From contig NZ_AP022829.1 of assembly GCF_011405655.1 (NCBI RefSeq), positions 1,287,001-1,351,000 of the forward strand: DNA of 64,000 nucleotides, written 5' to 3'. The translations under genes and the position numbers were made by a program. The stretch comes from Adlercreutzia hattorii. Its GTDB lineage: Bacteria; Actinomycetota; Coriobacteriia; Coriobacteriales; Eggerthellaceae. Under the pieces are notes generated by a model. That model was not told the origin of the DNA. It did no database searches and saw nothing but the letters and a program-made list of their open reading frames with translations. Of the stretch, positions 1-64,000 are shown one piece after another (within the stretch, counting starts at the first letter, position 1; each line of letters starts with the position of its first letter).

Positions 1-1
1 C

Positions 2-106
2 GAGCAGATTAACGAGGGCGCTTACGGCATCCAGTACATGGATCCCGTCTATCTCGTCGAAGATCTACTGGAAAACGAGCCGGAAGTTGCAGCTCGCCCC
101 ATGTAA
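2..106 (+). CDS. C-terminal end of an unidentified protein (partial)
   Basis: An open frame enters from the left edge and stops at TAA 104-106, giving 34 residues ending in EVAARPM. The fragment is acidic and has no motif I recognise. It ends 2 bp before the stop codon of the convergent gene on the minus strand, so the two genes meet tail to tail. The piece is too short to name. Confidence 0.5.
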   Translation, partial: EQINEGAYGIQYMDPVYLVEDLLENEPEVAARPM

Positions 107-108
107 AA

Positions 109-1632
109 TCACGAGGAGAATATGTCCTGCGCGTGGCTTTGGAGCCATGACACGAGATAAGGCCGATCGTTATTCGCGGGCGATTCGTACCAATCGTTGC
201 AGAGTTTGTAGGCGATGCCCCTAATGAAAAGGGGGGTAGCGTAATATCGCGCGCGGTCGTGGGGGCTTGATGCGGGAACGAGCAACGGGTAGTTGATTCC
301 GAAAACGCGTTTACTGTATTCTCTGGTTTCCATAAGTTGGATTTCTTCAGGAGATACGTTTCCTCTCTCTAGCATGGCCCTCAGGTGGTCGTTCGCAATT
401 TGGCCGACCTTTTTGCCTCGAAAGAGGGAGGGTTCTTCTGTGGGGGAGTAAGATGACTCTCTGTTGGTGTGCTCCTCGCGAGCCGATGTTTGGCCGAGCG
501 GGGAATTGTTCGACCGAGGTTGATTTTCCCATTTGATATCGAGACCATCGAGTGCTTGAGAGACAACCTCCTGGGGATACTCCTTTTGGAGGTAAATTCG
601 GAGGGCGTCGTGAATGACGTCTTTGGCGGCCTCAGAATGGAAAAAATCAGTAAGCGTTTCGTTGACCAGCGTAGCCCCTTGCTCCGAAAGAAGCCGGGAC
701 CTCAAGTACTGCACCTGGGTTAAGGTGGTTTGCTGCGAGAGAGTTTCCGCGATATAAGCATTGAGGCTCGATTTAGCGAAGCCGTCTTTCATAAGGAGAT
801 CGAACAAGATCGGCCCCTCTTCGCAGTCGCTCCTTGCAGGGATGCTCTCGACGAGGCGCGGATTGTCTGCATTCGAGGGGTCATCATAGTAGAGTTGGAC
901 GACGTCGGAGATCAGCAGGCCCACATTGAGCTTGAGGAGGCGCATGTAGGAGAACAGTTGATCGGCGTTTCGCGGGGTTGCTCCAGATGACGGCTTTTTG
1001 AGCTCGACGACAAAGATCGGCGTGCCTTCTTTGGCGATGATGAGATCGGGGCGCACTGAATGGGCTGAGCCTACGGGGATAGTGTATTGGGCGATCACCT
1101 CTCCAAGCCTTCGGGACCACCCCAATTTCTCGAAGGCGTTCTCCATTTCGATCTGAAATTCGCGTTCGGGGGCGCCGTCTTTGCGATACTTGTCTATGAT
1201 GAAAGCTATCTCCTCCCAAATTCGTCGAGTGTTCGCATTCGATGAATTCTGAACATGATAATCTTGCTGGCAGGCTGCCGATTCGTTCGCCTGTGACGCC
1301 GAATAGCTTCCGCAAGAGGAGGAAGCATTCAGAATTTTGGCAGCGTAGTAGATCGAGAGAACGGCAGACTTTTTCGAATAGCCGCTTCGCGCAACATCGT
1401 CGACGATATGGGCGTACTCCGGAAGCAGGAGATAAGCGCGCTCGCGAAAGAGAGTGTCGGAGATGATGTTCTTTCCGGCCTTACCTGTATCTGACCCCGT
1501 CTTTTCTGCTGCTTCTTTTGACGCCAAGGAAATCATGTTAATGAAGCGCTGGTTGCGACAGAGCGAGCTTAGCTGCTCTTCGTAACGATCAAGGAAGGAA
1601 CTGCCTCCAAGAAGCTCTCGTTGATAATCCAT
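109..1632 (-). CDS. Orphan HsdR N-terminal-like (PD-(D/E)XK) nuclease domain protein
   Basis: A 507-residue protein. Around residues 195-215 it has RPDLIIAKEG followed by FVVELKKPSS, the D...E-x-K layout of the type I restriction R-subunit N-terminal nuclease fold, where such domains bind Mg and cut DNA. No helicase motor follows and no HsdM or HsdS gene is visible, so it is not a complete restriction enzyme. The first ~130 residues and the C-terminal ~150 residues are unrecognised; residues ~375-405 are Ser/Asn-rich and look like a linker. The start ATG at 1632 has a modest AGGA upstream. Base composition is clearly less GC-rich than in the ribosomal genes beside it, which fits acquired defence DNA. 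It could also be a solitary DNA-repair or anti-phage nuclease; the fold call is fairly sure, the role is not. Confidence 0.65.
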   Translation of the reverse strand: MDYQRELLGGSSFLDRYEEQLSSLCRNQRFINMISLASKEAAEKTGSDTGKAGKNIISDTLFRERAYLLLPEYAHIVDDVARSGYSKKSAVLSIYYAAKILNASSSCGSYSASQANESAACQQDYHVQNSSNANTRRIWEEIAFIIDKYRKDGAPEREFQIEMENAFEKLGWSRRLGEVIAQYTIPVGSAHSVRPDLIIAKEGTPIFVVELKKPSSGATPRNADQLFSYMRLLKLNVGLLISDVVQLYYDDPSNADNPRLVESIPARSDCEEGPILFDLLMKDGFAKSSLNAYIAETLSQQTTLTQVQYLRSRLLSEQGATLVNETLTDFFHSEAAKDVIHDALRIYLQKEYPQEVVSQALDGLDIKWENQPRSNNSPLGQTSAREEHTNRESSYSPTEEPSLFRGKKVGQIANDHLRAMLERGNVSPEEIQLMETREYSKRVFGINYPLLVPASSPHDRARYYATPLFIRGIAYKLCNDWYESPANNDRPYLVSWLQSHAQDIFSS

Positions 1633-1801
1633 CGCGCCATCCTATCTCATGCCAACCTATGACCTAGATGCTATTGTATAGTTTCAGTCTTGAAAATGGA
1701 TGACTTGCCTGTTCTCCGGGCTCGAACTCAGGGAAGTGCCCTCCTCGTCTCTTATATATGTAGATGCTCGGTGAACGGCGGGTTTTTGCGGGAGAAAATC
1801 A

Positions 1802-1830
1802 TTGACTCGCGCGGGGGTGTCGGGTAAGAT
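1802..1830 (+). promoter_or_regulatory. Sigma-70-type promoter of rplU operon
   Basis: TTGACT at 1802-1807 and TAAGAT at 1825-1830 are separated by 17 bases, close to the consensus -35 and -10 boxes. The rplU start codon lies about 40 bases downstream, leaving a short leader with the ribosome binding site AAGGAG. Confidence 0.7.
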
Positions 1831-1868
1831 ATCGCCTTGCGTTTAGTCACATTCAAGGAGAAACTTAC

Positions 1869-2189
1869 ATGTACGCAATCGTGAAAACGGGCGGCAAGCA
1901 GTACAAAGTCGCCCCCGGAGACAAGATCAACATCGAGAAGCTCAACGTCGAGCCTGGCGACAAGGTGGAACTTGAGGCCATCTGCGTGGTGGACGGCGAC
2001 AAGGTGGAGGCCGACCCCGAGAAGGCCGCCAAGACCAAGGTTGTGGCCACCGTGCTCGAGCAGTTCAAGGGCGACAAGGCGCTGGTCTTCAAGTTCAAGA
2101 AGCGCAAGAACTACAAGAAGCTGCGCGGTCATCGTCAGAACCTGACCCGCGTGAAGATCGAATCCGTCGGTACGGCCAAGGCCGAGTAA
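1869..2189 (+). CDS. rplU: 50S ribosomal protein L21
   Basis: A 106-residue protein starting MYAIVKTGGKQYKV, the signature opening of bacterial L21, and ending with the basic RKNYKKLRGHRQ segment that contacts 23S rRNA. Length is normal. The start ATG is preceded by AAGGAG at a good distance. L21 is a structural protein of the large subunit. It is the first gene of a run with rpmA and obgE, the usual bacterial arrangement, and is served by the promoter at 1802-1830. Confidence 0.98.
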   Translation: MYAIVKTGGKQYKVAPGDKINIEKLNVEPGDKVELEAICVVDGDKVEADPEKAAKTKVVATVLEQFKGDKALVFKFKKRKNYKKLRGHRQNLTRVKIESVGTAKAE

Positions 2190-2210
2190 CGGGTTAAGGA
2201 GGAATCTCTC

Positions 2211-3980
<1,770 letters not shown>

Positions 3981-3981
<1 letters not shown>

Positions 3982-5114
3982 TGAACGACGCGACGCACAG
4001 GCGCAAGCGCCTGGTGGTGAAGATCGGCTCGGCCACCCTCACCACCTCCGAGAGTTCCATCGACTACGGGTTTCTGAACGATCTGGCCGATCAGGTGGCG
4101 CGGGTTCGCGCGGCCGGGTGGGACGTGGTCATCGTCACGTCGGCGGCTATCGCCTGCGGCTTGGAGGCGCTGGGCATCGCCAAGCGACCGGGCGACATGC
4201 CGAGCCTGCAGGCGGCGGCCTCCGTGGGGCAGAGCGCCCTTTCCACGGCCTACGCCGAGGCCTTCGGGGCGCGCGACATGCTGACGAGCGTGGTGCTGCT
4301 CACGCGTCGCGACACAAAGGACCGCTCGGCCTACCTGCACGCGCGGGATACGCTCACGCGGCTGTTGGAGCTGTCCGTGGTGCCCGTCGTGAACGAGAAC
4401 GACACGGTGTCCGTCGAGCAGATCCGCTTCGGCGACAACGATACCTTGGCGGCGCTCGTGGCCTGCCTCATCGATGCCGACCTCATGGTGATCCTCTCGG
4501 ATATCGACGGGCTGTACACGGCGAACCCGCAGATCGATCCGGCGGCCACGCTCATTCCCGTCGTGGATCGCGTCGGCCGCGACATCCTGGCTGCGGCCGG
4601 GGGCGCGGTGTCCGGCGTGGGAAGCGGCGGCATGATCACGAAGATCAAGGCGGCCCGGGTGCTCATGGCCGCGGGCATTCCCATGGTCATCTGCCAGGGG
4701 CGGCGCGCGGACTGCATCGTTCAGGCCGCTGCCGGAGAGGCGGTCGGCACGCTGTTCACGGCGCCGGACCGCCCCCACGAGATCACGGCCAAGAAGCTGT
4801 GGATCGCGCTTGGGGACTCCGTGCACGGCACCGTCGTCGTGGACGAAGGGGCCCGCGATGCTCTGGTGATGCGCGGCAAGTCGCTCCTTTCCGTGGGCAT
4901 TCGCTCCGTGGAGGGCGACTTCGGGTTGGATGACATCGTGGACGTGGCCGACGAGACGGGGCACGTGTTCGCGCGGGGCCGTGCCGCGGCGGCGAGCGAT
5001 CTTCTGAAGCTGGCCTGCGGGCGCAGCCGCGAGGAGGTGGCGAGCAACGCCATTCTGGCCGTGCTGGCCGACCGCCCCGTCATCCATCGCGACGAACTGG
5101 TTCTATTCGAATAG
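3981..5114 (+). CDS. proB: Glutamate 5-kinase
   Basis: A 377-residue protein with an amino-acid kinase domain (about residues 1-255, beginning KRLVVKIGSATLT, with NENDTVSVEQIRFGDND in the substrate region) and a C-terminal PUA domain (about 280-375). It phosphorylates glutamate in the first step of proline synthesis. Its start overlaps the obgE stop by one base (TGATG), and proA follows after 9 bases, so the three genes are translationally linked. Confidence 0.96.
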
Positions 5115-5123
5115 GAGAGGCCC

Positions 5124-6413
5124 ATGACTTTGGAAGAGGAAGTGCGCGAACTGGCGAAATTCGCAAAAGCGGCGAGCGCGAAGTTGGCTCAGGCGACGAC
5201 CGAGGAGCGCAACGGGGCGCTTTACGCCATGGCGGCGGCCCTGCGGGCGCAGGCGCCGGCCATCGTTGAGGCCAACGGCGAGGACATGGAGGCGGCGCGC
5301 GCGGCCGGCACCACCGAGGCGCTGCTGGACCGGCTCATGCTGGACGAGTCCCGCGTCTTTGCCACGGCCGACGCCCTGGAGGAGGTGGCGACGCTGCCCG
5401 ATCCGCTCGGCGTCGTGTCGCTGGAATCGACCCTCTACAACGGCATCGAGCTTCGGCGCGTGTCGGTGCCCCTCGGGGTGGTGGCCATGGTCTACGAGGC
5501 CCGGCCCAACGTGACTGCCGACGCCGCCGGGGTCTGCGTGAAGTCCGGCAACGCATGCATCCTGCGGGGCGGCAGCCTTGCGGCCCGCTCCAACGAGGTC
5601 ATCGCCGACGTGCTGGCCGCGGCTGCCGTGGAAGCGGGGCTGCCGGAGGGCTCCATCTGCGCGGTGACCACCACCGATCGGGCGGCCACCGATGTGCTCA
5701 TGGGGCTGCACGGCCTGGTGGACGTGCTCATCCCCCGGGGTGGCGCGGGCCTTATCCGCCATTGCGTGGAGCATGCCAAAGTACCGGTCATCGAGACGGG
5801 CACGGGCAACTGCCACGTGTACGTGCACGCCTCCGCCGACCCCGAGATGGCCCGCGCCATCATCAGGAACGCGAAGTGCCGCCGCTTTGGTGTGTGCAAC
5901 GCTGCCGAGACGCTCTTGGTGGACGCGGCGGTGGCCGATGCGGTGCTGCCGTCCATTCTCGCGGACATGAAGGAGGCCGGTGTGCTCGTCCACGGCGATG
6001 CGCGCGTGCTCGCCATCGCCGAGGCGGCCGGGCTTTCCGTGGCCGGCGATGCGCCCGATGCCGTGCTCGCCGGCGAGGCCGACTGGGAGACCGAGTATCT
6101 GGGGCCCGAGCTGGCGGTGAAATGCGTGGAAGGGTTGCAAGAGGCCATCGACCACGTGAACCGCTACGGCACGAAGCACTCCGAGGCCATTGTCGCCTCC
6201 GACGAGGCGGCCCAAGACGTCTTCCTCGCTCAGGTGGACGCGGCGGCGGTGTACGCCAACGCCTCCACGGCCTTCACCGACGGCGGCCAGTTCGGCCTCG
6301 GCGCCGAGATCGGCATCTCCACCCAGAAGATCCATGCGCGGGGGCCCTTTGCCGCCGACGCGCTCACCTCTTACAAGTATGTGCTGCGCGGCGCGAGCCA
6401 GGTGAGGGCCTAA
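5124..6413 (+). CDS. proA: Gamma-glutamyl phosphate reductase
   Basis: A 429-residue aldehyde-dehydrogenase-fold protein. TGTGNCHVYV carries the catalytic cysteine, and the C-terminal FTDGGQFGLGAEIGIST stretch is typical of ProA. It reduces glutamyl phosphate to glutamate semialdehyde with NADPH, the step after ProB. An AGGAG precedes ATG 5124. Normal length, and adjacent to proB as in many bacteria. Confidence 0.97.
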   Translation: MTLEEEVRELAKFAKAASAKLAQATTEERNGALYAMAAALRAQAPAIVEANGEDMEAARAAGTTEALLDRLMLDESRVFATADALEEVATLPDPLGVVSLESTLYNGIELRRVSVPLGVVAMVYEARPNVTADAAGVCVKSGNACILRGGSLAARSNEVIADVLAAAAVEAGLPEGSICAVTTTDRAATDVLMGLHGLVDVLIPRGGAGLIRHCVEHAKVPVIETGTGNCHVYVHASADPEMARAIIRNAKCRRFGVCNAAETLLVDAAVADAVLPSILADMKEAGVLVHGDARVLAIAEAAGLSVAGDAPDAVLAGEADWETEYLGPELAVKCVEGLQEAIDHVNRYGTKHSEAIVASDEAAQDVFLAQVDAAAVYANASTAFTDGGQFGLGAEIGISTQKIHARGPFAADALTSYKYVLRGASQVRA

Positions 6414-6418
6414 GGGCG

Positions 6419-7078
6419 ATGGACGGTGCCGTGGACGCGCTGGCGCAGCGGGCGCGGGCGGGCACGCTCGCGCGGCTGGGTATCATGGGGGGCACCTTCG
6501 ACCCTCCTCACCTGGGGCATCTCGCCTGTGCCGAGGAGGCCCTCGAGGCTTTTGGCCTCGATGCGGTGCTGTTCGTGCCCACGGGCCGTCCCGCCTTCAA
6601 GCAGGATCGTCCCGTGACCCCCGGCAAGGTGCGGCTGGCCATGGTGGCCGCCGCCGTGGCCGGCAACCCCGCCTTCGCCGTGAGCGCCCTGGAGGTGGAG
6701 CGCCCCGGCATCACCTACGCTGTGGACACGTTGCGCGAGCTGCGCGAGGAGCTGCCGGGGGTGGAGCTCGTCTTCATCGTCGGCGCCGACGCGGCCCTCA
6801 CGCTGCCGCGGTGGTACGAGAGCGCCGAGCTGGGCCGCCTCGCGATGTTCGCGGCCGCCACGCGCCCCGGCTTCGAGCTGGGGGAGGAGGCTCTGCGCGT
6901 CCTGCGAGAGCGTAGGTTCGATGTCCGGCCCTTCGTCGTGCCGGGCATCGACATTTCCTCCAGCGAGCTGCGCCAGCGCGTGGCCGAGGGACGAACCATC
7001 CGCTACCTCGTGCCCGAGGCGGTTCGCGAGATCATCGAGGAAGAGCAGCTGTACCGAAAGGAAGCCGACCATGGCTGA
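6419..7078 (+). CDS. nadD: Nicotinate-nucleotide adenylyltransferase
   Basis: About 219 residues from ATG 6419. GIMGGTFDPPHLGHL is the nucleotidyltransferase (T/H)xGH motif region and ISSSELRQRV is the second family motif. The enzyme adenylates nicotinate mononucleotide in NAD synthesis. The family often starts close to the RLGIMGG segment, so the first ~20 residues here are a slight extension and a later start is possible. It begins 5 bases after proA and overlaps yqeK by 8 bases; nadD-yqeK-rsfS is a common order. Confidence 0.95.
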   Translation: MDGAVDALAQRARAGTLARLGIMGGTFDPPHLGHLACAEEALEAFGLDAVLFVPTGRPAFKQDRPVTPGKVRLAMVAAAVAGNPAFAVSALEVERPGITYAVDTLRELREELPGVELVFIVGADAALTLPRWYESAELGRLAMFAAATRPGFELGEEALRVLRERRFDVRPFVVPGIDISSSELRQRVAEGRTIRYLVPEAVREIIEEEQLYRKEADHG

Positions 7079-7709
7079 TTGGCGTAGCGAGGAATTCTAC
7101 AAGGAGCGCCGAGACGAGCTGGAGAAGCGGGTGGGCCCGCGTCGTTTCAAGCACAGCCTCGGCGTGTCGGAGACGGCCGAGGCGTTGGCTCGCGTCTACG
7201 GGGCCGATAAGACCGCGGCCCGGATGGCCGGCCTTCTGCACGACTGGGACAAGGGCTACGATGACCCCGGCATCCTCGCACGGGCCGACGAGCTGGGGAT
7301 GGAACTGGACGCCGAGCTTTCCGCCATGCCCCGAGTCCTGCACGGCCTCACGGCCGCCGTGGCCCTGGGCCGTGCCTTCCCGGAGCTGCCGCCTAAGGTA
7401 CTCGCCGCCGTCGAGCGCCACACCTTGGGCGCGGTGGACATGAGCGATTTGGACATGATCGTCTATATCGCCGATGCCCTGGAGCCGGGGCGCAAGGGAA
7501 AGATGGTGCAGAAGCTGCGCGAGAAGGTCGGGGAGCTTGAGCTGCGCGATCTGTTCCTGGGGGTGTACGCCTACTGGGTCCAGCTCATCATGGAGCGGCG
7601 CCACCCTATGTACTCCAAGACCACCGAGATATGGAACTCCTACATGCCCGAGCAGGAGGTCTACCGCGCCGAGGCCAACCCCGACCCGGTACCTTACGGG
7701 AGACCTTAG
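7071..7709 (+). CDS. yqeK: HD-domain Ap4A hydrolase, YqeK family
   Basis: A 212-residue protein starting MADWRSEEFYKERR. HSLGVSETA, LLHDWDKGY and ERHTLGAVDMSDLDMIVYIAD supply the histidines and aspartates of the HD metal site. YqeK proteins split diadenosine tetraphosphate symmetrically. It overlaps nadD by 8 bases. Its stop codon lies within the left end of the long palindromic element at 7703-7949, so that element may have reshaped the last residues (PVPYGRP). Confidence 0.92.
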   Translation: MADWRSEEFYKERRDELEKRVGPRRFKHSLGVSETAEALARVYGADKTAARMAGLLHDWDKGYDDPGILARADELGMELDAELSAMPRVLHGLTAAVALGRAFPELPPKVLAAVERHTLGAVDMSDLDMIVYIADALEPGRKGKMVQKLREKVGELELRDLFLGVYAYWVQLIMERRHPMYSKTTEIWNSYMPEQEVYRAEANPDPVPYGRP

Positions 7710-7949
7710 CTCAGCGAAGGCAACGTAGGGGAGAGCTCCGGAAGGGGCGCGCGGAGACCTCTGAGCGCTCCCGGAGAACACAGTTATTAAAGAAATAGCT
7801 TCCACTTCAGCAGCAGCAATGTTGGGATGGTACCGACTTATGTGCGTCATCTTCGCTATTTCCCTTAACTGTGTTCGCAGGGAGAGAAAAGCGAACCGGG
7901 CTCCGCGCGCCCCTTCCGGAGCTCTCCCCGGAGAGACTTGTGCTAAGGT
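7703..7949. repeat. 247-bp imperfect palindromic element between yqeK and rsfS
   Basis: Ends ACCTTAGC (7703-7710) and GCTAAGGT (7942-7949) are complementary. A 29-bp arm at 7728-7756 is a perfect inverted match to 7901-7929. A third pair, 7767-7799 against 7855-7884, matches with small gaps (GAACACAGTT / AACTGTGTTC and GAAATAGC / GCTATTTC). The unpaired centre is about 55 bases. No reading frame of note is inside. It could be a MITE-like insertion or a large RNA hairpin isolating rsfS from the upstream operon; no transposase is visible. Confidence 0.85.
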
Positions 7950-7989
7950 ATGCAAGCAAAATCTGATGTTCCCGAAAGTGAGGATAGCT

Positions 7990-8445
7990 ATGACCGATGC
8001 TGTAGAGCAGCAGGCCGCCTTCTCGCGGAAGTGCGCGCTCATCGCCGCCAAGGCTGCCGATGAGAAGAAGGCCACCGATATCATGGTGCAGGAAGTGCGC
8101 GACCTTATCGGCGTGACCGACTACTTCGTCATCGCCACGGCCGCCAACTCCCGCCAGGTGGACGCCATCATCGACGAGATCGAGGACAAGCTGCGCGAGG
8201 AGGCGTCCATCAAGCCCACCCACCGCGAGATGTCCGCCGACGGAAGCTGGTCGCTTCTGGATTACGGCAACATCGTCGTGCATGTGTTCATGCCCGAGAC
8301 CCGCGAGTACTACCGCCTCGAGGCGCTGTGGAACGACGCGCCGGTGATCGACCTGGCCGCCGAGGCGGGGCTTGAGAACCTGCAGTACTCCGATCGCATC
8401 GCCAAGCTGCTCGGCCGCGAAGCGGCCCAGGGCGAGGAGGCTTAA
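7990..8445 (+). CDS. rsfS: Ribosomal silencing factor RsfS
   Basis: A 151-residue protein starting MTDAVEQQAAF. KKATDIMVQEVRDLIGVTDYFVIAT and the WSLLDYGNIVVHVF segment are characteristic of RsfS/Iojap, which binds L14 on the 50S subunit and blocks subunit joining in starvation. I chose ATG 7990 because homology begins there and GTGAGGA precedes it; the frame is open further upstream but that part lies in the palindromic element. A terminator follows at 8533. Confidence 0.93.
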   Translation: MTDAVEQQAAFSRKCALIAAKAADEKKATDIMVQEVRDLIGVTDYFVIATAANSRQVDAIIDEIEDKLREEASIKPTHREMSADGSWSLLDYGNIVVHVFMPETREYYRLEALWNDAPVIDLAAEAGLENLQYSDRIAKLLGREAAQGEEA

Positions 8446-8532
8446 AGCTCCGAGGGCGTCCGACGGGCGATTGGGCCGGCGCGGCAGCGCGAAGAAAGGC
8501 AAGGGGCGCGAGGCGCGCGTCCCAAGAAGAGG

Positions 8533-8565
8533 GACCCTTCCGCAACGCGGAGGGGTCTTTTCTTA
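8533..8565 (+). terminator. Rho-independent terminator after rsfS
   Basis: Arms 8533-8543 (GACCCTTCCGC) and 8547-8557 (GCGGAGGGGTC) pair over 11 bases with one G-U, and TTTTCTT follows. It ends the nadD-yqeK-rsfS transcript. Confidence 0.85.
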
Positions 8566-8575
8566 TACCCGCGTC

Positions 8576-8652
8576 GACCGCTGCGGTTTCGCGGAAGTGC
8601 TCTCGCCTGACGCCCGCGCCGACCCCCACGGTTTCGTGGGAATGCTCTCGCG
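8576..8652. repeat. Two 32-bp imperfect direct repeats with internal dyads; rest of 8446-9048 gap empty
   Basis: Units 8576-8607 and 8621-8652 share GACC-CGGTTTCG-GG-A-TGCTCTCGC with a 45-bp period. The second contains the hairpin CCCACG-GTTT-CGTGGG (8625-8640), the first a weaker version, and a related ACCGTGG pair follows to about 8672. Apart from this and the terminator I see no gene or RNA in 8446-9048. Confidence 0.6.
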
Positions 8653-9048
8653 CGAACCGTGGAGAAACCGTGGCGGCGTCCCGATTTCTTGTCGGCGCCG
8701 TCCCTCCTGGGGCGGCAATGGGCGCTGGCGGCTTTCTGCCGGTGGCACGAGAGGAAGGCGAGGGCCCGTCGCGCGGGTGCCGTTCGACTGCTTGTCGCTT
8801 GCACGGAGCGCGAATGGCGCTGAAGCTTTTCCGCAGATGACTGGAGACGCCTGCCACGGGCCTTCCTCGCGCGTTCCTTGTGCTTGCGGGTGCCTTTTGC
8901 GAGGCTGCCTGCATGTTGCAGGCGGTTTGTCTGGGCGGCAATGGAAGGGGATCGGCGGTCTTATGTTCCTTGCTGGTTGCCCGGACAGTCGGGGCCTCGT
9001 AAGGTGCGACCTGTTGTTAGCGAGGGCCGAAAGAAGAAGGAGATGCCC

Positions 9049-11658
9049 ATGACCCGTTTCATCCAGCAGAGCGCTTGCGAGGGGAGGCGCCCCCACGGAG
9101 TGGTTCCCGACCGTCTGAGGAGCCGACCGCGCCTTCTGTCGCGGCTCCTCGAGGATCGCGGCGCCCTGCGCCTTGTCGTCGCGCCGCCGGGGTTCGGCAA
9201 GGCGACGCTCGCATTTGAGTACGCATCCGTGATGTTCCAGTTCGAACACGTATTCTGGCTGCGCGGCTCGTCGCCCTGCTTCCTGCGGGATTTGGATGCG
9301 GGGGTGCTGGCCGAGGCGGTGCTTGAAGCCGACGAGCACGCCGCGCTGATGGTGGTGGCCGATCTTCCGCTCCTTACCGATGATCGCGCCGAGGCCTTTG
9401 CGGAGGTCGTGGAGCGCTTGGCGGATGCAAGCTGCGAGGTGATTGCCACGACAACGCGGGCCGATGCGCCGATGGAGCTGTTCGGCAGGCGCGTCGTCAT
9501 CGAGGCCGCGGAGATGCTGGTAGCGCGGGAGGATTTGGAGGAGGAGCCCGAAGGGGTGACGGATCGGCGCCCCTTGGGGTTGGCCGAGCGCATTGCCGCC
9601 CTGCGATGGGGGTCTGCGACGCCGATCCAGCTGGTGCTCGGCGCGAGTCGGGCGGGATGCACTCCGGAAGAGGAGCTTGCCCTGTGGGCCATGACGGTGC
9701 TCGGAAGGGGCACGATAGACGACGTGCGAGCGCTGCTCGGGGCTCGCCGGGCCGAGAAGGCCTGGGATGCTCTCGCCGCGCGCTGCCCTCTTGTGGGCAT
9801 TTCCGCAGGCGAAGAGAGCTTCGCCGCACTTTCCGTATCCCTTGGGGAGGTGAGGGATCACGGGCGGGCGCGTCTTCAGGCGCTCGCCGAGACCTGCGGG
9901 TTCGCCGGCAGGGAGGAGGCGATAGAGGTTTTGGCGGAGCGCTTGATGGAGCGCGGGGAATGCGGGCGCGCCGTGAGCGCGATGACGCTGCTGGCGCGCC
10001 GGCGGGCCCACGGCCGGTGGCTGGCGGCGAACGGCTGGGCGGCCCTGTGGGGCGGCGCGGCCGTCGAGGTGTGCGAGCTCTACGAATCGGCGACCCGCAC
10101 CCAAATGGCAGCCCGGGCGGATATCAACGCCATGATCGCCTGGGCCTGGGCGCAGCGGGGCGATCGCGCGCGGGCCGTTCAGTTCGCCCAGCGCAGCCTT
10201 GTCTCGGAGAGGAGCACGCCGCGAACGGTTCTCTCTGCGGCGTTGGCGGCCTGGGAGGTGGGCAACGCGGCCACGCGCCGGGCCATGGAGGAGACGGTCG
10301 CCTCCTGCCTGGCTGAACTGGATGGCGCCGGGGGAGTCGAGCGGGAGGACGGTCTGGCCGAGCTGGTCGTGGTGGCGCATGGAGTGCTGGCGCTGGGCCG
10401 TGGCGGCGACGTCCTGGCGGTCTGGGCGTCCCAGGTCGGCGAAGCGCTGGACTGGGGAGGCGGCTCGCGCATCGACGTGGAGCGCAGGCTGCTCGGCGCC
10501 GCGGCGGCGCTGGAGGGCCTGGAGGCGACCGGAGCGCTGGGCGCCGGCGCCGATACGGCCATTGCCGGCCGACCCGAGCTGGTGCGGCTCGTTGCTTGCA
10601 GCCATCGCGCCCTGGACGCACTCGTGGAGCGCGGCTGGAGCCTCGGCTTCGGAGCCTACCGGGCGGCCGCTGCACTGGAGCGGGCAGGGGAGGTGCTCGA
10701 AGGCCTCGGCCTGCCGCGGCTTTCTGCCCCTGTGGCCGCCGCATTATTTGCGGCTCACGTCGAGAAGGGGGCGGCCCGCTCGCGCCGCGAGAAGTCTTCT
10801 GGAGCCCCTGTCGTCGAGGCTCCCGAGCGCGGGCGCAGTTTGCCGGTGCCCAGTGCGCCCCGGACGGCGATGGCCGTCGCGCCCGAGATGTCCGTGGAGC
10901 CGCTGCGCCTGAAGCTGTTCGGCACCATGGAAGTCGCTTTGGGGCGCCGCGACATCACCTATCAGTTCGAGGGCCGCCCGAAGACCCGTCTTCTGCTGGC
11001 GCTGCTCGCCCTGCACCGCGGGCGCGAGCTGGGACGCGACCAGATCGTCTCCATGTTGTGGCCGGCCGCCGACAAGCGCACGGGGGCGAAGAGCTTCTAC
11101 CGCGTGTGGGGAGATCTGCGATCCCTCCTTTCCCAGCAGGGGTCGTGCCCCTACCTCATCCGCAGCCGCTATGGCTGCCGGCTCGATCCCGATTTGTTCG
11201 AGAGCGACTTAGACGAGTTCGAGGAGCTGATTCGCTGCCTTCTGTTCGGCCCTGCCGACGATATGGCCTGGGAGAGGGCCATAGCGACGATCCAGGGCTC
11301 CTTCGGCAGCGTGCTTCTGCCCACCGAGCGCAAGTGCGAGGCCATCGTCGTCTTCCGCGATCGCCTCGACGCGGAGTTCGTGGACGGCCTGGTGGCAGCT
11401 TCGCGGCGTCTTCTTGTCCGGGGTGAGCTCCAGGGGGCGCTGTGGCTCGCTCGGGAGGCCTTTCAGCGCGATGCGGGGCGCGAGGACGCGGCAGCGGCCC
11501 TCATGCGCGCGCAGATGGCCACCGATCAGCGCTCGGCCGCCGTGCAGACGTTCTTCGCCTGCCGCGACCGCCTGTCGCGAACGCTGGGACTCGATCCCTC
11601 GCCGGCGCTGGCCGCGCTCTACCGGCAGCTGTTGGAAGGCGAGTTGTCTTTCGCCTAG
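9049..11658 (+). CDS. Large STAND-type transcriptional regulator with wHTH and BTAD domains
   Basis: An 869-residue protein. Residues ~25-230 look like a MalT-type STAND NTPase: VVAPPGFGKATLAFEYA is a Walker A region, but the residue after the lysine is Ala rather than Ser/Thr. Residues ~230-590 are Ala/Arg-rich helical repeats of the TPR-like kind. Residues ~615-700 (LRLKLFGTMEV onward) form an OmpR/SARP-type winged helix and ~715-865 a bacterial transcriptional activator (BTAD) domain. It should act as a ligand- or partner-gated DNA-binding activator in the cytoplasm. ATG 9049 has AAGGAG 6 bases upstream; ATG 9043 is an alternative. cydAB lies next in the same orientation, so it may control oxidase expression, but that is only inferred from position. 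Confidence 0.85.
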   Translation: MTRFIQQSACEGRRPHGVVPDRLRSRPRLLSRLLEDRGALRLVVAPPGFGKATLAFEYASVMFQFEHVFWLRGSSPCFLRDLDAGVLAEAVLEADEHAALMVVADLPLLTDDRAEAFAEVVERLADASCEVIATTTRADAPMELFGRRVVIEAAEMLVAREDLEEEPEGVTDRRPLGLAERIAALRWGSATPIQLVLGASRAGCTPEEELALWAMTVLGRGTIDDVRALLGARRAEKAWDALAARCPLVGISAGEESFAALSVSLGEVRDHGRARLQALAETCGFAGREEAIEVLAERLMERGECGRAVSAMTLLARRRAHGRWLAANGWAALWGGAAVEVCELYESATRTQMAARADINAMIAWAWAQRGDRARAVQFAQRSLVSERSTPRTVLSAALAAWEVGNAATRRAMEETVASCLAELDGAGGVEREDGLAELVVVAHGVLALGRGGDVLAVWASQVGEALDWGGGSRIDVERRLLGAAAALEGLEATGALGAGADTAIAGRPELVRLVACSHRALDALVERGWSLGFGAYRAAAALERAGEVLEGLGLPRLSAPVAAALFAAHVEKGAARSRREKSSGAPVVEAPERGRSLPVPSAPRTAMAVAPEMSVEPLRLKLFGTMEVALGRRDITYQFEGRPKTRLLLALLALHRGRELGRDQIVSMLWPAADKRTGAKSFYRVWGDLRSLLSQQGSCPYLIRSRYGCRLDPDLFESDLDEFEELIRCLLFGPADDMAWERAIATIQGSFGSVLLPTERKCEAIVVFRDRLDAEFVDGLVAASRRLLVRGELQGALWLAREAFQRDAGREDAAAALMRAQMATDQRSAAVQTFFACRDRLSRTLGLDPSPALAALYRQLLEGELSFA

Positions 11659-11737
11659 GGGTGAGGCAGGCGAGGCGGCGAAACGGGCAGGAAGTGACAC
11701 CAGGTTGACACGCTGCCTTCCGCAAAGAAGGAGTACC

Positions 11738-11761
11738 ATGGAACCTGACCGTTCCGCTTAG
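11738..11761 (+). CDS. Possible 7-codon leader peptide upstream of cydA
   Basis: ATG 11738 begins a seven-residue frame (MEPDRSA) ended by TAG 11759-11761, with a strong AAGGAG at 11728-11733. It is followed by a GC-rich hairpin (GCGGCCG at 11792-11798 with CGGCCGC at 11804-11810) and then the cydA ribosome binding site. The layout resembles a leader-peptide control region. A TTGACA at 11705 has no matching -10 at normal spacing. Confidence 0.3.
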   Translation: MEPDRSA

Positions 11762-11836
11762 GGATGGGAACGTATTCGATTGCGCCCAGGGGCGGCCGCA
11801 TCTCGGCCGCGGGCGCGCAGAGAAAGGGGGTGTGCA

Positions 11837-13327
11837 ATGGAGGCTTTCGCTGATGTGGCGGTGCTCTCGCGCATTCAGTTCGCGCTGACGGTGGCGTACC
11901 ACTTCCTGTTCGTGCCGCTGTCCATCGGACTCGGGCTCATTCTGGCCATCAACGAGACCCGCTATTACCGCTCGCGCAAACCTGAGGACGCTGCGGCGAC
12001 GAAATTCTGGGTGAAGGTGTTCACCGCGACTTTCGCCATCGGAGTGGCCACGGGCATCACCATGGAGTTCTCCTTCGGCACCAACTGGGCGAACTACTCG
12101 CGGTTCGTGGGCGACATCTTCGGAGCTCCCTTGGCCGCTGAGGCGCTGTTCGCCTTTTTCCTGGAGTCGATTTTTCTGGGTGTGCTCCTGTTCGGGCGCG
12201 AGCGGGTGAGCCCGAAGTTCTACATGGTGTCCTCGTGGCTCGTGTGGGCCGGGTCGTGCCTATCGGCGCTGTGGATCCTCATCGCGAACTCCTGGATGCA
12301 GACGCCGGCCGGCGCGGAGCTTAACGCCGACGGCACCGAGGCCGTCATCACCGACTTCTTCTCGGCGGCCTTCAACCCGTCCATCTTCGCCCGCTACACC
12401 CATACCGTGGACGCACTGCTCATCATGGGCGCGTTCGTGGCCATGGCTGTGGCCGGCTGGTATATGCTCAAGGGCCGCAACGCCGAGTTCGCCATGAAGA
12501 CCATGCGCATCGCCGCCGTGGTGGGCATCGTGACCTCCTGCGCCATGATCGTGTTCGCCCACTCTTCGGCCGTGGTGGTGTGGAACGAGCAGCCCACCAA
12601 GCTCGCCATGATGGAGGGCATGTACGATTCCGAGGTGCCCCCGCTGTACGCCGTGGGCATTGTGGATGAGGACAACCAGGAGGTCATCGCTCCCTTCGCC
12701 ATTCCCGGCGGTACGAGCTTTCTGGCCACGGGCAACTTCGAGACGGAGTATCCGGGCTTAAACGAGCTCGCCCAGACCGAGGAGTACGGCGACATGGTGG
12801 TGGAGGACATGCCCGTGGGGCTCGTGTTCCAGAGCTACCACCTCATGGTGGCCATGTACGGGCTCATCATGCTGACGAGCATTCTCGTGCTCGTGTTCAC
12901 CTTCAAGGGCGGCCGCATCGCGAAGATGCGCTGGCTGCAGTGGGCGGCGGTGCTGTCGCCCATCTGGCCGTTCATCGCCATTCAGACGGGTTGGATCACC
13001 GCCGAGGTGGGGCGCCAGCCCTGGGTGGTGTACCCGTCGGTCACGGGCCCCGACGGCGTGTCGCTGCTGACGGCCGACGGCATCTCAATGTCGGTGTCGG
13101 CGCCGGAGCTGTGGCTGACGCTGGGCCTGTTCGTGCTCGTGTATCTGGTGCTGCTCATCGGGTGGGCGCGGGTCATCGGCCGCTTCATCAAGGAAGGGCC
13201 GGTTGCCGAGGGCGCTGCTGCCGCCGATGCGGCTGCAGTGGCCGTGGTCGCCGCCGACGCCGAGGGCGATGTCGTCGTTGCGGAGGCCGTCGCCGCCGCG
13301 GGCGATAGCAAGAAGGAAGGTGAGTAG
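11837..13327 (+). CDS. cydA: Cytochrome bd quinol oxidase subunit I
   Basis: A 496-residue membrane protein with about nine membrane spans. SRIQFALTVAYHFLFVPLSIG carries the N-terminal haem-ligand histidine, and VGRQPWVVYPS is the conserved GRQPW motif near the quinol site. The loop between helices 6 and 7 is short (S-type). CydA holds hemes b558, b595 and d and reduces oxygen with electrons from quinol. The C-terminus carries an Ala/Val/Asp-rich tail of about 45 residues not needed for the fold. AAAGGGGG precedes ATG 11837. cydB follows after 2 bases. An anaerobe would use it to scavenge traces of oxygen. Confidence 0.96.
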   Translation: MEAFADVAVLSRIQFALTVAYHFLFVPLSIGLGLILAINETRYYRSRKPEDAAATKFWVKVFTATFAIGVATGITMEFSFGTNWANYSRFVGDIFGAPLAAEALFAFFLESIFLGVLLFGRERVSPKFYMVSSWLVWAGSCLSALWILIANSWMQTPAGAELNADGTEAVITDFFSAAFNPSIFARYTHTVDALLIMGAFVAMAVAGWYMLKGRNAEFAMKTMRIAAVVGIVTSCAMIVFAHSSAVVVWNEQPTKLAMMEGMYDSEVPPLYAVGIVDEDNQEVIAPFAIPGGTSFLATGNFETEYPGLNELAQTEEYGDMVVEDMPVGLVFQSYHLMVAMYGLIMLTSILVLVFTFKGGRIAKMRWLQWAAVLSPIWPFIAIQTGWITAEVGRQPWVVYPSVTGPDGVSLLTADGISMSVSAPELWLTLGLFVLVYLVLLIGWARVIGRFIKEGPVAEGAAAADAAAVAVVAADAEGDVVVAEAVAAAGDSKKEGE

Positions 13328-13329
13328 CC

Positions 13330-14364
13330 ATGATGGAGTTCTTAAGCGTGCTGTGGTTCTTCCTCATCTTCGTGCTTATCGCGGGCTATTTCGTGCTTGA
13401 CGGGTTCGACTTGGGTATCGGCGTGCTGTCGCCCTTCATCGCCAAAAACGACGAGGAGCGCGCGGTGCTGCGCCGGGCCATAGGGCCTGTGTGGGACGGC
13501 AACGAGGTGTGGCTGCTCACGGCGGGCGGCGCGCTGTTCGCCGCCTTCCCGGACGCCTATGCCACGACGTTCTCCGGGTTCTACCTGGCCGTCATGCTGG
13601 TGCTGTTCGGCCTTATCGTGCGTGCCGTGTCCTTCGAGTTCCGTGCCGGCGATCCGTCCTGGGGAAAGCTCTGGGACGCGTGCTTCTTTGTGGGCTCGCT
13701 GCTTCCGGCGCTGCTGCTCGGCGTGGCGGTGGGCAACATCTTCGCCGGCATCCCCATGGACGCCGCGGGCGATTACGCCGGCGTGCCCCTGATCGGCCTC
13801 ATCACGCCTTTCACGCTGCTGACGGGGCTTTTGGGGCTGGCGATGTTTCTGGCCGCCGGCTCCTGCTGGGCCGCGCTGAAGGCGCCGCTGCCCTCTTGCC
13901 TTCAGGCCCGCGCCGCTCGTCTGCGCCTGCCCCTGCAGGTGATTGCGCTTGCGCTGTTCGCCGTGGTGTCCGTGTACGCCCTCGTCCTTGTCGGGCCCGA
14001 GATGGATCCGAACCTGGGCATCCTGCGGTGGCTGTTCGCGGCGCTTGTGGTGGTGGGGCTGTTGGCCTCGCTCGTCGTGGGCAAGACGTCCGGGGACGAC
14101 CTGAAGGCGTTTCTGGCCCAGTCCGCGTCCATGATCGCGCTCGTGGCGCTTCTGGCCTGCTCCATGTTCCCCGTGCTCGTGAACGCCACGGCCGATTCCG
14201 TGGGGCCGGCCATCACTTTGGCCAACGCCGCATCGTCGGAGCTGTCGCTCACCTGGATGACTATCATCCTGTGCATCGGGCTTCCGCTCGTTCTCGTGTA
14301 CCACGTGGTCATCTACCGCACCTTCCGCGGCCGCGTGAACCCCGCCGATCTGGAGGAGTACTAG
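13330..14364 (+). CDS. cydB: Cytochrome bd quinol oxidase subunit II
   Basis: A 344-residue membrane protein. It opens MMEFLSVLWFFLIFVLIAGYF with LDGFDLGIGVL, the conserved CydB N-terminus, and VWDGNEVWLLTAGGALFAAFP is a further family signature. It pairs with CydA in the membrane and stabilises the haem centres. The start is preceded by AAGGAAGGTGAG inside the cydA end. No cydCD assembly transporter genes follow here. A terminator-like hairpin lies 200 bases downstream. Confidence 0.96.
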   Translation: MMEFLSVLWFFLIFVLIAGYFVLDGFDLGIGVLSPFIAKNDEERAVLRRAIGPVWDGNEVWLLTAGGALFAAFPDAYATTFSGFYLAVMLVLFGLIVRAVSFEFRAGDPSWGKLWDACFFVGSLLPALLLGVAVGNIFAGIPMDAAGDYAGVPLIGLITPFTLLTGLLGLAMFLAAGSCWAALKAPLPSCLQARAARLRLPLQVIALALFAVVSVYALVLVGPEMDPNLGILRWLFAALVVVGLLASLVVGKTSGDDLKAFLAQSASMIALVALLACSMFPVLVNATADSVGPAITLANAASSELSLTWMTIILCIGLPLVLVYHVVIYRTFRGRVNPADLEEY

Positions 14365-14564
14365 TCTCTCCGCGGCATTTACTGGGGCGTTACGGGCTGC
14401 TCGCTTGCATGGGCCGAAGTCTCCGCCATCATGTTTCGGGAGGGGTTGCCGCGATGCCCGGGCCTTGTGGGTCTCACATTGGTGGGCGGCGATGTCTCGT
14501 CGGGAGAGGGGCCGCCATGATGCTTGGGTCTCGCAGGATGCTTCGTCTTTGTTGACGTACTTTC

Positions 14565-14600
14565 GGGGAGGACCTGCTATGGCGGGCCCTCCCCGTTTTT
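14565..14600 (+). terminator. Terminator-like hairpin downstream of cydB
   Basis: GGGGAGG at 14565-14571 pairs with CCTCCCC at 14588-14594 and is followed by GTTTTT. It is the first credible terminator after cydB, some 200 bases from its stop codon. Confidence 0.6.
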
Positions 14601-14628
14601 CCGTGGTTCTGTCCGGGCTACTTCGCAC

Positions 14629-14812
14629 TTGTCTGCAGCTTGCGTTTGGCCTTGCCTGGCCCCCTCTGCCTGCAGCTTGCGCCCGGGCTGCCCCGGTTTC
14701 TCCTGCCTGCAGCTTGCGCCCGGGCTGCCCCGGTTTCTCCTGCCTGCAGCTTGCGCCCGGATCCTTCTGGCCTATCTGCCTGCAGCCCGCGCCCGGGCTG
14801 CCCCGGTCCCGC
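14629..14812. repeat. 37-bp tandem repeat array, about five units
   Basis: Units begin at about 14629, 14666, 14703, 14740 and 14776. The 14666 and 14703 units are identical 37-mers (core CTGCCTGCAGCTTGCGCCCG); the others share the TGCAG-TGCG core but diverge. A frame stays open through it, but composition and lack of a start signal argue against a gene. The repeat is Pro/Ala/Cys-rich if read as protein. Confidence 0.8.
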
Positions 14813-14876
14813 TGTTGACTATTTTGCCTCTGGCGGTCTTGCTCCTGCCAACTCCCGCCAAATTCTCGGACGGTAA

Positions 14877-15042
14877 TTTCGAGTTGTTAGACTTTTGTTC
14901 GGCGCTATGCCGAGGTAGGTCGCCATGACGTTCGTCAATGTATCCGAATATGGTGAATAGCCCCAGGTCAGAGATGTGATGTGGAAAACGAGACATCGTA
15001 GGGGGGTGGGGCTGCTGTCTGCGAAACTCTAACAACTCGAAA
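14877..15042. repeat. 166-bp inverted-repeat-bounded element, left of nuclease-like gene
   Basis: TTTCGAGTTGTTAGA at 14877-14891 is a perfect 15-bp inverted match to 15028-15042. The same ends recur at 16564-16728 on the other side of the gene at 15324, with nearly the same length (165 bp) but an unrelated interior. No gene is inside. The form is that of a small MITE-like element or a paired regulatory site. Confidence 0.8.
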
Positions 15043-15323
15043 ATCTTGCGCCATTTTAGTTCGCTGATTGAAATGCTTTGATCCCGGACGGAACGGGATC
15101 GCACTTGCCCTAATGTCCTTTGCGCTCGGACGGAATGGCCCTCCGCTTGCCCTTGCGTGCTTTGATCCCAGACGGAGTGGGCCTCCGCTTGTTCTTGTCC
15201 CGAGTTTGCTTCTGCGACCAATTGCTCGATTACCGCATCTTTCGCAGACGAATTTCCCTCTGGTGTATTTCGCTCGATTGTGATATAGCATACAGTAATA
15301 CATTATTAAGTAAAGGAGGGGAA

Positions 15324-16436
15324 ATGCGGTGCATCTGCTTAAGTCATGAGACTGCTTTGGAATTCTGGAGGTTGTGGTCCGCTCGCAATGGCATTGCCTT
15401 GCATCTTTTCCATTGTCGTAAGACGATACAGACCGATGATCTGCCTTTTCGGATCTTTCCGTCATCGGCCGTTCTGGTGGATTCGTCCTCAGCAAAACGC
15501 ACCGTTGTCGAAATTATTGATGGTGCGCTAGAGGATGGTGTGCCGGAAGAACTCACTGAGCTGCTTGGCGCTTGTCGCGTTGTCTTGTCGGAGACGCATT
15601 CGTCGAAGCGCTCGAAAGAGCCTGGACTCGCTGATAGTTCGAGTGGCGCCGGAAAAGTTCTCCATGTGCTCGGGCATCGCAAGCCCGGGGTGCGTACTGC
15701 GGACGGGTTGACGTATCACCACAGCTCGGCAACATATCCGAAAGGGTCTTTCCTTAAAATCGCGCGGGGTGTGTACGTTTGTGCTCCGGAACTCGTTTTT
15801 GCCCAGATGGCATCGTTGCTTCCCTTTGGCGCGCTTCTGTCATTGGGCTATGAGCTATGCGGTTGCTATCCTGTCGAGGCCAGCGAGTATCTTGTGCGAC
15901 ATCCGCTCTGCTCGCCGAATCGGCTGGTTGCCTTCTGCAGCCATTTGCGTGGCTTCAAGGGGTCGGCGCCGGCGAAGACGGCTGCGCGATACGTTCTGGC
16001 AAAGTCGGCTTCGCCAGCTGAGACGTCCTTGGCGATCATAGCGACTGCGCCGCGTAATTACGGCGGATTCGGCATGAGGGGTGCGCGTCTTAATGAGCCG
16101 ATCAAGTTGAGGCGAGAGCCGGAGCGTATCGCTCATGGCTCGTCGTTGGTATGCGATGTGCTATGGCCCGAGCGCGGCGTGGCACTTGAATACGATAGCT
16201 CGCAGTTCCATGGGAGCAGCTCTCGCCTTTCCCGTGATTCGCGTCGCAGGAGCGCGCTGGCTGCTCAGGGATTGGAGATAAGATCAATCACGGCGAGTCA
16301 GCTTGAGAATGTTTTCGAATTCCAAGAGACAATTCTGCATGCATTTCGCGCAGCTGGCTGTGATTTCAAGCGGCTCAACGGAAAGCAACTCGATCGCCAT
16401 ATGAGGCTTCGCAGCGAACTGCGCAAGTGCGTGTGA
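15324..16436 (+). CDS. Nuclease-like protein of unknown family, paralogue of the gene at 53574
   Basis: A 370-residue protein from ATG 15324 with an excellent AAAGGAGGGG upstream. The C-terminal third has VCDVLWPERGVALEYDSSQFH and RRRSALAAQGLEIRSITASQL, a D...E-x-D layout followed by an R..AL...G pattern that resembles DUF559/Vsr-type PD-(D/E)XK nuclease folds. The middle (FLKIARGVYVCAPELVFAQMA ... LGYELCGCY) matches the 53574 protein (FLRIDHGVIVSCPELCFLQLA ... AGCFLCGTF). The N-terminal ~100 residues are unrecognised. Composition is less GC-rich than in the flanking cydAB and secA genes. It stands alone between two ~165-bp elements with matching ends. Alternatives are an AbiEi-like regulator or a selfish-element nuclease; activity is unproven. 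Confidence 0.75.
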   Translation: MRCICLSHETALEFWRLWSARNGIALHLFHCRKTIQTDDLPFRIFPSSAVLVDSSSAKRTVVEIIDGALEDGVPEELTELLGACRVVLSETHSSKRSKEPGLADSSSGAGKVLHVLGHRKPGVRTADGLTYHHSSATYPKGSFLKIARGVYVCAPELVFAQMASLLPFGALLSLGYELCGCYPVEASEYLVRHPLCSPNRLVAFCSHLRGFKGSAPAKTAARYVLAKSASPAETSLAIIATAPRNYGGFGMRGARLNEPIKLRREPERIAHGSSLVCDVLWPERGVALEYDSSQFHGSSSRLSRDSRRRSALAAQGLEIRSITASQLENVFEFQETILHAFRAAGCDFKRLNGKQLDRHMRLRSELRKCV

Positions 16437-16563
16437 GGAGGTGGGGCGAAGTGGGCGGCCGAGGCGAAAGGCCGAGATGCGGGGCTGAACCAAATGCACT
16501 AACGCCATGAGTTTGTTCATTTGTCATACCTGAGACAATGTCTGGTTTGGTTTGAGGCAAAAA

Positions 16564-16728
16564 TTTTGAGTTGTTAGACGTTTGCGGAGCTGGCGCTCGC
16601 ATAAATCTGTAATCTGAACGACTGTATATGCTAAAGTATTTAAAAAAATATCTTAATACGTATATCAATCTCAAAACCACTGCGGGGTAGAGTGATGTGA
16701 ATTGGCTCTAAACTCTAACAACTCGAAA
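16564..16728. repeat. 165-bp inverted-repeat-bounded element, right of nuclease-like gene
   Basis: TTTTGAGTTGTTAGA at 16564-16578 matches the inverse of 16714-16728 at 14 of 15 positions. Ends and length agree with the element at 14877-15042, while the interior here is AT-rich (around 16620-16680) and different. Upstream, 16437-16560 holds nothing I can identify. Confidence 0.8.
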
Positions 16729-16930
16729 AAAGAAGCATCTGGTTAGGAGAGATTGGCCGGTGGTCGATTTCAAGCGATTTCCGCGAAGACTGCAAGGCTG
16801 TATGAGAGTGGGCTTTCGAGCGAGATGCCGTCGGGAAAAGTAGTGGCAACGATTGAAGAAGTGACGCGAAGGGCCGGGGTGTGACGGTGCAGGAGCGCGA
16901 AGGGGTCGGGGTGCGACGGCGCTGGACGGC

Positions 16931-17070
16931 GCAGAAGGGCGCAGAACGGTGCGGGAGAGCGCAACCGGGCGCAACCGGGCGCAGAAGGGCGCAGAAGGGC
17001 GCAGAAGGGCGCAGAACGGTGCGGGAGAGCGCAACCGGGCGCAACCGGGCGCAGAAGGGCGCAGAAGGGG
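16931..17070. repeat. Array of 14 in-phase decamers upstream of secA
   Basis: Fourteen 10-mers run without a gap: GCAGAAGGGC, GCAGAACGGT, GCGGGAGAGC and GCAACCGGGC in ordered blocks, so the series [GCAGAACGGT GCGGGAGAGC], then GCAACCGGGC twice, appears two times. The 10-bp period is close to one helical turn. Frames through it stay open because 10 is not a multiple of 3, but no start signal suggests a gene. Between this and secA (17071-17251) I see only a leader region. Confidence 0.85.
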
Positions 17071-17251
17071 GTCTCGTCGCCTTGCAAACCCTGTGAAATT
17101 GGGCGCGCCACCTGCGCTCTGTGGTAGAGTGGAGCAGATTTGCACCGAGGCGGCCCGCGCGGTCGCCCAATGAAGGCGACGGGAGTTGTTAAAAGGGAGG
17201 CGATCGCCGACCCCATGACCGCTCGCCGACCACAGAAAGAAGACGCAACCT

Positions 17252-20083
<2,832 letters not shown>

Positions 20084-20089
20084 TGCACA

Positions 20090-20244
20090 CTCAACTATGG
20101 TTGAGCGAAGCGGGATGCGGGGTGCCGCTCACCAAGCGAGTTCCGCAGATGGTATCGAAGACGGTAAGCGAGGGGGAGTAGTAGCCTTGACGCCTTCGAT
20201 ACCAGCGAGGACTGTCTGAGCGACTGAGCGGTACCCCGCAGCCC
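20090..20244. repeat. Palindromic repeat family copy A (secA-prfB spacer)
   Basis: It begins with the dyad CTCAACTATGGTTGAG (20090-20105). Outer arms GCGGGGTGCCGCTCA (20117-20131) and TGAGCGGTACCCCGC (20225-20239) pair with one mismatch; an inner 11-bp stem joins 20150-20160 and 20194-20204. Two conserved blocks, AAGCGAGTTCCGCAG and GCGAGGACTGTCTGAGCGAC, are shared with copies at 42062-42197 (opposite orientation) and 47191-47391. It fills nearly the whole secA-prfB gap. Confidence 0.9.
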
Positions 20245-20280
20245 GCCCCCGGTGAGTTTCAAGGAGATTTAGATCAAGGC

Positions 20281-21381
20281 ATGGAACTGAGAGACATTCA
20301 GAAGGAGATCGAGAAGGCACAGGGACGGGTGTCCGACGCCTTCTCGTTCTTGCGCATCGAGGAGCGTCGCGACGAGCTGGCCGCGCTGGACGAGCAGACG
20401 GCCCGTCCGGACTTTTGGAACGACGCGGCGGCCGCCCAGGCGGTCTCGAAGAAGGCGGCGGGGCTCCGCGCCACCATCGAGGACTACGAGCGTGCCTGCG
20501 GGCTTCTCGATGATGCGTCGGCGGCGTGCGAGCTGGCCGGCGACGATGCGGCCTTCGCCGAAGAGGCCGAGCGCACTGCCGCCGAGCTTGCGGCGCTGCT
20601 CGACCAGCTGGAGATCGAGTCCTGGTTCTCCGGCGAGTTCGACGAGGGCGATGCCATCCTCACGGTGAACCCCGGCCAGGGCGGCCTTGAGGCCCAGGAC
20701 TGGACCCGTATGCTCTACCAGATGTACGTCCACTACGCCGAGGACAAGGGCTGGAAGGTGACGGTGCTCGATCTGGTGCCCGGCGAGGGCATAGGGCTCG
20801 ATCGGGCCACCATCCAGATCGAGGGCCGCTACGCCTACGGCATGCTGCGCAGCGAGATCGGCATCCACCGCCTCGTGCGCATCAGCCCCACCGACGCCAA
20901 GAAGCGTCGCCAGACCACCTTCGCCTCGGTGGAGGTGCTGCCGGTCATCGCCGACGACATCGAGGTGGACTTAAACCCCGCCGACGTGCGGGTGGACGTG
21001 TACCGCTCCAGCGGCCCCGGCGGCCAGTGCGTGAACACCACCGACTCGGCCGTGCGCCTTACCCACGAGCCCACGGGCATCGTGGTGACCTGTCAGAACG
21101 AGAAGAGCCAGCTGCAGAACAAGGAGGCCGCCTTCCGCGTGCTGCGTGCCAAGCTCTACGAGCTGGAGGAGCGCAAGCGGGCTGAAGAGCTGGACGAGCT
21201 GCGCGGCGAGCGGCGGGACAACTCCTTCGGCAGCCAGATTCGCAACTACGTGCTCTTCCCATACCAGCTCGTGAAGGATCTCCGAAGCGGCGTTGAGACG
21301 GGAAATGTGGACGCCGTCCTTTCCGGCGCCCTGGAACCTTTCGTCATCGGGTATCATACGTGGAGAGTAGCCAACTCCTAG
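20281..21381 (+). CDS. prfB: Peptide chain release factor 2
   Basis: A 366-residue class I release factor. RSSGPGGQCVNTTDSAVRLTH contains the catalytic GGQ. The reading frame is continuous: there is no in-frame UGA near codon 25 and thus no programmed +1 frameshift as in E. coli. The stop-codon-reading tripeptide region reads LVRISPTDAKKRRQT, that is SPT where RF2 normally has SPF; I still call RF2 from overall sequence and N-terminus (MELRDIQKEIEKAQGRV). It is followed by a transketolase pair. Confidence 0.93.
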   Translation: MELRDIQKEIEKAQGRVSDAFSFLRIEERRDELAALDEQTARPDFWNDAAAAQAVSKKAAGLRATIEDYERACGLLDDASAACELAGDDAAFAEEAERTAAELAALLDQLEIESWFSGEFDEGDAILTVNPGQGGLEAQDWTRMLYQMYVHYAEDKGWKVTVLDLVPGEGIGLDRATIQIEGRYAYGMLRSEIGIHRLVRISPTDAKKRRQTTFASVEVLPVIADDIEVDLNPADVRVDVYRSSGPGGQCVNTTDSAVRLTHEPTGIVVTCQNEKSQLQNKEAAFRVLRAKLYELEERKRAEELDELRGERRDNSFGSQIRNYVLFPYQLVKDLRSGVETGNVDAVLSGALEPFVIGYHTWRVANS

Positions 21382-21404
21382 CAGCGAACGGGAAAGGGAA
21401 GCTT

Positions 21405-22238
21405 ATGGATACTGCCGCCTTGCAGGCGAAGGCCACCGACATTCGCAAGGATATTCTGACCATGATCACGGAAGCGGGCAGCGGGCACCCGGGCGGGTCG
21501 CTCTCCTGCACCGATATCCTCACGGCGCTGTACTTCGGCGGCGTCATGGACTACAACCCGGCCGACCCGCACAAGCCCGGCCGCGACCGGTTCATCCTGG
21601 CCAAGGGGCATGCGGCGCCGGCGCTCTATGCGACGCTGGCCCACGCCGGCTTCTTCCCGATCGACGAGCTGCACACCCTGCGCAAGCTCGGCACGCGCCT
21701 GCAGGGGCATCCCGATTCCAACCTGCTGCCCGGCGTGGAGGTGTCCACTGGCTCGCTCGGCCAGGGACTTTCCGTGGCCGCGGGCCTTGCGGCCGGCCTG
21801 CGCCTGACCGGCGAGGACGGCCTCGTCTTCACGGTGCTCGGCGATGGCGAGTGCGAGGAGGGTCAGGTGTGGGAGGCGGCCATGTTCGCCGCCCATCAGA
21901 AGCTCGGGCGCCTCGTGGCCATCATCGACAACAACGAGCTGCAGATCGACGGCTGCATCCACGACGTGTGCGATCCGGGGGATTTGGGCGAGAAGTTCGC
22001 CGCCTTCGGCTGGGACGTGCAGCGCGTCTGCGGGCACGACATCCCCGCGCTCATCGAGCTTTTCGGCCGCATCAAGGCCGAGGCGGCCGATACGGCCCGT
22101 CCGGTGTGCGTGATCGCGCGCACGGTGAAGGGCAAGGGCGTCTCCTTCATGGAGAATCAGGCCGGCTGGCACGGCAAGGCGCCGAAGCCCGAGGAACTTG
22201 AGAAGGCTCTGGCGGAGCTGTCCGCCGACGCGGAATAG
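21405..22238 (+). CDS. Transketolase, N-terminal subunit
   Basis: A 277-residue thiamine diphosphate-binding half-transketolase. SGHPGGSLSCTDILTALYFGG and LGDGECEEGQVWEAAMFAA (the GDG...N metal/TPP motif, continuing to IIDNNELQIDG) are diagnostic. With the next gene it makes the split transketolase common in anaerobes, moving two-carbon units in the non-oxidative pentose phosphate pathway. ATG 21405 has GGAAAGGGAAG upstream. It starts 23 bases after prfB. Confidence 0.95.
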   Translation: MDTAALQAKATDIRKDILTMITEAGSGHPGGSLSCTDILTALYFGGVMDYNPADPHKPGRDRFILAKGHAAPALYATLAHAGFFPIDELHTLRKLGTRLQGHPDSNLLPGVEVSTGSLGQGLSVAAGLAAGLRLTGEDGLVFTVLGDGECEEGQVWEAAMFAAHQKLGRLVAIIDNNELQIDGCIHDVCDPGDLGEKFAAFGWDVQRVCGHDIPALIELFGRIKAEAADTARPVCVIARTVKGKGVSFMENQAGWHGKAPKPEELEKALAELSADAE

Positions 22239-22248
22239 GAGGCCCGTC

Positions 22249-23226
22249 ATGGTGAAACTCGCAAACACCGAGACCGCTGCCCAGAAGAAGGCCACGCGCG
22301 CCGCGTACGGCGCCACGCTCGCGGAGCTCGCCGCCGAGGGCGTGCCCGTCGTGGCCGTGGACGCCGATCTGACCGGCTCGACCACCACCAAGAAGCTCGC
22401 CGACGCGGGCTACGCCGGGCGCCTGTTCAACTGCGGCATCGCCGAGCAGAACATGATCGACGTGGCCGCGGGCCTCTCGCTGGCCGGCAACATCGCGTTC
22501 ACGGGCTCCTTTGCCGTGTTCGGCACCGGGCGCGCCTACGACCAGATCCGCAACACCGTGTGCTACTCGAACCTGAACGTGAAGATCGCTCCCACCCATG
22601 CGGGCATCTCCGTGGGCCCTGACGGCGGCTCGCACCAGATGCTCGAGGACGTCTCCCTCATGCGCGGCCTTCCCGGCATGCGCGTGCTCGTGCCCGCCGA
22701 CTACGCCGCCGCCCGCGCCGCCCTGCGCTTCGCTGCCGCCACGCCGGGCCCCGTCTACGTGCGCATGGGCCGCGCCGCCGTGCCCTGCGTCTACGACGAC
22801 GAGGCGGAGCTGGAAATCGGTCGCGCCTACGTGCTGCGCGAGGGGAGCGATGTCACCATCGTGGCCAACGGCGTGGAGATCCGCGAGGCGCTCGCCGCCG
22901 CCGACGCGCTGGCCGAAGAGGGCATCTCCGCCGAGGTCATCGACGCGTTCTCGGTGAAGCCGCTCGATGGGGCGACCATTCTCGAATCGGTGGCGAAGAC
23001 CCGTTGCGTCGTGACGGCCGAGGAGCATTCCGTCATCGGAGGCTTGGGCTCGGCGGTCTGCGAGCTTCTGGCCGGCGCCGGCCCCGTGTGCGTGGAATGC
23101 GTGGCCGTGCGCGATCGTTTCGGCAAGTCCGGCGAGTTCGAGGAACTGCTCGGCTATTTCAACATTGACGCTACGGCCATTGTTGAAGCTGTGAAAAAGG
23201 TTCGTGAGCGCGCGGGCCTTTGCTAA
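22249..23226 (+). CDS. Transketolase, C-terminal subunit
   Basis: A 325-residue partner of the preceding gene, starting MVKLANTETAAQKKATRAAYG. It has the pyrimidine-binding domain (FNCGIAEQNMIDVAAGLSLAG, with the catalytic glutamate) and the C-terminal transketolase domain (VVTAEEHSVIGGLGSAVCELL). AGGAGGCCCGTC precedes ATG 22249 and only 10 bases separate the two subunits, so they are co-translated. Confidence 0.95.
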   Translation: MVKLANTETAAQKKATRAAYGATLAELAAEGVPVVAVDADLTGSTTTKKLADAGYAGRLFNCGIAEQNMIDVAAGLSLAGNIAFTGSFAVFGTGRAYDQIRNTVCYSNLNVKIAPTHAGISVGPDGGSHQMLEDVSLMRGLPGMRVLVPADYAAARAALRFAAATPGPVYVRMGRAAVPCVYDDEAELEIGRAYVLREGSDVTIVANGVEIREALAAADALAEEGISAEVIDAFSVKPLDGATILESVAKTRCVVTAEEHSVIGGLGSAVCELLAGAGPVCVECVAVRDRFGKSGEFEELLGYFNIDATAIVEAVKKVRERAGLC

Positions 23227-23269
23227 AATACTTCAGTCTCAGTAACGAACAACCTGAACGGAGCAAGCT

Positions 23270-24160
23270 GTGACGAACGAACGGAACCAGGGAATTCCTG
23301 GTCATGCCGGCCGTCACGCCGGCGCGCCGGCCCAGGGCAACAACCCGCGCGTTCGCGCGGCGGCGCCCCAGCCCGGCCACGCCCAGAAGGCGTCGATGAC
23401 CTCCCAGCTGTCCCAGGCTTTGCCTATGCTCGAAGTGGACGAGATGGCCGCCCCCATGGGCGCGCCGGTCATCACCTTCGATCATGTGACCAAGACCTAC
23501 CCGGCCCAGCCGAAGAAGCCCGCCTTAAGCGATGTGACCCTGCAGATCTTCGCCGGCGAGTTCATCTTCCTTGTGGGCCACTCCGGATCCGGCAAATCCA
23601 CCTTCATCCGCCTGCTCACCCGCGAGATCAAGCCCACCTCGGGCAAGATCTACGTGGCTGACGAGGATCTGACCACCATGCGCAATTGGCGCGTGCCCTA
23701 CCTGCGGCGCAACATCGGCTGCGTGTTCCAGGACTTCAAACTCCTGCCGAACAAGACGGTCTTCGAGAACGTCGCCTTCGCCCTGGAGGTTATCGGCAAG
23801 AGCCGGCACGTCATCAAGACGCAAGTGCCGGAGGTGCTGCGCCTCGTGGGCCTCTCCGACAAGCTGAACAGCTATCCCGATCAGCTTTCCGGCGGCCAGC
23901 AGCAGCGCGTCTCCATCGCGCGCGCCATTGTGAACCGGCCGCCTCTGCTCATCTGCGACGAGCCCACGGGAAATCTGGATCCGCAGACCTCCCGCGGCAT
24001 TATGGATCTGCTCGAGCGCATCAATCGCACGGGCACCACGGTGCTCGTGGCCACTCACGACCGCGAGATGGTCGACAACATGCGCCGTCGCGTCATCGCG
24101 CTCGACCGCGGGCATCTCACCCGCGACCAGGACCGGGGGGTGTACGGCTTCGATGTCTAG
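23270..24160 (+). CDS. ftsE: Cell division ATP-binding protein FtsE
   Basis: ABC ATPase with [15 protein letters not shown] (Walker A), [19 protein letters not shown] (signature) and [12 protein letters not shown] (Walker B). With FtsX it couples ATP use to peptidoglycan hydrolase control at the septum. From GTG 23270 (GGAG upstream) it is 296 residues, with about 65 extra N-terminal residues rich in Gly/Ala/Pro before the ABC fold; ATG 23396 would give a shorter form. It overlaps ftsX by 8 bases. Confidence 0.93.
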
Positions 24161-25067
24161 TCTCTTCTACTTCTTCAAGGAGTCGCTCCAGGGCTTCGCG
24201 CGCAACCTCTCCACGACGCTCGGCTCCATCATCACCATCTTCCTGTCGCTGCTCATCATCGGGGTGTTCCTCGTGGGCGGCACCATTGTGGAGCGCCTCG
24301 TGTCCTCCATCGAGGACGAGGTCTCCATCACCGCCTACGTGGCCGACGATGCGCCGCAGGAGTCCATCGACGCTGTCACCGCGATGATCCAGGGCATGGA
24401 CGGCGTGGAAAGCGTCGGCTTCACCACCAAGGAGCAGGCGCTGGAGAACTTCAGCAACTCCATGACCACCAACCCCGAGATCATCGAGCAGCTGGACGGA
24501 ACGAACCCGCTGCCCGCCTCCATCGACGTGAGCCTCGCCGACCCGCAGAAGGTCGACGAGATCGCCGCCGCCATCGAGGCCGACGAGACGTTCCGCTCCA
24601 TCTGCGACGAGCCCGACAACCCGGCCGATTCGCTGAAGTACGGCCAGAAGACGGTGGATCGCCTGTTCTCGGTGACCAAGTACGTGCGCTATTTGGGCGT
24701 GGCCCTGGTGCTGCTGCTCGTGTTCATCGCGCTCGTGTTCATCAACAACACTATCCGCCTGGCCATCATGGCCCGGCGCAAGGAGATCGCCATCATGCGC
24801 CTGGTGGGCGCGTCCAACGGGTTCATCCGCGGGCCCTTCCTCATGGAGGGCGCCCTGCACGCCCTTATCGGCTCGCTTCTGGCCGTGGGCGTCCTGCAGG
24901 TGCTGCGCATGTACGGCATCCCCAAGCTGCAAAGCGCCCTGTCCTTCCTCTCGCTGGACGTCTCGGGCAACACCTACATCATGATCTACATCGTGCTGGT
25001 GGTAGCCGGTCTCGTAATCGGCCTTCTCGGCTCCGCTTTCGCCATGAGGCGGTACCTGAAGGTGTAG
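24153..25067 (+). CDS. ftsX: Cell division permease-like protein FtsX
   Basis: A 304-residue membrane protein. One span at residues ~20-45, an extracellular domain to about 165, then three spans in the FtsX permease domain ([28 protein letters not shown] is the typical cytoplasmic loop). The outer domain normally contacts a hydrolase or its activator. Overlap with ftsE points to coupled synthesis. A strong terminator follows. Confidence 0.95.
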
Positions 25068-25094
25068 AATCTTCCTTAAAGGTTTGGAACGTCG

Positions 25095-25140
25095 GCGCGA
25101 CCCCCGCGGCACTGATGAGCCGAGGGGGTCGCGCTTTTCA
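25095..25140 (+). terminator. Rho-independent terminator after ftsX
   Basis: GCGCGACCCCC (25095-25105) pairs with GGGGGTCGCGC (25124-25134); TTTTCA follows. The stem is 11 perfect pairs with further internal pairing. Confidence 0.9.
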
Positions 25141-25170
25141 GATTGACGGAGTCACGTGCAAGGAGCGGCC

Positions 25171-26484
25171 ATGGCCAAAGAACGCAACGGGCGGCATCTC
25201 ACCCCCAACCCCCGGGCCCGCAGCGAGCGGCGGGTCGATCAGGCGACGAGCCACGGCCTGCTCCGCGTGTTCCTCGCGGTCATCCTCGTCGCCGTCTCCT
25301 TCGTCGGGGGCTTCGCCCTGCGCAGCCAGACCGAGCTGGTGGCGAGTTGGGGCATCCCGGTTTCCGATGGCGAGCGGGAGGCGCTTGCGGCTGCGGCGGC
25401 CAACAACACCTTCGAGTCCGTCTCGGCCCGGGTGGGCGATGTGGAGGACATCCTCTCCACGTACTCCATGGACGAGATCGACCTTACGGCGGCCACCTAT
25501 TCCATGCTCGACGACTTGATGAAGTCCACGGGCGACCCCTACGCCACCTACTACAACCCCGATCTGTACAACACCTACATCAAGGAGACCACCGAGCGCA
25601 GCTACGCCGGCATCGGCGTGGTGTTCGCCGACTACAACGGGCGCGCCTACGTGTCGGATGTCTTCGAGGGCTCCGAGGCCGAGGCCAAAGGCGTGCAGCA
25701 GGGCGACTTCCTCACCTCCATCGACAGCGAGGACGTATCGGCCTGGTCGATGACCGAGGTGGTGAACGCGCTGGCCAAAGACGAGGGCGCGACGGTGTCG
25801 GTGACCTGGATGCGCCCGGCGAGCCTGGACGCCCAGACCGGCGAGCAGTTCACCACGACGCTCACTTGCAAGGTCTACGAGGGGGCGAACCTCACCACCG
25901 CGCTTTCCGACGGCGTGGGCGTCGTGAAGGTGCGCCAGATCTCGAGCAACGCCGCGGAGCTGGTGGACCAGGCGACGAAATCGCTCATCGAGCAGGGGGC
26001 CGGGGCCATCGTGCTCGATCTGCGGGACAGCGCCGGCGGATACCTCACCCAGGCCGTCGATATCGCGAGCCTGTTCGTGAACTCCGGCGTCCTCGTGCAG
26101 ATTCAGGGCAACGATGGGCCGGCCACCACCAAATCGGCCGCGGGCGACGCGCCGTACAAGGACGTGCCGCTTGTCGTGGTGGTGAACCGCTACACGGCCG
26201 CCGCCGCCGAGGTGCTCGCCGCGTCGCTGCAGGACAACGAGCGGGCCGACGTGGTGGGGGAGACGAGCATGGGCAAGGGCTCGGTGCAGGTGGTGCGCGA
26301 GCTGGACTTCGGCGGGGCTGTGCGCTACACCGCCGCCTACTACCTCACGCCCCAGGGCGAGCCCATCGACAACGTGGGTATCGTGCCCCAGGTGGGGGTG
26401 GTAAACGGCGAGGGGGAGGATGGAGCGGACTCCCAGCTGGCCACCGGCATCGACATCGCCCGCTCGCTCATTCCGGCGGCCTAG
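25171..26484 (+). CDS. S41 family C-terminal processing protease-like protein with PDZ domain, nucleophile missing
   Basis: A 437-residue protein: short basic N-terminus, one membrane span at ~33-55, PDZ domain (~135-215, YAGIGVVFADYNGRAYVSDVF) and an S41 domain. ETSMGKGSVQ keeps the general-base lysine (K369), but the nucleophile segment reads NRYTAAAAEVLAASLQD where active members have T/S-A-S-A-S-E; the expected serine at position 344 is alanine. It may therefore be a pseudoprotease anchored outside the membrane. I start at ATG 25171 (AAGGAG upstream). Next to ftsEX, it probably belongs to cell-wall hydrolase control. S41 membership is sure; loss of activity is inferred. Confidence 0.9.
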   Translation: MAKERNGRHLTPNPRARSERRVDQATSHGLLRVFLAVILVAVSFVGGFALRSQTELVASWGIPVSDGEREALAAAAANNTFESVSARVGDVEDILSTYSMDEIDLTAATYSMLDDLMKSTGDPYATYYNPDLYNTYIKETTERSYAGIGVVFADYNGRAYVSDVFEGSEAEAKGVQQGDFLTSIDSEDVSAWSMTEVVNALAKDEGATVSVTWMRPASLDAQTGEQFTTTLTCKVYEGANLTTALSDGVGVVKVRQISSNAAELVDQATKSLIEQGAGAIVLDLRDSAGGYLTQAVDIASLFVNSGVLVQIQGNDGPATTKSAAGDAPYKDVPLVVVVNRYTAAAAEVLAASLQDNERADVVGETSMGKGSVQVVRELDFGGAVRYTAAYYLTPQGEPIDNVGIVPQVGVVNGEGEDGADSQLATGIDIARSLIPAA

Positions 26485-26541
26485 GATCGGCCGCGCAACG
26501 TGCACGGGCGCCTTCGCGTCTCGTAAGGGAAGGGAGATAGG

Positions 26542-28542
26542 GTGAGCCGCAACAGGAAGCACACGCGCCGCCGCCCCAAGGCGAATCCCCGGGGCGTTCT
26601 CACCGTGAGCGCCGGCGGCTTCGGTTTCGTGCAGACGGCCGAGGGGGAGTACTTCATCCCCGCCTCGGGCCTCGCCGGCGCCTTCGACGGCGATCTGGTG
26701 GAAATCGCGCCTCTGCGGGCCGGGGCATCGAAGGGGCGGCGAGTCGCGGATGGCGACGGGGATATGACAGGTCGTCCCGCCGCCCGGGTGCTCTCGGTCG
26801 TCGACCGGGCCCACGACACGCTGGTGGGGCGCTACGAGGTGGCCGAGCCCTTCGGGGTGGTGGTCCCCGCCGATCCGCGCATTCCCTACGACGTGTTCAC
26901 CATGCGCGCCGAGTCGCCCGAGGTACCCGACGGGGCGCTCGTGCGCGTGCGCATCGCCCAGTTTCCGACGCGCCGCAGCGCCGCCACGGGCTTTGTGGAA
27001 GAGGTGCTCGCCGATACCTCCGACGCGCCGGGGGCCGGCATCGACCTCATCGTCGGCCGCCACAAGCTGGAGACGGTGTTCTCGGAGGGGGCTCTGGCTG
27101 ACGCGGCCGCGGCGACCTTGGATGCGGAGGGGGCCCTGGCCGCCGGCTACCGCGATTTGCGCGACCGATTCACCTTCACCATCGATCCGGCCGACGCCAA
27201 AGATTTCGACGATGCGCTGTCCTTGGATTATCTGGAAGGGGAGGGGCTGTGGCGGCTTGGCGTGCACATCGCCGACGTGAGCCACTACGTGCCCTGGGGC
27301 TCCTCAGTCGATTTGGATGCGCGTCGGCGCGCCACGAGCGTGTATCTGGCCGACCGCGTCATCCCCATGCTGCCCCCGGCTCTTTCCGACGAGCTGTGCT
27401 CGCTCGCGCCCGGCGCCGAGCGGCGTTCCATGACGGCCGACCTGTTCCTGAACGATGAGGGAGAGCTCGTGCGCTTCTCGCTGTACCCGGCTCTCATCCG
27501 CTCGGACGCGCGCCTTTCCTACGGCGAGGCCGATGACATCCTCATCGACTACAAGGCCGCCATCGCCGCGGGGGGCGATATTGCCTGGCGGCTCGTGGAA
27601 TGCTCGCGGCTCGCCCGCGCCCGGGAGGCGGCCCGCGCCCGGGCCGGCGGCATCGACTTCGCCACGACCGAGGCCAAGGTAATCCTCGATGCGGAGGGAC
27701 GGCCGACCGACATCGCGCTGCGCCGCAAGACCGACGCCACGCGCCTGGTGGAGGAGGCCATGATCCTGGCCAACGAGACGGTGGCCGGCTACCTGGAGCG
27801 GCGCGGCTTTCCCTGCCTGTACCGCGTCCACGAACCTCCGGCCTCCGATGCCTTGGGCTCGCTCATTCCCGTGTTCCAGGAGTTCGATTGGTTCGAAAAG
27901 CCCATGGAGGCGCGGCTGGTGGCGGGGGATCCGAAGGTCATCCAGGAGATTTTGGCGGCAAGCGCGCCCCGCAGCGAGGGGGAGCTTGTCAGCTCGCTTC
28001 TGCTGCGGGCCATGAAAAGGGCCGACTACCGGCCCGAGAACCAGGGCCATTACGGGCTTGCCAGCGAGGTGTACTGCCATTTCACGAGTCCCATCCGCCG
28101 CTACCCCGATTTGGTGGTGCACCGTATGCTGCGCGCCGCGCTCACGCGCCGTCCGGAGAAATTCGACCAGGAGATGGCGGCGCTTCCCTGGATCGGCGAG
28201 CACTCCTCGGCCATGGAACGGGTGGCCGAGGCGGCGGCCCGCGAGTCCCAGGAGCTGAAGATGGTCGAGTACCTGGCCGCATTCGTGGGCCAGTCCTTCT
28301 CGGCCGTGATCTCCGGCGTGGCGGCCTGGGGACTCTACGTGCGCCTCGATTGCACGGCCGAGGGCATCCTTCCCGTGCGGGCCTTGGGCGACGAGTACTT
28401 CGTCTTCGACCCGGTGCGCTACACGCTTGTGGGCGACGAGTCGGGGAAGGTCTACCGGCTGGGCCAGCGCGTCGCCGTCACGCTGAAGAGCGCTGACGCG
28501 ACCACCGCCTCCCTGGAGTTCGTGCTGGCCGGAAGACGCTGA
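26542..28542 (+). CDS. rnr: Exoribonuclease R family (RNB domain)
   Basis: A 666-residue protein from GTG 26542 (GGGAGAT upstream). N-terminal cold-shock-type domains, then RNB catalytic motif FTIDPADAKDFDDALSLDYL near residue 213 whose aspartates bind Mg, YCHFTSPIRRYPDLVVHRML, and a C-terminal S1 domain (~590-660). It degrades structured RNA 3' to 5' and in many bacteria helps tmRNA-mediated quality control. It is shorter than E. coli RNase R, lacking the long N-terminal helix-turn-helix and basic tail. Confidence 0.95.
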   Translation: MSRNRKHTRRRPKANPRGVLTVSAGGFGFVQTAEGEYFIPASGLAGAFDGDLVEIAPLRAGASKGRRVADGDGDMTGRPAARVLSVVDRAHDTLVGRYEVAEPFGVVVPADPRIPYDVFTMRAESPEVPDGALVRVRIAQFPTRRSAATGFVEEVLADTSDAPGAGIDLIVGRHKLETVFSEGALADAAAATLDAEGALAAGYRDLRDRFTFTIDPADAKDFDDALSLDYLEGEGLWRLGVHIADVSHYVPWGSSVDLDARRRATSVYLADRVIPMLPPALSDELCSLAPGAERRSMTADLFLNDEGELVRFSLYPALIRSDARLSYGEADDILIDYKAAIAAGGDIAWRLVECSRLARAREAARARAGGIDFATTEAKVILDAEGRPTDIALRRKTDATRLVEEAMILANETVAGYLERRGFPCLYRVHEPPASDALGSLIPVFQEFDWFEKPMEARLVAGDPKVIQEILAASAPRSEGELVSSLLLRAMKRADYRPENQGHYGLASEVYCHFTSPIRRYPDLVVHRMLRAALTRRPEKFDQEMAALPWIGEHSSAMERVAEAAARESQELKMVEYLAAFVGQSFSAVISGVAAWGLYVRLDCTAEGILPVRALGDEYFVFDPVRYTLVGDESGKVYRLGQRVAVTLKSADATTASLEFVLAGRR

Positions 28543-28588
28543 GGGATGGGGTTGTTGAGGGAGCTGCGAGGGGGAAGGGAAATCGAGT

Positions 28589-29539
28589 ATGGTAAGCATT
28601 TACATCGCGCTGTATCTGTTTCTCGCTGGCACGGGGGCCGGCGCGTTTCTTATCGGTGCCATCGTCGATATGGTTCTGCGCTTTCGTCCTCGTGCAGCGG
28701 GAGGATGGTTTGCGCGTGTGAGCGCTGTTACCGATGCCGGTTTGATCCTCGGTCCGGTGCTTGTGGCGGTGAGCGCGCTTTTTCTTTTTCTCGACTTGGG
28801 TGTGCCCGATCGGGTGTTTCACCTCTTTCTTGCTTCGACCTCCAGTCTTCTTTCCATGGGTGCGTGGGCTATTCTGGTATTTTGCGTGATGGCGACGCTC
28901 GCATTGGTCCTGGGGTCACTTGCTGACGGCGAAGGGGATGGCTATGAATACGAGCTTGCTCCAGGGAAGGTTGTTCTGCGTGTGTGCGAGTTTGCCTGCA
29001 GTTTGGTGGCCATGGGAATGGCATTGTTCGTGGTGGTGTATTCTGGCATCTTTCTCGCCATGTATCCTTCGCTCCCCTTTCTTCACACAGGATGGGTTCC
29101 CGTGCTTTTCGTGGCTTCAGCGTTGGCGTGCGGGCTCGCGGCGCTCATAGTGACGGCGTTTTTCCGCTTGGCTTCGCCTGGCATGCAGCTGGCTACCAAT
29201 GCGCTGCTGCCGCTCGATATGGTCTTCGTCATCGTCGAAGCGCTTGTTTTAGCGGGTTTTCTTGCCAGCTGCTTTGCCTCGGATGGGCCAGCGGGCACCT
29301 CGGCCCAGTCGCTAATGAGCGGGAGCATAGCACCGCTGTTTTGGGCTGGGGTAGTGATGATGGGGCTTGTTGCGCCTTTCTCCGTTGATGCTGTCTGTCG
29401 CCGTCTGCCCGCGCCGGTGGCTGTGGTGCTAGGGAGTGCTTGTGCGTTGGTGGGAGGTTTGTGCCTTCGAATGGCGCTGCTCATGGCTACCGAAAGATTT
29501 AATCTTGTCTTCATGAGCGCGCTGGGCTTCTGGAGCTAA
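28589..29539 (+). CDS. NrfD/PsrC-like membrane anchor subunit
   Basis: A 316-residue, very hydrophobic protein with eight to nine predicted spans (MVSIYIALYLFLAGTGAGAFLIGA at the start). The GTGAGAF opening and overall form match the NrfD/PsrC/DmsC-like quinone-interacting anchors of molybdoenzyme complexes. It is less GC-rich than rnr. No catalytic subunit is directly adjacent, but a DMSO-reductase-family enzyme with a NrfC/DmsB-like subunit lies 1.8 kb downstream after a GntR regulator and a slipin; the three could form one complex. ATG 28589 follows GGGGAAGGGAAATCGAGT. Confidence 0.75.
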   Translation: MVSIYIALYLFLAGTGAGAFLIGAIVDMVLRFRPRAAGGWFARVSAVTDAGLILGPVLVAVSALFLFLDLGVPDRVFHLFLASTSSLLSMGAWAILVFCVMATLALVLGSLADGEGDGYEYELAPGKVVLRVCEFACSLVAMGMALFVVVYSGIFLAMYPSLPFLHTGWVPVLFVASALACGLAALIVTAFFRLASPGMQLATNALLPLDMVFVIVEALVLAGFLASCFASDGPAGTSAQSLMSGSIAPLFWAGVVMMGLVAPFSVDAVCRRLPAPVAVVLGSACALVGGLCLRMALLMATERFNLVFMSALGFWS

Positions 29540-29582
29540 CGGGTGGCTTCCTCTTCGGTGCTATAGAAGCTGAGAGGGTGCT

Positions 29583-29610
29583 TTGCTGTCGTCGTCCTCT
29601 GTGATACTAT
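29583..29610 (+). promoter_or_regulatory. Possible promoter of the GntR-slipin pair
   Basis: TTGCTG (29583-29588) and TACTAT (29605-29610) lie 16 bases apart, 30 bases ahead of the GntR start. The match to consensus is moderate. Confidence 0.4.
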
Positions 29611-29639
29611 GACGCAATCACTTAGAGAAGGACGATACC

Positions 29640-30080
29640 ATGAGCATGGCGGAGACAGCATCGAATATATCAGCACAGGCGGAAGCCGATCCTATTAGCG
29701 ACTTTCGCATTAACGAGAAGAGCGTCGTCCCTATCTGGATTCAAATTCGCAAGCGGTTGGTGTACTTGATATCGTCAGGCAAGTTCGAGCGAGGTGAGAG
29801 ACTGCCATCGGTTCGAGAGCTATCAGTGCAGCTGGGAGTCAATTACAATACTGTGAACAAGGTGTACCAGGATCTTGAGCGCGATGGCTACATCTACACT
29901 CAACGTGGCCGCGGAACATACGTCTCCGACCTCAAGAACGCTCATCTTTCGGTTGTTGATGGCGACGTGGAAGCGCTCGCCGTTGATTTTGTCCAGCAGG
30001 CGCTCACGGCAGGGATGTCGGCGGAGGATATCCATGATCTTGTGTCCGAGCAGCTCATTCTGCTCGGTGGAGTAGCCTAG
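29640..30080 (+). CDS. GntR family regulator, YtrA subfamily
   Basis: A 146-residue protein. The winged helix-turn-helix spans about residues 28-98: IWIQIRKRLVYLISSGKFERGERLPSVREL, then LGVNYNTVNKVYQDLERDGYI and RGRGTYV. The C-terminal part is a short helical segment, as in YtrA-type regulators that usually repress their own operon with membrane-protein genes. It starts at ATG 29640 after AGAGAAGGACG; the slipin gene follows after 22 bases and is the likely target. Confidence 0.9.
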   Translation: MSMAETASNISAQAEADPISDFRINEKSVVPIWIQIRKRLVYLISSGKFERGERLPSVRELSVQLGVNYNTVNKVYQDLERDGYIYTQRGRGTYVSDLKNAHLSVVDGDVEALAVDFVQQALTAGMSAEDIHDLVSEQLILLGGVA

Positions 30081-30102
30081 CACCAGTTCAAGGGGGAGAA
30101 GG

Positions 30103-31035
30103 GTGAGAAGTAAGGCGAAGCAGGCGCGAGAGGCCGAGCAGGCTCCTGCGCGCGTTAAGGCATTGACGGGGTCTATGGCGGCGCCGACGGCGAAAAAGAC
30201 GTCGCGTAACAGCGTTTACCTGTTCGCTATAGCGCTCTTCTTGACTTCCGGCGGTCTGTTCGCGTTCCTTGTGTGGAACGCATCGCTGCCCGTGGCCCTT
30301 TTGGGCGGCGTAGCAGTGGGCCTGGTGGCCTCGAGTACCGTTCGCATCGCTCCGCAGTGGGAGCGTGTCGTGGTTCTGCGCCTAGGGAAGTTCAATCGCA
30401 TCGATGGACCAGGATTATATGTGGTTGTTCCTATTGTCGAATCAGTGGCTGCGCGAGTTGACCAGCGCATTATCACCACACCGTTTTCGGCCGAGGAGGC
30501 TGTGACGGCCGACCTTGTGCCGCTGGGCATCGATGCGGTGCTGTTCTGGATGGTTTGGGATCCCAAAGACGCCTGCGTGGAGGTGGAAGATTATTCATCA
30601 GCGGTATGGTGGGCTGCTCAAACCGCCCTGCGCGATGCGGTGGGTCGCATCAATCTCGCCGAGGTGGCGACGCGCCGCGAGCAATTGGACAACGAAGTGA
30701 AAGAGATTCTCGAGGAGAAAACGCGTGCGTGGGGCATCACGGTTGTTTCGGTGGAGATTCGCGATATCGCTGTTCCGTCAGAATTGCAGGATGCTTTATC
30801 TAAAGAGGCCCAGGCTGAGCGAGAGCGTAACTCGCGTTTGCTTCTCGCCGAGGTGGAAAAGGACATCTCTGAGATGTTTGTAGAGGCGGCAGCTGTTTAC
30901 GAGCGCAATGACAAGGCGCTTCAGTTGCGTACGATGAACCTTATTTACGAGTCGGTGAAAGAAAAGGGCGGCCTTGTTATCGCCCCAAGTGCCTTCGGCG
31001 AGGCTTTCAACAACATCGATGGTTTCTTGAAATAA
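30103..31035 (+). CDS. SPFH/stomatin-like (slipin) membrane protein
   Basis: A 310-residue protein from GTG 30103 with AGGGGGAGAAGG upstream. A basic N-terminus is followed by a hydrophobic hairpin (~40-75) and an SPFH domain (~80-250): RIAPQWERVVVLRLGKFNRIDGPGLYVVVPIVE is the slipin signature. The end is helical and would oligomerise. Slipins organise membrane microdomains. No NfeD partner protease is present here; instead it pairs with a GntR regulator. Confidence 0.9.
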   Translation: MRSKAKQAREAEQAPARVKALTGSMAAPTAKKTSRNSVYLFAIALFLTSGGLFAFLVWNASLPVALLGGVAVGLVASSTVRIAPQWERVVVLRLGKFNRIDGPGLYVVVPIVESVAARVDQRIITTPFSAEEAVTADLVPLGIDAVLFWMVWDPKDACVEVEDYSSAVWWAAQTALRDAVGRINLAEVATRREQLDNEVKEILEEKTRAWGITVVSVEIRDIAVPSELQDALSKEAQAERERNSRLLLAEVEKDISEMFVEAAAVYERNDKALQLRTMNLIYESVKEKGGLVIAPSAFGEAFNNIDGFLK

Positions 31036-31217
31036 CTCACGGTTATTCAGTTCCGATCTAATTTCGTCGGTGTCAGAGTTACGGACTGGATGCGTCCTGT
31101 GCGATGTTTGATTTACGGCGTGTGCAAACACCGCAGTTTCCCGCATTCAACTGCGAGAAGGCGCATCGTCTCGAAAAGAAATGCATTATTTCCTAAATAG
31201 GATAGTCTAAGTTATTG

Positions 31218-31249
31218 ATTGTCATAGTTGAGTAGTGTACCCTGACAAT
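31218..31249. promoter_or_regulatory. Possible operator: ATTGTCA inverted repeat
   Basis: ATTGTCA (31218-31224) and TGACAAT (31243-31249) are perfectly inverted with an 18-base spacer, about 75 bases before the molybdoenzyme start. It could bind a dimeric regulator. The remainder of the 31036-31324 gap shows no gene. Confidence 0.4.
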
Positions 31250-31324
31250 AGGCATTTGAGGGTGCCAGGGGAATGTCCTCTGCAGAGGGCAGGGGAATCC
31301 CTTATATTTTGAGGGAGGTACACC

Positions 31325-34066
31325 ATGAGCGAGAACGGCTTGAACGTCAGTCGCCGAGGGTTCGTGGCAGGAGCCGGCGCTGCGGCTCTCACTGCGGGAC
31401 TGGCGGGATGTGCGTCGGGCACGGCAGAGAAGGAGGGGACTGATCTGGCGAGCACTTCGCCGGAGAAGACGGCTTACGATCCGAACGCGGGCGAATGGAT
31501 TCCCACCACTTGCAACATGTGCTTCAACAACTGCTCGATCAAGGCGCATGTTATCGATGGCGTGATCGTGGAGTTGACGGGCAATCCGGATAGCCCTATC
31601 GGCTATGGCCACATTTGTGGAAAAGGTGCCGCAGGCATCATGCAGCAGTACGATCCGAACCGTATCACCAAACCCATGAAGCGCACGAATCCCGAAAAGG
31701 GGATCGACATCGATCCGGGCTGGGTCGAGATCAGCTGGGACGAAGCGTACGATCTTGTCGATGAGGCGTTCTCGAAGGCAGTTGCGGAATATCCCGGAGC
31801 TCTTGGGAGCATGTCCATGGTCGCTAGCCAAACGGGCAGCTTGGTCAAGGGCATGGCGCTCGGTGCGCTCTACGGCGCCTATGAGCCGGCTAATGCCATT
31901 GCCGATTTGTGCGGCACCGGCGTTCACCAGGTAAGCTACATCTATACGGGGGCGGGCAACGCGAAGCCCGATTACGAGTATTGCAACTACCTCATTCAGT
32001 TCGGCACCAATGCTGGCGTTGCCACGCGTCACGGCTTCAATATGACGGCCGAGCTTTTCTCCAAGCGTCGCGCGGAGGGGATGCGTCTCGTCAACTTCGA
32101 TCCTCATATGTCGGCGGGCGCCGAAGCCGCTGACCTTTGGGTGCCGATACGTCCCAGCACCGACGCCGCTGCTGCGCTGGCAATGGCGAACGTCCTCGTG
32201 AACGAGCTGGGGATCTTCGATGCCGAGTATCTAACGAACCGCACGAACGGCCCGGCTCTCGTCAGCGATGAGACGCAGCGCATCTTGCGTCATCCCGAGT
32301 CGAACAAGGCGCTCTACATGGATGCGTCCGACAACACTGCCAAGCCCTACGACGAGTGCGTGCAGCCAGTGCTGGAAGGCACGTTTGAGGTTGATGGCGC
32401 TGCTTGCACAACGGCGTTTACCCTTTACAAGGCCCATATTTCGCGCTATACACCTGAATATCAAGAAGAGATCACTACGGTTCCCGCCGCTACTATTCGT
32501 CAGATCGCCAAAGAGTTTGGCGAGGCTGCCCATATCGGCGAGACCATCGAGGTCGGCGGGGTGACGATGCCTTACCGCCCTGTTTGCGTCGATCTGTTCT
32601 CCGGTCTGACGCGGCACAAACATGCTTACCATGCCTGCTGGTCTGTCATCATGCTGAATGTTATCGTGGGTGCCGCGAACTCGGTGGGAGGCCTTATCGG
32701 ATTCGATCCCGCCTGCAACGGCATTACCGATGACCCTGAGAACGTTGTTCAGTTCCGTCCCTCAATTTGGGAGGAAGACGGCTTCATGAACGACGTTTCG
32801 CTGCTCATGGCCTATCCCGGCTCGTACTACGAGCGCGTGCGCAAGCCGATTGAGGAGTACAAGCCGACCGATATGAGTATGCTCGCCCTCCAGCCGCTCG
32901 GAGAGGACGCGCATTTCTTCAACCTGGCCCAGTGCGATCCCGATTTGTACGGCACTCAGCCTATCAAGGCCGCGCTTGTTTACGGCTGCAATCCCATCAA
33001 ATGGTGGGGCAACCATGACGAGCAGATCGAAATGCTGAAGAATCTCGATTTCATCGTGGGCGTCGACCTGTTCCTCAACGAATCCTCCTACTTGTATGAT
33101 GTGTTCCTTCCTGAGGCGAACTATCTCGAGCGAATCGATCCTTTGCCTCACATGTTCTTCAACCACCGGGTGATCTGCGGCTTGGATGTGCCGTGGGCAT
33201 ATCCGATCATGCAGCCGGTTGTCGAGCCGAAGGACGGCGTGAAGTCCATTTTCGAGATAATGGGCGATCTTGCCGACCGCAGGGGCATGACCGCGAATTA
33301 CGTTGGGCTTATGAACATGGTGTACCGGGTTAAGGATGAATACTCTGTTCCCATGGATCAGCCTTTCGACCTCGAGGCGTTCGCGAATTCCGTTGCCAAG
33401 AGCCTCGTCGACGAGGAGCATGACTTCGAGTGGTTTAAAGAGCATGGCGTCTACACGCATCCGCGCGACGTTGATGAGGTGTACATTTGGGCTAACAATG
33501 CGCCCGGTAAAGTTCCGTTGTACTGGGATTTCATGTTTGAAGCGAAGGAGAAGGTTGAAAAGACCGTTGAGGAGCTCGGTATCTATTGGGAAACTGATGA
33601 CTATCAGCCGTTCCCGGATTGGAAGCCTTGCACGGAATGGGAGGTGACCGATCCCGATTTCACCTTGTTCCCCATTTACTACACCGATTCCATCAATGTC
33701 GACTCGTGGGGCCTCGGCAATCCCTATATCAACGAGGTTAACGAGTCCAACCCTTACGCTTACGCTGTGGAAATGAACGCTGCCGTGGCTTCGGAAAAGG
33801 GGCTTGCCGATGGCGATAAGATTCGTCTCGTCAGCCAGCACGATTCCTCCGTTGAGGGCATCCTCATGACTTCGGAGAAGATCCATCCCGAATGCATGGC
33901 CGTCATCTGCGGATCATGGGGCTCCCATTCGGAGTTTATTCCGAGCAGCAAGGGCAAGGGAACGCCTATCGCCCACCTCGCGCCAGGCCATGATCCCAAG
34001 CGTTTTGACTACATTTGCTCGGCGCTCGATCAGACGGTTCGCGTCAAAGTTGAGAAGATTTCCTAG
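31325..34066 (+). CDS. DMSO-reductase-family molybdopterin oxidoreductase, Tat-exported lipoprotein
   Basis: A 913-residue catalytic subunit. The N-terminus has a Tat signal SRRGFVAGAGAAAL followed by lipobox LAGC, so it is exported folded and probably lipid-anchored. CNMCFNNCSIKAHVIDG with a fourth cysteine at HICGKG binds a 4Fe-4S cluster, and the rest matches the bis-MGD fold with a C-terminal dinucleotide-binding domain (SEKIHPECMAVICGSWGSHSE region). Eggerthellaceae encode many such enzymes for sulfur, nitrogen and arsenic compounds and for catechol dehydroxylation; the substrate here cannot be told from sequence alone. Its electron-transfer subunit follows after 13 bases. ATG 31325 has GAGGGAGG upstream. 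Confidence 0.9.
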   Translation: MSENGLNVSRRGFVAGAGAAALTAGLAGCASGTAEKEGTDLASTSPEKTAYDPNAGEWIPTTCNMCFNNCSIKAHVIDGVIVELTGNPDSPIGYGHICGKGAAGIMQQYDPNRITKPMKRTNPEKGIDIDPGWVEISWDEAYDLVDEAFSKAVAEYPGALGSMSMVASQTGSLVKGMALGALYGAYEPANAIADLCGTGVHQVSYIYTGAGNAKPDYEYCNYLIQFGTNAGVATRHGFNMTAELFSKRRAEGMRLVNFDPHMSAGAEAADLWVPIRPSTDAAAALAMANVLVNELGIFDAEYLTNRTNGPALVSDETQRILRHPESNKALYMDASDNTAKPYDECVQPVLEGTFEVDGAACTTAFTLYKAHISRYTPEYQEEITTVPAATIRQIAKEFGEAAHIGETIEVGGVTMPYRPVCVDLFSGLTRHKHAYHACWSVIMLNVIVGAANSVGGLIGFDPACNGITDDPENVVQFRPSIWEEDGFMNDVSLLMAYPGSYYERVRKPIEEYKPTDMSMLALQPLGEDAHFFNLAQCDPDLYGTQPIKAALVYGCNPIKWWGNHDEQIEMLKNLDFIVGVDLFLNESSYLYDVFLPEANYLERIDPLPHMFFNHRVICGLDVPWAYPIMQPVVEPKDGVKSIFEIMGDLADRRGMTANYVGLMNMVYRVKDEYSVPMDQPFDLEAFANSVAKSLVDEEHDFEWFKEHGVYTHPRDVDEVYIWANNAPGKVPLYWDFMFEAKEKVEKTVEELGIYWETDDYQPFPDWKPCTEWEVTDPDFTLFPIYYTDSINVDSWGLGNPYINEVNESNPYAYAVEMNAAVASEKGLADGDKIRLVSQHDSSVEGILMTSEKIHPECMAVICGSWGSHSEFIPSSKGKGTPIAHLAPGHDPKRFDYICSALDQTVRVKVEKIS

Positions 34067-34079
34067 GGAGGGATAAGCT

Positions 34080-34688
34080 ATGACGTATGGAATGCTCATC
34101 GATCTTAAGAAGTGCATTGGCTGCCATGCCTGCGCCGTTGCGTGCAAAGAGGCCCATGGGACACCGCCCAAGGTAACGCGCGCCCATGTGGAGATCGAGT
34201 ACGTCGGCAACTATCCCGACGTTCGCATGACGGCCTATCCCATGCTGTGCATGCATTGCGAGAACGCTCCGTGTGTTGAGGTGTGCCCAACCGGGGCCTC
34301 GTTCAAGCGCGAGGACGGCATTGTCGCGATCAACAAGGACGAGTGCATCGGCTGCAAGTCGTGCATGAGCGCTTGCCCCTACGGAGCTCGTTATTACCGC
34401 GAGGACGAGAACGGGTATTTTGGTGAAACGCTCAACGAGTACGAGGAGGTTATGTATCCCACGATGCCCAAGGGCACCGTTGACAAGTGCACGTTCTGCG
34501 CTGATCGCATCGATGCGGGTGACGGGCGCGTTCAGGCTTGTGTTGCCGCTTGTCCCGCTGGCGCTCGCGTATTCGGAGAACTTGACGATCTTCGCTCCCA
34601 GGCCGAGGCAGCCGAGGGCTTCCAGCTATTGTCCGAGGAGGGCACGAACCCGTCGGTGTGGTATCTGCCGAAGAAGGTGAATGCATAA
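34080..34688 (+). CDS. 4Fe-4S electron-transfer subunit, DmsB/NrfC-like
   Basis: A 202-residue protein with four cysteine groups: CIGCHACAVACKE, CMHCENAPCVEVCPTGA, CIGCKSCMSACPYGA and CTFCADRID...CVAACPAGA, the standard set for four 4Fe-4S clusters. It takes electrons between the molybdoenzyme and a membrane anchor. It lacks a signal peptide and would be carried out by the Tat signal of its partner. The stop is followed by a strong terminator; no membrane anchor gene follows. Confidence 0.93.
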   Translation: MTYGMLIDLKKCIGCHACAVACKEAHGTPPKVTRAHVEIEYVGNYPDVRMTAYPMLCMHCENAPCVEVCPTGASFKREDGIVAINKDECIGCKSCMSACPYGARYYREDENGYFGETLNEYEEVMYPTMPKGTVDKCTFCADRIDAGDGRVQACVAACPAGARVFGELDDLRSQAEAAEGFQLLSEEGTNPSVWYLPKKVNA

Positions 34689-34722
34689 GCAAGAGGGAGC
34701 ACGTCTTAACTGACCTCTCCCA

Positions 34723-34759
34723 GATGGCGTCCGTTCTTTGCGGACGCCATCTTTTTTTT
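34723..34759 (+). terminator. Rho-independent terminator after the Fe-S subunit gene
   Basis: GATGGCGTCCG (34723-34733) pairs perfectly with CGGACGCCATC (34741-34751), then eight T. A textbook terminator. Just downstream lies a run of nine G near 34779. Confidence 0.95.
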
Positions 34760-34926
34760 CAGCGATCTGCAAATAAGGGGGGGGGAGAATAGGGCGTCTG
34801 GCGCAGATGACCGCAGCTTAACAGGTCGTCAAGGGGTCATCGTCGGATGGGATCATCGCGAGGCGGCGACGGCTGCGGCACGGTATGGTGGATGCACGCG
34901 CAAGACCCGATGAAGGGAGATTCACC

Positions 34927-35220
34927 ATGAGTTTCATCGATAAGATGAAGGAAGCCGGCGAGGACATCAAGGAGGCGTTCCAGGATGGCGCCCACGATTT
35001 GGCCGATAAGGCGGGCGACCTGAAGGACGCCGCTGCCGAGAAGGCCGCCGACTTGAAGGATGCTGCCGCCGAGAAGGCCGGCGATCTGAAGGACGCCGCC
35101 GCCGACGCCGCCGAAAAGGCCAAGGATGCGGCCGATACCGCCAAGGAGAAGGCTGCCGATGCCGCCGATGCCGCCAAGGACAAGGCTGACGACGCCAAGA
35201 AGGCCGCCGAGGACAAGTAA
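34927..35220 (+). CDS. Small LEA/YtxH-like Ala-Lys-Asp 11-mer repeat protein
   Basis: A 97-residue protein from ATG 34927 (GAAGGGAG upstream). After MSFIDKMKEAGEDIKEAFQD it consists of repeats of the pattern AEKAxDLKDAA, about every 11 residues, running to the C-terminus. This is the amphipathic-helix repeat of group 3 LEA and YtxH-type stress proteins; it is probably unfolded or a long helix and may protect proteins or membranes in stress. It has no cysteine, signal peptide or enzyme motif. It stands alone between two terminators, so it is a single-gene unit. Confidence 0.8.
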   Translation: MSFIDKMKEAGEDIKEAFQDGAHDLADKAGDLKDAAAEKAADLKDAAAEKAGDLKDAAADAAEKAKDAADTAKEKAADAADAAKDKADDAKKAAEDK

Positions 35221-35272
35221 CGCGCCGGACGCTCCGGGCCACAGTGTTCGGGGCGCTTGGATGGAAAAGGGA

Positions 35273-35318
35273 AAGCCCGCTGCTTGGAAATCCCCGAGCA
35301 GCGGGCTTCTCTGTTCTG
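35273..35318 (+). terminator. Terminator after the LEA-like gene
   Basis: AAGCCCGCTGCT (35273-35284) and AGCAGCGGGCTT (35297-35308) form a perfect 12-bp stem followed by CTCTGTTCTGTT. Confidence 0.85.
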
Positions 35319-35388
35319 TTAGCATGATCTCTCGTGAAAAATCAGCGGTCGTGCTCGTCGGGGCGCGGCTCGTTTAAAGGAGACGTTA

Positions 35389-36768
35389 TTGGAACGTGAG
35401 CGATTCGGCAGCCGTCTGGGGTTCATCCTCATCTCCGCTGGCTGCGCCATAGGCCTCGGCAACGTCTGGCGCTTCCCCTACATCACCGGCGAGTACGGAG
35501 GCGCGGCCTTCCTCGTCATGTACCTGGTCTTTCTGGTGGTCTTGGGCCTGCCCATCATGGTCATGGAGTTCGCTGTGGGCCGCGGTTCCCAGCGCTCCAT
35601 CGCCCGCGCCTTCAACGTGCTGGAGCCGGCGGGCACTCACTGGCACAAGTACAAGTGGGTGGGCATCGCCGGGTGCTATCTGCTCATGATGTTCTACACC
35701 ACGGTGGCCGGGTGGATGCTTGCCTACGTGCCGAAGTTCGCCTCCGGGCAGTTCGTGGGGGCCGACTCGCAGGCCACCTCGGCCGTCTTCGACGCGATGC
35801 TGGCCTCGCCGGTGGAATGCGTCTTCTGGATGGTAGTGGTGTGCGTCGTCTCCATCCTCATCTGCTCGCTGGGGGTGCAAAAGGGCGTGGAGCGCATCAC
35901 CAAGGCCATGATGCTCGCCCTGCTCGCCATTTTGGGGGTGCTCGTGGTGCGCGCGCTCACCCTTCCGGGGGCGGCCGACGGCGTGGCCTTCTACCTGCTG
36001 CCGGACTTCCCGAAGATCTTCGGTAGCCCGGATATGTTCTTCGAGGCGGCCTACGCGGCCATGGGTCAGGCCTTCTTCACCCTGTCCATCGGCATGGGCT
36101 CCATGACCATTTTCGGCAGCTACATCGACAAGCACCGCTCGCTCATGGGCGAGGCGGCCACGATCGGCGTGCTCGACACCGGCGTTGCCCTGGCCACGGG
36201 GCTCATCATCTTCCCAGCCTGCTTCGCCTTCGGCGTGGCGCCGGACTCGGGCCCCGGGCTTGTGTTCATCACGCTGCCGAGCGTGTTCGAACAGATGTGG
36301 GGAGGACAGGTGTGGGGCACGCTGTTCTTCGTGTTCATGTCATTCGCGGCGCTTTCCACGGTCATCGCCGTGTTCGAGGGCATTCTGAGGTTCTCGATGG
36401 ACCAATGGGGATGGTCGCGCAAGCGGGCCGTCACGGTGAACCTCATTGCCATCCCGCTGCTGTCGCTGCCCTGTGCGCTCGGGTTCAACGTGCTTTCGGA
36501 TGTGGTCATGCCGGGAGTGGGCGACATCCAGACGGTGGAGGACTTCCTTGTGTCCAGCAACATCATGCCCTTGGGCTCGCTGGTCTACGTGCTGTTCTGC
36601 GTGTCCCGGCGCGGCTGGGGCTGGAAGAACTTCCTTGCCGAGGCCAATGAGGGCGAAGGGCTCAAGTTCCCTCGGTGGCTGCGCCCGTGGATGCGCTTCG
36701 GCGTGCCGGTGCTCGTGGTCATCATCCTCATCATGGGCTGGGTGCCCATCGTCAGCTCCTGGATGTGA
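35389..36768 (+). CDS. Sodium-dependent transporter of the NSS (SNF) family
   Basis: A 459-residue membrane protein with 11-12 spans. SAGCAIGLGNVWRFPYITGEYGGAAF is the family's first unwound helix that binds sodium and substrate. Members import amino acids or related amines by sodium symport; the substrate is not readable from sequence. The start codon is TTG 35389, supported by AAAGGAGACGTTA and by homology beginning there (ERERFGSRLGF). Single gene; no regulator adjacent. Confidence 0.92.
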   Translation: MERERFGSRLGFILISAGCAIGLGNVWRFPYITGEYGGAAFLVMYLVFLVVLGLPIMVMEFAVGRGSQRSIARAFNVLEPAGTHWHKYKWVGIAGCYLLMMFYTTVAGWMLAYVPKFASGQFVGADSQATSAVFDAMLASPVECVFWMVVVCVVSILICSLGVQKGVERITKAMMLALLAILGVLVVRALTLPGAADGVAFYLLPDFPKIFGSPDMFFEAAYAAMGQAFFTLSIGMGSMTIFGSYIDKHRSLMGEAATIGVLDTGVALATGLIIFPACFAFGVAPDSGPGLVFITLPSVFEQMWGGQVWGTLFFVFMSFAALSTVIAVFEGILRFSMDQWGWSRKRAVTVNLIAIPLLSLPCALGFNVLSDVVMPGVGDIQTVEDFLVSSNIMPLGSLVYVLFCVSRRGWGWKNFLAEANEGEGLKFPRWLRPWMRFGVPVLVVIILIMGWVPIVSSWM

Positions 36769-36796
36769 GCAAAGCGACTGGTGCCTGAGGCAAACT

Positions 36797-37020
36797 CGGG
36801 TATTTGTGCGTTTAGGGATTGCTGGTTTTCGGGTATTCGTGCGCCGACGACAAACTTTTTTGAAAAAATGGTCACAAAATCGAGTTTTGGTTTTTTATGA
36901 GGCGCTCTTTGCGATCATGGAGGCAGCTTTTTACGCAAAACGTCATCTGGAAGGCCTTGGAAAATGCTGATCCAGCCGTTTGACCTTGAACCTCAAACCC
37001 AGAAGTCGATTTTGTGACCA
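36797..37020. repeat. Intergenic repeats before ftsY: direct repeats and a 152-bp inverted-repeat element
   Basis: CGGGTATTTGTGCG (36797-36810) recurs as CGGGTATTCGTGCG (36830-36843). TGGTCACAAAATCGA (36869-36883) is a perfect 15-bp inverted match to 37006-37020, enclosing 152 bp in total. The form and size resemble the IR-bounded elements at 14877, 16564, 52853 and 54645, but the end sequence differs and no nuclease gene is next to it. No gene is visible in 36769-37153. Confidence 0.75.
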
Positions 37021-37153
37021 AAATAATGAAAGAAATTGTCAGGGCGGCAGTGTGGGGCACTCGATGTCGTAAACTATAAGGAACATTTTAACGAAACGGC
37101 CCGACGGCCGTTGCTGACGGGCGCCGTCGCCCATGATTTTGAAGGAGTGCCCG

Positions 37154-38644
37154 ATGGGCTTTTTCGATCGCATCAGCGAGGGGCTTTCCCGCTCGCGCGA
37201 CAAGTTCAAGGAGTCGATGAACGTCCTTTTGGACCGTGGACCCGATTTGGACGAGGAGTTCTGGGAGGGCTTGGAAGAAACCCTCATCCTGTCGGATGTG
37301 GGCGGGGCGGCGGCCAGCGACATCGTGGAGAACCTGCGCGACCAAGCCACCCGTAAGGCGCTGCCCGACGCCTATGCGGTGCTCGACCTCTTGAACGACG
37401 AGATCGCCGGTGCCTTCACCGAGCCCGGGGCCGACATCTTCGGTGGCGATGAGGCCGTGGTGCTGTTCGTGGGCATCAACGGCACGGGCAAGACCACCAC
37501 CGTGGGCAAGCTCGCCAAGGCGGAAACCGATGCGGGTCGCGCGGTCATCCTGGGCTCGGCCGACACCTTCCGCGCCGCCGCCATCGAGCAGCTTGAGGTG
37601 TGGGCGCGCCGCGCCGGGGTGGAGATGGTTACCCGAGAGCGCGGAGCCGATCCGGCGAGCGTGTGCTACGACACGCTGGAGCGCGCCGAAGCGACCGGTG
37701 CCGAGCTCGTGCTCATCGACACGGCCGGGCGCCTGCACACCTCCGCCGACCTCATGCGCGAGTTGGAGAAAGTAGTGAACGTGGTGCGCAAGCGCTCGAA
37801 GCTGCCGGTGTACACGGTGCTCGTCATCGACGCCACCACGGGTCAGAACGGCCTGCAGCAGGCCCGCGAGTTCAACCGCGCGCTGGATTTGGACGCCCTT
37901 ATCGTCACGAAGCTCGATGGCACGGCCAAAGGCGGCATCGCGCTGGCCGTGAGCCACGAGCTGGGGCTGCCCATCGTGAAGATCGGCGTGGGCGAGGGCA
38001 TCGACGACTTGCGCGACTTCGACGCCCGCGAGTTCGCCTCGGCGCTCGTCGGCACTTTCGACGAGCGCTTCGATGCGGACGAGGACGGCCTGCGCGGCGA
38101 GAACGCCAAGGAGGCGGCCGTCACGGCCGGCGAGCGCCGTCGGGACGTGCTGGAGGGCGCGCCGGCGTGCGCGGCCGAGGCCGAGAAGGCGGTCGAGGGG
38201 TCTGCCGGGGAGACGGTCGAGGACGCGACCGTGGAGGCCCTCGCGGAGATTGAGGATGGCGAAGCGCCCGTGGTGGACGCGCAGGGCGATGCGGAAGAGG
38301 CCTTCGCCGATGCCGCGGAGGAGGCGGCAGCCGAGCCCGACAATGCCGATCTGCTGGAAGCCGCTTTGGGCCGGCGCACCCACGACACCCTCGTCCTGGA
38401 AACCGAGGAGGATACCTCTGCCGGTCTTGAGGCCGCCGAGCTGACGGAGCTCGACCGCAACGCCGAGGCCGTTGCGGAGGCGGCCGAGGAAGGCGTCTTC
38501 GATGATGTCCCCTTCACCGACGACGAGCTGGCTGAGCTCGCCATGGCTGCCGCTGATGAAAACGCCGAGGGCGAGCCTGAGCCCGAGCCCGAGCCGGCCC
38601 CCGAGCCCGAAAAGAAAAGCTTCTGGAAGCGCCTGTTTGAATAG
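37154..38644 (+). CDS. ftsY: SRP receptor GTPase FtsY with C-terminal acidic domain
   Basis: A 496-residue protein starting MGFFDRISEGLSRSRDKF. The NG GTPase core occupies about residues 1-305: FVGINGTGKTTT (P loop), DTFRAAAIEQL, LIDTAGRLHTS, VTKLDGTAKGG. The remaining ~190 residues are strongly acidic (Glu/Asp/Ala, with PEPEPEPAPEPE) and end in KKSFWKRLFE. In E. coli the acidic A domain and the basic amphipathic segment come first, at the N-terminus; here that order is reversed. FtsY docks SRP-ribosome complexes at the membrane. AAGGAG is 6 bases before ATG 37154. ffh follows after 13 bases. Confidence 0.95.
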   Translation: MGFFDRISEGLSRSRDKFKESMNVLLDRGPDLDEEFWEGLEETLILSDVGGAAASDIVENLRDQATRKALPDAYAVLDLLNDEIAGAFTEPGADIFGGDEAVVLFVGINGTGKTTTVGKLAKAETDAGRAVILGSADTFRAAAIEQLEVWARRAGVEMVTRERGADPASVCYDTLERAEATGAELVLIDTAGRLHTSADLMRELEKVVNVVRKRSKLPVYTVLVIDATTGQNGLQQAREFNRALDLDALIVTKLDGTAKGGIALAVSHELGLPIVKIGVGEGIDDLRDFDAREFASALVGTFDERFDADEDGLRGENAKEAAVTAGERRRDVLEGAPACAAEAEKAVEGSAGETVEDATVEALAEIEDGEAPVVDAQGDAEEAFADAAEEAAAEPDNADLLEAALGRRTHDTLVLETEEDTSAGLEAAELTELDRNAEAVAEAAEEGVFDDVPFTDDELAELAMAAADENAEGEPEPEPEPAPEPEKKSFWKRLFE

Positions 38645-38657
38645 ATAAGGAACCCCC

Positions 38658-40073
38658 ATGCTCGAGAACCTCTCCGAACGCCTTCAGGGCATCTTCTCCG
38701 GCCTGCGCAGCAAGGGCCGCCTGACCGAGGACGACATCAACGCCGCCATGCGCGAGATCCGCCTGGCGCTCTTGGAGGCCGACGTCAACTTCAAAGTGGT
38801 GAAGAACTTCGTCGCCCGCACCAAGGAGCGTTGCCTTTCCGCCGACGTGCTGGACTCGCTCACCCCGGCCCAGAACGTCGTGAAGATCGTGCTCGACGAG
38901 CTGACCGAGCTGCTCGGCCGCACCGATTCCCGGCTCGTGCTCTCAAGCCGCATCCCCAATGTTATCATGCTTGTGGGCTTGCAGGGCTCCGGCAAGACCA
39001 CGGCGGCGGCCAAGCTCGCCTACCGGCTGAAGCAGGAGAATCACTCGCCGCTGCTCATCGCCGGCGACGTGTACCGTCCCGCGGCGGCCGACCAGCTGCA
39101 GACCTTGGGCGACGAGATCGGTGTGCGGGTCTACCGCGGCGACGGGCGCGATCCGGTGGCCATCGCGCGCGAGGGCATCCAGGACGCCATCGACAACCTG
39201 CGCGACGTGGTCATCATCGACACGGCGGGCCGTCTGCACGTGGACGCCGACATGATGGAGGAGGCCCAGGCCATCAAGGACGCCACGCACCCCGACCAGA
39301 TCCTCATGGTGGTGGATGCCATGACCGGCCAGGACGTCGTGAACGTCGTGGAGGCCTTCGCCGAGTCGGTCGACTTCGACGGCGTCATCATGTCGAAGAT
39401 GGACGGCGACGCCCGCGGCGGCGGCGCCCTTTCCATCCGCGAGGTTACCGGCAAACCCATCAAGTTCATCTCCTCGGGCGAGAAGCCCGATTCCCTGGAG
39501 GTCTTCCACCCCGACCGCATGGCCAAGCGCATCCTTGGCATGGGCGACGTCGTCTCGCTCATCGAGAACGCCGTGCGCGTGCAGCAGGCCGAAGAGGAGG
39601 AACTGGAGGCCGAGCGCATGATGCGCGGCCAGCTCACCTTGGATGACTTCCTCATGATGAACAAGCAGGTGCGCAAGATGGGCGGCGTCTCCAAGCTCAT
39701 CAGCGCGCTGCCCGGCGGCGACAAGGCGCTCGGCTCCGGTCAGGTTGATGAAGGGGCACTCGACGCCATGGAGGTCATCATCAACTCCATGACCAAGGCC
39801 GAGCGCGCCAAACCGGAGCTTCTGAACGGCAGCCGCCGCGCCCGTATCGCCAAGGGCGCCGGGGTTACCGTCACCGACGTGAACCAGATGATGAAGAAGT
39901 TCAACGAGACGAAGAAGATGGTGAAGCAGGCCACCGCCGGCATGGAGCAGCAGGCCTCGCGCAAGGGCAAGAAGGGGAAGAAGGGCAAGCGCCGCCGCGG
40001 CCTGGGTATTCCGGGCATGGGCGGCATGTCCATGAGCGACCTCAAGAAGATCCAAGATATGATGGGACAGTAG
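38658..40073 (+). CDS. ffh: Signal recognition particle protein Ffh (SRP54)
   Basis: A 471-residue GTPase with MLVGLQGSGKTTAAAKLAYRL (P loop), DTAGRLHVD, SKMDGDARGGGALS, and a C-terminal M domain (about 300-440) that binds SRP RNA and signal sequences; the tail is Lys/Gly/Met-rich. It acts with FtsY, its direct upstream neighbour. In related genomes rpsP normally follows ffh, but here a palindromic element and a five-gene ABC operon intervene. Confidence 0.97.
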   Translation: MLENLSERLQGIFSGLRSKGRLTEDDINAAMREIRLALLEADVNFKVVKNFVARTKERCLSADVLDSLTPAQNVVKIVLDELTELLGRTDSRLVLSSRIPNVIMLVGLQGSGKTTAAAKLAYRLKQENHSPLLIAGDVYRPAAADQLQTLGDEIGVRVYRGDGRDPVAIAREGIQDAIDNLRDVVIIDTAGRLHVDADMMEEAQAIKDATHPDQILMVVDAMTGQDVVNVVEAFAESVDFDGVIMSKMDGDARGGGALSIREVTGKPIKFISSGEKPDSLEVFHPDRMAKRILGMGDVVSLIENAVRVQQAEEEELEAERMMRGQLTLDDFLMMNKQVRKMGGVSKLISALPGGDKALGSGQVDEGALDAMEVIINSMTKAERAKPELLNGSRRARIAKGAGVTVTDVNQMMKKFNETKKMVKQATAGMEQQASRKGKKGKKGKRRRGLGIPGMGGMSMSDLKKIQDMMGQ

Positions 40074-40106
40074 TTTCTCCGCTGTTGACGGCCGAGACGC
40101 CCCTCT

Positions 40107-40232
40107 GGACGCTGTCGCGGGGCGGGGCTCCGTGCTCAAACAGCAATGGAGTGCACCGTATCGCCGCGGTTTGGAAGGTGATGCGCGCACTCCATTGAAC
40201 TGCGCGCGGAACCCCGCCCCGCGACAGCGTCC
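40107..40232. repeat. 126-bp palindromic element downstream of ffh
   Basis: Arms 40107-40132 and 40207-40232 match over 26 positions with one mismatch (core GACGCTGTCGCGGGGCGGGG). An inner stem AATGGAGTGC (40145-40154) pairs with GCACTCCATT (40187-40196). No T run follows, so it is not a usual terminator. The sequence is unrelated to the family at 20090, though the double-stem design is alike. Confidence 0.85.
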
Positions 40233-40296
40233 CGCATTGGCGGGGTGCCGGCTATTTACCTTTCGCATCGGCCATTCGTCTTACGAATCGAAATTC

Positions 40297-40351
40297 CGTA
40301 ACACTGGTGGCTCGCCTATGGTATTGTTACGCATTGAAGAGACGTAACACT
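40297..40351. promoter_or_regulatory. Candidate operator: three CGTAACACT boxes before nikA-like gene
   Basis: CGTAACACT occurs at 40297-40305 and 40343-40351, and the inverted form ATTGTTACG at 40323-40331 matches 8 of 9 positions. They directly precede the ribosome binding site of the transport operon, where a metal- or substrate-sensing repressor could act. The sequence is not the known NikR operator. Confidence 0.4.
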
Positions 40352-40367
40352 AACAGGAGGAGAAGCC

Positions 40368-42038
40368 ATGGCCCTGACGAGAAGGAACTTCGTGCGTGCA
40401 GCGGGACTTGCCGGAGCGGCGGGGAGCGGCGCGCTTTTGGCGGGGTGCGCGCGGGGAGCGGCAGACTCAGGCGCGAACGAACCTGCGGCTGCCGGCGCGG
40501 CGGGTGCCGGTGTCGGTCCCGACGGCGTAAGCCAGGTGGTAATCACCATGACGCCCTCCTCGGAACCGGCCGCCGGTTTCGATCCGCTCGTGGGGTGGGG
40601 GGCCGGCGAGCACGTGCACGAGCCGCTCATCCAATCGACGCTCATCGCCACGGACAACAACCTCGCCTTCGTGAACGATCTCGCCACCGATTACGGCTGC
40701 TCCGAGGACGGCCTTACCTGGACGTTCCATATCCGCGAGGACGTGATGTTCACCGACGGCGTGCCGCTCACGGCCGAGGACGTGGCCTTCACCATCAACG
40801 GAATCGTGAACGGCGAAGCGGCCGAAGCGGATCTGTCCATGGTGGACGAGGCGCGGGCCGTTGACGCCACAACCTGCGAGATCGCCATGAAGCGCCCGAA
40901 CAATGCGCTGCTGTACACGCTCGCCGTGATGGGCATCGTGCCGGCCCATGCCTACGGGCCCGATTACGGTGAGCATCCCATCGGCAGCGGCCGCTATATG
41001 CTGGAGCAATGGGATCGCGGCCAGCAGGTGATCCTGCGCGCCAACCCCGACTATTACGGTGATGCGCCGCTCATGGACCGCGTTGTGGTGCTGTTCATGG
41101 AAGAGGACGCGTCGTTGGCCGCCGCCCAGTCGGGCACGGCGGACGTGGCTTACACCTCGGCGGCGCTGGCCGGGGCGGTTCCCGCGGGCTACGCCCTGCT
41201 CAACTGCGCCTCGGTGGATTCCCGCGGCATCTCGCTGCCCTGCAATCCCGCCGGCACCGATGTCACCGTGGAAGGCGACATGGTCTACGCCGGCGGAAAC
41301 GACGTCACGAGCGACCTTGCCGTGCGGCGGGCGCTCAACTACGGCATCGACCGCAGCCAGATGATCGAGCACGTGCTGGCCGGCTTCGGCCGAGCGGCCT
41401 ACTCGGTAGGCGACGGCATGCCCTGGTCGAGCGAGGCCATGCGCGTGGAAACCGACGTCGCGGCGGCCGAGCGCCTGCTGGATACGGCCGGCTGGGCGCG
41501 AGGCGACGACGGGATGCGCGCCCGGGACGGGCTGCCCTGCGCTTTCGACCTGTACTACGCCGCCGGCGATTCCACGCGCCAGGCTCTGGCCTACGACTTC
41601 GCCGACCAGGCGGCGGCCCTCGGCATCGCCGTCGAGCCGAAGGGGGCCAGCTGGGACGACATCTACCTGCGGCAGTACGCCGATCCGGTGCTGTGGGGCT
41701 GGGGTTCCAACTCGCCGGTGGAGCTGTTCGAGCTCACCTACTCCACCGGTTGGGGCAACTACGCCCAGTACATGAACGACACGGTGGACGCGAACTTGGA
41801 AGCGGCCCAGGCGGCTCGTACCGTAGAGGAGTCCTATCCCTTCTACCAGGCCGCCCAGTGGGACGCGGCCACGGAAACCGGCGTGGCGCCGGAGGGGGCG
41901 GCCACCTGGGTGTGGCTCGCCAACGTGGATCACTTGTACTTCGAGCGCGAGGGCTTGAAGGTGGCCGAGCAGAAGCCGCATCCCCACGGGCACGGGTGGT
42001 CTTTGGTGAACAATATCGACCAGTGGTCTTGGAGCTAA
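40368..42038 (+). CDS. ABC transporter substrate-binding lipoprotein (family 5; nickel/peptide)
   Basis: A 556-residue extracytoplasmic binding protein with a Tat-type signal LTRRNFVRAAGLAG and lipobox LAGC. WTFHIREDVMFTDGVPLTAEDVAFTI is the hallmark of NikA/DppA/OppA proteins. The C-terminus contains HPHGHGW, a possible metal-binding patch, and the partner ATPase has a His-rich N-terminus, so nickel or a nickel chelate is the favoured cargo; peptides are the alternative. ATG 40368 has AGGAGGAG upstream. A palindromic repeat separates it from the permease genes, which may lower their expression relative to the binding protein. Confidence 0.88.
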   Translation: MALTRRNFVRAAGLAGAAGSGALLAGCARGAADSGANEPAAAGAAGAGVGPDGVSQVVITMTPSSEPAAGFDPLVGWGAGEHVHEPLIQSTLIATDNNLAFVNDLATDYGCSEDGLTWTFHIREDVMFTDGVPLTAEDVAFTINGIVNGEAAEADLSMVDEARAVDATTCEIAMKRPNNALLYTLAVMGIVPAHAYGPDYGEHPIGSGRYMLEQWDRGQQVILRANPDYYGDAPLMDRVVVLFMEEDASLAAAQSGTADVAYTSAALAGAVPAGYALLNCASVDSRGISLPCNPAGTDVTVEGDMVYAGGNDVTSDLAVRRALNYGIDRSQMIEHVLAGFGRAAYSVGDGMPWSSEAMRVETDVAAAERLLDTAGWARGDDGMRARDGLPCAFDLYYAAGDSTRQALAYDFADQAAALGIAVEPKGASWDDIYLRQYADPVLWGWGSNSPVELFELTYSTGWGNYAQYMNDTVDANLEAAQAARTVEESYPFYQAAQWDAATETGVAPEGAATWVWLANVDHLYFEREGLKVAEQKPHPHGHGWSLVNNIDQWSWS

Positions 42039-42061
42039 AACTATGTTGAACATCGTCGGAC

Positions 42062-42197
42062 GCGAGCTTTGGGCAGTGCTCAGTCGCTCAGACAGTCCTC
42101 GCTGGTATCTAAGGCGACATGATTGCCTTTTCCCGTACTCGCTGCGCCTTCGATACCATCTGCGGAACTCGCTTTGTGAGCACCGCCCAAAGCTCGC
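42062..42197. repeat. Palindromic repeat family copy C (between binding protein and permease genes)
   Basis: Opposite orientation to copy A. Outer arms 42062-42082 and 42177-42197 form a 21-bp stem with one mismatch. Inside are the conserved blocks (inverse of GCGAGGACTGTCTGAGCGAC at ~42083-42102, and of AAGCGAGTTCCGCAG at ~42160-42174) and the GGTATC / GATACC inner stem. The outer-stem sequence differs from copies A and B but still pairs. Confidence 0.9.
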
Positions 42198-42223
42198 TGC
42201 TGCGAGAGTAATGGGGTTGTGCC

Positions 42224-43222
42224 ATGGCTAGGTACGTCGTGTCGCAGCTTGGTCGGTTCCTGCTGTTGATGGTGGCGGTGGCGGTGGTGACGTTCGCGCT
42301 GGTCAGTCTCTCGCCGGTGGATCCTCTGCAGGCCAACGTGGGGCAGGCGGCGCTCATGTCCATGAGCGAGGAGAAGCGGGCGGCGCTGGCGGCCTACTGG
42401 GGTGCCGACACGCCCATGCTCGAGCGTTTTCTCGCTTGGGCCGGCGACCTTCTGCACGGCGATTTGGGGATGTCGCTGCGCTACAACGCGCCGGTGGCCG
42501 AGGTCATCGCCTCGCGGGCGGCCAACTCGCTCGCCCTCATGGGGGTGGCGTGGGTCGCCTCCGGCGTGCTCGGTTTCGTCCTGGGCGTGGCGGCGGCCCT
42601 GCGCGAGGGGCGGCTGCTCGATCGCTTCGTGCGCGGCTACTGCTTCGTTCTGGCCGCCTCGCCGACGTTTTGGGTGGGGCTGCTTTTGCTCATAGTGTTC
42701 TCCGTGTGGCTCGGGTGGTTCCCCCTCGGCTTCTCGGTGCCCGTGGGAGTGGCGGCCGCCGATGTCACCTTCGCCGATGCGCTGCATCACATGGCGCTGC
42801 CGGCCATCACGCTATCGGTGGTGGGGGTGGCCAACGTGGCGCTGCACACCCGGGCCAAGGCCATCGATGTGCTGAACAGCGACTACGTCCGCTTCGCCCG
42901 GGCCCGCGGCCTCACGCGGCGCGAGGCGCTCATCCGCCACGGCCTGCGCAATCTGGCGCTCCCGGCCATCACGCTCCAGTTCTCCCAGATCGCCGAGATC
43001 TTCGGCGGCTCGGTGCTCGTGGAAGAGGTGTTCAGCTATCCCGGCCTCGGCCAGGCCGCCGTCACGGCCGGCCTCGGGGGAGACGTGGCCCTGCTCGCCG
43101 GCATCGCACTTGTGTCGGCGGCGCTCGTGTTCGCGGGGAACTTGGCCGCGAACCTCATCTACGGCCTGGTGGATCCCCGTATGCGCCCGGTGCGTCGGCA
43201 GAAGGAGGTCGCTGATGACTGA
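42224..43222 (+). CDS. ABC transporter permease, NikB/DppB type
   Basis: A 332-residue permease with six spans. It starts MARYVVSQLGRFLLLMVAVAVV, contains the BPD1 inner-membrane domain, and ends with YVRFARARGLTRREALIRHG, the EAA-type loop contacting the ATPases. It overlaps the next permease by 8 bases. The ribosome binding site is weak (GGGGTTGTGCC), consistent with this gene following the repeat element. Confidence 0.9.
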   Translation: MARYVVSQLGRFLLLMVAVAVVTFALVSLSPVDPLQANVGQAALMSMSEEKRAALAAYWGADTPMLERFLAWAGDLLHGDLGMSLRYNAPVAEVIASRAANSLALMGVAWVASGVLGFVLGVAAALREGRLLDRFVRGYCFVLAASPTFWVGLLLLIVFSVWLGWFPLGFSVPVGVAAADVTFADALHHMALPAITLSVVGVANVALHTRAKAIDVLNSDYVRFARARGLTRREALIRHGLRNLALPAITLQFSQIAEIFGGSVLVEEVFSYPGLGQAAVTAGLGGDVALLAGIALVSAALVFAGNLAANLIYGLVDPRMRPVRRQKEVADD

Positions 43223-44090
43223 TGCGGTTTTTGCCAACCAACCCCCCGTGCTCTCGGCGCCGCGGCGCCTTCGGTTGCCCAATCGCCGCCGCGCCTTCGC
43301 TCTCGCCCTGGGCGGGGCGCTGCTGCTGGCTGCCGTTGTGGTGGCCGGTCTCATGGCGGGGCCGGCCGCCCAGGCGACCGATTTCGCCGCCAAGAGCCTG
43401 CCCCCTTCGCTTTCGCACCCGTTCGGCACCGACTGGATGGGCCGCGACATGCTCCTGCGCACGTTGGCCGGCCTTTCCACCAGCGTGCTCGTGGGCCTCA
43501 TGGCGGCTGTGGCCTCCTCGCTCATCGCGCTCGCGCTGGCGGCCGCGGCGGCGCTGGGCCCCCGCTGGGCCGACCATGCGGTCAGCTGGCTCATCGACCT
43601 CATGATGGGCATTCCCCATATCGTGCTGCTCATCCTCATCTCCTACGCTTTGGGCAAGGGGTTCTGGGGCGTCACCATCGGCGTGGCCCTCACGCACTGG
43701 CCGAGCCTCGCCCGCATCCTGCGCGCGGAAATACTCCAGTGCGCATCCTCCGATTTCGTCGCGGCCGCCGCCCGTCTCGGTGCGGGCCGGCTCGCCATCT
43801 CCGCACGGCACATGGTGCCCTATGTGCTGCCGCAGTTCGTCGTGGGGCTCGTGCTGCTGTTTCCCCACGCCATCCTTCACGAGGCGGCCATCACCTTCCT
43901 CGGCTTCGGGCTGCCGCCGGAGATGCCGGCCATCGGCATCATCCTCTCCGAGGCCATGGGCTACCTGTCGGCGGGGCTGTGGTGGCTCGCGGTGTTCCCG
44001 GGGCTGGCGCTTGTCGTCTGCGTCATGTTGTTCGATGTGGTGGGAACGAGCCTGCGCAAGCTCGTCGATCCGGCCTACGCCCAGGAATAG
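43215..44090 (+). CDS. ABC transporter permease, NikC/DppC type
   Basis: A 291-residue permease. SHPFGTDWMGRDMLLRTLAGLSTSVLVG is the typical NikC/DppC N-terminal signature, followed by six spans and the EAA loop near SSDFVAAAARLGAGRLAISARHMVP. It starts at ATG 43215 with AAGGAGG upstream, inside the end of the NikB-like gene. Confidence 0.9.
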   Translation: MTDAVFANQPPVLSAPRRLRLPNRRRAFALALGGALLLAAVVVAGLMAGPAAQATDFAAKSLPPSLSHPFGTDWMGRDMLLRTLAGLSTSVLVGLMAAVASSLIALALAAAAALGPRWADHAVSWLIDLMMGIPHIVLLILISYALGKGFWGVTIGVALTHWPSLARILRAEILQCASSDFVAAAARLGAGRLAISARHMVPYVLPQFVVGLVLLFPHAILHEAAITFLGFGLPPEMPAIGIILSEAMGYLSAGLWWLAVFPGLALVVCVMLFDVVGTSLRKLVDPAYAQE

Positions 44091-44099
44091 GAGGGGAGT

Positions 44100-45092
44100 A
44101 TGGAAGAGAAGCCTGCCGTCGCCCACGAGGCCGTCGATCACGGTGCTCAGCCGGTGCATCATCACCACTCCCATGCGGCCACGTCGCGCCACGGGCACGG
44201 CCATCACCTGCTGACGGTGGAGGACCTCTCCGTGTCGTTTCTCATGTACGATGAGGAAGCGGCGGCGATGCGGGCGCAAGGGGATTCGCGCGCAGATCGG
44301 GGACGGCTGGGGCGCTATTTGCACGCGCCCCAGCGGGAGGTGGAGGTCATCCGCTCTCTGAGCCTTTCCGTGCACGAGGGGGAGATCGTCGCCGTGGTGG
44401 GCGCCTCGGGCTCGGGCAAGACGCTTCTGGCCGACGCGGTGCTGGGCCTGTTCGAGCCCAACGCCCTCGTGCGCGGGCGCATCTGGTTCGACGGGCGGCC
44501 CATGGACGCCGCCGCTTTGGCCGCCGAGCGCGGGCGGGGCATCGCCCTTGTGCCCCAATCGGTGGCGAGCCTCGATCCGCTCATGCGGGTGGGGCGCCAA
44601 GTGGAAGGCATGCCGCGGGGACGCGGTGCGGCCCGTCGCGCCGACGCCGGCCGCCGCCGCGCCCGGCGTCGGGAGTTGTTCGCCCGCTACGGCCTTGCCG
44701 AAGAGGTCGCGCGGCTTTACCCCCATGAGCTCTCCGGCGGCATGGCCCGGCGCGTGCTTCTGTGCTGCGCGCTCATGGACGCGCCGAAGCTCATCATCGC
44801 CGACGAGCCCACCCCGGGACTCGATCTGCCGTTGGCCCAGGCGGCGCTCGCGGATTTCCGCGCCTTTGCCGATGATGGGGGCGGTGTCATGCTCATTACC
44901 CACGACATCGAGCTGGCGCTCACCGTGGCCGATCGCGTCGCCGTCTTCCGCGACGGCACGGTGGTGGAGGAGACCTCGGTCGCTGCTTTCGCCTCGCCTG
45001 ACACGCTGGCCCACCCCTTCACCCGCCAGCTCTGGCACGCCCTGCCCGAGCATGGATTTGTCGTGACCACCGAAGGAAGTCCGCTATGCTAG
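44100..45092 (+). CDS. ABC transporter ATPase, NikD-like, with His-rich N-terminus
   Basis: A 330-residue ATPase: VVGASGSGKTLLADAVLG (Walker A), LSGGMARRVLLCCALMDAP (signature), LIIADEPTPGLD (Walker B). Before the fold, residues ~9-36 contain about ten histidines (QPVHHHHSHAA, RHGHGHH), a likely nickel- or zinc-binding arm. A ~35-residue insert (YDEEAAAMRAQGDSRADRGR...) splits the first beta strands of the fold. It overlaps nikE-like gene by 7 bases. The histidines strengthen the case for metal transport. Confidence 0.88.
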   Translation: MEEKPAVAHEAVDHGAQPVHHHHSHAATSRHGHGHHLLTVEDLSVSFLMYDEEAAAMRAQGDSRADRGRLGRYLHAPQREVEVIRSLSLSVHEGEIVAVVGASGSGKTLLADAVLGLFEPNALVRGRIWFDGRPMDAAALAAERGRGIALVPQSVASLDPLMRVGRQVEGMPRGRGAARRADAGRRRARRRELFARYGLAEEVARLYPHELSGGMARRVLLCCALMDAPKLIIADEPTPGLDLPLAQAALADFRAFADDGGGVMLITHDIELALTVADRVAVFRDGTVVEETSVAAFASPDTLAHPFTRQLWHALPEHGFVVTTEGSPLC

Positions 45093-45709
45093 AAGGCCGC
45101 CACCTCTCCGTCGCCTTCGACGGTCGCCCCGTTCTCGACGACATCTCCCTCGCCGTTGCCCCCGGCGAGCGCGTGCGGCTGGCCGCGCCCTCCGGCACCG
45201 GCAAGACGACGCTGTGCCGTGTGCTGGCGGGCTATCTGGCGCCCCGGGCGGGCGAGGTGCTCGTCGATGGTGAGCCGCTCCCCAAACGCGGCCCGTGCCC
45301 GGTGCAGCTCATCGGGCAGCATCCGGAGCTGACGTTGGATCCGCGCATGCGCATGGCGGCGAGCCTCGCCGAATGCGGCGCAAGCGAGGAGGAGCTGGAC
45401 CGTCTGCGGGAACTTCTGGGCATCCGCGGCGCATGGCTTTCGCGCTATCCCCACGAGCTGTCCGGCGGCGAGCTGCAGCGCTTCTGCATCGCCCGGGCCC
45501 TCGGCGCGCACCCGAGCTACCTCATCGCCGACGAGGTCTCCACCATGCTGGACGCCGTGACCCAGGCGCAGATCTGGCGGGCGCTCGTCGCCGAGGCAGA
45601 GGCGCGCGCCATGGGCCTTATCTTCGTCTCCCATTCCCCGGCCTTGGCCTCCCGCCTCGCCACCCGCGTGGTGGAGTTGCCAGTCGTTCCGGCTGCCGTC
45701 CGTGGATAG
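45086..45709 (+). CDS. ABC transporter ATPase, NikE-like
   Basis: A 207-residue ATPase with APSGTGKTTLCRVLAGYL (Walker A), LSGGELQRFCIARALGAHP (signature) and LIADEVSTMLD (Walker B). It is shorter than usual NikE/DppF, lacking the C-terminal oligopeptide-specific extension. It forms the heterodimer with the preceding ATPase. Last gene of the operon, 123 bases before rpsP. Confidence 0.88.
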   Translation: MLEGRHLSVAFDGRPVLDDISLAVAPGERVRLAAPSGTGKTTLCRVLAGYLAPRAGEVLVDGEPLPKRGPCPVQLIGQHPELTLDPRMRMAASLAECGASEEELDRLRELLGIRGAWLSRYPHELSGGELQRFCIARALGAHPSYLIADEVSTMLDAVTQAQIWRALVAEAEARAMGLIFVSHSPALASRLATRVVELPVVPAAVRG

Positions 45710-45832
45710 TTCGTGGATGGGCGCTTGCCTTTCCCGCGCTCAAGCCGTAATATAAGCAATTGCTGTTTTCGCCGCACTGTGCGAGCAGTGCTTGCGTATA
45801 GAGAATGAAAGTACAAGAAGGAGTTCCATTTC

Positions 45833-46078
45833 ATGGCAGTCAAGATTCGCCTCGCTCGCCACGGCGCCAAGAAGCGCCCGTACTACCGCATCGTCGTCGC
45901 CGATTCCCGCTCTCCGCGCGACGGCCGCTTCATCGAGGAAGTGGGCCGCTACAACCCCTGCGCCCATCCGCATCTGATCCAGTTCGATATGGAGAAGGTC
46001 GACCGCTGGATCGCCGACGGCGCCCAGCCCACTGATCGCGTGGCGAAGCTTTTGGCGGTTGCCCGCGAGAACGCTTAA
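45833..46078 (+). CDS. rpsP: 30S ribosomal protein S16
   Basis: An 81-residue protein starting [42 protein letters not shown] in pattern, the S16 signature. AAGGAG precedes ATG 45833. The leader contains a small hairpin GCACT...AGTGC (45774-45791) and AT-rich stretches that may hold the promoter. First gene of rpsP-khpA-rimM-trmD. Confidence 0.98.
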
Positions 46079-46083
46079 GCGCC

Positions 46084-46338
46084 ATGGCCGATCTCACGGA
46101 AGATCTCGCCGGCCTCACCGACGCCATCGTCCGTCCGCTCATCGACGAGCCCGATGTCCTGGACATCACGGCCGCCGAGACCGAGGACGGCAACATCATG
46201 GTGGAGATCCGCGTGGCCGCCGACGACGCCGGCAAGGTCATCGGCCGTCAGGGCCGCGTCATCAAGTCCATCCGCACCCTGGCCCGCGCCGCCGCGTCGA
46301 AGTCGGGCAAGCTGGTCGATGTGGAGCTCATCGACTAA
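46084..46338 (+). CDS. khpA: KH-domain RNA-binding protein KhpA
   Basis: An 84-residue single KH domain; KVIGRQGRVIKSIRTLARAA holds the GxxG loop (GRQG) that grips RNA. KhpA proteins (YlqC) act with KhpB as RNA chaperones affecting cell division and ribosome assembly. It lies 5 bases after rpsP and abuts rimM, the usual position. Confidence 0.95.
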   Translation: MADLTEDLAGLTDAIVRPLIDEPDVLDITAAETEDGNIMVEIRVAADDAGKVIGRQGRVIKSIRTLARAAASKSGKLVDVELID

Positions 46339-46863
46339 ATGCGCGGCTGGATGTCTATCGCCTATCTGGCGAAACCGAAGAATTTGAACGGAGGGCTCGT
46401 CGCACGAGGTGCGTCGGGCCTTCCCTTTGTGCTGCACCCCGGTCTCACGCTGGCCGTCGTGCCGCCCCAGCTGGATGCGCCCCGCACGCTCACCGTGCGC
46501 GAGGTGACGGAGCGAGCCGAGAACGAGGCGCTCGTCTTCTTCGACGAGGTGTCCGATCTGAGCGGTGCCGAGCTTCTGGCCGGCTGCGAGCTTCTGGCCC
46601 GCGAGGAGGGCATCGACGCCTCGGTGCTGGAAGAGGCCGAGGCGCTGCCCGCCTGGGAGGGCTGGTCGGTGCACGATGAGCGCGCGGGATACGTGGGCGA
46701 GGTCGTGGAAGTTGCCGAGCGCGCGACCCAGCCTTTGCTCACGGTGCGCCGCCTCGAGGGGGGAGAGGCGCTCATCCCGCTGGTGGACGAGTTCATCGTT
46801 GGCATCGACGAGGGCGGCCGCCGCATCGATGTGTCCCTACCCGCCGGCCTGCTCGATCTGTAG
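46339..46863 (+). CDS. rimM: 16S rRNA processing protein RimM
   Basis: A 174-residue protein. The N-terminal domain follows YLAKPKNLNGGLVARG; the C-terminal PRC-barrel contains WSVHDERAGYVGEVVEVAE and ALIPLVDEFIVGIDEGGRRIDVSLPAGLLDL, typical of RimM. It helps 30S head assembly by binding S19. The start ATG 46339 follows the khpA stop directly; ATG 46351 is an alternative. The N-terminal half is diverged. Confidence 0.9.
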   Translation: MRGWMSIAYLAKPKNLNGGLVARGASGLPFVLHPGLTLAVVPPQLDAPRTLTVREVTERAENEALVFFDEVSDLSGAELLAGCELLAREEGIDASVLEEAEALPAWEGWSVHDERAGYVGEVVEVAERATQPLLTVRRLEGGEALIPLVDEFIVGIDEGGRRIDVSLPAGLLDL

Positions 46864-46922
46864 GACGCCCCGCGCGTCGTCTTCTTTCCGCCCGTTCGCG
46901 CCACCCATCGACAAGGGATCCC

Positions 46923-47918
46923 ATGCTCATCGAAACCCTCTCCACGTTCCCGCATATGTACGACTCGGTCATGGGCGAGTCCATGATGAAGCGCGCCCAG
47001 GAGAAGGGCATCTTGGAATTTCGCGCCCACGACCTGCGCGACTGGACGCACGACCGCCACCGCACCACCGACGACGACCCCTACGGCGGCGGCGCCGGCC
47101 TCGTCATGAAGTGCGAGCCCATCTTCGAAGCCGTAGAAGCCATTCTGGGGAAAGAGTTCGTGGAAGCGAAACTTGCCTCAGCCATGGGGGAGCCTGGCGG
47201 GATTTCGGGTGGTGCTCACCAAGCGAGTTCCGCAGCGAACGCGATCAGCCCAGTGGGCTGTCGCGCCGAGCGAGGACTGTCTGAGCGACTGAGCACTACC
47301 CGGAAGGCCGCCCCAGGGGGACTTGCGAGCAGCTCAACCATGGTTGAGTTCGGCGGGGATGCGGGGTGCCCTGACCGAGCGAGTTCCGCAGCCCCCCAGA
47401 TCGTCTTCCTAGCCCCCCAGGGCCGCCCCTTCGACGACGCCTATGCCGATAAGCTCGCCGCCGCCGATCACCTGCTGTTCATCTGCGGCCACTACGAGGG
47501 TATCGACGAGCGCGTTTACGCCCTGGCCGACCACGTCATCTCGCTGGGGGACTACGTGCTCACCTCCGGCGAGCTGGCCTCCATGGTGGTCATCGATGCC
47601 GCGGTGCGCAAGCTGCCCGGCGTGCTGGGGGCGGCAGACGGCCCCGTGGACGAGTCCTTCACCAGCGGCCTTCTGGAATATCCCCAGTACACGCGTCCGG
47701 CTGACTTCCGCGGCATGAGGGTGCCCGAGGTGCTCACGAGCGGCAACCACGCCGCCATCGCTCGCTGGAGGCGCGAGCAGTCCCTCGCCCGCACGGCCGC
47801 CGCCCGCCCCGACCTCATCGCCGCCGCCGAGGCCGCGGACCTTCTTACCCCCGCTGACCAGAAATTTTTGAAGTTGTTGGAACCAGCGCCGACGGGCGCG
47901 GCCGAAGGGGTATCATAG
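46923..47918 (+). CDS. trmD: tRNA (guanine-37-N1) methyltransferase TrmD with in-frame palindromic-repeat insert
   Basis: A 331-residue protein; the family is usually about 230-260. The N-terminus (MLIETLSTFPHMYDSVMGES, then DDPYGGGAGLVMKCEPIFEAVEAI) and the SPOUT knot (VFLAPQGRPFDDA, HLLFICGHYEGIDERV, ISLGDYVLTSGE) and C-terminal domain (LLEYPQYTRPADFRG) are intact. Residues ~84-158 have no counterpart in TrmD; they are the translation of the repeat at 47191-47391 and are Ala/Ser/Gly-rich. The insert lies between a surface helix and the strand entering the knot, a place that may tolerate a loop. The enzyme prevents +1 frameshifting and is essential, so the product probably works. No stop codon interrupts it. 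Confidence 0.9.
   Translation: MLIETLSTFPHMYDSVMGESMMKRAQEKGILEFRAHDLRDWTHDRHRTTDDDPYGGGAGLVMKCEPIFEAVEAILGKEFVEAKLASAMGEPGGISGGAHQASSAANAISPVGCRAERGLSERLSTTRKAAPGGLASSSTMVEFGGDAGCPDRASSAAPQIVFLAPQGRPFDDAYADKLAAADHLLFICGHYEGIDERVYALADHVISLGDYVLTSGELASMVVIDAAVRKLPGVLGAADGPVDESFTSGLLEYPQYTRPADFRGMRVPEVLTSGNHAAIARWRREQSLARTAAARPDLIAAAEAADLLTPADQKFLKLLEPAPTGAAEGVS
47191..47391. repeat. Palindromic repeat family copy B plus partial second copy, inside trmD
   Basis: Copy B: CGGGTGGTGCTCA (47206-47218) pairs with TGAGCACTACCCG (47290-47302) with one mismatch, enclosing AAGCGAGTTCCGCAG (47221-47235), a local hairpin CGCGATCAGCCCA / GGGCTGTCGCG and GCGAGGACTGTCTGAGCGAC. A partial copy in the same direction follows: the perfect dyad CTCAACCATGGTTGAG (47333-47348), GCGGGGTGCC and GAGCGAGTTCCGCAG (to 47391), matching the left part of copy A. 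All of it is open in the trmD frame. Confidence 0.9.
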
Positions 47919-47964
47919 CGTTTCCGACAATTATGAGCGCAGACGTGGAAGGGGCATCGCGAAG

Positions 47965-48579
47965 ATGTACGACAACGGCTATGGGACCGATCCTTACGGC
48001 TACCAGCCGCAGCCCCAGCCCCGTCCCTCGCGCGCCTCGAGCTTTTTGCGCACAGTGCTCTCCGTGCTCGTGCTCGTGGTGCTCGTGGTGCTGCTCTCCT
48101 GGGGGCTGCGCACCTTCGTCTTCCAAGCCTACGAAATCCCCTCCGGCTCCATGGAGGAGACCATCATGCCCGGCGACATGGTCTTCTCCGAGAAGATCAC
48201 CTACTACGGCAGCGACCCGGCCCCCGGCGACATCGTCACCTTCCAAGACCCCGATCCGGAGCAGGGCGGCCGCATCCTCATCAAGCGCGTCATCGCTGTG
48301 GGCGGCCAGACCGTCGATCTGCGCGACGGCCGCGTCTATGTAGACGGCGTGCTGCAGGACGAGCCCTACACCCGCGGCGAGCCGTCCTATCCGCTAACGC
48401 CCTACTACGGGCTTACCATCGACTACCCCTACACGGTGCCCGCCGGCGGCCTGTGGGTTATGGGGGACAACCGCACCAATTCCCAGGATTCCCGTTACTT
48501 CGGCGCCATCAAGGAGTCGAGCGTCACGGGCAAGGCGATATTCATCTACTGGCCGCTGACCGACGTCGGCCCGCTGTAA
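47965..48579 (+). CDS. lepB: Type I signal peptidase
   Basis: A 204-residue protein: Tyr/Pro/Gln-rich cytoplasmic N-terminus, one membrane span (~28-50), catalytic serine S62 in IPSGSMEETIMPGD and lysine K107 in GRILIKRVIAVGG, and GDNRTNSQDSRYFG near the end. It cleaves signal peptides of exported proteins on the outer face of the membrane. ATG 47965 has GAAGGGG upstream. The position after trmD is where rplS often stands; rplS is absent here. Confidence 0.95.
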   Translation: MYDNGYGTDPYGYQPQPQPRPSRASSFLRTVLSVLVLVVLVVLLSWGLRTFVFQAYEIPSGSMEETIMPGDMVFSEKITYYGSDPAPGDIVTFQDPDPEQGGRILIKRVIAVGGQTVDLRDGRVYVDGVLQDEPYTRGEPSYPLTPYYGLTIDYPYTVPAGGLWVMGDNRTNSQDSRYFGAIKESSVTGKAIFIYWPLTDVGPL

Positions 48580-48597
48580 TTCGAGCAAAGGAGACCC

Positions 48598-49737
48598 ATG
48601 GCACAAGACATGCCCGGGAAGGCCGGGAAGGCGACGCCCCCCACCTTCCAAGACGTCATCATGAACCTGCAGCGCTACTGGGCGAGCACCGGTTGCGTGG
48701 TGCTGCAGCCCTACGACAACGAGGTGGGCGCCGGCACGAACGCCCCGGCCACCACGCTGCGCTCGCTGGGGCCCGACACCTGGCGCACCTGCTACGTGCA
48801 GGGCTGCCGCCGTCCCACCGACGGCCGCTACGGCGAGAACCCCAACCGCGGGCAGTTCTACTACCAGTTCCAGGTGCTCATCAAGCCCTCGCCGGACAAC
48901 ATCCAGGACCTGTACCTGGGAAGTCTTGAGGCCATCGGCATCGATGTGGCGGCCCACGACGTGCGCTTCGTGGAAGACGACTGGGAGAGCCCGACGCTGG
49001 GCGCCTGGGGCCTGGGCTGGGAGATCTGGATCGACGGCATGGAAGTGACCCAGTTCACCTACTTCCAGCAGGTGGGCGGCTTCGAGTGCAACCCGGTGCC
49101 CGTGGAGATCGCCTACGGGCTTGAGCGCCTCACCATGTTCGTCCAGGGCGTCGACAACATGTACGACATCGTGTGGGCCCGCGGCGACGACGGCGTGGAG
49201 TTCACCTACGGCGACGTGTACCTGGAGAACGAGCGCGAGTATTCCAAGTTCAACTTCGAGGTGGCCGACACCGACTTCCTCTTCCAGGAGTTCGCCGACC
49301 GCGAGGTGGAGTGCCTGCGCACCCTGAAGGCGTCCCTGCCGCTGCCGGCCTACGACTCGGTGCTGAAGTGCTGCCACGCCTTCAACCTGCTCGATGCCCG
49401 CGGCGTCATCTCGGCCACCGAGCGCATGGCCTACATCCTGCGCGTGCGCACCCTGGCCAAGGCCTGCTGCGCCTCCTATATGAAGAACGTCGTGGGCATG
49501 GATGTCGACACGTCCGATTTGGACGCCCTGCTCGCCGATGTGCCCGATCCGCTGGCGAAGCCGGCTGCCGAGGCAGCGTCCAACGTCGTGCCGGCGTGCC
49601 CCGAGCCTGCGCCCGGCGGCGGATGCCCCGGCGCCGCAGCCGCTGCGGGCGACCACTCCGAGCGCGCCTTCGAGTTCGTGACCATCGCCGAGGACGCCGT
49701 CTCCGCCCCGTCCGAGTCGTCCGAGAAGGAGGCCTAG
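48598..49737 (+). CDS. glyQ: Glycyl-tRNA synthetase alpha subunit
   Basis: A 379-residue protein; typical length is about 290-310. [31 protein letters not shown] and [33 protein letters not shown] are signatures of the heterotetrameric class II enzyme's catalytic subunit. The last ~75 residues are an Ala/Pro/Gly-rich extension with two cysteines ([15 protein letters not shown]) of unknown use. AAAGGAG precedes ATG 48598. glyS follows after 3 bases. Confidence 0.96.
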
Positions 49738-49740
49738 AAG

Positions 49741-51828
49741 ATGTCCGATACCGCTACCCTCGCCTTCGAGATCGGCACCGAGGAGATCCCCGCCTTCGAT
49801 TTGAAGCGCGCCACCGAGCAGCTCGCTGAGCTCGTACCCGCCGCCCTGGATGCCGTGCGCATCCCCCATGGGGAGGTGGCCATCTACACGAGCCCGCGCC
49901 GCCTCATCGCCATCGTGGCCGACGTGGCCGCCCGAACCGAGGCCCTGGAAGAGGTCTTCCGCGGGCCCGCCGCCAAGATCGCCTTCGACGAGGCGGGCAA
50001 CCCCACCAAGGCCGCCATCGGCTTCGCCCGCGGCAAGGGGCTCGACGTGGACGCGCTTGAGCGCCGCGACGAGAACGGCACCGAGTACGTCTACGCCGTG
50101 CGCCAGGTTCCCTCCCAGGATGTGGCGGCCCTGCTGCCCGAGGTGCTGCGCGGCGTCATCGACGGCATCTCCTGGCCGAAGTCCTGCCGCTGGGGCACCA
50201 CGACCGAGATGTTCTCGCGCCCGGTGCGCTGGCTGGTGGCGCTTCTGGGCGATACGGTGATTCCCGTGGAGTACGCGGGGCTCGTGGCCGATCGCGAGAC
50301 GCGCGGCCATCGCTTCCTGGCCCCCGGCCCGCACACCGTGGCCTCGGCCGACGACCTCGTGTCCGTGGTGGAGGGCGCCTTCGTCGTGCCCACCCAAGAG
50401 GCCCGCGAGGCGGTCATCCGCAAGGGCGTGGCGGCCATCGAGGCGGCTACCGGCTTCACCGCCGATTTGCCGGCCAAAACGCTCACCGAGGTCATCAACC
50501 TCTCCGAGTACCCCACCCCCATGGTGGGCACCTTCGACGAGGAGTTCCTGAAGGTTCCCGAGGAGATCATCGTCGACGCCATGCTCATGCACCAGCGCTA
50601 CTTCCCGCTGTACGACGCCGATGGCAAACTCACCAACAAGTTCATCATCGTCTCCAACGGCGACCCGGCCCACGAGGACACCATCGTCGACGGCAACGAG
50701 CGCGTGGTGGCCGCCCGCCTCTACGACGCGAAGTTCTTCTACGACGAGGATCTGAAGATGCCGCTGGATGCCTACGTCGATCGCCTCGATGAAGTGGTCT
50801 TCCAAGAGGCGCTGGGCACCATGCGCGACAAGACCGCTCGCGTGGTGAAGCTGTCGGCCCGCATCACGTCGGCCGCCGGCATTGAGGCCGCCGAGATGCG
50901 CGATATCGCGCGATCGGCCTACCTGGCCAAGGCCGACCTGGTGACGAGCGCCGTCATCGAGTTCACGAGCGTCCAGGGCATCATGGGCAGCTACTACGCC
51001 ACCGCCGCCGGCGAGGCGCCTCGCGTGGCCCGCGCCATCGCCGAGCACTATCGCCCGCGCTTCTCCGGCGACGCCATCCCCACCGACATCATCGGCCAGG
51101 TGGTGGCGCTCTCCGACAAGATCGACACCATCTGCGGCCTGTTCGCCGTGGGTCAGGCGCCCACCGGCTCCTCCGATCCCTTCGCCCTGCGCCGCGCCGC
51201 CCTGGGCGTGCTGGCCATCCTGGAGGAGACGGGCCTGCCGATCAGCCTGGTGGAGACCATCGACGGCTCGCTCATCATCTACCGCGAGGCCGGGCTTCAG
51301 TTCGACAACGCCGAGGTGCGCCGCGAGATCATCGACTTCTTCGTCACTCGCGAGAAGGTGGCCCTGCGCGATGTCGGCGTGAAGGCCGACACCATCGACG
51401 CCGTGCTCGCCTGCGGCATCGAGGAGCCGATCGTGCTCGCTCGCCGCGCCCGCGCCCTGGAGGCCGCCCGCACCGAGAACCCGCAGGTCTTCGACGACTT
51501 GGCCACCGCTTTTGCCCGCGCGAACAACCTGCGCGAGATCGGTCTGGGCACCGGCTACAAGAAGGCCGAGCTCACCGAGGTGGAAACGGCGCTCGCCGAG
51601 GCCGTGGCCACCGCCGAGGGCAACGTGGCCGCCGCTCTCGCCGACGACCGCTACGCCGACGCGCTTGTGGCCCTGGCGGCCCTGCGCGCGCCGGTGGACG
51701 AGTTCTTCGACACCACCATGGTCATGGACGAGGATCCGGAGGTTCGCGCGAACCGCCTGAAGCTCTTGAACCGCTTCGCCAACGTCTTCGCCCACGTGGC
51801 CGACTTCTCCCAGATGGCGAAGAAATAA
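49741..51828 (+). CDS. glyS: Glycyl-tRNA synthetase beta subunit
   Basis: A 695-residue protein. LAFEIGTEEIPAFDL at the N-terminus and SLVETIDGSLIIYREAGL with the C-terminal anticodon-binding region are typical of GlyS, which recognises tRNA-Gly and completes the alpha2-beta2 enzyme. Its TAA overlaps the ppsR ATG by one base. Normal length. Confidence 0.97.
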   Translation: MSDTATLAFEIGTEEIPAFDLKRATEQLAELVPAALDAVRIPHGEVAIYTSPRRLIAIVADVAARTEALEEVFRGPAAKIAFDEAGNPTKAAIGFARGKGLDVDALERRDENGTEYVYAVRQVPSQDVAALLPEVLRGVIDGISWPKSCRWGTTTEMFSRPVRWLVALLGDTVIPVEYAGLVADRETRGHRFLAPGPHTVASADDLVSVVEGAFVVPTQEAREAVIRKGVAAIEAATGFTADLPAKTLTEVINLSEYPTPMVGTFDEEFLKVPEEIIVDAMLMHQRYFPLYDADGKLTNKFIIVSNGDPAHEDTIVDGNERVVAARLYDAKFFYDEDLKMPLDAYVDRLDEVVFQEALGTMRDKTARVVKLSARITSAAGIEAAEMRDIARSAYLAKADLVTSAVIEFTSVQGIMGSYYATAAGEAPRVARAIAEHYRPRFSGDAIPTDIIGQVVALSDKIDTICGLFAVGQAPTGSSDPFALRRAALGVLAILEETGLPISLVETIDGSLIIYREAGLQFDNAEVRREIIDFFVTREKVALRDVGVKADTIDAVLACGIEEPIVLARRARALEAARTENPQVFDDLATAFARANNLREIGLGTGYKKAELTEVETALAEAVATAEGNVAAALADDRYADALVALAALRAPVDEFFDTTMVMDEDPEVRANRLKLLNRFANVFAHVADFSQMAKK

Positions 51829-52739
51829 TGCATAACAAGACGCCGGCTGAGCGCGCGGCTCGCGTGCCCACCATCCACATCATCTCCGATTCCATCGGCG
51901 AGACGGCCCAGGTGGTGGCGCGCGCCGCCGCGGCCCAGTTCGGCGTCACGAGCCCGCATCTGGAGATCTTCTCGAAGGTGAAGAGCTTCGAGGAGGTGCG
52001 CGGCTACCTTTTGGAACATGCGCGGCATCACGAGGAGGTGCTCGGCGACGACCGCATGCTCGTCATGTACACGCTGGTCAACGCCGACATTCGCGAACCG
52101 TTGCAGGGCTTTTTGGCCGAGCATCCCAACATTGTGGCCGTCGACGTGCTCACCGCCGCCGTTGCCGCCGTCTCCGAGATGAGCGGCATGGAGCCGGTGG
52201 GCAAGCCCGGTATGCTGCGCGTGGTGGATCACAACTACTTCAAGCGCATCGGCGCCCTGGAGTTCACCATCGCCCACGACGACGGCCAGAATCCCGAGGA
52301 CCTCACGAAGGCCGACATCGTGCTTTTGGGGGTCTCGCGCTCTTCCAAGACGCCACTTTCCATCTACCTGGCCCAACAGGGGCTGCGCGTCGCCAATGTG
52401 CCGCTGGATCCTACCACCGAGCCGCCCTCGCAAATCTACGATGTCGATCGCACGCGCCTGTTCGGCCTCATGATCACGCCGGAGGTGCTGCTGGACATCC
52501 GGCGCAAGCGCATCAAGAAGGCGGCGGGGAAGGCCGGCGGCGGCCAGTTCGCCATGCTCGCGAAGAACTACGCCGATCCGGAGTACATCTACCGCGACCT
52601 GGAGGCCAGTCGCGCCCTCATGCGCCGGCTCGGCTGCATCGTCGTGCACACCGAGGGCCGCGCCGTCGAGGAGACCGCCCAGGAGATCCTCCGCTACTAC
52701 GAGCGCAGCCACCCCTCCAATACCGACATCATCGACTAG
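51828..52739 (+). CDS. ppsR: Bifunctional kinase/pyrophosphorylase regulating pyruvate phosphate dikinase (PpsR/PDRP)
   Basis: A 303-residue DUF299 protein. TIHIISDSIGETAQVVARA opens the family and GVSRSSKTPLSIYLAQQG is its P loop. It phosphorylates (with ADP) and dephosphorylates the threonine next to the catalytic histidine of PPDK or PEP synthase, switching the enzyme off and on. The target gene ppdK lies 2.7 kb downstream; in related genomes the two are commonly neighbours, so the nuclease locus between them is probably an insertion. ATG overlaps the glyS stop. Confidence 0.94.
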   Translation: MHNKTPAERAARVPTIHIISDSIGETAQVVARAAAAQFGVTSPHLEIFSKVKSFEEVRGYLLEHARHHEEVLGDDRMLVMYTLVNADIREPLQGFLAEHPNIVAVDVLTAAVAAVSEMSGMEPVGKPGMLRVVDHNYFKRIGALEFTIAHDDGQNPEDLTKADIVLLGVSRSSKTPLSIYLAQQGLRVANVPLDPTTEPPSQIYDVDRTRLFGLMITPEVLLDIRRKRIKKAAGKAGGGQFAMLAKNYADPEYIYRDLEASRALMRRLGCIVVHTEGRAVEETAQEILRYYERSHPSNTDIID

Positions 52740-52852
52740 CCCCCGCTACGCCGCCTTGCCCGCGCCCGCGCCCCGCCTTGCTCGACTTTGTTCCCAATGC
52801 TGGTCAAAAAAGTGGCGGAAACTGCTTTTGCGGAGGCTTTGAGGGCAGGTTC

Positions 52853-53025
52853 TGGCCAAAAAGGAGCCGCTGGCTGCATCAGCTTCACGCTGGGCTCAAT
52901 CGGAGTACTAACTGCGCGCTCCTGAACAGGGAAAACTTTAGTCTGCTATAGAGCTCTTTTCGGAAAAACAAATTAGTGGGCAAAATAAGGGCGATAGCTG
53001 CCAGCTAGCGTGGCATTTTTGGCCA
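52853..53025. repeat. 173-bp inverted-repeat-bounded element, left of second nuclease-like gene
   Basis: TGGCCAAAAA (52853-52862) is a perfect inverted match to TTTTTGGCCA (53016-53025); the right end extends into the dyad TTTTGGCCAAAA (53017-53028). Size is like the elements beside the first nuclease gene, but the end sequence is different. The interior holds no reading frame of note. Confidence 0.65.
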
Positions 53026-53573
53026 AAAGAATTCATGAGGCGCGCCAGAGGATCCTGATTTGTCGGTCGCGCTCTGCTGCATGTGTTGCCGGGCACGCTC
53101 CTCTTGTGTCTCGTCGAGCCCTGCGCGCCTTGCTGCTCGCGCCCCGCCGCAAGCTTCGTCGAGCGCACCCCGCTGCGGATCCAGATATCTTTCAGAGCAA
53201 TTGCGTGGAATGCCGTGAATGTGCGGATCTTGTGCAGTGGGTGCTCGCCGAAGAAGAGCAACGAGAAATTTGTTCCTGAAGTATTTTGCGTTTTGGGAAC
53301 GGCACGACGATCGGCTTGCGTGGTTGTTGATAACTCCCCTCATGTGACCTCGTGCTTTGAAAACTTCAACGCAATGTCTCGTTTCATTCCCGATGGAGTC
53401 CCGACTGGCGCCGGGGATGACGGCAAAATGCACCCCTAGTCAATTGCCTGCTTCTGGCATAGAGTACGCGGAACACTTTCCTCTCGCCCGTTGCGTCGGA
53501 TCGCTCAAGCTGCGCGCTGCGGAGGCGAAACGAAGCGAGAGGCGGTTGTTCAAACGATCGGAAGGGGAGGTTC

Positions 53574-54593
53574 ATGCGCGTTGCTCTCTACGGCGAGTCG
53601 GCATTCGCCTACTATCTCGTTGCGGGCGATGCGCCTTCTGCGGTGGCGCCCCCCAGCGTCCTTGATAAATCCTGCTACCCTACGCAGGCTACCCTGGACT
53701 ATGTGCGTGAGCGAATGCCTTACCTTACGCGCCCCGTGCATTGCTTGGTTCCTAAGTGGGAGCGCTGCACCCTCGATGATGTGCATCTGCATGGCTCGTC
53801 GTATCCCTATCGATCGGGATCCTTTTTGCGCATCGATCATGGCGTTATTGTTTCGTGTCCCGAATTATGCTTTCTTCAGCTGGCCCAGAGCCTCGATCTT
53901 CTCCCGCTGATTCAAGCGGGATGCTTTCTGTGCGGGACTTTCGGCCTCGATCCCTCGGTGCCGTCGGGGCTTATGGGACGAACCCCGTTGACAAGCCCTC
54001 GACGCATCGGCGCCTATCTCGAGCGATGCCCAGGTCACGATGGCCTTGCACGTGCACGGGAGGCTCTGCGGTTTGTCTGTGCCGAGGCAGCATCGCCGCC
54101 TGAAGTGTTCATGCGACTTGTGCTCGGACTCCCAGCACGGTTGGGCGGTTTCGGATTGAGCGGGTCGGTGATGAACAGGCGCATTAAGCCGTCGAAGCGG
54201 GCAAAAGCGCTTGCTGGACGGGAGAGCTTGGTTCCAGACCTGTATTTGCCGGACTGCAAGCTCGACATTGAATTCGATTCGAATGCCGAGCATCTTACGG
54301 CGCGCCAGGCGACGCTTGACGCGACAAAGCGCATGGCGCTGGAAAGTGACGGCCTGAAGGTAATCACCGTTACAACTTCGCAGTTGGCCAGCGCTTCGGC
54401 TATGCGCCACGTCGCCCAGGAGGCGCACGCAAGACGAGGCACGCGATTACGCTTGCGCTGCAAGAACTTCGCATTAAGGCAAAAACGACTCTATCAGCTG
54501 AGATGGTCCATGGACGATTATCTCGACGAGGGGTGGGTTGCGGCGCAGCGGTCTTGCTGTCGGTCAAGCGCGCTGCACGTAGAGGTGTTTTAG
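53574..54593 (+). CDS. Nuclease-like protein of unknown family, paralogue of the gene at 15324
   Basis: A 339-residue protein with GGGGAGG upstream of ATG 53574. The C-terminal region VPDLYLPDCKLDIEFDSNAEH, then ATKRMALESDGLKVITVTTSQLA, mirrors VCDVLWPERGVALEYDSSQFH and RRRSALAAQGLEIRSITASQL of the 15324 protein, giving a D...E-x-D and R..AL pattern like DUF559/Vsr-type PD-(D/E)XK folds. SPPEVFMRLVLGLPARLGGFGLSG is also shared (SPAETSLAIIATAPRNYGGFGMRG). The first ~90 residues differ. It has a Lys/Arg-rich tail. It interrupts the ppsR-ppdK pair and is bracketed by inverted-repeat elements with GGCCAAAA ends. Function is unknown; a selfish or defence role is inferred. Confidence 0.75.
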   Translation: MRVALYGESAFAYYLVAGDAPSAVAPPSVLDKSCYPTQATLDYVRERMPYLTRPVHCLVPKWERCTLDDVHLHGSSYPYRSGSFLRIDHGVIVSCPELCFLQLAQSLDLLPLIQAGCFLCGTFGLDPSVPSGLMGRTPLTSPRRIGAYLERCPGHDGLARAREALRFVCAEAASPPEVFMRLVLGLPARLGGFGLSGSVMNRRIKPSKRAKALAGRESLVPDLYLPDCKLDIEFDSNAEHLTARQATLDATKRMALESDGLKVITVTTSQLASASAMRHVAQEAHARRGTRLRLRCKNFALRQKRLYQLRWSMDDYLDEGWVAAQRSCCRSSALHVEVF

Positions 54594-54644
54594 CGGGGGT
54601 GCCCAGCCACGGGCTCTGATCGCTAGCGTTGCTCGGGTACTTTC

Positions 54645-54807
54645 TGGACAAAAAAGCATTGCGAACTGGCAGTTAAGACGGGAAAATTGACCACTGTCTT
54701 CAGCTGGGAAAAGAAGGGTTATCAAAAGGCCAGGTCACGGGCTTGTGGTAGAGGACGGAGATGCGATTTGCGCGTCGCTTTTGCAGCTGAGGAATGCTTT
54801 TTGGCCA
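54645..54807. repeat. 163-bp inverted-repeat-bounded element, right of second nuclease-like gene
   Basis: TGGACAAAAAAGCA (54645-54658) corresponds to the inverse of TGCTTTTTGGCCA (54795-54807), allowing one mismatch and one A-run length difference; the right end continues into the dyad TTTTGGCCAAAA (54799-54810). Ends resemble those of 52853-53025. Confidence 0.6.
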
Positions 54808-54832
54808 AAACCCACGAAGATGGCTTGCCAAA

Positions 54833-54892
54833 ATGCAGTCAGCGCCACTTTTTTGGCCCGTGATGCAGTTAACGCCGATTTTCTGGCCGTGG
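54833..54892. repeat. Two 30-bp direct repeats containing TTTTnTGGCC
   Basis: Units 54833-54862 and 54863-54892 both read ATGCAGT.A.CGCC..TTTT.TGGCC.GTG. They repeat the same GGCC-plus-A/T-tract motif found at the element ends around this locus. The rest of the gap, 54893-55187, holds no gene I can support. Confidence 0.7.
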
Positions 54893-55144
54893 AGGGCTTG
54901 CATCGAAATGCGGCTGTATGCCACTGTGTCTATTTCCTAGACTGTTCAGACTGTCGTGTGCCGCTGTGCTCGTTGTCCAGAGTGTTTTTCCTGCTGCGTT
55001 TCTTGAGCGCCATTGTCTCGGGCGAATGATGCACCATCGGCAGATGAGCGGGGAGAGTTGGGGTTGCAAACGACCGCTTGTGAGATTTTGGGGTACTGCG
55101 GCCTGATGGGGGAGGGGAATCGCGAAATAGGCGAGATTATCCCT

Positions 55145-55257
55145 TATAATTGAAGCCAACTTGTTTCGTTTCGGTGCTCAGGCAACAGGGATGCCCGCGA
55201 CTCGGGGATGTTCGCGACGTTCGGGATATCCACGATGCTCGGGGATGCCCGCGATGT
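55145..55257. repeat. -10-like box and 18-bp tandem repeats upstream of ppdK
   Basis: A perfect TATAAT lies at 55145-55150 (no good -35), possibly the ppdK promoter. Downstream, four imperfect units of about 18 bp run from 55188 to 55257 with the pattern GGGATG(C/T)(C/T)CGCGA. The stretch 55258-55473 is a long leader without a recognised gene. Confidence 0.5.
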
Positions 55258-55473
55258 GCCTGCGGCTAAGCTCGGAACGAAGCGGGGCGCCTTGTCCGGC
55301 TCGGCTGGCATGGCGGGAAAGGCAACCGCGCCAATGCGCGCGCACGCCGCCACTTGCGCTCGACGCGCCCGAGAGGGCGGCGGGGCGGTAGCGGATGCAG
55401 CGGGTGTAAAAGCGCGGGTAAGGCAATCGCGGCGCGCACAAGGGGCGTCGCTTAAGCTTTAAGGAGAAGTAAG

Positions 55474-58191
55474 GTGACAGAAGCAGTGAAGCGCGTCTAC
55501 GCCTTCGGCAAGGACGCCAACGGGAACAATGTGACCGAGGGCAACACCGAGATGAAGTGGGTGCTCGGCGGCAAGGGCGCGAACCTCGCCGAGATGGCCA
55601 ACATCGGGCTGCCGGTGCCTCCCGGATTCACCATCACGTGCCAAACCTGCATGGAGTACGCCAACGCCGGCAACGTGTGGCCGGAAGGCGCGCTCGACAC
55701 CATCGCCGAGTACCGCGCCGACCTGGAGGAGCGCATGGGCAAGCGCCTCGGTGACGCCGAGGATCCGCTGCTCGTGTCCGTTCGCTCCGGCGCCCCCTTC
55801 TCCATGCCCGGCATGATGGACACCGTGCTGAACCTCGGCCTTAACGACGAGTCCATCAACGGCCTCATCAAGCAGACCGACAACCCGCGCTTCGCTTGGG
55901 ACTCCTATCGCCGCTTCATCCAGATGTTCTCCAACGTCGTGATGGGCCTCGACGGCGATCTGTTCGAGAACGCCATCGTCGCCATGAAGAACGACCGCGG
56001 CGTCGCCTCCGACACCGATCTGACCGCCGAGGATCTGCAGGAGCTCGTCGACGAGTTCAAGGCCATCTTCGCCGAGAACGTCGACGGCGAGGCCTACCCG
56101 TCGCTCGTCGTCGATGGCGCCGTTGCCTTCCCGCAGGATCCCATGGTGCAGCTGCAGCTGGCCATCGAGGCCGTCTTCGGTTCTTGGAACAACCCGCGCG
56201 CGGTCCTCTACCGCCAGAAGGAGAAGATCGCCGACGATCTGGGCACCGCCGTCAACGTGCAGTCCATGGTGTTCGGCAACAAGGGCGACACATCCGCCAC
56301 GGGCGTGGCCTTCACCCGCAACCCCGCCAACGGCGAGCGCGAGTTCTACGGCGACTACCTGGTGAACGCCCAGGGCGAGGACGTCGTGGCCGGCATCCGC
56401 AACACGAGCCCCATCGCCGATCTGAAGACCGTCGAGGGCTTGGAAGAGGCCGGCGCCCAGCTCGAGGAGATCTTCGACGTGCTGGAGAACCACTTCCGCG
56501 ATATGTGCGACATCGAGTTCACCATCGAGCAGGGCAAGCTGTGGATGCTGCAGACGCGCGCCGGCAAGCGCACCGCAGCGGCCGCCCTGCGCATCGCCAT
56601 CGAGATGGAGAAGGAAGGCCTCATCACCAAGGAAGAGGCCATCATGCGCGTGGCCCCCGACCAGCTCGACCAGCTGCTGCACCCGCAGTTCGACAAGAAC
56701 GCCACCTACGACGTGGTGGCCCGCGGCCTGAACGCCTCCCCGGGCGCCGCGGTGGGCGAGGCCGTCTTCTCCGCCGCCGACGCCGTGGCCGCCGCCGAGG
56801 CCGGCCGTAAGTGCGTGCTCGTGCGCTGGGAGACCAACCCCGACGACCTCGCCGGCATGATCGCCGCCGAGGGCATCCTCACCTCCCATGGCGGCAAGAC
56901 CAGCCATGCAGCCGTCATCGCCCGCGGCATGGGTGCGCCGTGCGTGTGCGGCGTGGAAGCGCTGAAGATCGACGCGGCCAAGAAGGAGGCCGCCATCGCC
57001 GGCACTGATCTGGTCATCCGCGAGGGCGACATGATCTCCATTGACGGCACCACGGGCATCGTGGTCTTGGGCGCGGTGGATCTGGTCATGCCCGAGCTCA
57101 CCGGCGACTTGGACACCATCCTGGAGTGGGCCGACGAGGTTCGCACCCTGGGCGTGCGCGCCAACGCCGACAACCCCGAGGACGCCCAGCTCTCCCGCGA
57201 CTTCGGCGCCGAGGGCATCGGCCTTTGCCGCACCGAGCACATGTTCCTGGGCGATCGCAAGCAGATCATCCAGACCTTCATTCTGAACGACGACGAGCTC
57301 ATCCGCGAGAAGGCCGTCGCCGATCTGTTCGAGGCCCAGGTGGGCGACTTCTACGGCATGTTCAAGGCCATGGACGGCCTGCCGGTGATCGTGCGCCTGC
57401 TCGACCCGCCGCTGCACGAGTTTTTGGAGAGCCCGCGCGAGCTGGCTGTTGAGATCGCCAAGATGGAGGCGACCGGCGCCGCCCCCGACGCCATCGCCGA
57501 GAAGCGCGACCTGCTCGAGAAGATCGACGGCTTCGCGGAGCAGAACCCGATGCTCGGCATGCGCGGCTGCCGTCTGGGCATCGTGTACCCCATCCTCCCC
57601 GAGATGCAGGTGCGCGCCATCGCCACGGCCTGCGCTCGTCTACAGAAGGAAGGCTTCTCGCCGAAGCCCGAGATCATGATCCCGCTCGTGTCCGTGCTGC
57701 CCGAGCTCGCGAAGCTGCGCGGCGTGGCCGAGGCCGTCATCGCTGACGTGTCCGCTGCGGAGGGCGTCGAGCTGGATATCCCCGTTGGCACGATGATCGA
57801 GCTGCCGCGCGCGGCCGTCACCGCCAACGAGATCGCCACCGAGGCCGACTTCTTCTCCTTCGGCACCAACGACCTCACCCAGACCACCTTCGGCTTCAGC
57901 CGCGACGACGTGGAGGGCGAGTTCGTCCCGCAGTACCTCAACGAGCACCTGCTGCCGTACAACCCCTTCGCCACGATTGACGCCGGTGTGGCGAAGCTCG
58001 TGGAAATGGGTGTGGCGCTGGGGCATGAGGGCAACCCCGATCTCGTCTGCGGCGTCTGTGGCGAGCACGGCGGCGACCCGGAGAGCATCCACACGTTCAA
58101 CCGCATCGGTCTGGACTACGTGAGCTGCTCGCCCTATCGCGTGCCGGTGGCCCGTCTGGCCGCCGCCCAGGCAGCCATCAAGCAGCGCTAG
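55474..58191 (+). CDS. ppdK: Pyruvate, phosphate dikinase
   Basis: A 905-residue enzyme from GTG 55474 with AAGGAGAAGTAAG upstream. ATP-grasp domain at the N-terminus (GGKGANLAEMANIGLPVPPGF), central phosphohistidine domain with GGKTSHAAVIARGMGAPC in which H478 carries the phosphate and T476 is the site PpsR would modify, and a C-terminal PEP/pyruvate barrel (GLCRTEHMF, GTNDLTQTTFGFSRDD, VCGVCGEHGGD). It interconverts pyruvate + ATP + Pi and PEP + AMP + PPi, serving gluconeogenesis or PPi-linked glycolysis in anaerobes. Normal length. Confidence 0.97.
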   Translation: MTEAVKRVYAFGKDANGNNVTEGNTEMKWVLGGKGANLAEMANIGLPVPPGFTITCQTCMEYANAGNVWPEGALDTIAEYRADLEERMGKRLGDAEDPLLVSVRSGAPFSMPGMMDTVLNLGLNDESINGLIKQTDNPRFAWDSYRRFIQMFSNVVMGLDGDLFENAIVAMKNDRGVASDTDLTAEDLQELVDEFKAIFAENVDGEAYPSLVVDGAVAFPQDPMVQLQLAIEAVFGSWNNPRAVLYRQKEKIADDLGTAVNVQSMVFGNKGDTSATGVAFTRNPANGEREFYGDYLVNAQGEDVVAGIRNTSPIADLKTVEGLEEAGAQLEEIFDVLENHFRDMCDIEFTIEQGKLWMLQTRAGKRTAAAALRIAIEMEKEGLITKEEAIMRVAPDQLDQLLHPQFDKNATYDVVARGLNASPGAAVGEAVFSAADAVAAAEAGRKCVLVRWETNPDDLAGMIAAEGILTSHGGKTSHAAVIARGMGAPCVCGVEALKIDAAKKEAAIAGTDLVIREGDMISIDGTTGIVVLGAVDLVMPELTGDLDTILEWADEVRTLGVRANADNPEDAQLSRDFGAEGIGLCRTEHMFLGDRKQIIQTFILNDDELIREKAVADLFEAQVGDFYGMFKAMDGLPVIVRLLDPPLHEFLESPRELAVEIAKMEATGAAPDAIAEKRDLLEKIDGFAEQNPMLGMRGCRLGIVYPILPEMQVRAIATACARLQKEGFSPKPEIMIPLVSVLPELAKLRGVAEAVIADVSAAEGVELDIPVGTMIELPRAAVTANEIATEADFFSFGTNDLTQTTFGFSRDDVEGEFVPQYLNEHLLPYNPFATIDAGVAKLVEMGVALGHEGNPDLVCGVCGEHGGDPESIHTFNRIGLDYVSCSPYRVPVARLAAAQAAIKQR

Positions 58192-58217
58192 GCGTCTGCT
58201 GAACAAGCTTGAGTCCC

Positions 58218-58252
58218 GAGGGCCGCTCCGCACGACGGGGCGGTCCTCTTTT
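58218..58252 (+). terminator. Rho-independent terminator after ppdK
   Basis: GAGGGCCGCTCC (58218-58229) pairs with GGGGCGGTCCTC (58237-58248) over 12 positions with two G-U pairs; TTTT follows. Confidence 0.88.
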
Positions 58253-58254
58253 GC

Positions 58255-58282
58255 TTGACAGCGCGAACGAGGGCGCTATAAT
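58255..58282 (+). promoter_or_regulatory. Perfect consensus sigma-70 promoter for a short RNA
   Basis: TTGACA at 58255-58260 and TATAAT at 58277-58282 with a 16-base spacer. It starts right after the ppdK terminator and points into a region with no + strand gene before a terminator at 58352-58394, so it drives a non-coding RNA. Confidence 0.88.
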
Positions 58283-58288
58283 CGCAAC

Positions 58289-58394
58289 TGAAATGGCAGG
58301 TGGACACCTTGGGTAGGACGGCCGCCTCTCATTGTCACATTACGTGAAGAGGGGCCGTTCCGCTGCTGGTGGGACGGCTCTTCTACTCTTTTCT
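58289..58394 (+). ncRNA. Candidate antisense (antitoxin) small RNA, about 105 nt
   Basis: Transcription from the consensus promoter should begin near 58289. The RNA contains AGGT-GGAC-ACCT and CCTCT...AGAGG hairpins and ends at a stem formed by 58352-58361 and 58371-58380 followed by TTCTACTCTTTTC. It has no reading frame with a ribosome binding site. Its 3' end overlaps the last codons of the small peptide gene on the minus strand and would pair with the 3' part of that mRNA, the layout of type I toxin-antitoxin pairs such as txpA/ratA and bsrG. Alternatives: an independent regulatory RNA or a leader for mtnA. Confidence 0.6.
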
Positions 58395-58475
58395 TCGACT
58401 CAAAAGGTCTACCGTCAAGCGTATGAGCTCAATTACTATTAAGCAGAACGCGAATAGCTCTTGCAAAGAAACCAT
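58383..58475 (-). CDS. Candidate type I toxin: 30-residue hydrophobic peptide
   Basis: On the minus strand ATG 58475 is preceded by TCGGAAGGAGCTACC, an ideal ribosome binding site 5 bases away. The frame gives 30 residues ending at TAG 58383-58385: a short start MVSLQEL, a hydrophobic helix FAFCLIVIELIRLTV, and a charged tail SRRKE. This matches the pattern of small membrane toxins of the TxpA/BsrG/holin-like group, though no family motif is certain. An extended -10 TGCTATATT lies about 50 bases upstream. A short RNA on the other strand overlaps its 3' end. The call rests on layout and peptide character. Confidence 0.55.
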   Translation of the reverse strand: MVSLQELFAFCLIVIELIRLTVDLLSRRKE

Positions 58476-58572
58476 GGTAGCTCCTTCCGAAGAAGAGGCG
58501 ACCACACCACCTGCCACGATTAATATAGCACAATAGTATCATGCACGAAAGTGCTAATATGAAAGATATGAC

Positions 58573-59766
58573 ATGAATCTTGATTTGGGGAACCTGCCGC
58601 GGACGATCTGGGTTGAGAAGAGCGAGGGAGGGCCCGTGGTGGGGTTCGTGGACCAGCGGCTTCTGCCAGATGATCTGGCTCTTGTGCGCACCGCGGACTG
58701 GCGCGAGGTCGTGGATGCCGTGAAGACGCTGGCCGTTCGCGGCGCGCCGGCTATCGGCGTGGCGGGGGCGGCGGCGGTGATGCTGGCCGCCTTCGAGTGC
58801 GCGGCGGACGAGAGCGCCGCCAACCTCGTGAGGCAAGGCGATCCGGAGGCAGGTGGCGGTTTCGGGAGGGAGGGCGCTCGTGCCGATTTCGACCGTCGCT
58901 TGGAAGAGGCTGCCCGCGTGATCACCGGGGCGCGGCCGACGGCGGTCAACTTGTCCTGGGGCGTGCGCAGGGCCGTGGAGGCGGCCCAGGAGGCCCGCAG
59001 CGCCGGCAAGACGGCCGCAGAGGCGGCCGAGGCGCTCTACGGGCTCGCAGGGGCCCTCATTGCCGAGGACGAGGCGGTGAACCGCCGTATCGGCGCCCAT
59101 GGGGCCATGCTGCTGCGCGAGATTGCGGATAAACGGGACGGGAGGGGAGACGCCCCGGAGGCCTCCCATGGCATCGACGGCTCTTCGCGCGTGGCCGCAC
59201 CTGTTCGGCGGCAGGGTCTCAACATCCTCACGCACTGCAACGCGGGCAGCTTGGCGACGGCTTTCTACGGCACGGCGCTCGGCGTTGTTTATGCGGCTGC
59301 GCAAGAAGGGCTTATCAACCGCGTCTATGCCGACGAGACGCGCCCGGTGAACCAGGGGGCGCGCCTGACGGCGTGGGAGTTGGCGCGCGCTGGGGTGCCG
59401 GTGACGCTGCAGTGCGACGATATGGCGGCGTCGCTTATGGCCGAGGGGAAGGTGGATGCCGTGATCGTCGGGGCCGACCGCATCGCCGCCAACGGGGATA
59501 CGGCCAACAAGGTGGGCACCTTGGGGCTGGCGATCATGGCTCGTCATTTCCAAATTCCGTTTTATGTGGCTGCCCCAAGAAGCACCATCGATTGCATAAC
59601 GAAGACAGGCGACGACATCTCCATTGAGGAGCGCGATTCGTCCGAGGTGCTCGCCGAACCCCTCTTCGGCGTTACGGTGCGCAACCCGGCTTTCGATGTG
59701 ACGCCCTACGCCCTCGTCACGGCCATCATTACCGAAGATGGGATTTGGAAGCCCCTTGAACTCTAG
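58573..59766 (+). CDS. mtnA: S-methyl-5-thioribose-1-phosphate isomerase (MtnA/eIF2B-alpha-like)
   Basis: A 397-residue protein, slightly longer than the usual ~345-360. KTLAVRGAPAIGVAGA, LNILTHCNAGSLATAFYGTALGV and VIVGADRIAANGDTANKVGTLGLA are the MtnA motifs with the catalytic cysteine and aspartate regions. It isomerises methylthioribose-1-phosphate in methionine salvage; the same fold also handles ribose-1,5-bisphosphate and 5-deoxyribose phosphate. Two poorly conserved inserts (around residues 80-115 and 190-212) account for the extra length. No other methionine-salvage gene is next to it. The region just upstream carries the divergent toxin candidate. Confidence 0.92.
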   Translation: MNLDLGNLPRTIWVEKSEGGPVVGFVDQRLLPDDLALVRTADWREVVDAVKTLAVRGAPAIGVAGAAAVMLAAFECAADESAANLVRQGDPEAGGGFGREGARADFDRRLEEAARVITGARPTAVNLSWGVRRAVEAAQEARSAGKTAAEAAEALYGLAGALIAEDEAVNRRIGAHGAMLLREIADKRDGRGDAPEASHGIDGSSRVAAPVRRQGLNILTHCNAGSLATAFYGTALGVVYAAAQEGLINRVYADETRPVNQGARLTAWELARAGVPVTLQCDDMAASLMAEGKVDAVIVGADRIAANGDTANKVGTLGLAIMARHFQIPFYVAAPRSTIDCITKTGDDISIEERDSSEVLAEPLFGVTVRNPAFDVTPYALVTAIITEDGIWKPLEL

Positions 59767-59860
59767 AACCCTATAGACAACATAACATTATATGTAATAG
59801 TACGTCCCATAGAGAACGGCGCAGTGGGGCGAGGCCTCGTCGCGGCAGTAAGGGAAGGCT

Positions 59861-60622
59861 ATGATCACACTGGCGGCCGCCTCTCAAAAGGGCGGCGTTG
59901 CGAAGGCGACGACCAACTTGGCCATCGGGGCGAAGCTGGTCGAAGACGGGGCGCGGGTGCTCTATATCGACCTCGACCCCCAGATGAACCTCTCCACCAC
60001 GCTGAAGGCTCAGACAGGCGGCGTTCTGTCGTCGCTTGACGTGCTCACGGGCGAGGCGGGCGTGGCCGCTGCGGCGCAGACCATCGATGGCTACGATGCC
60101 GTGCCGGCCAGCCGCCTGAACGGGAAGGCCGACGACCTCATGCCCTCGGTGGGGAAGGACTACCGCTTGCGCAAGGCGCTGGAGGCCGTCTCCGATCGCT
60201 ATGACTTCGCGATCCTCGACACGCCGCCGGCGCTCGACACGCTCACGGTGAACGCGCTCACGGCGGCCTCCTGGGTAGTCATACCCGCTCAGGCCGATGC
60301 CTATTCCCTGGACGGCGTCACCGATTTGGCGGCCACCATCCAGGCCATCCGCGAGTACACCAATCCCGATCTCAAGATAGCCGGCATCCTGCTGATGCGC
60401 TACAACCCGCGCACGCCCATATCGAAGATCATCCGTGAGGACGCCGAGGCGATGGCGGCCGAACTCGATACCAAGGTGTTCCGCGCCTGGATTCGCGAGG
60501 CCACCGTCATCAAGGAGTCCCAAGCGGTGAAACAGTCACTTTTCGCGTACGCCCCCTCGGCGAAGGTGGCCTACGACTACCGGTTCTTCATCGAGGAGCT
60601 GCTGGAGGACATCAATGGCTAA
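59861..60622 (+). CDS. ParA-family ATPase with altered Walker A motif
   Basis: A 253-residue ParA/Soj-type protein. The deviant Walker A reads SQKGGVAKATTN (residues 8-19) where the canonical form is KGGVGKTT; Gly14 and the metal-binding Thr16 are both Ala, although K10 and K15 stay. YIDLDPQMNLSTTL and FAILDTPPALDTLTVNAL (Walker B-like) are normal. ParA proteins move DNA cargo on the nucleoid by ATP-driven dimerisation. It overlaps the next gene by 8 bases. An AT-rich stretch (59770-59800, ACATTATATGTAATA) upstream could hold promoter or operator. The pair may segregate a plasmid-like or integrated element. Confidence 0.9.
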   Translation: MITLAAASQKGGVAKATTNLAIGAKLVEDGARVLYIDLDPQMNLSTTLKAQTGGVLSSLDVLTGEAGVAAAAQTIDGYDAVPASRLNGKADDLMPSVGKDYRLRKALEAVSDRYDFAILDTPPALDTLTVNALTAASWVVIPAQADAYSLDGVTDLAATIQAIREYTNPDLKIAGILLMRYNPRTPISKIIREDAEAMAAELDTKVFRAWIREATVIKESQAVKQSLFAYAPSAKVAYDYRFFIEELLEDING

Positions 60623-61397
60623 GAAGGATCTGCGCGCCCAGATGGATGCGGCGCGCGCGGCAGCCGCCTACATCGGCGCCGCCCAGGAGGATCTGGCGGC
60701 GCCCGAGAGGGGGATCTCCCCTTCGGGCAGCTCGGCGAGATCGTCCGAGAAGGACGGCGCGAAGGCGGCGCCGAGACGGTCGCGAACCCATGAGGTGAGA
60801 AGCGCCTCCCTTGATGTGACCCAGGCCGCCGCGATGCCCGATTTTTTCGCCGAGGACTATACGGAAGAGCCTCGGTGCGAGGCAATCCCATCGGTCTCCT
60901 ACGGCATCGCCTCGGTGCTAGCGGCATCTGACGCGGCGGGGACGGCCGAGGCCGCCGATGCGGCGGGGATGGTCGAGGCCGCCGATACGGCGGGGATGGT
61001 CGAGGTCGCCGGTGCGGCGGGGACGGCCGAAATCGCCGGTGCGGCGGGGACAACTGAGACCGCCGATGCGGCGGCTGCTGCGGTGGAGGATGCGGACGCG
61101 CCTTCCCGGGCCGCCGGCGCGTCTAGGGCCGCTGCCCGTACGCGCAAGCCGCGCAAGAAAAGCGTTGAGGCCGAGCCGCCGGTCCAAGCCGGAGAGGGGA
61201 CGAGCGGACGTATGACCGCTCAGGTGCGGGTGCCCATGACGGCCGAGCAGAGAGAACACGCCGACCTTTTGGCGTCGGTCATGAAGATCACGCGAGCCGA
61301 GGTTATGCGCCAGGCCCTTGACGAGTACTGGGAGAGCCACAAGTCCGACCTTCAGGCGGCAGTCGCGGCCTGCGAGGCGCTCACCAAAAGCTCATGA
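60615..61397 (+). CDS. ParA partner with C-terminal ribbon-helix-helix-like domain
   Basis: A 260-residue protein. The N-terminus (MAKKDLRAQMDAARAAAAYI) may contact ParA. Residues ~108-153 are five 9-residue repeats of type AGTAEAADA. A basic linker RTRKPRKKS precedes a C-terminal domain (~200-250): MTAQVRVPMTAEQREHADLLASVMKITRAEVMRQALDEYW, a strand plus two helices typical of RHH DNA-binding proteins that act as centromere-binding partners. It overlaps the ParA gene and ends before a strong terminator, making a two-gene partition cassette. Confidence 0.75.
   Translation: MAKKDLRAQMDAARAAAAYIGAAQEDLAAPERGISPSGSSARSSEKDGAKAAPRRSRTHEVRSASLDVTQAAAMPDFFAEDYTEEPRCEAIPSVSYGIASVLAASDAAGTAEAADAAGMVEAADTAGMVEVAGAAGTAEIAGAAGTTETADAAAAAVEDADAPSRAAGASRAAARTRKPRKKSVEAEPPVQAGEGTSGRMTAQVRVPMTAEQREHADLLASVMKITRAEVMRQALDEYWESHKSDLQAAVAACEALTKSS
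60938..61072. repeat. Five 27-bp tandem repeats within the ParA-partner gene
   Basis: Units start at 60938, 60965, 60992, 61019 and 61046, each like GGGGACGGCCGAGGCCGCCG plus 7 bases. The unit is a multiple of three, so copy-number change would keep the frame and only alter linker length. Confidence 0.9.
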
Positions 61398-61463
61398 AGT
61401 AAAACCGCTCGCCCTCGATTGAAAAGAGGGGCGGATCGCTTCGTTTGCGCCAAGGTTGAAGCA

Positions 61464-61508
61464 CCCGACCAACGGATTCGAATGCTGAGTCCGTTGGTCG
61501 GGTTTTTT
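61464..61508 (+). terminator. Rho-independent terminator after the ParA/RHH pair
   Basis: CCCGACCAACGGA (61464-61476) pairs perfectly with TCCGTTGGTCGGG (61490-61502), followed by six T. The stem is 13 bp. Confidence 0.95.
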
Positions 61509-61511
61509 GCA

Positions 61512-64000
61512 CGGAAATCTCCTCGACGAAAAAATTTTTCCGAAGTTTCTCCTCTGTTGCCTAGCAAGGGCCAGGACGTTGAGCTCGCCCAGTGGTTCTA
61601 CCTTGAGGGCACGGGTACCGTGGCCGAGGTGACCGAGGGCGAAGGCGAGGCGAAGCGCACCTACAGCAAGGTGACTTTCACCGCTGCCAACGTTGTGAAC
61701 AACAAGGGCACCGAGCTGCGTCCCGCCAAGACGTTCACCGGCGAGGAGTACTACGAGATCGAGCTGGTGCGCGACGACGCGAACGCGGTCGTGGGCGCCT
61801 GGATCAAGAACCCGGCCTTCGGCGACAAGGTCACCGAGACTGTGACCGACGAGGCCTCCGGCACCACGGCCACCGTGGTCACCGGGCATACCGGCTTCTA
61901 CACCATGAAGACCGACGCCGATGGCGCCTTCGCCTTCAACGACGACAACACCGCCGGGCTTCTGCCCTACGTGCAGTTCGACACCAACGACAACCCGGTG
62001 GCGGCCGGCGATGCCGCGGCTACCGACGACACCCTGGCCATGGCGTCCTACCGCCTGCCCGAGCCGAACCTGCCCGAGGGCCACGTGCTCACGGTGTTCC
62101 ACAACGGCGACAAGAGCTCCTCGCCGGTGTGGGCCACCAACGCCGACTCGGATGCCAAGCGCGACATCCACCGCTCGGCCATGGTGGACGGCTACGACAC
62201 GGCCATCGTGACGAGCTACCCGCAGTTCGCCGCTACCGACAAGAACGGCGCCATCACCGGCGCCGATGGCAAGCCTGTGGAGCAGGACGACAAGGGCCTG
62301 GCCGAGAAGACTGGCTTCATCGTGACCGCCAACTCCTCCACGCCGGCCGCCAACACCCCCTACACCTTCTCTATGGAAGGCGTGGCCTACGACGTGGCCA
62401 ACCAGGTGTTCAAGCGCGAGCACGTGAACACGGGTCTCTTCAAGGCGCCTACCTCCCAGATCACCGGCATCGTGTGGGACGACACCGAATCCGACGACAA
62501 CACGGCTCCCGATGGCGTCCGCGCCGATGACGAGCAAGGGCTTGTCGGCGAAACGGTGCTTGCCACCCAGTGGCACTACGTGCCCAAGGGCGCCGCGGCC
62601 TTCGCCCAGATCAAGACCGGCGATGACGCTGGTCTCGTGGAATGGGTCGCCGCTGACGGCACCAAGTCCACCGACGATACGGCCAAGGCGTCTGCCGTGG
62701 GTGCCTGGGTGCAGAACATCGGCTTCGGTTCCGACTGGGTGACCACCAAGGCCACCATCGTCAAGGATCCGACCGACATCACCGACCAGGGCAAGGTCGT
62801 CTGCATCCCGGTTGTGAGCAACGGCGAGAACCGTGCCGATGCCCGCAACAAGATGGGCGTGGTGGCCGTGAAGACCTATGCGGCCGGAGGTGACCAGAAG
62901 GTCGTGGCCGACGCGAAGGAGGCCGCCGGCTACAAGCTGGTGGACGTGGTCGACGGCGAGTACGTCTTCGACAACCTGCCCACGGCCGTGGTGGTGCTCG
63001 ACGCCAACAGCGGCATCGACGAGTACTTCCTTGCCGCCTACCGCGTGGAGCTGGCGGCCCCCAAGAACTACCTGAAGAGCGGCTACGTGAAGGGCGAGCG
63101 GGACCCCTGGCACATCACCACGCCGCATCAACCCGTAAGCTTCGCCGACGCTGACGCGACCGCCAAAGGGCTCGCCGTCGACTCCGACGTGCCCGGCACC
63201 AAGGCGGGCGTGGCCGGCAACGCCGATGAGCTCGACATCACCGATGGCGCCATCAAGGCCCTGTACCAGAGCTGGCCCATCCAGCACCGCTACGCGGCAG
63301 ACGGCTCGGTGCGCGCCAACGACGGCCAGGTCATCCTGGCCGAGGTGAACAACGGCAAGACTGATGGCATCCAGGCCAGCTTCGCCGACATCCCGGTATC
63401 CAACGCCATGGACACCGCCGATGCGGCCACCTACCAGTGGACGCATCCGGTAGTGACCGAGGTGGCCGGCGACGTGGGCGAGATCGCTCCGGCCTACCGC
63501 GCCATCGGCGGCTACGTGTGGAAGGACAACGACTACAAGGACGGCATCTACAACCTTATTCCCGGCACTTACGAGGATATGGTCAACACTGGCATGACCA
63601 TCGAGCTGAAGAACCCCGAGAAGCAGCCGGTGCCCGATCGCCCGACGAGGCTGTACCTGCGCCAGTGGTACTACGATCCCGACCGCACCAACGGCGGCAA
63701 CGCGAACCCCGAGGCGGACGCCCCGGCCGACCACTGGTTCCCGGTGCCCCAGGGCGCGTTCACGGAGTACGGCAACGATCGCGACTGGAGCCCGACCGAG
63801 ACGACCAAGGCGCCCTTCTACTACAAGACGGTGACCACCCGCAACAAGAGCGTTACCGGCAAGGAAGCGGACAGCTACTACCAGTTCGACGACCTGCCCG
63901 TGCGCGTGTTCACCAACGGCAAGGAGTACCTGGCCGGCTACACCGTGGCCATCCGCGGCAACGCCGACTTCAAGCCGGGCAACTACGAGGTGCAGACCTC
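61512..64000 (+). pseudogene. SdrD-like repeat surface protein lacking its N-terminus (continues past the window)
   Basis: An open frame of over 820 codons runs to the window end. It has no credible start: no ATG or GTG with a ribosome binding site between the terminator and the first conserved residues, and no signal peptide. The product is made of ~330-365-residue modules, seen from the repeated VELAQWFY, TVLATQWHY and RLYLRQWYY segments (near 61578, 62550, 63650) and from ITGIVWDDTESDDNTAPDG and IGGYVWKDNDYKDG, which are SdrD B-like GxVWxD motifs. The first module begins in its middle, so the upstream part is missing. It is acidic, Thr/Asp-rich and lacks early cysteines, as expected for an exported adhesin. 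It may be a pseudogene, a silent cassette, or the product of a misjoin. Confidence 0.75.

Follow-up and report, generated by a model that had tools for sequence, protein, structure and literature searches.

The gene at 53574..54593 (plus strand, 339 aa) in the window, a 64,000-nt stretch of Adlercreutzia hattorii DNA, belongs to an undescribed nuclease family found in Adlercreutzia, a genus of gut bacteria, and in relatives of that genus. The members of this family lie beside inverted pairs of DNA sites, and the arms of these pairs differ between orthologue groups, as the earlier note had proposed in speaking of one protein family with locus-specific ends. The reading we prefer, tentatively and at slightly less than an even chance, is one of resident, largely vertically inherited nuclease genes, each owning a private family of site pairs whose arms its protein would bridge, with the sites persisting much as REPINs do.

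The assignment of the gene rests on its reading frame, an AF2 model (pLDDT 94.6), fold matches, and invariant residues. The predicted structure has an AbiEi-like N-domain (residues 1-170) and a Vsr/I-Bth0305I-like domain (residues 172-289). Foldseek gave no match at E ≤ 0.001 for either model; what is said here about folds comes from a second comparison with VIA, in which Z values under 8 may mean little. There, the nuclease domain matched the EDxHD homing endonuclease I-Bth0305I best (Z 10.9, 95 residues), with further matches to 3hrl (Z 9.6), RAP-domain proteins (Z 8.1-9.7), Vsr (Z 8.2), TnsA (Z 6.1), and PspGI (Z 5.9). The N-domain matched AbiEi (6y8q, Z 8.1 over 120 residues), Rv2827c (1zel, Z 5.4), and chain A of the MenAT1 complex (8an5, Z 5.3). 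Its match covers AbiEi residues 67-195 only, which we take to be mostly the C-terminal domain and not the winged helix; no counterpart of the winged helix was seen in this match. D222, E233, D235, D249, and R253 are invariant across 37 aligned sequences (hand-picked from the 57 loci); the acidic residues among them are those expected in the active site of the predicted nuclease.

The window genome has nine copies of this gene family, and congeneric genomes have 4-9 paralogues each; homologues were found in 152 of the 246 sampled genomes of the class (Coriobacteriia). In the nine congeneric genomes, 60 matches gave 57 loci, three short pieces (G006 C19, C103, and C27) being left out. The protein tree includes 54 of these, L061, L067, and L085 having been removed by a stop filter; the stops proved to be natural ends overrun by the match, and the idea that these are broken genes was rejected. 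Most orthologue groups in the tree have one gene per genome. Below the Pfam cut-off, MTES_1575 was matched by 8 and DUF559 by 4 of 10 proteins scanned, the window protein by neither, and NCBIfam had no family for the 9 proteins scanned. Among 50,697 phage records no homologue was found at E 0.01, and none of three plasmid matches covered 80% of the query, so that these searches lend no support to the family being carried by plasmids or phages. Among the matches listed in open-licence PubMed Central, no paper described such a nuclease and paired-site system.

The window gene lies between a ppsR-like gene (51828..52739, plus strand) and a ppdK-like gene (55474..58191, plus strand), both recognized as open reading frames, with function names taken from the earlier note. 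To its left is a paired-arm element of 173 bp (52853-53025, TGGCCAAAAA...TTTTTGGCCA), with 27-nt arms at 52850-52876 and 53002-53028 that are 78% complementary; to its right is one of 163 bp (54645..54807, TGGACAAAAA...TTTTTGGCCA), without assigned strand. Outside these, a 25-bp arm on the minus strand (52801..52825, GCAGTTTCCGCCACTTTTTTGACCA) pairs with one on the plus strand (54835..54859, GCAGTCAGCGCCACTTTTTTGGCCC), which is the first of two 30-bp direct repeats; the second begins at 54865 and supplies a further arm 30 bp beyond (54865..54888, plus strand, GCAGTTAACGCCGATTTTCTGGCC). All of these elements and repeats had been described in the earlier note, and all were found again. An Rfam scan of 52600-55500 had no family match up to E = 1, and a known structured RNA was dropped as a candidate.

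Taken by itself, the inverted repeat of the window locus is only modestly over chance: its best pair reaches a score of 12, where the 99% quantile for shuffled flanks of other loci is 12.5, and for the match between its upstream and downstream flanks the score is 13-14, where controls have a 99% quantile of 16-17. The elements are nonetheless secure, because of their arm matches genome-wide and the ranks of their centers under a motif not trained on them. The 24-base arm pattern of the locus has six matches in the genome, none for the reversed control, and none in eight sister genomes; three are at the locus itself and three at two other intergenic places (a pair at 469807-469978, and one at 92216). 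The centers of the left element (52918..52939, plus strand, GCTCCTGAACAGGGAAAACTTT) and right element (54721..54742, minus strand, GCCCGTGACCTGGCCTTTTGAT), both outside the training set of the core motif discussed below, are its second and third best matches in the 64 kb (scores 15.4 and 13.0; the fourth scores 12.6). With up to one mismatch, TTTTTGGCCA occurs 15 times in the window where 1.83 are expected, a count reached in none of 100 shuffles; eight of these lie within 52801-54859, two being overlapping readings of one palindrome. Nor is the end motif equally common in all intergenic DNA, an alternative that the earlier note had allowed for: counts of TGG[CT]CAAA are 18 in the 10.8 kb surrounding the six orthologues at the ppsR locus (zero at three of them, L043, L050, and L091), 8 in the 100.8 kb surrounding the remaining 51 homologues, and 24 in a sample of 400 kb.

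Elements of this kind are common beside homologues. A strong inverted-repeat element was found in a flank of 39 of 54 loci in the nine congeneric genomes, compared to 43 of 600 random windows of G000, and in both flanks of 12 of 54, compared to none of the 600 (three of the 57 loci lacked enough flank to be counted). A private pair on both sides of the gene is thus seen, at this strict threshold, at 12 of the 54 loci and not at every homologue. Outside the nine genomes, 19 of 26 homologue loci have a flank pair scoring at least 15, while the maximum in 260 flanks, shuffled DNA and not natural, was 13.5; the 26 are those remaining from 43 after loci of the nine studied genomes were left out, and one (L215) is from another Adlercreutzia. 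The proposed co-evolution of protein and ends is borne out as well: arm similarity follows protein similarity (Mantel r 0.67, 0 of 5000 permutations as high, 28 loci), the loci being those in the 37-row alignment with an element score of at least 16, with the window locus (score 12) included manually, and elements of different genomes being partly related by descent. The correspondence of arm similarity with the nuclease domain is nearly as good as that with the N-domain.

Most distances between paired arms are 87, 98, 107, 118, 129, or 139 bp, values that recur with a period of 10.5 bp. Among arms with a partner within 3 mismatches, distances are phased with R 0.95 at 10.6 bp (35 pairs) and 0.90 at 10.8 bp (44 pairs); taken as distance clusters at 10.5 bp, R is 0.99 (5 clusters, 0 of 20000 random sets as good) and 0.89 (6 clusters, 137 of 20000), and when the period was allowed to vary from 9.5 to 11.5, 23 and 106 of 20000 random sets did as well. 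Spacing by helical turns suggests one protein holding two sites together.

A core, TGACCWGG, is common to 36 of 54 elements, and in 29 of these 36 it lies at 0.44-0.56 of the element length. The log-likelihood of the EM motif was 222-225 for the two best seeds, compared to 65-73 for shuffled sequence; its position 10 is T in 25 and A in 11 of the 36 sites, never G or C. In a 400-kb sample, 7 of 19 core matches were centered in an inverted repeat, compared to 1 of 91 for 20 permuted motifs and 0 of 2 for the reversed motif. The strand of the core relative to the gene varies, and a promoter role was dropped. The core is absent from 18 of the 54 elements and from most loci of other genera, and therefore cannot be a universal cut site.

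Arms are better conserved than spacers and flanks. Between G001 and G004, identity over 12 orthologous element pairs was 93.5% for arms, 90% for cores, 82.4% for spacers, and 81.1% for flanks, the pooled flank value being lowered by badly aligned pairs (0.50, 0.59, and 0.65); arm identity exceeds that of the flank in 10 of 12 pairs and that of the spacer in 10 of 12, under a requirement for both arms at ≤4 mismatches that itself favors conserved arms. A thirteenth pair (L247/L263), with only one arm at 3 mismatches, was left out. In the L257 pair, the arms are less conserved than flank and spacer.

Such phasing is also what DNA-looping regulators need, and one alternative, unlikely on balance, is a looping transcriptional regulator with the site pairs as its operators and the nuclease domain a leftover or accessory. 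According to an excerpt of one paper (PMC7319586), AbiEi binds a pair of 23-bp inverted repeats, through which it represses, and Rv2827c binds two such pairs; both proteins are among the fold matches of residues 1-170. The sites here are about 100 bp apart rather than 3-13 bp, and are dispersed. In the type IV toxin-antitoxin system AbiE, the gene for the AbiEii nucleotidyltransferase toxin is adjacent; the genes next to the window gene are the ppsR-like and ppdK-like ones. In favor of a regulator, a TGGTCAC family of similar build in G000 leans to divergent gaps (5 of 7, compared to 37 of 124 background gaps), but the two families tied to nuclease genes do not: L088-type elements (n = 40) are in 16 tandem, 9 divergent, 13 convergent, and 2 edge gaps, and L060-type elements (n = 23) in 13 tandem, 3 divergent, and 7 convergent, compared to 66 tandem, 37 divergent, and 21 convergent among the 124 background gaps, with elements picked from loci at hand, orthologous G001 and G004 elements counted twice, a background from G000 only, and gene calls from a home-made program that did not detect the nuclease gene. 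The invariance of the expected active-site acidic residues in all 37 sequences also speaks against this alternative.

These families are two of four whose arms were sought in the nine genomes. Both are widely dispersed, with up to 31 arms per genome; the window's own family has just the two extra places given above, and the L088 arms of G000 are confined to their own locus. L088-type arms number 31, 19, 28, and 22 in G001, G003, G004, and G008, all of which have the orthologue, and 0 in four genomes where no orthologue was found. L060-type arms number 31, 31, and 13 in G000, G003, and G008, again with the orthologue present; they also occur in G004 and G001, where the cognate gene was not found. 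By that pattern, none were found in G007 or G006 despite related genes (L058, L075), absences that are weak because these assemblies are 85% and 79% complete, respectively. The confinement of the L088 arms in G000 and these L060 discrepancies count against the preferred reading. The dispersed elements sit between genes.

Dispersed copies with inverted-repeat ends, some flanking a gene with a TnsA-like fold match, bring to mind MITE-like mobile elements moved by the protein as a TnsA-like transposase. The two copies beside the L052 gene match each other with a score of 156, and certain spacers show mild similarity to one another (with top scores of 14.5 and 21.0, compared to 10.0 and 10.5 for shuffled pairs, core included). 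We nevertheless consider this improbable. No target-site duplications were detected in 30 elements of two families (16 and 14; mean length 1.75 compared to 1.67, and 4.14 compared to 4.38, in mismatched-flank controls); no near-identical dispersed copies were seen, spacers included; and, of 16 copies in G001, 13 are matched by a copy in the corresponding position in G004. Two places compared with G004 gave no clean empty site: one (L242) is a 6.7-kb replacement, and the other (L254) retains half an arm.

This bears on the suggestion in the earlier note that the window locus was inserted. The unit is indeed extra between ppsR and ppdK: a homologue lies there in six of nine genomes, the six forming one clade (97/90), while in G003 the two genes are about 135 bp apart with no nuclease gene between them, a difference that may reflect either insertion or a loss in G003. 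(A contig end interrupts the place in G007, and no ppsR match was obtained in G008.) The idea that the repeats are the ends of one inserted unit finds no support: solo elements occur elsewhere, target duplications are lacking in the 30 elements, and neither of the two places gave a clean empty site. The nuclease gene of the window genome is flipped relative to its relatives: in G001, G002, G005, and G006 the gene runs opposite to ppsR, and G004 agrees with those, judged relative to ppdK. This flip, the shared central core, the helical phasing, and the solo elements go beyond what the earlier note had described.

The empty place in G003 might also point to free-standing homing endonuclease genes with the element as target, and I-Bth0305I, the best fold match, is reported (PMC3943268) to bind as a dimer to a target almost 60 bp long. 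There seems little likelihood of this. The element here is about 150 bp, not 60, and the gene is not in an intron. A homing gene normally interrupts its target; at the one locus tested, the elements on either side of the gene are intact, and the window arm pattern has no match in G003, where the place is empty. The orthologues moreover stay at one place and form a clade.

Very hard to credit is a restriction or self-marking device, with foreign DNA as the substrate of the nuclease and the chromosomal pairs serving to sequester or control the enzyme. The CCWGG sequence is of the Dcm/PspGI type, and the fold matches include PspGI, but no C5-methylase match was found in G005 or G008, the presence of CCWGG cores in G008 all the same speaks against a Dcm-protected cut site, and PADLOC gave only weak matches for 2 of 7 proteins (E 0.004 and 0.051). 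The phage records, lacking homologues, are neutral here. Among VsrA/DUF559 proteins, to which some relatives of the window protein have the sub-threshold Pfam similarities noted above, VsrA of Caulobacter is functionally tied to a cytosine methylase (PMC12907096, in part); the genomes here have no consistent presence of one.

By analogy, the site and nuclease system appears to work most like REPIN-RAYT, with an unrelated protein. As described in portions of two papers (PMC8049555, PMC3116915), REPINs have two inverted arms with a highly diverse spacer and are dispersed between genes; cognate repeats adjoin the resident gene, inheritance is vertical, and repeats are also found in genomes without the gene. 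The Adlercreutzia system resembles this in its intergenic doublets with diverse spacers (in two families, a third being confined to its locus in G000), its cognate repeats at the gene, and its L060-type arms in genomes where the gene was not found. As for a single-copy, vertically inherited gene, most orthologue groups have one gene per genome and the ppsR group stays at its place in six of nine genomes, but each genome has 4-9 paralogues. The system differs from REPIN-RAYT in its protein, an AbiEi-like/Vsr-like nuclease and not a tyrosine (HUH) transposase; in having tens of copies per family, not hundreds; in the CCWGG core of many elements; and in spacing by whole turns of the helix, a sign of protein bridging double-stranded DNA and not of a single-strand hairpin.

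On the preferred reading, of resident nucleases with private site pairs, a pair consists of two inverted recognition arms of about 25-35 bp, some 87-140 bp apart in whole helical turns, with, in two thirds of the gene-side pairs in Adlercreutzia, a conserved CCWGG-type core at or near the center; such pairs flank the gene and, in several families, are also dispersed between other genes. Protomers of the nuclease may occupy both arms from one face of the helix and so link them, with the spacer bent into a small loop; the action of the Vsr/I-Bth0305I-like domain would then fall at or near the center of the pair. The sites could persist as a REPIN-like population tied to the cognate protein, with copies kept through rare cut-and-repair copying, selection on the host, or both. 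More tentatively still, the Coriobacteriia and other bacteria may have here a chromosomal system of a new class, selfish or domesticated, in which families of helically phased double-stranded site pairs are read by protein and each family is kept by its own AbiEi-like/Vsr-like nuclease. The REPIN-RAYT way of life would then have arisen a second time, independently and around an unrelated enzyme, with the variable arms giving identity and the CCWGG core, in some lineages, the point of action.

If so, dispersed inverted-repeat families in bacteria would not be exclusive to RAYT-type transposases, an unrelated nuclease family widespread in the sampled class would keep repeat families of its own, and there would be a direct test of whether protein-bridged double-stranded site pairs can maintain bacterial repeats. 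With up to nine paralogues per congeneric genome and differing arms, these genes and their sites are naturally matched, and a recognition rule for the family could be derived from the set. The window itself includes a paralogue, L064 (15324..16436, plus strand), identified by homologue search and tree. The element to its right (16562..16728) has no core among the 40 best core-motif matches listed; the one to its left (14877..15042) has the same private arms (TTTCGAGTTGTTAGA), and its core (14954-14975, minus strand), which belonged to the training set, is the best core match in the window.

Re-examination of the sequence bore out the coordinates in the earlier note, which had placed elements at 52853-53025 and 54645-54807 and outer arms at 52801-52825 and 54835-54859 around a nuclease-like gene (53574-54593). 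The locus motif has 15 matches in the window against 1.83 expected, 8 of them inside the locus. The 339-aa product has no Pfam family; below the curated cut-offs, MTES_1575 matched 8 and DUF559 matched 4 of ten homologues scanned. The 2.9-Mb genome of the window (G000) has nine copies of the gene, and this genome and eight congeneric ones (G001-G008) hold 60 matches, 4-9 per genome.

Paired repeats are frequent beside these genes. Fifty-seven homologue loci were fetched with their flanks, and each upstream flank was scored against its downstream flank: 23 of 54 loci scored at least 18 in one sense, with mismatched loci giving a 99% quantile of 16-17 and a maximum of 30. Inverted repeats (score at least 15, arms separated by 60-200 bp) were found in a flank of 39 of 54 loci versus 43 of 600 random G000 window pairs, and on both sides in 12 versus none. 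Beyond the nine genomes, 19 of 26 loci have a flank pair scoring at least 15 (maximum 13.5 in 260 shuffled flanks), including those of Gordonibacter, Paraeggerthella, Senegalimassilia, an Atopobiaceae and a Lachnospiraceae MAG; seven (L224, L229, L232, and L235-L238) have no such pair. In one G003 locus (L052, G003:C5:130956), the two flanking elements match over ~168 bp with a score of 156, far above other loci, a resemblance that suggests recent duplication or gene conversion.

Arm sequences are alike among orthologues and different among paralogues. Identity in the N-terminal domain tracks arm similarity (Mantel r 0.67, 0 of 5000 permutations, 28 loci), averaging 0.65 in the 10 of 378 locus pairs with similar arms versus 0.31 in the remainder. 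The nuclease domain correlates nearly equally (Spearman 0.40, versus 0.42 for the N-domain), so this comparison does not tell the two domains apart as readers of the arms.

In the central parts of 54 elements, expectation-maximisation found a shared core, TGACCWGG followed by A/T-rich bases, with log-likelihoods of 222-225 for the two best seeds versus 65-73 when shuffled. It occurs in 36 elements, 29 of them at 0.44-0.56 of element length, and is missing from 18; it is also missing from most loci of other genera. The consensus of the 36 sites is CCWGG, its W being T in 25, A in 11 and G or C in none. The three best matches in the window fall in elements, at 14954, 52918 and 54721 (the latter two outside the training set), the third (13.0) barely exceeding a fourth (12.6) that lies in no element. 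In a 400-kb sample, 7 of 19 core matches were centred in a strong inverted repeat, as against 1 of 91 for 20 column-permuted motifs and 0 of 2 for the reversed motif. All seven core-centred elements lie away from the nine nuclease genes; by extrapolation, the whole genome might hold ~50 such solo elements.

Two arm families, each named for a nuclease locus, are widely dispersed. L060-type arms number 31 in G000, 31 in G003, 13 in G008, 9 in G004 and 2 in G001, with none in G002, G005, G006 or G007 and none in any genome for the reversed pattern. Their cognate genes are L060, L056 and L062; no cognate gene was found in G004 or G001, and in G007 and G006 the related genes L058 and L075 come without arms that match this pattern. 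Any absence from these two genomes is weak, since they are 85% and 79% complete, respectively. L088-type arms number 31 in G001, 19 in G003, 28 in G004 and 22 in G008, with none in the other five genomes or for the control pattern. G000 is among those five: it has the L088 gene with somewhat different arms, and a pattern built on these gave 4 matches in G000, none of them away from the gene's locus, and another 13 in G003, most of them in elements already counted as L088 type. Window-type arms occur at two further places in the genome, 92216 and 469807-469978. The first (L103, 1500-1850) is a solo element followed by several direct repeats ending TTTTTGGCC or TTTTTGACC, resembling those right of the window gene.

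Paired arms are spaced in steps of about one helical turn. Start-to-start distances are 87, 98, 118-119, 129-132 and 140 bp in the L060 type (35 pairs; best period 10.6 bp, R 0.95) and 107, 117, 128-130, 137-140, 149 and 172 bp in the L088 type (44 pairs; 10.8 bp, R 0.90); counting every distance a single time gives R of 0.86 and 0.84, respectively. Single-genome Rayleigh p values at 10.5 bp (2.7e-5, 4.4e-6, 9.7e-6, 1.6e-4) assume that elements are independent, and look better than they should because many elements share one distance. When the L060-type distances are reduced to five clusters, R at 10.5 bp is 0.99 and none of 20000 random sets does as well; the six clusters of the L088 type give 0.89, matched or exceeded by 137 of 20000. 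With the period free within 9.5-11.5 bp, 23 and 106 of 20000 did as well, respectively. A third family in the genome (TGGTCAC...) has distances of 120, 131, 131, 131, 131 and 142. This phasing points to a protein bridging double-stranded DNA rather than to a single-strand hairpin.

The elements mostly hold their places. For 13 of 16 in G001, the counterpart stretch in G004 also holds an element. For 12 orthologous pairs, the arms are 93.5% identical, the cores 90%, the spacers 82.4% and the flanks, some of which align badly, 81.1%; arms are more conserved than flanks in ten pairs, equally so in one and less so in another (L257). Within a genome, copies do not have near-identical spacers, though some spacers resemble each other more than shuffled ones do; dispersed elements showed no target-site duplication. 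Overlaps between scored elements and called genes stay within 60 bp, 32 bp being the largest. L088-type elements occupy 16 tandem, 9 divergent and 13 convergent gaps (2 further ones lie at the edge of a contig or locus) and L060-type elements 13, 3 and 7, against 66, 37 and 21 for G000 gaps of at least 200 bp; there is no promoter preference, and convergent gaps are somewhat over-represented.

A nuclease gene stands between ppsR and ppdK in six of the nine genomes, G004 being judged from ppdK alone and G006 from ppsR alone; the place was judged in G000 to G006, and in G003 the gap is ~135 bp. The six genes form one clade (97/90). The gene has the orientation of ppsR in G000 and the opposite one in G001, G002, G005 and G006, with which G004 agrees relative to ppdK; one possible reading is a flip of the gene between its two palindromic flanks. 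The closest relative by ppsR identity (G006, 91%; locus L094) has a GGAAGCGCCCGCGTTCCCGCCC-type repeat array downstream of ppsR, before the nuclease gene.

In the AlphaFold2 model of the window protein (pLDDT 94.6), residues 172-289 match the homing endonuclease I-Bth0305I (Z 10.9, 2.4 A, 95 residues) and Vsr (Z 8.2, 2.8 A, 96 residues), as well as the Neisseria endonuclease-like protein 3hrl (Z 9.6) and RAP-domain proteins (Z 8.1-9.7); the match to TnsA is weaker (Z 6.1). Residues 1-170, modelled separately (pLDDT 92.1), match AbiEi residues 67-195 (Z 8.1, 3.6 A, 120 residues), Rv2827c (Z 5.4) and the MenAT1 toxin-antitoxin complex (chain A, Z 5.3), with nothing else at Z of at least 5; no equivalent of the AbiEi winged helix was seen. 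An alignment of 37 homologues from the 57 loci has P96, S174, E177, G191, G192, N201, D222, E233, D235, D249 and R253 among its invariant residues.

AbiEi is reported to bind paired inverted repeats (PMC7319586) and I-Bth0305I to dimerise on a long target (PMC3943268), which together make a bridging nuclease plausible as a role for this family. The closest system, REPIN-RAYT, is similar in the anatomy and habit of its elements (PMC8049555, PMC3116915) but differs in its protein. The protein is the defining component of that system, and no paper on a system like the present one was found in the open-licence literature searched.

Other repeats were noticed. Window positions 36869-37020 hold a copy, here without the core, of another dispersed paired-arm family, TGGTCACAAAATCGAG..., with 13 arm matches in the genome, spacings of 120/131/142 bp, and 5 divergent and 2 tandem gaps among seven examined. 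Tandem repeats of 36-37 bp and 10 bp (GGCGCAGAAG-like) lie beside the paralogue locus, at 14628-14807 and 16908-17067. On the 3′ side of another paralogue (G000:C1:2125301; L005, 1181-1270) are three 30-bp tandem repeats, GGAAATAGATGGGAGTTTCGA; a solo element elsewhere (G000:C1:205083-205202) has this sequence as its arms.
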